23,617 nt of DNA from a virus. Under the pieces are notes generated by a model. It was not told where the DNA came from. It made no database searches and was given only the letters and a program-made list of their open reading frames with translations. Location of the stretch: the IMG/VR virus record IMGVR_UViG_3300001460_000167, positions 23 through 23,639 of that record, one strand, 5' to 3'. Every line of letters starts with the position of its first letter. The first letter of the stretch is position 1. Positions 1-23,617 of the stretch are shown here, one piece after another. The translations under genes and the position numbers were made by a program.

Positions 1-372
1 GCCTCTGACTTTGATTTAATAGATATTGCAGATGATACAGTTGTTCGTAGATTAAATTCTTTTCTAGGAACTGTTTCAAATATGGATTCATTGATACCAG
101 AACAATGTGTAGAAGTTTTAAGAAGAAGACTTGCAAATTTAGGTATAGAGTTTCCAAGGGCAGCTGCAGAAAGTTTTAATGAAGATTCAGGCGAAATAGT
201 TTTACCACTAACTCAATATGGTGGTAGATTTGGTAAAGACATTGACACTCCACATAATGAATTTATTAATGATGATGGAATATCACATAAAGTTGAAGGT
301 GGTCGTAAGATTACTTTTAAATATAATAAAGAAGAAAATGGAAAGTTCAAAGTATTTGCTGCTATAAGTTAG
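1..372 (+). CDS. Partial conserved phage protein of unknown function (C-terminal part)
   Basis: The reading frame is open from base 1 through the TAG at 370-372, so the gene begins outside the window. The ATG at 82 is internal and not a convincing start because the 27 upstream codons are also coding-like. The 123 visible residues are soluble and mixed in charge, with no membrane segment and no catalytic motif I recognise. The next gene starts 5 bases after the stop, so it belongs to the same operon as the following three genes. That company suggests a virion-related or assembly role, but this is inference from position only. Confidence 0.7.
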   Translation, partial: ASDFDLIDIADDTVVRRLNSFLGTVSNMDSLIPEQCVEVLRRRLANLGIEFPRAAAESFNEDSGEIVLPLTQYGGRFGKDIDTPHNEFINDDGISHKVEGGRKITFKYNKEENGKFKVFAAIS

Positions 373-377
373 TAAAT

Positions 378-740
378 ATGTTTAAAGAAATACGAGCTGA
401 TAATGTTGTGATGTATGCAATGAAACATTATAATAATCCTCAAGGGGATAATGAAAAAGAATTTCTTGATGATATGAAAAGATTCAAATACATCAAGAGA
501 TTATTGAGAAAATATCAGGACTCAAAAGAATTAAGAGAACGATTAATATTAAATCATATTATTGTATTAAATAATGTGTTTGGGCCTGAAGCAAGTTCAA
601 CACTTTTATTATTCAAAATTGAAAGAGAATTATGGGCATATTTGAAACCTTTCATGAAAGTGTTAAACATTTTACCTGAAGGCGAGTTAAAAGAAATAGA
701 TAATGACGAGTATATAGAAGAAAAGTTAAAGGTACTATAA
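378..740 (+). CDS. Conserved marine T4-like phage protein, unknown function
   Basis: A 120-residue, mostly helical and charged protein with no signal peptide, membrane segment or cysteine motif. The central part reads as long helices (around residues 30-75), followed by a Trp-containing segment (ELWAYLKPF, about 93-101) and an acidic C-terminus. The pattern resembles small proteins conserved in T4-like cyanophages and pelagiphages, recognised from general sequence character, not from a search. The stop shares one base with the next start (TAATG at 738-742), which indicates translational coupling to the 740 gene. No biochemical role can be assigned. Confidence 0.75.
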   Translation: MFKEIRADNVVMYAMKHYNNPQGDNEKEFLDDMKRFKYIKRLLRKYQDSKELRERLILNHIIVLNNVFGPEASSTLLLFKIERELWAYLKPFMKVLNILPEGELKEIDNDEYIEEKLKVL

Positions 741-1381
741 TGGGAAGAGCGATTGATTTATTTGTTACTTATAGATTTATTAAATTATTAGTAACACCTT
801 TTGATAAAACAGAAGCATTTAAATTAGGTATTATTGACGAAAAGGGTAAAAGAAGTAAATTACCTGGAACCAATAAAGCCACACCACTTAACACTATCGC
901 AGAACGAAACGCATACACCGTACTTCACAAATTAGTATTCAACATAAAAAAGATTTTTGAAAAAGTCCCTGGTTTAAGAACAAAACTAGGTACTTATGCT
1001 GCAGCTTTATTTTTATTAAAAGATACATTTAGAGAGTCAGTTGACCCTAAAATGTTTGAAAAAGAATTTTTAAATTATATAAAAGAAAACAATATTGAAA
1101 TAGACGATACAATAAGTGAAGAAGTAGAATTAGAAGGTGAACTATTACCAAAAGGTGAATACGAATTAATAAATGATATTGTATTTGATGAAGAAGATGA
1201 AAACGCTTTACCTGCAAAGATAGGTGATAAACTAGAAACTTTTGAGGATACTGCACCCATTGATACAGTTTTAGGTGTACCAGTTTTCCCGATTATACAT
1301 ATAGAAACAAGACAAAAGATTTTTGTTAGTTTAGATGATATTAAAAAAGTTTCATTAGAAGACGCATTAGGAGAACTTTAA
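740..1381 (+). CDS. Conserved marine T4-like phage protein, possibly virion-associated
   Basis: A 213-residue protein. The N-terminal half (about 1-100) is basic and helical, with a stretch like those seen in T4-like cyanophage proteins (DLFVTYRFIKLLVTPFDKTE, then a 'YAAALFLLKD' helix near 106-115). The C-terminal half is strongly acidic. It overlaps both neighbours by one base at TAATG junctions (740 and 1381), so the three genes are probably translated in series. No enzymatic motif is visible. A structural or assembly role is inferred only from its place among genes that look like virion genes in related phages. Confidence 0.75.
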   Translation: MGRAIDLFVTYRFIKLLVTPFDKTEAFKLGIIDEKGKRSKLPGTNKATPLNTIAERNAYTVLHKLVFNIKKIFEKVPGLRTKLGTYAAALFLLKDTFRESVDPKMFEKEFLNYIKENNIEIDDTISEEVELEGELLPKGEYELINDIVFDEEDENALPAKIGDKLETFEDTAPIDTVLGVPVFPIIHIETRQKIFVSLDDIKKVSLEDALGEL

Positions 1382-2865
1382 TGGTCAAGAAATTTACAGA
1401 AGTGAGCCCATACACAGGTCGTGATATAGGTGAAGAGGGACCGACTAATACAACAGGACCTTCTGTTGCTGGGACAGGTGATGATTCTTCAGTAGTCGTT
1501 GTTAGAAAAAAGAAGAAGGAAACTCTATATGATGGAAGAACAAAACACGCAAGAAGATTTGTAGAACGAATCTTAAAGATGAGAGAAAAAAGAAAAGTTT
1601 CAGAAAGCAAGATGAGTGATTTACATGCAATGATAGCTGATGGTTCCTCTGCACAAGAAATTTCAAAAGAACTTAAAATACCTCTTAAAACTGTTAAAGA
1701 ATTAATGAAAGGGTTCAAAGAAGAAATTGAACTTAATGAACAACCAGAACATGAAATTACAGTAGGTGATTACACGACTTCTCATTTTTATATGTGTGGT
1801 TCTGCACAAAAGGTTATGAGTGCAAATTCAGATAAAGAAGGTGCAGAAGAACTTACAAAGATGCAAGATGAGTTCTATAAACTTGAAAAAAATGTAATGG
1901 AAGCTGGTGAAGCAACTGATGAACAAAAAGATACTGCAAGAGATTTATATAATAAGATAATGAGTAAAGCAGGAGAAGTCGGACTTGCAGATGATATTGA
2001 TGATTACATGAAACAACATTTAGACTCTGTTGTAAAAGGTGACCCAAAACCTGGGTTTGGTAGAACTGATGAGTCATTTGAAATAGATGAAGGTCTTATG
2101 GCTACTGGGCTTTTCTCTAGTAATCCAAGAGAAATAAACAAAGCAGGATTTGATTTAACTAAATTTATGAAAAGAAGACCACCTGCAAATATAAATGGTA
2201 TGAAAAAGTTTTCTGACTTTGTACAAAAATATATTTCCGAAGATAGAATGGGTGATAGACTAGACATGATGGCAGGTAGAATGGACGACAGTTATGACTT
2301 TGACCATGAAATGTTTTTAAAACTTGACCCTAGAGGTGTTGTTTTAGACACATTATTACAGTACGATAGAAATTTAGGTGCTTTATTAATGGCAAGAACT
2401 TTAATTGATTATGGTGTTCAAGTAGTTCAAATTAACATGGATAAAGCAAAACAAGGTATGTATAGTGTTAATGTTGGAAGAGCAAGTAGAAAAAGTGTTC
2501 AAAGTGGAATTGATGGTATATATGGCACAATGGCATACAAAGGTATTAACTATGCACCCAAAACAGAGGTAAAAGAAATGAACTTTACAAAAAATGTATT
2601 AAAACAATCTAACGAATTTGCTAGAGAATATGAGCTTGTTGAAAACAATTTGAAAGTTTTACAAAATATTGTTAAAAACAAACAAAATATGAAAATGAAG
2701 TTTAAAGATAAACAAGCAAAAGTTGATTTATTTACTGCATCTGCAATCATGAATGTATATAATGCAGTTAGACCAGACAATAAAAAGAAACTGGAAAAAC
2801 TAATGAATGGTAAAATTGCAGACTTTATGAAATTACAATCGTTTGCAATGAAACAGATAAAGTAA
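1381..2865 (+). CDS. Large uncharacterised phage protein with an HTH-like segment
   Basis: A 494-residue protein. Residues 1-50 are low-complexity and rich in Gly, Thr and Ser, followed by a basic stretch. Residues 79-110 (DLHAMIADGSSAQEISKELK onward) have the spacing of a small helix-turn-helix of the type seen in terminase small subunits and regulators. The rest is helical, with many charged residues and a lysine-rich C-terminus. No ATPase or nuclease motif is visible. It starts at a TAATG overlap with the previous gene and ends the first operon. It could be a virion, portal-associated or core protein; I cannot choose. The next gene begins about 90 bases downstream after two small hairpins. 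Confidence 0.75.
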   Translation: MVKKFTEVSPYTGRDIGEEGPTNTTGPSVAGTGDDSSVVVVRKKKKETLYDGRTKHARRFVERILKMREKRKVSESKMSDLHAMIADGSSAQEISKELKIPLKTVKELMKGFKEEIELNEQPEHEITVGDYTTSHFYMCGSAQKVMSANSDKEGAEELTKMQDEFYKLEKNVMEAGEATDEQKDTARDLYNKIMSKAGEVGLADDIDDYMKQHLDSVVKGDPKPGFGRTDESFEIDEGLMATGLFSSNPREINKAGFDLTKFMKRRPPANINGMKKFSDFVQKYISEDRMGDRLDMMAGRMDDSYDFDHEMFLKLDPRGVVLDTLLQYDRNLGALLMARTLIDYGVQVVQINMDKAKQGMYSVNVGRASRKSVQSGIDGIYGTMAYKGINYAPKTEVKEMNFTKNVLKQSNEFAREYELVENNLKVLQNIVKNKQNMKMKFKDKQAKVDLFTASAIMNVYNAVRPDNKKKLEKLMNGKIADFMKLQSFAMKQIK

Positions 2866-2876
2866 ATAAGTTAAGG

Positions 2877-2918
2877 TCCATTCACATGGATATAAAGTGA
2901 CTCATAGTACATGAGTTA
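2877..2918 (+). other. Two small hairpins in the 2866-2956 spacer
   Basis: The spacer holds TCCAT-tcac-ATGGA (2877-2890) and ACTCAT-agtac-ATGAGT (2900-2916, extendable to 2898-2918 with one G-U pair). Neither is followed by a T-run, so they are not ordinary terminators. A TATAAAG stretch (2891-2897) between them resembles a degraded late promoter box. They may be processing or stability elements upstream of the 2957 gene. Their role is unproven. Confidence 0.4.
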
Positions 2919-2956
2919 AAAGTACATATTGATAACCATTAACAAAGGAGATTGAT

Positions 2957-3079
2957 ATGTTATTAACTAAAAAGTTAATTAGGTTCAATTCAGATTATAT
3001 GATAGAAATTCCTAGACAAATGAAAGGTCTTTGGGATTTATCAGAAAATCGTTGGGGCTATAAAAAAGTAAAGAAATAA
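2957..3079 (+). CDS. Small basic protein of 40 aa, unknown
   Basis: ATG at 2957 follows a strong ribosome binding site (AAAGGAG, ending at 2950, six bases upstream). The 40-residue product is basic and rich in Lys and Arg, with two tryptophans in its second half (GLWDLSENRWGYKKVKK). The stop overlaps the next start in a TAATG (3077-3081), a coupling seen throughout this genome and good support for real translation. No family recognised. Confidence 0.6.
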   Translation: MLLTKKLIRFNSDYMIEIPRQMKGLWDLSENRWGYKKVKK

Positions 3080-3222
3080 TGATAATGTTCGGTAATTCAT
3101 ATCACAAAGTCTGTCAAAATTGTGGCAGAGCACACTCTGGTAGAATTACCGAACAATTTAAAGATGGTGATGGTAAAATTATTGAAATAGTAGTGTGTAC
3201 AGAGGCAAGATACAATGAATAA
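3079..3222 (+). CDS. Small zinc-ribbon-like protein of 47 aa
   Basis: Starts in the TAATG overlap with the 2957 gene and ends eight bases inside the next gene (start 3215), so it is translationally coupled on both sides. The product carries C12-x2-C15 followed by a His (residue 19) and a later Cys (40), which could form a small zinc site, although one ligand of a canonical ribbon is missing. Its coding sequence contains both arms of a perfect 12-bp inverted repeat (see the separate entry). Function unknown. Confidence 0.6.
   Translation: MIMFGNSYHKVCQNCGRAHSGRITEQFKDGDGKIIEIVVCTEARYNE
3087..3154 (+). repeat. Perfect 12-bp inverted repeat inside a small ORF
   Basis: GTTCGGTAATTC at 3087-3098 is the exact reverse complement of GAATTACCGAAC at 3143-3154, with a 44-base gap. 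Both arms lie in the 47-aa ORF. A transcript could form a 12-bp stem that puts the body of this gene in a large loop. Confidence 0.75.
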
Positions 3223-3820
3223 AACATTTAAGAATTTAGTAAAAGAACTTGATGAAAGAAAAATCAAACCTATGTATCATCATGTACTAAAAGGTAAAGT
3301 TGTTGCAAGTGGTAGTGCATCAAATATGAGGAAGTTAGTAAAGAAAAATGGTAAAACAGTTGACAAAGGCCCAAATTCTAATTATGTTCTTAACTCGCCT
3401 GGTGCAAAGGTTGGAGATATAGAAGAATTAGGCGGTGCATATAGTTATGCATATATGGACCAACACCCTGTTGCTAATTTAAATGCAGCTAAGTTTAGTA
3501 ATGATATGATTAATAAACTTAAAAAAACATATGAACCCTTAAAAGGTAAAAAGATTAATCCAACACCTTTGATGAAAATATTTGATAAGATTGATTCAAA
3601 TAAAGATGGTTTGATTCAATTATATAAAGCAGATATACCTTTCGTTAGTATGATGGCAATGTCAAGACTTATGCTAAAACACAATTATAAAGCATCTGAT
3701 ATAAACAAACTTGGGAAAATCAGAAGAGAAGATTTTGTAGATGAAAAATTTGCTTCAGATGCCCAAAGAAAAGCAGCATTTGCAAGTGGTTACAAAGCAA
3801 AAGGTAAAAAGAAAAAATGA
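3215..3820 (+). CDS. Basic phage protein with EF-hand-like calcium loop
   Basis: A 201-residue, lysine-rich protein (very basic C-terminus GYKAKGKKKK). Residues 127-138 (DSNKDGLIQLYK) fit the first nine positions of an EF-hand loop (D-x-N-x-D-G-x-I), but the twelfth position is Lys in place of Glu, so calcium affinity may be weak or the match may be incidental. There is no signal peptide or membrane segment. It overlaps the upstream small ORF by eight bases and the spanin gene by four (ATGA, 3817-3820). It lies just ahead of the lysis genes, and a virion protein is possible. No family assignment is made. Confidence 0.7.
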   Translation: MNKTFKNLVKELDERKIKPMYHHVLKGKVVASGSASNMRKLVKKNGKTVDKGPNSNYVLNSPGAKVGDIEELGGAYSYAYMDQHPVANLNAAKFSNDMINKLKKTYEPLKGKKINPTPLMKIFDKIDSNKDGLIQLYKADIPFVSMMAMSRLMLKHNYKASDINKLGKIRREDFVDEKFASDAQRKAAFASGYKAKGKKKK

Positions 3821-4290
3821 TATTTGGTTATGCAAAGATGGCGATTACATTAGTAATGATTATAGGTATTGGTGGAGCAGTCGCATATGTTTATAAACTT
3901 CGTGCAGATAATGCAGTTCTCAAAGCAAACAATGCAGTATTAGAACAAAGTGTAGAATCACAAAAAGAAGTGATAGAACAACAAAAACAAGATTTTCAAA
4001 CTATTATAGAAACGAATCAAAAACTTACAACATTATCAAATAACCTTCAAAAAGAATTAAATGATTTAGACAAAAGATTTACTAAAGGTGGTAGAGATTT
4101 TGGTAAGACTGCTATTGCTAAAGATAAAGCAATAGAAAGAATAATTAACAAAGCAAGTACAATGGCACTTAGATGTGTAGAAATATCATCTGGTGCACCA
4201 TTAACAGAGAAAGAAATAAATGCTACAAAGAAAAGTGAAATCAATAGGGAATGCCCTTCTCTTGCCAATCCTAATTATATTGCTTACTAG
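3817..4290 (+). CDS. Rz-like inner-membrane spanin (i-spanin)
   Basis: A 157-residue protein with the architecture of i-spanins: a short N-terminus, one transmembrane segment (about residues 8-25, MAITLVMIIGIGGAVAYVY), then a long periplasmic coiled coil (about 26-90, with repeated VLKANNAVLEQ- and EQQKQDF-type heptads) and a C-terminal domain with two cysteines. I-spanins span the periplasm with an o-spanin and fuse inner and outer membranes in the last step of lysis of Gram-negative hosts. The evidence is topology plus genetics, because the next gene is a lipoprotein that overlaps it by 71 bases in another frame, the classic Rz/Rz1 arrangement. It overlaps the upstream gene by four bases. 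Sequence similarity to lambda Rz is not claimed. Confidence 0.82.
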   Translation: MIFGYAKMAITLVMIIGIGGAVAYVYKLRADNAVLKANNAVLEQSVESQKEVIEQQKQDFQTIIETNQKLTTLSNNLQKELNDLDKRFTKGGRDFGKTAIAKDKAIERIINKASTMALRCVEISSGAPLTEKEINATKKSEINRECPSLANPNYIAY

Positions 4291-4594
4291 CTGTTCTAGT
4301 ATTAAGAAGTTAGAAATCTTTAAAACAGAGATTGAAAGAGAACCTCTTAATTTACAAGAACCTATTTTACCTAAATTAGAACCCATTAAATGGATTGTAA
4401 TTACTTCTGCTAATGCTGAAGAAGTATTTAAGAAATTAGAAGAACAAGGTATAGACCCAGTTCTGTTTGGTCTTTCAGATAATGATTATCAACTCATTGC
4501 AAAAAACTTTGCACAAATAAGACATAATCTAAAAAAGAAATCAGAAATAATTAAATCTTATAAAGAATACTATGAACCAGAGGAAAAGAAATAA
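4220..4594 (+). CDS. Rz1-like outer-membrane lipoprotein spanin (o-spanin)
   Basis: A 124-residue protein with a lipoprotein signal: basic start, hydrophobic core (residues 12-22, ALLLPILIILL) and lipobox L22-T23-S24-C25, so Cys25 should be lipidated after cleavage. The residues after it include a proline-containing linker (LQEPILPKLEPIKW), in keeping with the proline-rich Rz1 class. The gene starts inside the i-spanin gene and overlaps it by 71 bases in a different frame. It would sit in the outer membrane and bind the i-spanin C-terminus in the periplasm. It is longer than lambda Rz1, with an extra C-terminal helical charged domain. The stop overlaps the next start (TAATG). Confidence 0.85.
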   Translation: MLQRKVKSIGNALLLPILIILLTSCSSIKKLEIFKTEIEREPLNLQEPILPKLEPIKWIVITSANAEEVFKKLEEQGIDPVLFGLSDNDYQLIAKNFAQIRHNLKKKSEIIKSYKEYYEPEEKK

Positions 4595-5196
4595 TGGAAT
4601 TAATATTATCACTTGCAGAACAGTTTTGGCAGTGGACAGTTGTAATTATATTAATAATCATTGGTATGATAATAAATTTTTTAGACAAGAAACAAGTTAA
4701 TAAAGTACGAGTAAATTTTAAATATAAAGAATATCCTCACATGAAACCAATACGAATACCAACTAAAAGTAAAGGGTTTTGGTCAGCCATCTTTATGTGG
4801 TTATTAGGTAAAAGACATTGGGAGATATCAAAAGATTTTAATTATGAAATTAATGATGTTAAATATGTAATACCAAAAGGATTTACATTTGATGGTGCAA
4901 GTGTTCCTAAGTTTTTAGCAACATTTTTATCACCAGTTGGCGTTTTATTACTAGGTGGTTTAGTTCATGATTATGCATATAAGTATGCAGCTTTGAAACC
5001 TGCTTTGAAAAAAGATGATTCATTAAACCTGGTTTCACCATTAGACCAAAAGAAAGCAGATAAAATATTTCGTGATATTAATATAGAAGTAAATGGATTT
5101 TATTTTCTAAACTATCTTGCATATTGGGCATTAAGACTTGGTGGCTGGTTTGCATGGAATGGTCATAGAAAAAGAAATGCAAAAATAGGAGATTAA
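4594..5196 (+). CDS. DUF1353 family membrane-anchored protein
   Basis: A 200-residue protein with an N-terminal transmembrane segment (about 13-30) and the two signature blocks of DUF1353: GFTFDGASVPKF (residues 96-107) and VHDYAYK (124-130). DUF1353 proteins are common in phage lysis and tail regions, but their biochemistry is unsettled. Here the gene is joined by TAATG overlap to the spanins and sits two bases before a small membrane protein, so a part in host-envelope lysis is a reasonable inference. A second hydrophobic, aromatic stretch (about 169-188, FYFLNYLAYWALRLGGWFAW) may also associate with the membrane. Confidence 0.85.
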   Translation: MELILSLAEQFWQWTVVIILIIIGMIINFLDKKQVNKVRVNFKYKEYPHMKPIRIPTKSKGFWSAIFMWLLGKRHWEISKDFNYEINDVKYVIPKGFTFDGASVPKFLATFLSPVGVLLLGGLVHDYAYKYAALKPALKKDDSLNLVSPLDQKKADKIFRDINIEVNGFYFLNYLAYWALRLGGWFAWNGHRKRNAKIGD

Positions 5197-5197
5197 A

Positions 5198-5374
5198 ATG
5201 TTTGATAAAATAAAAGATTGGGTTACTGACAGATGGGAAGAAAGAACATCTTGGGACGGTGCCATGCTTATTGTTGTTGGTTTTTTAGTATTATTTTTTG
5301 GTAGTTTAGTTAAATGGGCTGCAATTGCTGCCATTATATATGGTGTCTGGACTTTAGTAAAACCAGAGTGGTAG
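5198..5374 (+). CDS. Small membrane protein of 58 aa, holin candidate
   Basis: ATG at 5198 lies two bases after the DUF1353 stop, with AGGAG-type purines overlapping the end of that gene. The 58-residue product has a charged amphipathic N-terminus (MFDKIKDWVTDRWEERTSWD) and then about 33 hydrophobic residues (22-54) that could form two short membrane helices split around Ser36-Lys39. Size, topology and position at the end of a spanin/DUF1353 cassette fit a holin, and no other obvious holin adjoins these genes. Holins have little sequence conservation, so this remains a candidate. Confidence 0.7.
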   Translation: MFDKIKDWVTDRWEERTSWDGAMLIVVGFLVLFFGSLVKWAAIAAIIYGVWTLVKPEW

Positions 5375-5388
5375 TCAAAATTTAGACA

Positions 5389-5449
5389 GTCAAATAATAG
5401 TGTCTGTCATATTATTGACCTTATATAAATAATATAAAGGGAGAGATGT
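5389..5449 (+). promoter_or_regulatory. Late promoter module, copy A (TATAAATA with GTCA/TGAC half-sites)
   Basis: A T4-type late box TATAAATA lies at 5424-5431, 18 bases before the start codon at 5450. Upstream are half-sites GTCA (5389), GTCA (5406) and TGAC (5416); the last two form a near-palindrome, GTCATATTATTGAC. The whole 61-base block has a homologue of identical length at 9368-9428 with about three quarters of bases matching. The box fits recognition by the T4-type late sigma, whose gp33-like coactivator is encoded at 18447. Confidence 0.75.
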
Positions 5450-5866
5450 ATGTCAGAGAAAAAAGACTTGGAACTTGAATTACTTAAAAAAGAGGTTCAA
5501 GATATGAAAAATATTCACATAAGATTAGATACAGCTATTGAAAAACTAACTGATGTATCAAGTTGTGTTAATCGTATTCTTGCAGTTCATGAAGAAAAAA
5601 TTACTAGACAAGAAGAAGATATAGTAGCAAATGAAAAAGAAATAAAAGGACAAATTCTAGATTTACATTCTAGGATTAATAACTCTTACAAAGAATTAAG
5701 AAATATTATTAGTACTCATGAAAAAGAAGAAGAAAAAAGATTTGATGAGTTGAAAGACCAAATTTCAAACAGGATAGGCATCTTAGAAAAATGGCGTTGG
5801 ATTATTATGGGTGGCTCTATTGTCGCAGGTTTTATTTTACACAAATTAATTTCTTTCCCAGTTTAA
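5450..5866 (+). CDS. Coiled-coil protein with C-terminal membrane anchor
   Basis: A 138-residue protein. Residues 1-110 are a nearly continuous, highly charged coiled coil (heptads around LELELLKKEVQDM and LHSRINNSYKELR), followed by the aromatic segment EKWRW and one transmembrane helix (about 117-134). The topology recalls XhlA-type holin accessory proteins, which have a cytoplasmic coiled coil ahead of a C-terminal helix, but I do not claim homology. It has its own late promoter and GGGAGAG ribosome binding site and lies just after the lysis cassette. A role in lysis timing or membrane attachment is inference. Confidence 0.7.
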   Translation: MSEKKDLELELLKKEVQDMKNIHIRLDTAIEKLTDVSSCVNRILAVHEEKITRQEEDIVANEKEIKGQILDLHSRINNSYKELRNIISTHEKEEEKRFDELKDQISNRIGILEKWRWIIMGGSIVAGFILHKLISFPV

Positions 5867-5872
5867 TTACCA

Positions 5873-5901
5873 TTGACAAATACAGGTATAAGGTATATAC
5901 T
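5873..5901 (+). promoter_or_regulatory. Sigma70-like promoter for the primase gene
   Basis: TTGACA (5873-5878) and TATACT (5896-5901) are separated by exactly 17 bases. The expected transcription start, about seven bases after the -10 box, falls on or next to the A of the primase ATG at 5908, implying a leaderless message. No Shine-Dalgarno sequence precedes that ATG. Confidence 0.8.
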
Positions 5902-5907
5902 TAGCCT

Positions 5908-6915
5908 ATGACTACTTTTATTGATGTAAAGTATATTGGTTTAGTTTCGTCAAAATTAAATCAATTTAAGAAAAAATCAGACAATTTATATAACTTTAGA
6001 TGCCCCTATTGTGGTGATTCAAAGACTTCACATACAAAAGCCAGAGGGTATTTACTTTTAAATAAAACTTTTTTTGTTTATAAATGTCACAACTGTGAAA
6101 AAAGCACTGATTTTTCTAACTTATTGAAAACATTAGATAAAAATTTATATGATGAATATACTTTTGAAGTCTACAAAAATAAGAATGTATATATAAAAGG
6201 CGAAGACAAACTTCCTGTCTTTAAGAAACCTGTTTTTCATAAAGGAGATTCCTCACTTAAAAAACTTAAAACAATATCACAACTTGAAAGTTATCACCCT
6301 GCTAAGAAGATAATAGACAAGAGAAAGATTCCTAGTCGTTTTCATTATAAGTTGTATTTTGCACCAAAGTTTTTTAGTTGGGTTAATGAAATCATACCAA
6401 ATAAATTTTCATCAATATCAAAAGACCACCCTAGATTGGTGATACCTTTTTTTGATGAAAGAAAAAAGATGTATGCATTTCAAGGAAGGGCTTTTGGTAA
6501 AGAAGAACCAAAGTATTTTACAATCTGTCTAAATGATAGTAAAAAGATTTATGGGTTAGATAGTGTTAATTGGAATAAAACAGTTTATGTTGTTGAAGGC
6601 CCGATTGATAGTTTATTCATAGATAACTGTATTGCTACTGCTAATTCAGATTTGAGAATAGAGGAAAGAAAAGAAAATATTGTATTAGTACCAGATAACC
6701 AACCAAGAAATTTAGAAATAGTAAAAAGAATTGAAACCTTCATTAATGAAGATTATTCTGTTTGTCTATGGCCTGAAAACTTAATAGACAAAGACATTAA
6801 TGATATGGTTTTATCTGGTGTTAAAAATATTAAAAGAATTATTAACGAAAACACTTTTAGAGGCCTAGAGGCAAAAGTGCGATTTAAAAATTGGAGAAGA
6901 ATAAATGCTAAGTAA
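5908..6915 (+). CDS. DNA primase, T4 gp61-like
   Basis: Primase makes the RNA primers for lagging-strand synthesis together with the replicative helicase. The 335-residue product has an N-terminal zinc ribbon, C32-x2-C35 and C60-x2-C63, set in the T4 gp61-like context CPYCGDSKTSHTKARG. A TOPRIM-like catalytic region follows, with E230 in VVEGPIDS, D263 in VLVPDN and D296/D299 in KDINDM. About 31 residues precede the first Cys, as in T4 gp61, which supports the 5908 start even though it lacks a ribosome binding site. A sigma70-like promoter ends six bases upstream of the ATG. The gene overlaps NrdJ by 11 bases, so the two are co-transcribed. Confidence 0.93.
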   Translation: MTTFIDVKYIGLVSSKLNQFKKKSDNLYNFRCPYCGDSKTSHTKARGYLLLNKTFFVYKCHNCEKSTDFSNLLKTLDKNLYDEYTFEVYKNKNVYIKGEDKLPVFKKPVFHKGDSSLKKLKTISQLESYHPAKKIIDKRKIPSRFHYKLYFAPKFFSWVNEIIPNKFSSISKDHPRLVIPFFDERKKMYAFQGRAFGKEEPKYFTICLNDSKKIYGLDSVNWNKTVYVVEGPIDSLFIDNCIATANSDLRIEERKENIVLVPDNQPRNLEIVKRIETFINEDYSVCLWPENLIDKDINDMVLSGVKNIKRIINENTFRGLEAKVRFKNWRRINAK

Positions 6916-8845
6916 TCATTTACCCACGAAATATCAAGAATTTATACATCTATCTAGATACTCTAGATGGTTACCAAAAGAAGAAAGACGAGAAACTTGG
7001 GGAGAAACAGTAGAAAGATACTTTGATTTTTTTGATGAGCATTTAAAAGAAACTTGTAAATTTACTTTACCACAAGAGATGAGAGATAAATTAGAACTTG
7101 CAGTTCTAGAATTAAAGATTATGCCATCAATGCGTTGTTTAATGACTGCTGGAGAGGCACTAAGAAGAGAAAATATTGCAGGTTATAATTGTAGTTATAT
7201 TGCAGTAGATAAACCACAAGCCTTTGATGAAATACTTTATGTTTTAATGAATGGTACTGGTGTAGGGTTTTCAGTAGAAAGACAATTTGTTTCACATCTA
7301 CCAACAATTGCTGATGAGTTCCACATGAGTGATACAACAATTTTGGTACAAGATAGTAAAATGGGTTGGGCCAAAGCATTTAAAGAATTAGTTGCAATGC
7401 TATATCATGGACAAATACCTAGATGGGATTTAAGTAAAGTTAGACCTGCAGGTGCACCATTAAAAACATTTGGTGGTAGAGCATCTGGACCAGAACCATT
7501 AGAAAGATTATTTGAATTTACAAAAGATATTTTTACAAGTGCTGCTGGTAGAAAATTAAGTTCTTTAGAGTGTCATGACATTGTATGTAAAACAGCAGAA
7601 ATAGTTGTAGTCGGTGGCGTAAGAAGAAGTGCATTAATTAGTCTTTCAAATTTATCTGATGATAGAATGAGAATTGCAAAAAGTGGTCAATGGTGGAATG
7701 ATAATGGTCAAAGAGCACTTGCAAATAATAGTGCAGCATATACAGAAAAACCCGATATAGGAATATTCATGGACGAATGGAAATCTCTTTATGAAAGTAA
7801 ATCTGGTGAAAGAGGTATTTTCAATAGAGAGTCTGCAAAAAGAATAGCTGAAAAAAATGGTAGAAGAAATGCAGATTATGATTTTGGTACCAACCCCTGC
7901 TCGGAAATAATATTGCGTAGTAGAGAATTTTGTAATCTTTCGGAGGTTGTTGTCAGACCAGAAGATAATGAAAATACTTTAATGGAAAAAGTTAAATTAG
8001 CAACTATACTTGGAACAATTCAATCTACTTTAGTTAATTTTAAATATGTAACTAAAGAATGGCAGAAGAATTGTACTGAAGAAAGATTACTTGGCGTATC
8101 ACTAACTGGTATTATGGATAATAAATTGACAGCAAATAAACCTGTTTTTGGTGAGGCTCCGAATGAAAAGTTCCTTCCTTCACTTTTAAATAATATGAAA
8201 AATGTTGCTGTTGCAACAAATAAAGAATGGGCAGAAAAATTAGGTGTAAATCAATCTGCTGCTATTACCTGTGTGAAACCCTCTGGTACTGTATCACAAT
8301 TAGTTGATAGTGCAAGTGGTATTCATGCAAGACATAATCCTTATTATGTTAGAACAGTAAGAGGTGATAAAAAAGACCCATTAACTAAAATGATGATTGA
8401 TATGGGATTTCCTGCTGAAGATGATGTTATGAAACCTAATGATACTACTGTATTTTCATTTCCGATTAAGTGTGATGAAAATGCTGTGTTTAGACAAGAT
8501 ATGGATGCTGTACAACAATTAGAATTATGGAAAACATATCAAGAACATTGGTGTGAACATAAACCATCAGTTACTATATCTGTTAAAGAAGAAGAGTGGT
8601 TAAAAGTTGGTTCATGGGTATATGAAAACTTTGATTTAATGAGTGGTGTTTCATTTTTACCATATAGTGAACATACTTATAAACAAGCACCATATCAAGA
8701 TTGTAATGTTGATGAATATGAAGAATTAAAAAAAATAATGCCTGCTGAGGTTGATTGGTCAAAATTATCAGACTATGAAAGTTCAGACCAAACAGTGGGT
8801 TCACAGGAGTTGGCTTGTGTTGCGGGTAACTGTGAGATTCAGTAA
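6905..8845 (+). CDS. nrdJ: Class II (adenosylcobalamin-dependent) ribonucleoside-triphosphate reductase
   Basis: Converts ribonucleotides to deoxyribonucleotides for phage DNA synthesis, using adenosylcobalamin to generate a thiyl radical. The 646-residue protein has the monomeric class II layout. The redox pair is C96 (in GYNCSY) and C343 (EFCNLSEV), the thiyl-radical Cys is C332 with E334 in NPCSEI, and a C-terminal relay pair is C638/C643 (ACVAGNC). Further class II signatures are LMNGTGVGFSVE (114-125) and VKPSGTVSQL. There is no ATP cone and no nearby NrdB gene, which rules out the class I enzyme of T4. The start overlaps the primase by 11 bases. The host must make or import B12 for the enzyme to work. 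Confidence 0.95.
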   Translation: MLSNHLPTKYQEFIHLSRYSRWLPKEERRETWGETVERYFDFFDEHLKETCKFTLPQEMRDKLELAVLELKIMPSMRCLMTAGEALRRENIAGYNCSYIAVDKPQAFDEILYVLMNGTGVGFSVERQFVSHLPTIADEFHMSDTTILVQDSKMGWAKAFKELVAMLYHGQIPRWDLSKVRPAGAPLKTFGGRASGPEPLERLFEFTKDIFTSAAGRKLSSLECHDIVCKTAEIVVVGGVRRSALISLSNLSDDRMRIAKSGQWWNDNGQRALANNSAAYTEKPDIGIFMDEWKSLYESKSGERGIFNRESAKRIAEKNGRRNADYDFGTNPCSEIILRSREFCNLSEVVVRPEDNENTLMEKVKLATILGTIQSTLVNFKYVTKEWQKNCTEERLLGVSLTGIMDNKLTANKPVFGEAPNEKFLPSLLNNMKNVAVATNKEWAEKLGVNQSAAITCVKPSGTVSQLVDSASGIHARHNPYYVRTVRGDKKDPLTKMMIDMGFPAEDDVMKPNDTTVFSFPIKCDENAVFRQDMDAVQQLELWKTYQEHWCEHKPSVTISVKEEEWLKVGSWVYENFDLMSGVSFLPYSEHTYKQAPYQDCNVDEYEELKKIMPAEVDWSKLSDYESSDQTVGSQELACVAGNCEIQ

Positions 8846-8997
8846 TGAAAAGAATTATATTCTGCGAATCATGTGAGGGCGAATGTAAAGTACAACACAG
8901 TATGGACAATGAACATTATCCAATAGTTTATTGTCCTTTTTGTGGTGAAAAACTTGATGACGAATATCAAGATGATGTTGAGGATTATGAAGAATGA
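8845..8997 (+). CDS. Small zinc-ribbon protein of 50 aa
   Basis: Begins in a TAATG overlap with nrdJ and ends in an ATGA overlap with the next nuclease gene, so it is coupled on both sides. It has C7-x2-C10 and C30-x2-C33 (CPFCG), a clear rubredoxin-like or zinc-ribbon knuckle pair, plus C14, and an acidic tail (DDEYQDDVEDYEE). Its partner is unknown. Position after nrdJ raises the possibility of a redox or accessory role, without direct evidence. Confidence 0.75.
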   Translation: MKRIIFCESCEGECKVQHSMDNEHYPIVYCPFCGEKLDDEYQDDVEDYEE

Positions 8998-9365
8998 AGA
9001 CAAGTTCAGCTAAGGCAAAAGGTAGAAAACTACAACAATGGTTTCGTGATGTATTAATTGAAGAATTAAAAATTCATGAAGAAGATATTGAATCTAGAAG
9101 TATGGGTGCAGGTGGTGAAGATTTAATCATGGCCAGAGCTGCTAGAGAAAAATTTCCATATTCAATAGAATGCAAGAATCAAGAAAAAGTAAATGTATGG
9201 GAAGCATACAAACAATCAACAGAGAATTGTGGTAAGTATGAACCCATTGTCGTTATTAAAAAAAACAATGTAAAACCACTTGTTTTGTTAGATGCAGAAG
9301 CATTTGTAAAACTTCATAATAGTTTACCAAAAGAATATACAATAGACGAACTGTTAAAAGATTGA
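8994..9365 (+). CDS. PD-(D/E)XK nuclease, Holliday-junction-resolvase-like
   Basis: A 123-residue protein with the PD-(D/E)XK nuclease core: D43 in the GGEDLIM turn, then E59-x-K61 (YSIECKNQ), followed by a helix with a Gln-containing motif (VWEAYKQS). Length and spacing match small phage and archaeal resolvase-type endonucleases, which cut branched DNA during recombination and packaging. The very basic N-terminus (KAKGRKLQQWFRD) is typical of the group. It overlaps the zinc-ribbon gene by four bases. Exact substrate specificity cannot be read from the sequence. Confidence 0.8.
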   Translation: MKTSSAKAKGRKLQQWFRDVLIEELKIHEEDIESRSMGAGGEDLIMARAAREKFPYSIECKNQEKVNVWEAYKQSTENCGKYEPIVVIKKNNVKPLVLLDAEAFVKLHNSLPKEYTIDELLKD

Positions 9366-9367
9366 CT

Positions 9368-9428
9368 GTCAAATAATAGCATATGTCAAATAGTTGACCA
9401 TCTATAAATATTATAGAGAGGAAAAACT
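9368..9428 (+). promoter_or_regulatory. Late promoter module, copy B (TATAAATA with GTCA/TGAC half-sites)
   Basis: This is the second copy of the 61-base block at 5389-5449, with every landmark at the same offset: GTCAAATAATAG at 9368, GTCA at 9385, TGAC at 9395, TATAAATA at 9403-9410 and the start codon at +61. Here the inner half-sites form the palindrome GTCAA-atag-TTGAC. About 45 of 61 bases match copy A, with the half-sites and late box identical and the linkers diverged. Confidence 0.75.
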
Positions 9429-9584
9429 ATGGAATCAATAGACATATTAGACATTATTAATACATTATGGCCTATAGCTTTGGGGTTTGTTGGTTTAGTT
9501 ATCGTATTAGCGAAAATGCACACCTCAATAGAAGTCCTTCAAGAAAAAGTTAAAGCACTCTTTGACCTTCACAATAAAAAATAA
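9429..9584 (+). CDS. Small membrane protein of 51 aa, late-expressed
   Basis: A 51-residue product with one transmembrane helix (about 12-29, TLWPIALGFVGLVIVLAK) followed by a short amphipathic or coiled-coil tail (VLQEKVKALFDLHNK). It is preceded by AGAGAGG and by late promoter copy B, the only gene here besides the 5450 gene to have that module. Its layout mirrors the 138-aa protein (membrane helix plus coiled coil), so the two could act together at the membrane; a second holin or antiholin is one possibility. Similar tiny proteins occur in marine T4-like phages, to my recollection. Confidence 0.65.
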   Translation: MESIDILDIINTLWPIALGFVGLVIVLAKMHTSIEVLQEKVKALFDLHNKK

Positions 9585-9602
9585 TTTATTTGCAAAACAC
9601 CC

Positions 9603-9631
9603 TTGACAATGCTATTAATGCATAGTATAAT
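9603..9631 (+). promoter_or_regulatory. Consensus sigma70-like early promoter
   Basis: Perfect TTGACA (9603-9608) and TATAAT (9626-9631) with a 17-base spacer, followed after about 25 bases by a purine-rich ribosome binding region and the ATG at 9664. A full-consensus promoter is typical of phage early genes that compete for host RNA polymerase. Confidence 0.9.
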
Positions 9632-9663
9632 AAAGACATAATCAGAAAAGAAAGAGAGAAATT

Positions 9664-9939
9664 ATGAAAAATATTACAACAGTTGTTGTGGAATCCACCC
9701 AAATGTTAAAACTAATGAATGAATTTGTAGATTATGTTTATAGTTTTTATGGTGAAGATGGTATCTATGACATGGGTGCCACTAGAGATAATATTTCCAC
9801 TGCAACTATTGACTATATTTCAAGTTTAAGTGTATATAATCACCATCAAAAATTTTGTGGTGATAGTCTTGATAGAGAAAGAGTAAGAGATATTCTTACA
9901 AGTAAGTTTAATTTAAAGGAGTTATATAATGACATATAG
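9664..9939 (+). CDS. Small early protein of 91 aa, unknown
   Basis: First gene behind the consensus promoter at 9603-9631. The product is acidic, soluble and rich in Asp, Tyr and Ser, with no recognised domain, signal or membrane segment. It overlaps the next gene by 11 bases. Early expression from a strong host-type promoter suggests a host-takeover or regulatory protein, by analogy with small T4 early genes. No function is assigned. Confidence 0.65.
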   Translation: MKNITTVVVESTQMLKLMNEFVDYVYSFYGEDGIYDMGATRDNISTATIDYISSLSVYNHHQKFCGDSLDRERVRDILTSKFNLKELYNDI

Positions 9940-10090
9940 AGAAACAATGAAAGATTTATTTAATAAACATAATGCAATGATGGCTGGTCAATATCCAGAC
10001 GGAGACTATTCAACAGAGTTTAAAAATATTTGTGATTTTTACTGTTTAGATTCACTTGCAGAATGGGAAAGTCTAGAAGATACCATCTAG
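9929..10090 (+). CDS. Small early protein of 53 aa, unknown
   Basis: ATG at 9929 follows a good ribosome binding site (AAAGGAG, 9916-9922) inside the end of the previous gene, and the frame runs to TAG at 10088-10090. The product is acidic and helical with two Cys (residues 34 and 39). It is the second cistron of the early unit and is followed at once by another promoter (10098). No family recognised. Confidence 0.6.
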   Translation: MTYRETMKDLFNKHNAMMAGQYPDGDYSTEFKNICDFYCLDSLAEWESLEDTI

Positions 10091-10097
10091 ACTGCTG

Positions 10098-10125
10098 TTG
10101 ACAAAGCTTATAGTTGTGATATACT
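10098..10125 (+). promoter_or_regulatory. Sigma70-like early promoter
   Basis: TTGACA (10098-10103) and TATACT (10120-10125) with a 16-base spacer, eight bases after the preceding stop codon. It would drive the 10165 gene and probably the run of genes to 12580, since no terminator is visible between them. Confidence 0.75.
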
Positions 10126-10164
10126 GTAAGAGTAATAATAATAATTAAATCAATGAGGTAAATA

Positions 10165-10332
10165 ATGATTTGGTGCTTTAACGAACACAGAGATATTCCA
10201 TTAGATATTAAACTATTTTTAGAGAATGCTTCTGGTGAATCTTTAAAAAAACTTTCAATAGAAGATATTAATAGTTTCTTAACAGGCTACGATAATTTTA
10301 ATAATGATATTTTAGGAAAGGATTATATATAA
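10165..10332 (+). CDS. Small early protein of 55 aa, unknown
   Basis: ATG at 10165 follows TGAGGTA (ribosome binding site near 10154-10160) and lies about 40 bases behind the 10098 promoter. The 55-residue acidic product has a helical middle (LKLFLENASGESLKKLSIED type spacing) and no recognised domain. The next gene starts one base after the stop, so this is the first cistron of an operon that includes Rnh. Confidence 0.6.
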   Translation: MIWCFNEHRDIPLDIKLFLENASGESLKKLSIEDINSFLTGYDNFNNDILGKDYI

Positions 10333-10333
10333 G

Positions 10334-10618
10334 ATGAAACATAATGGTTTTAAAAGAAATAATGACTTTGGTTTTAAAAAAAATAGAAATAAGTTTCAAG
10401 AACAAAAAACTAAGGGTTCTGCAGTTGTTGTTCAAAACAATAACATTGATAAAGCATTAAGAAAACTTAAAAAGAAATTACAAAAAGAAAACTTTTTCAA
10501 TGAATTAAGAAGTAGAGAGTTTTTTGAAACAAGAAGTGAAAAGAAAAGAAAAGAGAAAGCAGCGAGTACAAGAAGATGTATCAGAAAATCAGAAAAAATA
10601 AAAGAGTCAATGGTCTAA
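10334..10618 (+). CDS. Small, very basic protein of 94 aa, unknown
   Basis: The product is rich in Lys, Arg, Asn and Phe, with an N-terminal repeat-like stretch (NGFKRNNDFGFKKNRNKF) and a basic helical C-terminus. It has no hydrophobic segment. The strong positive charge suggests nucleic-acid binding, but this is only a compositional inference. It follows the 10165 gene by one base and overlaps the next gene by 43 bases. Confidence 0.6.
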   Translation: MKHNGFKRNNDFGFKKNRNKFQEQKTKGSAVVVQNNNIDKALRKLKKKLQKENFFNELRSREFFETRSEKKRKEKAASTRRCIRKSEKIKESMV

Positions 10619-10818
10619 AATGGACAGCTTGTGTTATATTAATATTAGAATTAATGTTGACCTCATTTAATATATATCCTCTTAACTTATATTTTATGGT
10701 TATAGGAACTTTTTTATGGATTATGGTCGCTTTCTTATGGAAAGAGACCTCATTAATGATATTAAATATAATGGCTTGTTTAATTGGTTTAACAGGAATA
10801 GTAAATTCATGGATATAA
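10576..10818 (+). CDS. Small membrane protein with about three hydrophobic helices
   Basis: An 80-residue product with a basic N-terminus (MYQKIRKNKRVNGLKW) followed by three hydrophobic segments (about 17-33, 36-54 and 59-78). It starts 43 bases inside the preceding gene in another frame; no downstream in-frame ATG gives a complete first helix, so this start is preferred although the ribosome binding site is weak. The pattern resembles small integral membrane proteins shared by marine T4-like phages. Function unknown. Confidence 0.65.
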   Translation: MYQKIRKNKRVNGLKWTACVILILELMLTSFNIYPLNLYFMVIGTFLWIMVAFLWKETSLMILNIMACLIGLTGIVNSWI

Positions 10819-11222
10819 ATATGAGTATGGAAAAAAATAAAAACATAATTATATTCCCTAAGAAGTATAAAGGTAAAAGAGAAGTTAAAATACCTGATTA
10901 TGATGTTATGGAATTAAATGAAGATATGGCATTTGCAGATAATCTTACAGAAGGATTAATAGTACAAGTTGTTCATATGATGAGTGAAAATGGTGTTAAG
11001 GTTACCTCTAAACCATTTATTTCAGATTTAGCATTTATCATAGAATCTATTAAATCTAGTCTTTATAGGGATTTAAACATAGAACATGATATGCAAGATT
11101 TAATGGACGAGTTCATGACTTCTGAAACTGATGAGAAGACAAAAAAAGTAAGTACTACTTTTAACATGGAATTAATACCAGAATTTTTAAAAAAAGTAAA
11201 AGAGATAAAAAAAGATAAATGA
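10809..11222 (+). CDS. Conserved acidic phage protein, unknown
   Basis: The frame is open further upstream (to an ATG at 10716), but that portion lies inside the membrane-protein gene and reads poorly. The ATG at 10809, with AGGAA about ten bases upstream and overlapping the previous stop, is the better start; ATGs at 10821 and 10827 are alternatives. The mature part is 125-137 residues, with a basic IIIFPKKYKGKRE segment near the N-terminus and then acidic helices (FADNLTEGLIVQVVHMMSE). It ends in an ATGA overlap with the Rnh gene. It resembles hypothetical proteins found beside replication genes in T4-like phages. Confidence 0.65.
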   Translation: MDINMSMEKNKNIIIFPKKYKGKREVKIPDYDVMELNEDMAFADNLTEGLIVQVVHMMSENGVKVTSKPFISDLAFIIESIKSSLYRDLNIEHDMQDLMDEFMTSETDEKTKKVSTTFNMELIPEFLKKVKEIKKDK

Positions 11223-12076
11223 TTTTAGTTGATATGAATCAAGTTACAATTAGTAATTTGATGATACATTTGAGTAATAATGAATTGAACGAAAATATGG
11301 TTAGACATATGGTCCTTAATTCATTGCGTTCATATAAATCAAAATTTGGTAATGATTATGGTGAATTGGTTCTTTGCTATGATGATAAGCATTACTGGAG
11401 AAAAGAATACTTTCCTAATTACAAAGCAAATCGCAAAAAAGATAGAACTGCATCTAAGTTAGATTGGAATGAATTATTTGAAACACTAAACAAAATTCGT
11501 GATGAAGTCAAAGAATATTTCCCTTACAAAGTTTTACAAGTAACTGGTGCAGAAGCTGATGATATTATAGCAACGATTGTAAAAGTAATATCAGAAACCC
11601 CTAAATTATTTGAAAATGTTTTAATCATGTCAGGAGATAAAGATTTTATACAATTACAAAAACATTCATTTGTAAAACAATATTCACCCACATTAAAAAA
11701 ATATGTAAATGGTGTTGACCCAAATCAATATCGTATTGAACATATATTTAAAGGTGATAGAGGCGATGGTATACCAAATATTTTATCTAGTGATAACACA
11801 TTTGTTGAAGGCATTAGACAAAAGCCATTAAGTAAAAAGAAAATAGAAGAATGGATTTCCAAAAATGAGTGGCCTATTCCAGAGTGGAATGATGAACTCA
11901 AAAGAAACTATCAAAGAAATAAAACTTTAATAGATTTGGAATGTTTACCAAGTGATATATTTGAACGAATATATATTACTTGGAAAGATTATGAAATAAC
12001 TGACAGAAGTAAAATATTACAATATTTTATGAAATACAAGTTACGCGAACTAACTGAAAAACTAGGAGACTTTTAA
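11219..12076 (+). CDS. rnh: T4 RNase H-like 5'-3' nuclease (FEN family)
   Basis: Removes RNA primers and flaps from lagging-strand fragments. The 285-residue protein shows the FEN/PIN active-site acid set in order: D5 (ILVDMNQ), D55/D56 (CYDDKHYWR), E112-D114-D115 (GAEADDIIA), D140 and D142 (SGDKDFIQL), and D180/D183 in the helix-hairpin-helix-like KGDRGDGIPN. The length is close to T4 Rnh (about 305 aa). It follows the upstream gene by ATGA overlap and the next gene by adjacent stop and start. Together with primase, gp59 and gp32 it completes much of a T4-type lagging-strand set. Confidence 0.92.
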   Translation: MILVDMNQVTISNLMIHLSNNELNENMVRHMVLNSLRSYKSKFGNDYGELVLCYDDKHYWRKEYFPNYKANRKKDRTASKLDWNELFETLNKIRDEVKEYFPYKVLQVTGAEADDIIATIVKVISETPKLFENVLIMSGDKDFIQLQKHSFVKQYSPTLKKYVNGVDPNQYRIEHIFKGDRGDGIPNILSSDNTFVEGIRQKPLSKKKIEEWISKNEWPIPEWNDELKRNYQRNKTLIDLECLPSDIFERIYITWKDYEITDRSKILQYFMKYKLRELTEKLGDF

Positions 12077-12580
12077 ATGGCTTATACTGATTCTGAAAAT
12101 GTAAATGCAGTGAATGTTGTTAGACCTCTAATTCATGAGATTTTGACAATGGTGAATAATGCTAAAGACAAACCAAAAAAAATACAAGTATTAAAAAAAT
12201 ATGATAGTGAGGGTTTAAGAATGGTTTTAAAATCATCATTTGACCCAAAGATTGTTTGGAGATTACCAAAGGGTGATGTACCATTTAAAAAAAATGATGC
12301 ACCTGAAGGTACTCAACATACTAGATTAGAGATGGAAGCCAAAAAATTATTTCACTATATTAAAGGCGGAAATGATAGACTTAATCAGATGAAATGTGAA
12401 CAGATGTTTGTTCAATTATTAGAAGGATTACAAGAACATGAAGCTGAAGTAATAATACTTGCTAAAGACAAAATACTTCATCAAAAATACAAAGGTTTAT
12501 CAAAACAAGTAGTACAAGAATCATTTAATTGGGACGAAGACTATCTTAATACAAAACACCCAAAATATAAATCAAAATAG
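12077..12580 (+). CDS. DUF6433 family protein
   Basis: A 167-residue protein that I recognise as the DUF6433 type found widely in T4-like cyanophages. Typical blocks are the N-terminal PLIHEILTMVNNAKDKPKK helix, the middle DVPFKKNDAPEGTQHTRL (about 75-92), a FHYIKGGNDRLNQ segment (about 101-113) and a C-terminal KGLSKQVVQESF. The function of the family is unknown. It begins directly after the Rnh stop, so it belongs to the replication operon, and a new promoter starts just after its end. Confidence 0.8.
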   Translation: MAYTDSENVNAVNVVRPLIHEILTMVNNAKDKPKKIQVLKKYDSEGLRMVLKSSFDPKIVWRLPKGDVPFKKNDAPEGTQHTRLEMEAKKLFHYIKGGNDRLNQMKCEQMFVQLLEGLQEHEAEVIILAKDKILHQKYKGLSKQVVQESFNWDEDYLNTKHPKYKSK

Positions 12581-12583
12581 GGG

Positions 12584-12612
12584 TTGACATATACAAGATA
12601 GTGTGGTACTAT
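12584..12612 (+). promoter_or_regulatory. Sigma70-like promoter for the 54-aa membrane gene
   Basis: TTGACA (12584-12589) and TACTAT (12607-12612) with a 17-base spacer, beginning three bases after the upstream stop. A second TATAAT (12616-12621) is nine bases further on and too distant for this -35, though it may be used alone. The ribosome binding region AAAGAGAG precedes the ATG at 12651. Confidence 0.8.
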
Positions 12613-12650
12613 TAGTATAATGAGTAATTAAAAAGAAAGAGAGTTATATT

Positions 12651-12815
12651 ATGTTATTTTGGATTTATTTATTAATTGGATTTACGACCAGTTTCCTGGC
12701 GGCAGGTGCTGTTGACGGTGATACCTCTCTCACTACTCTTTCCGTCTTATCTGCCGTAGGAATCATGTTCTTATTATTAGCAATGTTTGAAAACTTTAGA
12801 AATGGCGAAGAATAA
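12651..12815 (+). CDS. Small two-helix membrane protein of 54 aa, atypical codon use
   Basis: The 54-residue product has two hydrophobic segments (about 3-19 and 29-46) separated by a short polar loop (VDGDTS) and a charged tail (ENFRNGEE), a hairpin topology. Codons are unlike those of the neighbours: CTG, GCG, CTC, TCC, GTC and GCC appear in a short span, where flanking genes prefer A/T-ending codons. It has its own promoter and terminator, so it is an autonomous single-gene unit directly upstream of a cell-wall hydrolase. It could be a holin or an early membrane effector; the sigma70-type promoter argues for early expression. Confidence 0.7.
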   Translation: MLFWIYLLIGFTTSFLAAGAVDGDTSLTTLSVLSAVGIMFLLLAMFENFRNGEE

Positions 12816-12826
12816 GAATGTGCATA

Positions 12827-12875
12827 AAGAAGTGCTAGAACATCAGTTTGATTATTCTAGCATTTCTTCTTTTTT
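12827..12875 (+). terminator. Rho-independent terminator after the 54-aa gene
   Basis: A 14-bp stem with one G-U pair is formed by 12827-12840 (AAGAAGTGCTAGAA) and 12855-12868 (TTCTAGCATTTCTT), with a 14-base loop, followed by six T residues (12870-12875). The ribosome binding site of the next gene (GGAG, 12881-12884) follows directly. Confidence 0.85.
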
Positions 12876-12891
12876 AACTAGGAGAGGTACT

Positions 12892-13476
12892 ATGTTAAAA
12901 TATGTCGTATTAGGAACAGCAATTTTTACTATTGGTGTTTCATTTTTCAATAAAAATGCACCAACTGATTGGACAGAAGGTTATCAAGTTAGTAAACTTG
13001 ATGTTTCATTTCCAGACATCACCCCAACAATAAATTATATTGACCATAATCAAGTTACTTGTCTTGCTAAGAATATGTATTTTGAAGCAAGAAGTGAAGG
13101 TATTGCAGGACTTGTTGCAACAACACAGGTTGTTTTAAATAGAGTTACAAGCGAACAATATCCAAATACTGTCTGCGGTGTAATTGAACAAGCAAAAATA
13201 TCACAGTGGTGGTTAAAAGAAAAAGGTATTAAAAAACCTATAAAAAACAAATGTCAATTTAGTTGGTTCTGTGATGGCTATTCAGATGAACCAAAAGATG
13301 AAAAGACTTATAATGAATTGTATATTCTTGCAGAAGAATTTGTTGCAGGTAAATACAAAAGAATGATTGATATTACTGACGGTGCCTTATGGTATCATGC
13401 AGATTATGTACACCCTAAATGGGCAAATAAAAAAGAAGTAACAACAAAAGTAGGAAGGCACATATTTTACAGATGA
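12892..13476 (+). CDS. SleB-type cell-wall hydrolase with N-terminal membrane or signal segment
   Basis: Cleaves peptidoglycan (hydrolase_2/SleB family, lytic-transglycosylase type). The frame opens at 12787, but the ATG at 12892 is chosen because it has GGAGAG seven bases upstream and lies after a terminator. The 194-residue product has an uncleaved-looking hydrophobic segment (4-19, YVVLGTAIFTIGVSFF), then the SleB core: CLAKNMYFEARSEG with catalytic E65 (or E69), TTQVVLNRV, the YPNTVCGVI block and CQFSWFCDG, which holds two Cys. The C-terminal GALWYHADYVHPKWA is also typical. The N-terminal anchor suggests a SAR-type endolysin, exported independently of a holin. It overlaps the next gene by four bases. 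Confidence 0.88.
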   Translation: MLKYVVLGTAIFTIGVSFFNKNAPTDWTEGYQVSKLDVSFPDITPTINYIDHNQVTCLAKNMYFEARSEGIAGLVATTQVVLNRVTSEQYPNTVCGVIEQAKISQWWLKEKGIKKPIKNKCQFSWFCDGYSDEPKDEKTYNELYILAEEFVAGKYKRMIDITDGALWYHADYVHPKWANKKEVTTKVGRHIFYR

Positions 13477-14045
13477 ATGTATTTTATTTAAATAAGTCTC
13501 CTGAAATTTCAGCAATAGAACATTGTGATAAACATGCAGTAAAAATGTGTGTAGAATATGCACAACTATTATCAACTGCACATAGAGTTTCAGATGGTAT
13601 AGAATATATTGGCAAAACTAAAACAGGTAGAAGAGTTAAAAGATGGAAACACCCTAATTTAGAATTTGATAAAAATTTAATGTTGGCTAGTCATGTAAAA
13701 CACCCACATGGGATTTGGTGTAGAGAAACAAAAGGTAACTATTCTTGGTTACTTCATCTATTAGTAAACTTACTTAAAGAATATACACATAGATATGGTA
13801 AAAGACATTTAGTAGAAAATAGAATGCCATATTTAAATTTTATACCTAAACATATTTCTCAAGATATGAGAACAACAGAAATACCTCAATGTATGCCAGA
13901 GTATTGTAAAGTACCTGGTAATCCAATTGCAGCTTATCATAATTACTATATAAAAGAGAAGGTAAGATTTGCAACATGGAAGAAAAGGAGTATACCACTA
14001 TGGTACGAAGAAAAAGTTACTGGGACGAAATGGGTGAGCACATAG
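13473..14045 (+). CDS. Conserved marine phage protein, unknown function
   Basis: A 190-residue protein of a type I recognise as common in marine phages. Recognisable blocks are NVFYLNKSPEISAIEHCDKH, VKMCVEYAQLLSTAHRV (about 24-40), HPHGIWCRETKGNYSWLLHL (about 77-96), EYTHRYGKRH and the C-terminal CKVPGNPIAAYHNYYIKEK. Conserved His, Cys, Trp and Tyr residues suggest an enzyme or metal site, but I know no demonstrated activity. It begins in an ATGA overlap with the SleB gene and is overlapped at its 3' end by the 14000 gene. Confidence 0.75.
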   Translation: MNVFYLNKSPEISAIEHCDKHAVKMCVEYAQLLSTAHRVSDGIEYIGKTKTGRRVKRWKHPNLEFDKNLMLASHVKHPHGIWCRETKGNYSWLLHLLVNLLKEYTHRYGKRHLVENRMPYLNFIPKHISQDMRTTEIPQCMPEYCKVPGNPIAAYHNYYIKEKVRFATWKKRSIPLWYEEKVTGTKWVST

Positions 14046-14197
14046 CAAAAAGTGATATGAATTATTTAGATAGTGAAAAACAATTAAGAAGAAATGTTAA
14101 AGATTTACAAGAACAACTTACTAATGCAAATATTAAGATTAAAAATTTAATTGAAGAAAACCATGACCTAAGGAGAAAATATTATGGCAAAGACTAA
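14000..14197 (+). CDS. Small coiled-coil protein of 65 aa
   Basis: The frame opens at 13976, but ATG 14000 has AAGGAG (13985-13990) nine bases upstream and is preferred. The product has a basic N-terminus and a C-terminal coiled coil (about 25-60, EKQLRRNVKDLQEQL and IKNLIEENHDLRR). It overlaps the upstream gene by 46 bases and the next gene by 14. Small coiled-coil proteins of this size often act as scaffolds or regulators, but nothing specific can be said. Confidence 0.6.
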   Translation: MVRRKSYWDEMGEHIAKSDMNYLDSEKQLRRNVKDLQEQLTNANIKIKNLIEENHDLRRKYYGKD

Positions 14198-14375
14198 TGT
14201 TAGCAAATTAGATAGACTATTAATTGTACTAGACGAAATTAGAATTGCAAAAAAGTTTATTAAAGAAAATGGTCCTGAAGACATGGGGTATGTTCATACA
14301 GCAAAAAATTATTTAGAAGAAAGAGCTCAAAGTTTAAAAGAAGAATTAAACGAGGATTTAGGTTTCAATGCCTAG
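14184..14375 (+). CDS. Small helical protein of 63 aa, unknown
   Basis: ATG 14184 follows AAGGAG about nine bases upstream, inside the end of the previous gene. The product is entirely helical and charged (LDRLLIVLDEIRIAKKFIKE, then LEERAQSLKEELNEDLG) and soluble. It overlaps the next gene by eight bases. The tight coupling of four consecutive genes here supports all of them being real. No family recognised. Confidence 0.6.
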   Translation: MAKTNVSKLDRLLIVLDEIRIAKKFIKENGPEDMGYVHTAKNYLEERAQSLKEELNEDLGFNA

Positions 14376-14670
14376 ATACGATTTCTATGATGAGTCTAAG
14401 GAAGAATACTTTGATGAGTTCATGACTTATGATGAAAAAGTTAAATTCTTAAAAGACAATCCGAATATTGAACCTGCTGATTATTTAAATATGAATATAA
14501 TTGCTGGTGTTTCAAAATCACAGTTAGGTGATAGTGGTTGGAAAGACACTCTTAGTAAAATTGCAGAGAAGCATCCTACCAGCCCTTTGGCTGATAGGTA
14601 TGGAAAGAAAACGATTAAACAATTAAAGGCAAGAAGGGTATACGATAAGCATAAGCAAAGAACTAAATAA
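14368..14670 (+). CDS. Conserved marine T4-like phage protein of 100 aa
   Basis: The product has an acidic N-terminal part with aromatic residues (MPRYDFYDESKEEYFDEFMT), a middle block EKVKFLKDNPNIEPADY and a C-terminal block resembling a conserved phage hypothetical (LSKIAEKHPTSPLADRYGKK followed by basic residues). The N-terminus is reminiscent of FmdB-like regulators that have lost their zinc cysteines, but this is a weak impression. It precedes the SoxYZ-like gene by four bases, so it may be co-transcribed with it. Confidence 0.7.
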   Translation: MPRYDFYDESKEEYFDEFMTYDEKVKFLKDNPNIEPADYLNMNIIAGVSKSQLGDSGWKDTLSKIAEKHPTSPLADRYGKKTIKQLKARRVYDKHKQRTK

Positions 14671-14674
14671 TAGT

Positions 14675-15421
14675 ATGAAAATACTACTTTTACTTCTTTT
14701 ATTGTTACCTATTTCTCTACCTTCGGAAACTCATTTTTCTTGGGAAGAATGGATTAAAGATACTTTCCTTAATGAAGACTTCATGAAGGGCCTTGATGAA
14801 GATGTAGTTATAAATGATGGTACTGGGTTAATTGATATACAAGCACCATATCGTGCTTTAAATGGTGCAAATGTTCCAATTACAATTTCCACTAAATCAA
14901 GAGATATTTTAAAATATATCTTGATTGTTGATGAAAACCCAACACCATGTTGTGCAATATTTGAGTTTGATAATATGCCTGCATATGTTGAAACAAATAT
15001 TAGAGTTAATGCATATACTTATTTAAGAGTACTTGCAGAAGATAGATTTGGTGATGTATATATGGTAACAAAATTTATTAAAGCTGCTGGGGGTTGTTCG
15101 GCACCAGGTCTGATAGAATCTGGAAACCCAAAAGGTACGATAACTGTAAAAAGTCCTTATTCATACCCAGGTGTCACTAACTATCAATTCTGGCACCCTA
15201 ATTATAGTGGTATGCAATTTGACCAATTAACTAGAACAGAAATTCCAGCAGACTACATAGAGAAGGTAGATATTCAATTTGACAATTCTTCATTTCGTTA
15301 TGAAGGTACGATAGGAATTGCAGAGAATGTATATTTTAATTTAATAACTGAAAAGGGTGTCGGAACAATTACAGCTACAGATAGCGACGAAAATATTTTT
15401 AGTAAACAACTTGAGGATTAA
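14675..15421 (+). CDS. SoxYZ-like carrier of the quinoprotein dehydrogenase-associated type, secreted
   Basis: The 248-residue product has an N-terminal signal peptide (KILLLLLLLLPISLPS, cleavage near residue 17). A SoxY-like domain follows (about 45-145): IDIQAPYRALNGANVPI, then KYILIVDENPTP, IRVNAYTYLRVLAE and the carrier-site block KAAGGCSAPG with Cys141. The C-terminal SoxZ-like domain (about 153-245) has the diagnostic FWHPNYSGMQFDQLTR and the IGIAENVYF block. This fused SoxY-SoxZ layout is that of the carrier family associated with PQQ alcohol dehydrogenases in bacteria, not of the separate SoxY and SoxZ of thiosulfate oxidation. The protein should be periplasmic. Extra cysteines at 92-93 are notable. 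No clear ribosome binding site precedes the ATG. It looks like a host-derived auxiliary metabolic gene. Confidence 0.88.
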   Translation: MKILLLLLLLLPISLPSETHFSWEEWIKDTFLNEDFMKGLDEDVVINDGTGLIDIQAPYRALNGANVPITISTKSRDILKYILIVDENPTPCCAIFEFDNMPAYVETNIRVNAYTYLRVLAEDRFGDVYMVTKFIKAAGGCSAPGLIESGNPKGTITVKSPYSYPGVTNYQFWHPNYSGMQFDQLTRTEIPADYIEKVDIQFDNSSFRYEGTIGIAENVYFNLITEKGVGTITATDSDENIFSKQLED

Positions 15422-15423
15422 TT

Positions 15424-16128
15424 ATGGCAAAAAAACAAGATGTGAAACTTGATAATTTAGTTTCAATTAAACCAATCACAGACAATCAAAAATTAGTATT
15501 TGAAGCATGGAGAAAAAATAACAAGAATTTGTTTCTCTTTGGTGCAGCCGGTACAGGTAAAACTTTTGTATCACTATATTTAGCACTTGAACAAGTATTA
15601 GACCCAAAAACAAAATACGACAATGTAATTATTATTAGGTCTGTTGTGCCAACAAGAGATATTGGTTTCTTACCTGGTGATGAAGAAGATAAATCAGCAT
15701 TGTATCAAGTACCATATCATAACATGGTTCAATTTATGTTTGAACAAGCAAGTGATAATGCTTTCAGTATGTTGTATGATAGATTAAAAAATCAAGGTAG
15801 TATTACATTTTTGACAACTTCATATCTAAGAGGTATTACTCTGGACAATGCAATAGTAATTGTTGATGAATCACAGAATTTAAATTTTCATGAATTAGAT
15901 ACAGTTATTACAAGAGTTGGTCAAGATAGTAAGATTATATTTTGTGGTGATTTTTTTCAAACAGATTTATCTAAAATGTCAGAAAGAGAAGGCCTACAAG
16001 ATTTCATGAGAATTTTAGAACAAATGAAAGAATTTGAAGTTGTAGAATTTACAATAGGTGATATTGTTCGTTCAGGGTTTGTTCGTTCTTATCTTATAGA
16101 AAAGACTAAATTAGGGTTAGAACAATGA
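15424..16128 (+). CDS. phoH: PhoH-like ATPase
   Basis: A 234-residue P-loop ATPase of the PhoH family, very common in marine phages. Walker A is at 40-47 (GAAGTGKT) and Walker B at about 144-149 (IVIVDES, D148-E149). The family block RSVVPTRDIGFLPGDEEDK (72-90) and the GDFFQTDL sensor-like segment are present. PhoH proteins are linked to phosphate stress in bacteria, but their role in phages is unresolved and may concern RNA. It starts two bases after the SoxYZ-like stop and overlaps the M15 peptidase gene by four, so all are probably one operon. Confidence 0.95.
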   Translation: MAKKQDVKLDNLVSIKPITDNQKLVFEAWRKNNKNLFLFGAAGTGKTFVSLYLALEQVLDPKTKYDNVIIIRSVVPTRDIGFLPGDEEDKSALYQVPYHNMVQFMFEQASDNAFSMLYDRLKNQGSITFLTTSYLRGITLDNAIVIVDESQNLNFHELDTVITRVGQDSKIIFCGDFFQTDLSKMSEREGLQDFMRILEQMKEFEVVEFTIGDIVRSGFVRSYLIEKTKLGLEQ

Positions 16129-16586
16129 AACTATCAAAAAACTTTACAATAGCCGAATACATAAAATCTCAAACAGCAACAAGAAAAGATATTGATAATT
16201 CTTTATCTGAAGACCATTTAGAAAGTGCAAAACTTTTGTTTGCAAAAGTTGTACAACCTGTTAGAGAACAATGGGGAGTAACTGTTATCAATTCTGGTTA
16301 TAGAAGTCCTGCTTTAAATAAAGCAGTTGGTGGTAGTTCAAAAAGTCAACATTGTAAAGGTGAAGCTGTAGATTTAGAATGTGTTGGTGCTTCAAATGCT
16401 GAGGTTGCACAATGGATAGAAAGCACTTTAGAATTTGACCAACTTATACTAGAATTTTATACACCAGGTGACCCTAGAAGTGGTTGGGTTCATGTTTCTT
16501 ACAAAGAGAGTAATAATAGAAAATCAGTTCTTACAGCAAGTAAGATAAAAGGAAAAACTGTTTATAGTAAAGGACTTAATATATAA
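16125..16586 (+). CDS. Peptidase M15 family endolysin-like D-Ala-D-Ala peptidase
   Basis: The 153-residue protein has the M15 zinc-peptidase core, with zinc ligands H76 and D83 (QHCKGEAVD) and H123 (GWVHVSY) in order after the SGYRSPALNKAVGG block (57-70). Such enzymes cut peptide cross-bridges or terminal D-Ala in peptidoglycan. No signal peptide or membrane segment is present, so release would need a holin, unlike the SleB-type enzyme at 12892. It could alternatively be a virion-associated enzyme. It overlaps phoH by four bases and is followed two bases later by the oxygenase gene. Confidence 0.9.
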   Translation: MKLSKNFTIAEYIKSQTATRKDIDNSLSEDHLESAKLLFAKVVQPVREQWGVTVINSGYRSPALNKAVGGSSKSQHCKGEAVDLECVGASNAEVAQWIESTLEFDQLILEFYTPGDPRSGWVHVSYKESNNRKSVLTASKIKGKTVYSKGLNI

Positions 16587-16588
16587 TA

Positions 16589-17113
16589 ATGCAAATAATT
16601 GACAAGTATTTATCAGAATTAGATTATAATAAAATTAAAGAGAAGTATCAAGGACCTGAAGTACCTTGGAGATTTATTAAAGAAGCAAACTTTAATTCTT
16701 CAAAAGTAGCTTTTCAATTTGTTTATGAAACTTATAATATGATGTGGACAGATTATGAAGTTCCAGATGAAACAAAATTATTAATGGATAGATTAAGACA
16801 CAATAAATGCCAAAAAGTTATTCGTTCTAAAAGTAATCTTTTTACTAAAAGACAAGATGTAATTAAGTATGGTTGGCATATTGATATAGAGGGCCTTGAC
16901 AAATTCAAAACTTTGTTATATTATATAAATACGAATAATGGTGGAACAGAGTTTGAAAATGGACAATTTATTAAGTCTGTTGCAAATAGGGCTGTAATTG
17001 TAGATGGCGATATAAAACATCAATCAGTTGGCCAAACAGACGAAGATATTAGACTTCTAATCAACATTAATTTTTTGGAAGAACCATGGGAAATAGCAAA
17101 GACCGAAGTCTAG
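16589..17113 (+). CDS. 2-oxoglutarate/Fe(II)-dependent oxygenase
   Basis: The 174-residue protein shows the iron-binding facial triad H97-x-D99 (GWHIDIEG) and H144 (GDIKHQSV), with R155 (DIRLLININF) placed to hold 2-oxoglutarate. This double-stranded beta-helix fold is frequent in marine T4-like phages, where the substrate is usually unknown (protein, nucleic acid or lipid hydroxylation). The block YYINTNNGGTEFENG before the second His is typical. It overlaps a small ORF at 17086 by 28 bases. Confidence 0.88.
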   Translation: MQIIDKYLSELDYNKIKEKYQGPEVPWRFIKEANFNSSKVAFQFVYETYNMMWTDYEVPDETKLLMDRLRHNKCQKVIRSKSNLFTKRQDVIKYGWHIDIEGLDKFKTLLYYINTNNGGTEFENGQFIKSVANRAVIVDGDIKHQSVGQTDEDIRLLININFLEEPWEIAKTEV

Positions 17114-17229
17114 ACCGCCTAGAAAAAACTATAACTAACCTAAGAAATAGAATAGAAACATTTAAAAAAGAGCATCCAGAATTATACAATGACGAAAATA
17201 GTAAAATTTCCAAAACCAAATACAAATAA
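17086..17229 (+). CDS. Small basic/coiled-coil protein of 47 aa nested between two genes
   Basis: ATG at 17086 follows TTGGAAGA (weak ribosome binding site). The frame runs to TAA at 17227-17229, overlapping the oxygenase gene by 28 bases and the exonuclease gene by 41, both in other frames. The product begins DRSLDRLEKTITNLRNRIET, a plausible short coiled coil with heptad spacing. It fills the only gap between its neighbours, and overlaps of this kind are common in the window. Codon evidence is limited, so this is moderate. Confidence 0.5.
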   Translation: MGNSKDRSLDRLEKTITNLRNRIETFKKEHPELYNDENSKISKTKYK

Positions 17230-17953
17230 CACATTTTTTCATAAAGAAGATGTAAATATTCCACAAATAAAAGCAGTTACAAAAGATAAAATAAGATTAT
17301 ATACAACGCCAGAAGGTAACGAATATCCGTCTATAACGACAGTTTTAGCCGGCCGTAACAAGGCGGGTCTGCAGCAGTGGAGGAATAGAGTTGGTGATGA
17401 AGTTGCTAATTATATTTCTAGAAAAGCTGCAACAAGAGGTACTCAAGTACATCACTTTTGCGAAGATTATATAAACAATAACCACGAAACTATTGAAGAA
17501 AAGAAAAAAGGTAGATTTCTTGCACATTGTATGTTCTCACAGCTTAAACCATTTTTAGATGAAAACATTGGTTTAGTTCATTTACAAGAAACTTCATTAT
17601 GGTCTGATTATTATAAACTTGCTGGTAGAGTTGATTGTATTGCAGAATACAAAGGTACACTATCTATAATTGATTTTAAAACAAGTACAAGAGAAAGAGA
17701 AGATTCTTGGAATGAGAACTATTACATTCAAGGTTCAGCATATGCAGAAATGTATCAAGAGAGAACACAAGAACAGATTAATCAAATAGTTATTTTAGTA
17801 GTCACAGAAGATGGTACAGTACAAGAATTTATAAAAGATAAACATATATACTTACATCTACTTGACAAAGAGTTAGAATTGTATTATAATAAACATATTA
17901 TTAATCAACAAAATTCAAATGGGTTTCCTGGGTTAATACCTGGTAATTGGTAA
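17189..17953 (+). CDS. RecB-like PD-(D/E)XK exonuclease
   Basis: The 254-residue protein has the RecB/MGME1-like nuclease core: a His/Glu helix (RGTQVHHFCED, 83-93), E134 (LQETSLWS), D149 (LAGRVDCIAE), D162-x-K164 (IDFKTSTR) and then a YYIQGSAYAEMYQE helix with the Gln and Tyr of the family (about 177-190). Such exonucleases process DNA ends in recombination or degrade host DNA. The order of motifs and the size match enzymes of marine T4-like phages. It is the last gene before the tmRNA/pqqA locus. Confidence 0.88.
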   Translation: MTKIVKFPKPNTNNTFFHKEDVNIPQIKAVTKDKIRLYTTPEGNEYPSITTVLAGRNKAGLQQWRNRVGDEVANYISRKAATRGTQVHHFCEDYINNNHETIEEKKKGRFLAHCMFSQLKPFLDENIGLVHLQETSLWSDYYKLAGRVDCIAEYKGTLSIIDFKTSTREREDSWNENYYIQGSAYAEMYQERTQEQINQIVILVVTEDGTVQEFIKDKHIYLHLLDKELELYYNKHIINQQNSNGFPGLIPGNW

Positions 17954-18009
17954 TTGATGAATGAGTTGTTCATGTAGCTTAAAGAATATTGAGTTATAGA
18001 TATAAAGAG

Positions 18010-18252
18010 AATTTTTTGTTGATGATAATTTGAAGATAGACAGGACGAGGGTGCGATTCCCTCTACCTCCACCAACCCGAATGAGGGGGTAATGTAGGGT
18101 AGACTGGTATTGAATAATTATTGGAGAAGAATGGGGTGACTACCTAATCGGTCAAACAAGTAAATGCAAACGATAATTTTGCATCTCAAGATTATGCACT
18201 AGCTGCTTAATCTTATGGGTTCGGCAGTACCTGGAAACAGAAACTGTCATTA
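18010..18252 (+). ncRNA. ssrA: Circularly permuted two-piece tmRNA (alphaproteobacterial type)
   Basis: Rescues stalled ribosomes and tags the nascent peptide. Gene order is reversed, as in two-piece tmRNAs. The acceptor piece comes first, ending in GGAC, a T-arm GAGGG-TGCGATT-CCCTC (18047-18063), acceptor strand TACCTCC (18064-18070), A, and an encoded CCA (18072-18074). A 10-base intervening segment (18075-18084) follows, then the coding piece from GGGGGTA (18085-18091). The acceptor strands pair over 7 bp with a G3-U70 wobble, the alanine identity signal. AATTATT (18116-18122) pairs with GATAATT (18024-18030) as helix P2. A PK1-like TGAC/GTCA pairing (18137-18140 with 18151-18154) precedes the tag ORF at 18166, and an H-type pseudoknot (18217-18220 with 18229-18232; 18223-18228 with 18243-18248) follows it. 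The outer ends are approximate; the coding piece may reach about 18290. A TATAAAGA late-like box lies at 18001-18008. Confidence 0.93.
18166..18210 (+). other. tmRNA proteolysis tag reading frame (ANDNFASQDYALAA, stop)
   Basis: The resume codon GCA at 18166 opens fourteen codons ending at TAA (18208-18210), giving the tag ANDNFASQDYALAA. The ANDNFA start is the alphaproteobacterial form (Caulobacter tag AANDNFAEEFAVAA), and the terminal ALAA is the signal recognised by ClpXP-type proteases. The flanks ATGCAAA (18164-18170) and TTTGCAT (18178-18184) form a 7-bp hairpin over the first codons. Confidence 0.93.
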
Positions 18253-18257
18253 ACTAT

Positions 18258-18287
18258 GTGGTCTGCGGTCGCAACGACAACCAGCAC
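18258..18287 (+). other. Stem-loop between tmRNA and pqqA
   Basis: GTCG-caa-CGAC (18268-18278) is enclosed by TGGT (18259-18262) and ACCA (18280-18283), with an outer GTG/CAC, giving an interrupted stem. It lies between the second tmRNA pseudoknot and the pqqA ribosome binding site (GGAG, 18297-18300). It may be the 3' end or last domain of the tmRNA coding piece, a processing signal, or a leader element for pqqA. Confidence 0.5.
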
Positions 18288-18307
18288 TACTTTTATGGAG
18301 AAGTAAC

Positions 18308-18385
18308 ATGGCTTGGAATAAACCTGTTATCACAGAAATCTCAGTTGGCTTAGAAATCAACTCTTATGCTTGCGCTGAGAAGTAG
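18308..18385 (+). CDS. pqqA: PqqA-like coenzyme PQQ precursor peptide
   Basis: A 25-residue minigene with GGAG seven bases before the ATG. The peptide has the hallmarks of PqqA: an N-terminal aromatic/basic segment (MAWNKP), the VGLE block and the strictly spaced E16-x3-Y20 (GLEINSY), the two residues that PqqE crosslinks and from which PQQ is built. The length (22-29 aa in known PqqA) fits. No pqqB, C, D or E is in the window, so the phage would rely on host enzymes. The peptide lies directly downstream of the tmRNA and upstream of a strong terminator, suggesting one transcript. PQQ is the cofactor of methanol and other alcohol dehydrogenases, which links it to the SoxYZ-like carrier at 14675. 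Confidence 0.88.
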   Translation: MAWNKPVITEISVGLEINSYACAEK

Positions 18386-18393
18386 TTAAAAAT

Positions 18394-18418
18394 GGGAGAC
18401 TTAGGTCTCCCTTTTTTT
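18394..18418 (+). terminator. Rho-independent terminator after pqqA
   Basis: GGGAGAC (18394-18400), loop TTAG, GTCTCCC (18405-18411), then seven T residues (18412-18418). It is the strongest terminator in the window and ends the tmRNA-pqqA unit nine bases after the pqqA stop. Confidence 0.95.
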
Positions 18419-18446
18419 CTTTAATAATTAAATAAATGAGTATATT

Positions 18447-18656
18447 ATGACACCAAAAACATTTTCTATTTTCATAGAATCAGAAGTACGAAAAAAAAGA
18501 ATTTCACATATGGATGCAATATTAGAATATTGCTATCAAAAAGGAGTTGAACCAGACTCTATTACAAATCTAATACAAAAACCACTTAAAGACAAAATAG
18601 AGGCAGATGCCAGAGATTTAAATTTTTTACCTAAAATGGGTAAATTACCTGTATGA
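18447..18656 (+). CDS. Late transcription coactivator, T4 gp33-like
   Basis: A 69-residue protein matching gp33 of T4-like phages in size and pattern: a helical N-terminus, SHMDAILEYCYQKGVEPDSI (about 20-39), and the conserved end KPLKDKIEADARDLNFLPK (about 45-63). Gp33 binds the RNA polymerase beta flap and links the sliding clamp to the late sigma gp55, allowing activation of TATAAATA promoters, three of which are in this window. It follows the pqqA terminator, overlaps gp59 by four bases and has only a weak ribosome binding site. Confidence 0.88.
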   Translation: MTPKTFSIFIESEVRKKRISHMDAILEYCYQKGVEPDSITNLIQKPLKDKIEADARDLNFLPKMGKLPV

Positions 18657-19255
18657 CGGAACTCAGAGGAGTAACTAGAACATTGGACCCTTTCAAAGCA
18701 TACATGATTTATATGGGATTAAAAGCACATTTTAATTCTAACTATGATTATGTCAAGTATGGTGGTAAAACTTCGGCAACAAGAAAAAGTTATTTAAATC
18801 GTAAAGACAAAGCTTTCTTTGGAAAGGCATCTAGAAAGTTTAAAGAAGAGGTTGAAGATTTTTTTATTTCTAACTTTGTAGAGAATGAAAAAGGGTATGT
18901 TGGTCAGTTCAATGAAGAAACTTATGTACAATGGAAAAAAAGAGTTCAAAGTTTAAGATATCAATTCAAGAATGATATTATATTGTTGTTAGAACAAAGC
19001 AAGAAGTTTAATAAAATGTTTGAATGCAAAGATGGTCAACACCCTATTCTATTTAAAAATTATTTAGCAAAAAAGATTAGTATTGAAACAATGATTATAT
19101 TAGATAAAATTGTTGATTATGCTAAAGATTTTGATACAAAAATTCATGAAACTGTCATATGGCCAAGTCATGCTAAAAAAATAAATAATTATAAAAAGCT
19201 ATTGACTTTTGATGAATCTGAGTATAAAATAGTATTATTCAATTTAGTAAAATAG
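18653..19255 (+). CDS. Helicase loader, T4 gp59-like
   Basis: Loads the replicative helicase onto gp32-coated forks. The 200-residue, basic, all-helical protein aligns by eye with T4 gp59 (217 aa): an N-terminal PFKAYMIYMGLKAHFNSNYD (the KLYLMIKQHMNGKYD region of T4), YLNRKDKAFFGKASRKF (about 48-64), FFISNFVENEKGYVGQF (about 71-87) and the C-terminal SIETMIILDKIVDY. It begins in an ATGA overlap with the gp33 gene, a pairing that also occurs in T4. Confidence 0.9.
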   Translation: MTELRGVTRTLDPFKAYMIYMGLKAHFNSNYDYVKYGGKTSATRKSYLNRKDKAFFGKASRKFKEEVEDFFISNFVENEKGYVGQFNEETYVQWKKRVQSLRYQFKNDIILLLEQSKKFNKMFECKDGQHPILFKNYLAKKISIETMIILDKIVDYAKDFDTKIHETVIWPSHAKKINNYKKLLTFDESEYKIVLFNLVK

Positions 19256-19263
19256 GAGTTATT

Positions 19264-19464
19264 ATGAATGCCACAAATGAATCTTTAGTAAGAGAAAGAG
19301 ATTTCTTTAAATCTAAAGTTGAAGACCTTGAAAATCAAGTTAAAAATCTATCAACTGAACACTCTTACATTCAAAATAAAAACAATGAACTTAGAACTAA
19401 ACTAAAAGAAGCAGTTGCAAAACCTCTTAATCGCTTTAATAAAAAACCTTTTAGGAGAAATTAA
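19264..19464 (+). CDS. Small coiled-coil protein of 66 aa
   Basis: ATG 19264 follows TAGGAG (good ribosome binding site), eight bases after gp59. Residues 5-50 are a continuous coiled coil (LVRERDFFKSKVEDLENQVK, then NKNNELRTKLKEAV), and the C-terminus is basic (NRFNKKPFRRN). It directly abuts the next gene. Possibly an oligomeric nucleic-acid-binding protein, from charge and shape only. Confidence 0.65.
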   Translation: MNATNESLVRERDFFKSKVEDLENQVKNLSTEHSYIQNKNNELRTKLKEAVAKPLNRFNKKPFRRN

Positions 19465-19710
19465 ATGGAACAAAGATTTACATTTATTAAAACAAATGAA
19501 GTAGCTGATAGTGAATTTACTCAAGAAGAAAGAGTTGAACTTGAAGTTACTGTTGAAGAAGATGATTTTGATGCGTTAGCTGACAAACTAACTAATTTTC
19601 TAGCAGGGTGTGGTTATCATGATGTTTTTGTTGAAATTAATCAAAAAGATGAAGAAGAAGAATTTGATGATGATGAAGAATATGAAGGTGGAGTTGAACA
19701 AACAGACTAA
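19465..19710 (+). CDS. Small, extremely acidic protein of 81 aa
   Basis: Begins the base after the previous stop, with AGGAGA upstream (TTTTAGGAGAAATTAAATG). The product has a mixed N-terminal half and a C-terminus that is almost all Asp and Glu (DEEEEFDDDEEYEGG). Such a tail can mimic DNA, as in phage anti-restriction or nucleoid-interfering proteins, but the composition alone does not prove it. It overlaps the next gene by one base (TAATG). Confidence 0.65.
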   Translation: MEQRFTFIKTNEVADSEFTQEERVELEVTVEEDDFDALADKLTNFLAGCGYHDVFVEINQKDEEEEFDDDEEYEGGVEQTD

Positions 19711-20594
19711 TGAAAAAAAACTTATTTATTATTGGTAACGGTGAATCTAGAAAGTATCATGAATTAGACTACTTAAATCTTTATGGTAAAGTATATGGTT
19801 GTAATGCTCTTTATCGTGATTTTACACCTGATGGATTAATATCTTGTGATTGGAAAATGCAATATGAGATTCACTCATCAGGTTATACTTCTAATAATAA
19901 TTGTTATTTTAAAAGTTGGAAAAGACTACCTAGTGATTTTTATGATATGATGATGATGACCAGTTTAGCAGAAGATGTAACAAAAGATTTAAATGTACAA
20001 CTAAAAGAAGCAGGCCTTCCAACCTTAGAACATTTTGTATATGAAAATGAACGAGGTAATAAAAAAGAATGTGTTGTACAAGGTATTAACGCTGAACAAG
20101 TCGCTTATGTTTTACAGAAGTTAATACAAGAATATAAAATGGATAGTTTTGATGTAAAAGAAAAACTTGGTAATGCAGGATTATTTATTAATTGGGTTGA
20201 AGAGAAAGATAAGATAAAAGATTTAGACCAGTTTTTTGATGGTGAACATAAGGGTTGGGCATCTGGCCCGACAGCAGTAAGAGTTGCAATAGAAGAGAAC
20301 CCTGGTATTGCATCAAGTAATGTTTTCATGTTAGGATTTGATATGAAAACAGGTGGTAAAGTTAATAACATATACAAAGATACAGATTGTTACATATCTA
20401 AAGATTGTAAATATGTTGGCTCTTCAAACTGGAGACAACAACACAAACAGAATTTTGAGAACGACAACTATTCTCATATAAAGTTTTACAGAGTCATAAA
20501 TGACGATTCCATAATTGAGGAATGGGAAGATTGTGACAATGTAAAAAACATAAGATATTCAGAGATGAATACGCTTATAAATAACTCTATATAA
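19710..20594 (+). CDS. Rossmann-like phage protein, possible MAF/DUF115-type
   Basis: The 294-residue protein begins with a nucleotide-binding-like strand and loop (KKNLFIIGNGESRKY, 2-16), followed by YGCNALYRDFTPDGLISCDW (about 28-47), a pattern seen in DUF115/motility-accessory-factor-like proteins and in uncharacterised marine phage proteins. A later block has GPTAVRVAIEENPG and NVFMLGFDMKTGG. The first domain suggests a sugar-nucleotide or other nucleotide-sugar-handling enzyme, but I would not name a reaction. It is the last gene before gp32 and has a one-base overlap with the acidic protein. Confidence 0.7.
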   Translation: MKKNLFIIGNGESRKYHELDYLNLYGKVYGCNALYRDFTPDGLISCDWKMQYEIHSSGYTSNNNCYFKSWKRLPSDFYDMMMMTSLAEDVTKDLNVQLKEAGLPTLEHFVYENERGNKKECVVQGINAEQVAYVLQKLIQEYKMDSFDVKEKLGNAGLFINWVEEKDKIKDLDQFFDGEHKGWASGPTAVRVAIEENPGIASSNVFMLGFDMKTGGKVNNIYKDTDCYISKDCKYVGSSNWRQQHKQNFENDNYSHIKFYRVINDDSIIEEWEDCDNVKNIRYSEMNTLINNSI

Positions 20595-20618
20595 TGATTA
20601 AGTGAAAATAAAATAGCA

Positions 20619-20624
20619 TATAAT
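20619..20624 (+). promoter_or_regulatory. TATAAT -10 box upstream of gp32
   Basis: TATAAT lies 20 bases before the gp32 start, with no recognisable TTGACA at 16-18 bases upstream (GATTAA there). This fits a middle-type promoter dependent on an activator, as T4 gp32 has, or a weak host-type promoter. The ribosome binding site GGAG (20632-20635) follows. Confidence 0.5.
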
Positions 20625-20643
20625 AACATACGGAGAAAATAAT

Positions 20644-21537
20644 ATGTCATTAGATACTTTAAAAAAGTCTAATTCATTAGACAAAATATTAGCTGCAGTT
20701 AAAACTGAAACTGCTCCAGCTGAAAAAAAATCATATGTAGATGAAAGACTATGGAAACCTGAACTAGATAAATCTGGTAATGGTTATGCAGTAATAAGAT
20801 TTCTACCATCACCTGAAGGCGAAGATTCTATGCCTTGGGCGAAGTTATGGAATCATGCATTTCAAGGTCCTACTGGTAAGTGGTTTATTGAAAACTCATT
20901 AACTACTTTAAATCAAAAAGACCCTGTGTCCGAATACAATAGTTCATTGTGGAATTCTGGTGTTGAAAGCGATAAAGAAATTGCTAGAAGACAAAAAAGA
21001 AAACTACAATATTATTCTAACATATATGTTGTATCTGACCCACAGCATCCAGAACACGAAGGCAAAGTATTCTTATTCAGATATGGTAAGAAAATCTTTG
21101 ATAAGTTAATGGAAGCTTTACAACCTCAGTTTGAAGATGAAACTCCTGTAAATCCTTTTGATTTTTGGGAAGGTGCACACTTTAAATTGAAAATTAGAAA
21201 GGTTGATGGTTATTGGAACTACGATAAGTCGGAATTTGAAAGTCCTTCAAAGTTAAATGAAGATGATGCGATTTTAGATAAAATCTATAAATCAGAATAC
21301 TCTTTATCAGAGTTTACTGCACCATCTAATTTTAAAACTTATGATGAACTCAAGTCCAGGCTTGATGATGTTTTAACCGGCACTCAATCATCTAAAAGCT
21401 CTGCAGAAGATGTAGAACTTGAAACAGCTGTAACTGATGTTGAAGACAAACAATATGTTGACAATGTTGTTGCAACAGCAAAGACTGAAAGTGATGACAG
21501 TTTAGATTACTTTCAAAAACTAGCAAAAGAGGCTTAA
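20644..21537 (+). CDS. Single-stranded DNA-binding protein, T4 gp32-like
   Basis: Coats ssDNA in replication and recombination and interacts with gp59. The 297-residue protein (T4 gp32 is 301) has an N-terminal LKKSNSLDK region like the cooperative-binding motif, the OB-fold core NGYAVIRFLPSPEGE (about 46-60), WNHAFQGPTGKWFIENSLTT, HPEHEGKVFLFRYGKKIFDK (about 138-157) and PFDFWEGAHFKLKIRKV (about 174-190), and an acidic C-terminal tail. The T4 zinc ligands (His-Cys3) are not conserved: the equivalent stretch LNQKDPVSEYN has no Cys. It has its own promoter region and a strong terminator. Confidence 0.93.
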   Translation: MSLDTLKKSNSLDKILAAVKTETAPAEKKSYVDERLWKPELDKSGNGYAVIRFLPSPEGEDSMPWAKLWNHAFQGPTGKWFIENSLTTLNQKDPVSEYNSSLWNSGVESDKEIARRQKRKLQYYSNIYVVSDPQHPEHEGKVFLFRYGKKIFDKLMEALQPQFEDETPVNPFDFWEGAHFKLKIRKVDGYWNYDKSEFESPSKLNEDDAILDKIYKSEYSLSEFTAPSNFKTYDELKSRLDDVLTGTQSSKSSAEDVELETAVTDVEDKQYVDNVVATAKTESDDSLDYFQKLAKEA

Positions 21538-21561
21538 ACACCTACTTTGTTTCTCCTTTAT

Positions 21562-21599
21562 AAGGGTATGCGAACTTAAAATTCACATACCCTTTTTTT
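21562..21599 (+). terminator. Rho-independent terminator after gp32
   Basis: AAGGGTATG (21562-21570) pairs with CATACCCTT (21586-21594), with an inner GAA/TTC, followed by a T-run through 21599. It ends the gp59-gp32 block just before the next late promoter. Confidence 0.9.
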
Positions 21600-21601
21600 A
21601 T

Positions 21602-21609
21602 TATAAATA
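21602..21609 (+). promoter_or_regulatory. T4-type late promoter box TATAAATA
   Basis: TATAAATA lies three bases after the gp32 terminator and 26 bases before the ATG at 21636, with GAGGAGAACGAGG as ribosome binding region. It lacks the GTCA half-sites of the other two late promoters. Confidence 0.75.
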
Positions 21610-21635
21610 GTACTAAGAGTAGAGGAGAACGAGGT

Positions 21636-22085
21636 ATGGATCCTATTACAGCGATCGCCGCAGCAACAGCTGCATTTAATACAATTAAAAAAGGTTTTGA
21701 ATTCGGCCGAGATGTTGAAAGCATGTATGGTGATATCGGTAGGTGGATGCATGCCAATGAATCCATTCATCAAGGACATCATAGAGCTAAAAAAAGAAAT
21801 ATTGGAAGTCTTGAAGAAGAGGCTTTAGAAACCTTTGGTGCTTTGAAAAAAGCAAAGAGAATGGAAGATGAGCTAAGAAACTGGCTTATTGCTACCCACG
21901 GAATGAATGCTTGGAATGACTTGTTACGCATACAAGCAGGAATTAGAAAAAAAAGAAAAGAAGACGCAGAAAGAAAAAAAAGAGAATTTGAAGCCATGCT
22001 TAAATGGATATTTGGAGGGTTTTTATTTGTTATTGTTGCAGGGCTTGTACTAATGATAACTATGAAGTATACTGGACACATTTAA
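21636..22085 (+). CDS. Late phage protein with C-terminal membrane anchor
   Basis: The 149-residue protein has an N-terminal Ala-rich helix (ITAIAAATAAFNTIKKGFEF), a basic amphipathic middle (KKAKRMEDELRNWLIATHGM, then many Lys/Arg) and one transmembrane helix near the C-terminus (about 126-143). This matches an uncharacterised late gene found in T4-like cyanophages and pelagiphages, as far as I can recall. It is driven by the TATAAATA box at 21602, so late expression is expected. It may be a virion or lysis-related membrane protein. Adjacent to the 22086 gene with no gap. Confidence 0.75.
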   Translation: MDPITAIAAATAAFNTIKKGFEFGRDVESMYGDIGRWMHANESIHQGHHRAKKRNIGSLEEEALETFGALKKAKRMEDELRNWLIATHGMNAWNDLLRIQAGIRKKRKEDAERKKREFEAMLKWIFGGFLFVIVAGLVLMITMKYTGHI

Positions 22086-22274
22086 ATGTCTAAAAAAGTA
22101 TTCAGAAAACCAGATGATTTAAGAAGTCACTATCGCCCTAGACATAGAATTACAGAATATAAATCACCTGTTGTTGCATGGGAAAGTAGATTGGATAGAG
22201 AATGGGTAGAAGATTTAAAAGGTAATGGTTATTTTCAACAAAAAGTTATTTTAAAGAAAAAAGAAAAAAATTAA
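22086..22274 (+). CDS. Small basic late protein of 62 aa, unknown
   Basis: Starts the base after the previous stop in the same late unit. The product is basic and rich in Arg and His in its first half (RKPDDLRSHYRPRHRITEYK) with a Lys-rich tail. It has no hydrophobic segment. It ends at 22274, where its stop codon overlaps the stop of the convergent minus-strand gene. Function unknown. Confidence 0.65.
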   Translation: MSKKVFRKPDDLRSHYRPRHRITEYKSPVVAWESRLDREWVEDLKGNGYFQQKVILKKKEKN

Positions 22275-23617
22275 TAATCTGCGGCCTCAGATGCTAAAGT
22301 CATTCCTCTATCAGGATTCTGTGGACCCATAATAGATACTGTACTTGTATTTGAATTATTCGTAACATTTGTTGTTGGTGCAATAACAGCAGTTGGCTTA
22401 GATTGGTCAATTGCAAGTTTATCTTCAAATCTATTATCAAAAGAACCTGCAGCTATTTTATCACCAGTGATTGTTCTATCTTCATCAATTCTTGCTTGTG
22501 CTCTTTCTTTTTCTAAATTTGCTCTTAATACTCTTTGTTTCTGAGATTCAACAACAACCTTTTCACCTTTAATCTCACTTAATCTTTCTTCTCTTTTTCT
22601 TTTTCTAACTAATACTCTTTCTTGCGATGCTGTTCTTTTATTTTGCATTTCCAGCATAGATGCGCCAGTAGCATCACCACCAGTTTGACCTTGACCAGCA
22701 AATGGGTTATCATCTCTAGCGGGTTTAGCGGGTTTGCCAGTATCTTCGTTTAATTTCGCCACCTTTTCATCATCATCTCCTCCAAATCCGAAGAAACTCT
22801 TAAAAGCGTCAACTTTATCTTTAACAAATTGTTTTATCGCATTAACTATGCTTCCAATTTTGTCAGCAATATTAACAAAGAAATCTTTTACCTTATTATA
22901 AATTCCTACGATACTATCAACTATACTAAAGTTCTCAACACCAAAAAATTCTAGAATCCCTTTTACAATGTTATCAAAAGCATCTATAAGACTTGTAAAC
23001 ATTTTCTTTACACCTGATTTAATTAAATCAACATCACCTGTAAAAATACCTTTAACCAAGTCCATGACACCTTGAAAATAACTTACTGCATTATCAAATA
23101 ATCCACCTTCACCAAATATTACATTAAATACACGAGGCAATACTACACCAAGATAATCTATAAATGCCATGATAGGTGGTTTTAATTTTTCTATCATTCT
23201 TTGAAATGCAGGTATGATAGTATTCTTTATTAAATCAATTAACATAGTAAAATATGGGCTATTAATAAATGCTCTAAATGCCAGTAACCCAGCAATTAAT
23301 AATCCACCTTTAAGTAAACCTTTTATCATATCAAATACACCACCAAGTGCATTTTTTGCTTTACCCCCCATAGATTTTGCAAACCCGCCGATACCTGCAC
23401 TAACACCTTCAAGAGTACCAGATATACCTGCAAACACTCTACTTTGTTCTTTTAATTCTTCTCTTGATGGTATTGATGCACTTATTCTTTTAAACATACC
23501 TTGTATACGACCTGCATTGATACCTTCAAGTTTTAATTTTTCTCGGTCAGTTTTTGCTGAAAGTGCTAAGAACTTTTGATTTTTATTTATGTCAAGACCT
23601 GATTTTTCCGCCTCTGC
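22271..23617 (-). CDS. Large virion structural protein, partial (C-terminal part)
   Basis: The minus-strand frame is open from the right window edge (23617) to TAA at 22271-22273; the ATG at 23497 is internal because 40 further codons upstream are coding. The 448 visible residues contain a Gly/Ala-rich and hydrophobic region (GGKAKNALGGVFDMIKGLLK, then GLLIAGLLAFRAF), a long amphipathic helical section (many KDFF, DKIGSIVN and DAF repeats), an acidic GFGGDDDE linker, a highly charged coiled coil and an Asn/Thr-rich C-terminus (TTNVTNNSNTSTVSIMG, ending EAADY). Tape-measure-like and other tail or baseplate proteins have this composition, and similar C-termini occur in cyanophage virion proteins. 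It is the only minus-strand gene in the window. Confidence 0.8.
   Translation of the reverse strand, partial: AEAEKSGLDINKNQKFLALSAKTDREKLKLEGINAGRIQGMFKRISASIPSREELKEQSRVFAGISGTLEGVSAGIGGFAKSMGGKAKNALGGVFDMIKGLLKGGLLIAGLLAFRAFINSPYFTMLIDLIKNTIIPAFQRMIEKLKPPIMAFIDYLGVVLPRVFNVIFGEGGLFDNAVSYFQGVMDLVKGIFTGDVDLIKSGVKKMFTSLIDAFDNIVKGILEFFGVENFSIVDSIVGIYNKVKDFFVNIADKIGSIVNAIKQFVKDKVDAFKSFFGFGGDDDEKVAKLNEDTGKPAKPARDDNPFAGQGQTGGDATGASMLEMQNKRTASQERVLVRKRKREERLSEIKGEKVVVESQKQRVLRANLEKERAQARIDEDRTITGDKIAAGSFDNRFEDKLAIDQSKPTAVIAPTTNVTNNSNTSTVSIMGPQNPDRGMTLASEAADY

Follow-up and report, generated by a model that had tools for sequence, protein, structure and literature searches.

The window analyzed here, a stretch of 23,617 nucleotides, comes from an IMG/VR virus fragment of 26,285 bp that carries phage genes for DNA primase, class II RNR, gp32, PhoH, exonuclease, tape-measure protein, and endolysin, and it belongs to a T4-like marine phage. 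Its nearest cultured relatives are Melnitz, which grows on Methylophilales (gp32, 63%; PhoH, 71%), and two phages of Pelagibacter, Mosig and HTVC008M (gp32, 60%; PhoH, 63%). The gene considered here and its surroundings have the following features.

14368..14670, + strand: conserved phage gene of ~100 amino acids, the upstream neighbor at the insertion site, with homologues directly before phoH in Melnitz and HTVC008M
14675..15421, + strand: fused SoxY-SoxZ carrier gene of the TIGR04557 type, 248 amino acids, ATG start
14675..14728, + strand: putative N-terminal signal peptide (approximately residues 1-18), read by eye; hydrophobic N termini recur among the viral relatives
14816..15097, + strand: SoxY domain, residues 48-141 (Pfam PF13501); Foldseek ranks SoxY chains highest, from SoxYZ complexes with solved structures
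14948..14953, + strand: vicinal dicysteine Cys92-Cys93 in NPTPCC, found in 47/47 distinct clade sequences and 0/130 bacterial fused sequences
15089..15097, + strand: GGC carrier site with Cys141 (AAGGCSAP), invariant in the alignment; canonical SoxY has GGCGG
15191..15406, + strand: SoxZ domain, residues 173-244 (Pfam PF08770)
15194..15211, + strand: HPNYSG block; canonical SoxZ has mostly HPMETG
15424..16128, + strand: phoH-like gene, separated from the carrier by 2 bp on its 3' side (phrog_170, E = 1.6e-90), which flanks the carrier in window-type loci

The ~100-amino acid gene and phoH adjoin in Melnitz and HTVC008M, separated by ~15 and ~136 bp, respectively, and the carrier has therefore been inserted at a constant position. 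On either side of it lie genes for cell-wall enzymes, one a SleB-type hydrolase (12787-13476) and the other an M15 peptidase (16125-16586), and the window also encodes a 201-residue phage protein with a weak EF-hand calcium-binding match (3215-3820).

The original prediction described a secreted protein with fused SoxY and SoxZ domains, a GGC carrier site, and an HPNYSG block, and each of these elements was recovered. Both Pfam domains lie on a single chain and pass the curated cut-offs (SoxY, E = 2.5e-23; SoxZ, E = 2.6e-8), Cys141 is encoded by 15095-15097, and the N terminus, MKILLLLLLLLPISLPSE, is hydrophobic and looks by eye like a signal peptide, so that the carrier is predicted to be exported to the periplasm. 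An AlphaFold model (mean pLDDT of 77) is nearest to SoxY chains, the best solved matches of its SoxY half being the SoxYZ complexes 2oxg and 4uwq. A search of a viral structure library with the same model returned generic Ig-like matches only, as might be expected of a virion or other structural Ig-like protein that merely resembles SoxYZ; with strong family scores, an invariant carrier site, a putative signal peptide, and non-structural genes around it, such a protein is scarcely credible here. Models of anti-phage defense proteins gave zero matches.

In an NCBIfam scan, the carrier scored 141.9 bits with TIGR04557, the model for quinoprotein dehydrogenase-associated SoxYZ-like carriers (cut-off 140), against 52.9 bits with the true SoxY model (cut-off 125) and 18.7 bits with the true SoxZ model (cut-off 76). 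The TIGR04557 score is marginal because the phage protein is shorter and divergent. Adjacent canonical SoxY and SoxZ pairs, with the stop between them read through, can also exceed 140 bits; the bit score alone was therefore discarded as proof of family, and the assignment was based on models built for each group and on diagnostic columns. Each of the 45 full-length sequences of the clade is matched best by the model of alphaproteobacterial fused carriers (mean of 171 bits), compared with 156 bits for gammaproteobacterial fused carriers and 75 bits for canonical SoxY plus SoxZ. Fused and canonical proteins can be told apart at 20 columns, and the phage consensus agrees with the fused type at 15 of them and with the canonical type at 3. 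Judged by sequence, the phage carrier is securely a member of the TIGR04557-type family rather than a canonical thiosulfate SoxY/SoxZ, in agreement with the quinoprotein dehydrogenase-associated type first proposed.

The closest named relatives are the TIGR04557 carriers themselves, such as PP_2677 in the ped cluster of Pseudomonas putida and the carrier of the META1p1703-1705 region of Methylobacterium extorquens, with which the phage protein shares the Y-Z order of the fusion, a putative export signal, the AAGGCSAP site, and the HPN block. It differs from them in being phage-borne, shorter, and divergent, in having an extra Cys-Cys, and in the lack of a XoxF gene beside it in the window. Canonical SoxY and SoxZ have the same folds but are encoded by separate genes located with soxAXB, and they carry the HPMETG block and a C-terminal GGCGG arm, which the phage protein lacks, its GGCSAP sitting inside the chain. 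The TIGR04557 model mixes at least two kinds of fused SoxYZ: a bacterial fused subfamily with GGGC[TS] and mostly HPMDTG (L208, L211-L215, and L218-L220) also passes it.

Adjacency to a PQQ dehydrogenase is a feature of context that lies outside the sequence definition of the family and is not expected for an isolated phage gene. Among the window ORFs and the window genes scanned, no gene for XoxF, another PQQ dehydrogenase, or PQQ synthesis was seen. To place the bacterial relatives, we drew 241 Alphaproteobacteria genomes evenly, 19 of which have a one-frame fused carrier above the cut-off. A PQQ alcohol dehydrogenase above the cut-off is present in 16 of these 19 genomes versus 57 of the 241 overall (Fisher p = 8.6e-9, uncorrected for phylogeny), and in 13 of the 16 it is close by on the same contig as the fused carrier. 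The corresponding figures for SoxB are 3/19 and 22/241 (Fisher p = 0.24, uncorrected for phylogeny). In these Alphaproteobacteria, the presence of the fused carrier follows that of PQQ alcohol dehydrogenases and not that of SoxB.

The bacterial lineage nearest to the phage sequences consists of streamlined marine HIMB59-type Alphaproteobacteria, in the clade of MAG MED-G10, with genomes of 1.0-1.4 Mb. Here xoxF is divergent from the carrier and 0.4-0.6 kb away in all of the 18 loci, out of 20, whose contigs extend to that distance, and beyond it lie xoxG, xoxJ, and usually pqqE. SoxB above the cut-off was found in 0 of 19 HIMB59-type genomes, and a search for SoxA in 21 genomes gave zero matches, as did its controls, none of them a positive control. 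The partner Zn hydrolase of the relay, TIGR04559, scores above its cut-off in 15 of 21 genomes of the marine streamlined group. A review of the ped cluster notes the association of soxYZ-like genes with PQQ enzymes and suggests maturation, redox control, or PQQ protection, a role that it regards as not settled; P. putida knockouts had a minimal phenotype without lanthanides (PMC12997753).

Relatives of the carrier occur on 63 other IMG/VR viral contigs, and homologues number 0 among 50,697 GenBank records of cultured phages. The window-type relatives are under purifying selection (pairwise dN/dS of 0.14-0.52), and this, together with the recurrence on 63 contigs, argues that the ORF is not a chance one. 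Two genome arrangements are found in the clade. In group A, to which the window belongs, the carrier lies between the conserved ~100-amino acid gene and phoH. In group B (L049-L053, L055-L063, L147, and L148), it is sited elsewhere and is followed without exception by a gene for an A-type iron-sulfur carrier; IscU is present in most loci, and SdhB is present in several. The gene directly 3' of the soxYZ-like gene is IscA/ErpA-like (L057:5556-5888 and L148:5036-5359, and also L276:6717-7046); the L276 protein, from a separate capture, has only 29% identity to the group B IscA-type proteins. The phage stretch L148 further encodes a peroxiredoxin-like protein (9071-9604) and a PstS phosphate-binding protein (9680-10726).

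A pattern scan that was not tied to the window clade revealed further phages with a carrier. In L273 and L277/L278, its neighbors are gp32-UvsX and the major head protein, and in L274-L276, they are UvsX and a DnaB-type helicase. All of these lineages match TIGR04557 at 238-264 bits, and every viral copy found is of the TIGR04557 type. A viral scan with a single query, one gammaproteobacterial carrier, gave zero matches. L274/L276 are nested in the tree with sequences from two marine alphaproteobacterial genomes (support of 100); counted with the window clade and the L273/L277 pair, this points to at least three acquisitions of the carrier gene by phages. The carrier is a phage auxiliary metabolic gene in that it is of bacterial type, has phage genes on both sides in loci of the window type, and has a dN/dS below 1.

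Contrary to the original prediction, which took the gene to be undescribed as a phage auxiliary gene, Kieft et al. 2021 reported fused soxYZ with "ggCs" and "CC" motifs in 44 phage sequences and cited an earlier report from epipelagic ocean viruses (PMC8190135). Judged by motifs and source metagenomes, their sequences probably overlap with ours: both sets are the same fused protein with the ggCs and CC motifs, from marine myoviruses in IMG/VR. They read the gene as serving thiosulfate oxidation, with mainly gammaproteobacterial hosts of the SUP05/Thioglobus type and Methylophilaceae as possible hosts (PMC8190135), whereas we read it as a XoxF-type carrier of phages with HIMB59-type hosts. A phage carrier that supplements host SoxYZ and yields more electrons through SoxB and SoxCD would account for the SoxY and SoxZ folds and the carrier cysteine, and SoxB does occur in 3 of the 19 fused-carrier genomes; the thiosulfate function itself was inferred from annotation (PMC8190135). 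It is at odds with GGCS in place of GGCGG, HPNYSG in place of HPMETG, scores that drop by half under the canonical models, and the 0/19 count for SoxB in the nearest relatives. From the viral side, 24 pattern matches to a canonical GGCGG SoxY in the collection used for the pattern scan yielded 0 confirmed cases, and the other viral lineages score as ordinary TIGR04557 proteins. We therefore regard the published thiosulfate reading as probably wrong, since the sequence characters point to a carrier linked to XoxF and PQQ, and we give a thiosulfate role little credence. What is new here is the reading of viral soxYZ as a XoxF-linked carrier, together with the link to HIMB59-type hosts, the evidence for three captures, and the dicysteine confined to the window clade. 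Phage soxYZ serves as a marker in published estimates of the phage contribution to ocean thiosulfate oxidation, and phages hold a 34% share of soxYZ in Tara Oceans samples (PMC8190135); if it is a XoxF accessory, those estimates describe methanol/C1 oxidation, and the host group changes as well.

Three trees recover the window-clade phage sequences as one clade with full support, on a long stem branch. The bacterial donor, for which the original prediction looked to a tree, is only partly settled in this way: the phage clade joins the streamlined marine Alphaproteobacteria with SH-aLRT support of 96 and 95 in two trees and 78 in the reduced tree, which speaks for a HIMB59-type source, but under the AU test (p = 0.38) the phage clade may equally branch outside the bacterial fused carriers as a whole. 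The tree alone was accordingly discarded as proof of the donor, and a HIMB59-type lineage is named here as the probable one.

Host assignment draws on other phage-borne genes. SdhB, the iron-sulfur subunit of succinate dehydrogenase, is present on group B contigs (L057:1403-2155 on the - strand, and also L050, L052, L053, L055, and L058) and on the group A contig L013 (3134-3865), which is syntenic with the window. Compared with the 241 Alphaproteobacteria, phage SdhB has its four best matches in genomes that are all of the HIMB59 type (72-75%), the next best being at 65%; other HIMB59-type genomes give 72-76%, and two small gammaproteobacterial genomes give 67-69%. In the SdhB tree, the phage clade, with both phage lineages, stands beside the HIMB59-type sequences. 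Two gammaproteobacterial genomes of ~1 Mb with canonical SoxYZ (G409 and G618; L267 and L268) have SdhB that groups with HIMB59-type SdhB. Phage IscU is 77-81% identical to that of most marine Alphaproteobacteria tested and 69-74% to that of Gammaproteobacteria. RNR was uninformative as a host marker, its closest matches, at 62-64%, being to phages of SAR116, roseobacter, and Sinorhizobium. Neither SdhB nor IscU is seen in the window record itself, and its host is therefore assigned from its relatives; on this basis, we infer that the hosts are HIMB59-type bacteria.

Taken together, these data suggest, with a probability that we put at roughly 60%, that the phage carries an auxiliary metabolic gene whose product is an exported thiol carrier like those of the XoxF "quinoprotein relay" and sustains methanol/alcohol oxidation in the host periplasm. 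The carrier would be produced by the phage during infection and exported to the host periplasm, where Cys141, on its flexible Gly-Gly-Cys arm, may dock with the host's XoxF support machinery. There it would take a sulfur or thiol adduct from the PQQ dehydrogenase or bring redox equivalents to it, and methanol/alcohol oxidation and electron flow into the respiratory chain would be maintained in the infected cell. The XoxF proteins matched in the bacterial carrier loci have a vicinal Cys-Cys in 57 of 57 cases. The presumed benefit to host respiration fits the phage SdhB and iron-sulfur assembly genes. A precedent is provided by T4-like Methylophilaceae phages of Lake Baikal, which carry methanol dehydrogenase and PqqA (PMC7678222). 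These phages would act on the same host process, PQQ-dependent methanol oxidation, but they are freshwater phages of another host group and carry the enzyme and a cofactor precursor, whereas the window phage carries an accessory carrier. Against support of XoxF weigh the function of the bacterial carrier, itself unproven, with the minimal phenotype of the P. putida knockouts, the lack of XoxF and PQQ-synthesis genes among those seen in the window, the indirect host assignment, the long phage branch, the extra Cys-Cys, the permissive AU test, and the marginal TIGR04557 score, which read-through canonical pairs can also reach. A viral carrier that is under selection and has been captured repeatedly is one that matters under infection, and it offers a compact form to test.

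As for the chemistry, still hypothetical in bacteria as well, the reading we favor is that the carrier would maintain or protect XoxF together with its vicinal disulfide. One variant would be a detoxifying carrier that removes sulfur species, or aldehyde adducts arising in alcohol oxidation, that could otherwise poison PQQ, so that XoxF is protected and not driven. The ped-cluster review suggests protection of PQQ from sulfur nucleophiles, and methanol growth of Hyphomicrobium is inhibited by thiosulfate (PMC12997753). The adduct could be released by a SoxH-like hydrolase partner. This proposal is a sub-case of XoxF support, inseparable from it by sequence; we rate it as possible but less than likely, its probability overlapping with that of XoxF support.

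The motif NPTPCC or NPSPCC, which was absent from the original description of the SoxY domain, occurs only in the window clade, where all 47 distinct sequences have it, versus none of the 130 bacterial fused sequences (some of them near-duplicates). Three cysteines are present in 45 of the 47 phage clade sequences, compared with mostly one in the bacterial proteins. The pair was discarded as a mark of every phage copy, as other phage lineages lack it. In the window clade, the extra Cys-Cys suggests a changed chemistry. One form this might take is a remodeled periplasmic redox protein in which Cys92-Cys93 and Cys141 form a three-thiol module that no longer partners XoxF and instead targets reactive sulfur or disulfides in the host envelope. 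The distribution of the cysteines and the long stem branch are what it would lead one to expect; the carrier motif, the HPN block, and the fused architecture are, however, wholly kept, and the other viral lineages have the ordinary form without CC, and we regard such a protein as unlikely. Also doubtful is that, in phages of abundant, streamlined ocean bacteria, a XoxF carrier with one thiol has become a redox module with three (Cys92-Cys93 and Cys141), through which the phage takes control of how oxidized or reduced the lanthanide methanol dehydrogenase of its host is. If this holds, methanol oxidation, rather than the sulfur cycle, would be where every phage "soxYZ" gene described so far belongs.

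Follow-up and report, generated by a model that had tools for sequence, protein, structure and literature searches.

The pqqA gene and its surroundings

The window analysed here is a stretch of 23,617 nucleotides; it spans bases 23-23639 of a linear virus record 26,285 bases long, which is itself a fragment. Positions 18308..18385 on its plus strand hold a gene of 25 codons that translates to MAWNKPVITEISVGLEINSYACAEK, in which Glu16 and Tyr20 are spaced as in PqqA; these correspond to the residues that PqqE cross-links in known PqqA. The profile search against PqqA families proposed in the first-pass annotation gives 36.9 bits with TIGR02107 of NCBIfam (E 2e-9) and 27.5 bits with PF08042 of Pfam (E 3e-6), above the curated cut-offs of 20 and 21.1, respectively. 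Both models, together with a Glu-x3-Tyr motif inside a peptide of 22-29 aa, place the product in the PqqA family and bear out the earlier reading of a 25-codon PqqA gene with E-x3-Y. A DNA pattern modelled on PqqA has a single match in the window, and 100 shuffles yield none. At the level of the sequence, we regard it as confirmed that 18308-18385 encodes a genuine PqqA.

The gene is flanked by the two expression signals that had also been claimed for it. The ribosome binding site GGAGAAG (18297..18303, +) has its GGAG at 18297-18300, 7 nt 5′ of the ATG, and downstream lies a terminator-like stem-loop, GGGAGACTTAGGTCTCCC plus seven T (18394..18418, +). Its stem (18394-18411) contains 7 pairs, 5 of them GC, and shuffles of the region average 0.4 such sites. 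A false ORF at 18308-18385 was considered and is ruled out by the PqqA models and by the selection described below.

Directly 5′ of the pqqA leader is a permuted two-piece tmRNA of the alphaproteobacterial type (17968..18251, +). Rfam model RF04321 matches at 18012-18210 with 101.8 bits (cut-off 47) and RF01849 at 17968-18251 with 85.6 bits; ARAGORN did not detect the tmRNA that Rfam detected. The first-pass annotation had overlooked it too, along with the leader RNA and the PQQ-linked SoxYZ carrier described below. As in permuted tmRNAs, the acceptor part stands ahead of the mRNA-like part, which has a tag reading frame, ANDNFASQDYALAA, at 18166-18210. The gene preceding the tmRNA encodes a PD-(D/E)XK nuclease (17189..17953, +; PF12705), and pqqA is followed by genes for a gp33-like late-transcription coactivator (18447..18656, +; PF16805, 60.7 bits), the T4 gp59 helicase loader (18653..19255, +; PF08993/PF08994) and gp32 (20644-21537; Pfam). 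The order tmRNA-pqqA-gp33-gp59 is kept in phages whose gp59 is merely 45-60% identical.

Elsewhere, the window encodes a ribosomal protein S21 (10334-10618; TIGR00030, 59.6 bits), PhoH, T4 RNase H and a B12-type ribonucleotide reductase (all three by Pfam), and a peptidase M15. Together with gp33, gp59 and gp32, these genes indicate a T4-like marine phage. Among cultured phages, the pqqA region resembles at the DNA level only Pelagibacter phage HTVC008M (66%, at gp59), to which the window phage is distantly related; no close match to the window was found. Regarding the host, DNA comparison of the tmRNA matched only phage tmRNAs, and none of the bacterial genomes compared has a close counterpart. 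The host is likely to be of a marine alphaproteobacterial type that combines pqqABCDE with a PQQ alcohol dehydrogenase; such a dehydrogenase is present in 14 of the 20 candidate host-type genomes.

A structured leader RNA 5′ of pqqA

Positions 18258..18287 (+) form a 30-nt hairpin of 10 pairs with bulges GN, C and AA (GUG GU CUG C G GUC..GAC AA C CAG CAC). Across 37 distinct sequences, 100% of the cells are paired and 7 of the 10 pairs show compensatory two-sided changes; none of 500 shuffles matches the leader in cells paired and pairs changed, and slid versions of the structure collapse. The initial collection of variants used a pairing filter that could inflate covariation, and the analysis was rerun with pairing-blind anchors: pairing is complete in 35 of the 37 leaders, and the remaining two also pair once a bulge is allowed to be one base shorter. 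The bulge letters G4, C9, A22 and A23 are invariant within the covarying stems. A covariance model scores the window leader at 44 bits, the window sequence having belonged to the set from which the model was built. None of 4227 Rfam models matches the hairpin, even at E up to 10, and only chance-level sRNA matches overlap its neighbourhood. The leader is thus a conserved, covarying RNA of a family without an Rfam entry.

The hairpin precedes many viral pqqA genes of the alpha type. A scan of 2.9 million viral contigs finds the strict leader pattern in 98, and the leader occurs in T4-like phages as well as in contigs whose portal and head genes are podovirus-like. The loci examined, which include some that overlap and one contig from a bacterial bin (L142), contain 108 strict copies: 106 lie about 32 nt or less 5′ of pqqA, and in the remaining two the sequence breaks off within the start of pqqA. 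Of 65 distinct cases that lack a tmRNA, 45 have a TATAAT-like hexamer (5/6 or better) ending 4-8 nt 5′ of the hairpin, compared with a shuffled mean of 8. This placement suggests that the hairpin is probably the 5′ end of the pqqA message, which would begin after a −10 box in most relatives and after the tmRNA 3′ end in the window. The hairpin probably protects the short pqqA mRNA or controls its translation.

Within alphaproteobacteria, the strict pattern is found in 1 of 385 genomes, G047 (AG-896-A16), where it lies on a 191-kb contig 5′ of rpoH (L473:1501-1532; G047:C2:10947-10978) with a spacer and ribosome binding site that resemble the phage ones. This copy suggests a general function in the 5′ UTR. 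Weak matches of the leader model in GC-rich bacterial genomes (L478-L481) lie where the sequence looks coding and were attributed to chance.

The invariant bulge letters inside covarying stems and the strict viral link between leader and pqqA are features that a ligand-binding riboswitch would have, one that responds to PQQ or a related metabolite and ties phage PqqA output to the PQQ status of the host. However, neither sequestration of the ribosome binding site nor an alternative terminator is evident, the leader is missing from the host pqqA genes examined, and the one bacterial copy precedes rpoH. We consider a riboswitch unlikely; as a proposal about regulation, it is compatible with the auxiliary role of PqqA set out below. 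Somewhat less doubtful, although still tentative, is the broader idea that the leader, which two or more unrelated kinds of marine phage share, represents a new class of regulatory RNA. Such an RNA would set the amount of PqqA made during infection by sensing either a component of the PQQ system (a metabolite or a protein) or a host factor that rpoH control also uses.

Other elements stand upstream of further viral pqqA genes. Six loci (L262, L279, L288, L314, L352 and L354) have another, longer hairpin-like leader, GGGGGGTAGCA ... TATCTCCGGAGG ... CCCCC, which has no Rfam match. Ahead of gamma-type viral pqqA genes (e.g. L089, L059 and L020), a DNA element resembling TAATGATTWTCATTA is conserved at a distance of about 60-100 nt; such an element is found in 35 of 100 methylophage leaders versus 0.6 in shuffles, and is probably a promoter or regulator site.

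Distribution and selection of viral pqqA

DNA patterns place viral pqqA on more than 200 IMG/VR contigs, which is a lower bound. The corrected PqqA pattern matches at least 120 viral contigs, and each of the 120 translates to a PqqA-like peptide; the alpha-type pattern matches at least 119, about 100 of them new, and all except L345 resemble PqqA. The viral peptides are of two types, gamma (MWTKPxATEMRFGFEVTMYVMNK) and alpha (..ITEISVGLEINSYACAEK), and representatives pass TIGR02107. A tblastn search with the window PqqA gave no match among cultured phages, so no phage in that collection has a close relative of this alpha-type peptide. The gamma type is found in nine cultured Methylophilales phage records, namely Venkman, P19250A, MEP301, MEP401, MEP402 and four Melnitz strains. 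The gene is unannotated in the first five, and an antisense ORF is the only annotated gene across the site in Melnitz; the remark that pqqA is easily missed therefore holds for all nine records. It probably goes unannotated because it is only 23-26 codons long. Overall, pqqA recurs in several kinds of cultured methylotroph phage and in T4-like and podovirus-like contigs.

Two atypical matches were also observed. At L335:3398, a PqqA-like start, MEEWNTPEVTEEAVGLEINSYACA, continues into a long Asp/Ser-rich tail, and the product passes TIGR02107. The record 'Acinetobacter phage MD-2021a' (CAKLQF020000010.1:108210-108263) has a partial PqqA-like match of 18 residues (E 0.01).

The first-pass annotation had described pqqA as standing without pqqBCDE, and this extends well beyond the window. 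Neither pqqE nor pqqC is present in any of 50 pqqA-bearing virus records, which include the whole 26-kb record and six complete genomes of other phages; the only matches in these records are two weak radical-SAM ones of 22-28 bits (cut-off 381). No tblastn match to pqqB or pqqD was found in the viral loci examined, versus more than 50 bacterial loci that match, and the window ORFs tested with Pfam include none of pqqB, C, D and E. The phage gene therefore does not adjoin pqqB, C, D and E as in a pqqABCDE operon. As controls, 18 bacterial genomes that encode an alpha-type PqqA were searched: 12 have pqqE above the model cut-off, and the pqqC model detects pqqC in one of those genomes. Several bacterial genomes have pqqA about 2.1 kb 5′ of pqqE and extra pqqA copies elsewhere, outside the operon. 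Similarly, Methylophilaceae genomes have 3-12 pqqA copies and one pqqBCDE set, with one exception (PMC4109929).

Bacterial contamination was considered as a general source of viral pqqA and rejected in view of the complete phage genomes, the lack of pqqE and pqqC, and the phage neighbours. Copies of pqqA also occur on the small contigs L142, L194 and L181 in the bins Maricaulis IN14, Flavobacteriaceae SAT25 and Verrucomicrobia TMED40, respectively, and these bins have no pqqE over the cut-off. L142 and L194 bear the phage leader and resemble mis-binned phage contigs.

Differences among viral alpha-type pqqA sequences lie mostly at third codon positions, and pN/pS is 0.11-0.20 (0.16 for 121 distinct sequences and 0.11 for those with the leader). 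The search pattern dictates the conservation of G14, E16, I17, N18, Y20, A21 and C22, and the script demanded W3; no such constraint applies to the values at P6, I8 and E10. An unbiased set is provided by relatives fetched via the neighbour gene gp59 and not via pqqA. In this set, 10 of 10 loci reaching the site keep the peptide with a single V7I change, and all ten retain E16 and Y20, including one with gp59 just 77% identical. It had been proposed at the outset that absence of the ORF, or loss of E16/Y20, in close relatives would speak against the gene; neither is seen here. The substitution patterns indicate that phage pqqA is under purifying selection.

tmRNA genes are frequent insertion sites, and in the clade of the window pqqA immediately follows one. 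This position would suit passenger DNA that was acquired near the tmRNA gene and is functionless in infection. However, purifying selection acts on pqqA, unrelated phages have it at differing genomic sites, it comes with a dedicated leader and promoter-like spacing, and its synteny is conserved across large divergence. The selection and recurrence data largely refute a passenger origin, which we regard as highly improbable.

A PQQ-linked carrier and the proposed role in infection

A second gene linked to the PQQ system lies at 14675..15421 (+) and encodes a fused SoxYZ, the quinoprotein dehydrogenase-associated SoxYZ-like carrier. Its membership in TIGR04557 (fused SoxY-SoxZ) rests on 141.9 bits, barely above the cut-off of 140. 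The alternative of a true thiosulfate SoxY/SoxZ was rejected, with TIGR04488 giving 52.9 bits (cut-off 125). Homologues of the carrier occur alongside pqqA in other phages (L303, L294, L011 and L341); TIGR04557 gives 159.1 bits in L303, over the cut-off, and 129.7 bits for the L011 fragment, below it. The viral loci examined contain 12 matches to the SoxYZ carrier and none to PqqB, C, D, E or the PQQ dehydrogenase. In the candidate host G047, the gene order is pqqA-B-C-D-E, MoxJ-like protein, cytochrome c, PQQ alcohol dehydrogenase and SoxYZ carrier, and this carrier is 36% identical to the phage protein. Thus, two genes from a single host locus have homologues in the phage, namely pqqA and the SoxYZ gene. 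In a further locus, a membrane protein of the fatty-acid-desaturase family (L324:3003-4067; PF00487), alkane hydroxylase-like, lies directly 5′ of the leader and pqqA; an alcohol-producing enzyme beside PqqA would fit metabolically.

The presence of PqqA with a second gene linked to PQQ enzymes suggests that the alcohol-oxidising machinery of the host is kept running during infection. We think it likely that the two genes form an auxiliary module, which provides PqqA as a consumed substrate of PQQ synthesis and a putative carrier for PQQ-dependent alcohol oxidation. The host PqqB, C, D and E enzymes would outlast the halted renewal of host mRNA, and PqqA, consumed at one molecule per PQQ, would not be replenished by the host; since the enzymes would persist while PqqA is consumed, the phage would supply the substrate alone. 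Host PqqD and PqqE would take up the phage PqqA, the XoxF-type alcohol dehydrogenase of the host would go on being loaded with PQQ, and methanol or other alcohols would continue to yield energy. We infer that extra PqqA would raise PQQ output, and this fits both the multiplicity of pqqA in Methylophilaceae (PMC4109929) and the conversion of added PqqA to PQQ in a cell-free Gluconobacter extract, as cited in PMC9851590.

The same peptide, carried without enzymes and with a structured element shortly 5′ of its gene, might instead be a decoy or regulator that binds PqqD or PqqE, or acts as a leader peptide, and so damps or diverts PQQ synthesis. Against this, the cross-linked Glu and Tyr are retained as in functional PqqA (the search pattern imposed both in most loci, though not in those fetched via gp59), the phage has the SoxYZ carrier as a second PQQ-system gene, and hosts multiply their own pqqA copies (PMC4109929). 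We judge a decoy or regulator improbable and favour the auxiliary module.

Cyanophage psbA and similar auxiliary metabolic genes provide the energy system of the host with a part that turns over rapidly. The proposed module is alike in that a fast-turnover component is supplied and not the whole machine. Unlike psbA, which encodes a protein subunit, phage PqqA would be a peptide substrate that cofactor synthesis uses up.

Viral PqqA has been reported in the Lake Baikal methylophage population VP_266, alongside methanol dehydrogenase, and was proposed there, as here, to aid PQQ-dependent methanol oxidation in infected methylotrophs (PMC7678222). VP_266 is of freshwater and has the dehydrogenase, whereas the window phage is marine and T4-like, with no dehydrogenase seen, and its pqqA follows a tmRNA and is accompanied by the leader RNA and the SoxYZ carrier. 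The OM43 phage Melnitz (PMC9004378) also encodes PqqA; its gene, at 76140-76205 beneath an antisense ORF, is of the gamma type and has no leader motif. A glutamine riboswitch is reported at the Melnitz tmRNA; the text searched of the Melnitz paper names PQQ solely as a medium component and does not mention PqqA (PMC9004378), and PQQ is unmentioned in the MEP301 and MEP401/402 papers. Virus contigs from reservoir sediment were annotated with pqqA, pqqD and pqqE (PMC13188868); these are likewise viral pqq genes, but they were framed in terms of phosphate solubilisation and include pqqD and pqqE. In the literature searched, which took in few subscription papers and no preprints, we found no prior report of the leader RNA, of the pairing of PqqA with SoxYZ or of PqqA in cultured methylophages. 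Therefore, the leader RNA and the PqqA/SoxYZ pairing appear to be new, while viral PqqA itself had already been reported.

The leader is clear, covarying, undescribed and nearly exclusive to one gene, which makes its role directly testable. Auxiliary metabolism that provides only a substrate, with the consumed peptide from the phage and the enzymes from the host, is testable as well, and cultured phage-host pairs exist for the PqqA question (Venkman, P19250A, MEP301, MEP401/402 and Melnitz). If the proposed role is true, many marine phages of methanol- or alcohol-oxidising bacteria, including the nine cultured methylophage records, would bear an overlooked pqqA, and cofactor supply would be a bottleneck that phages relieve.
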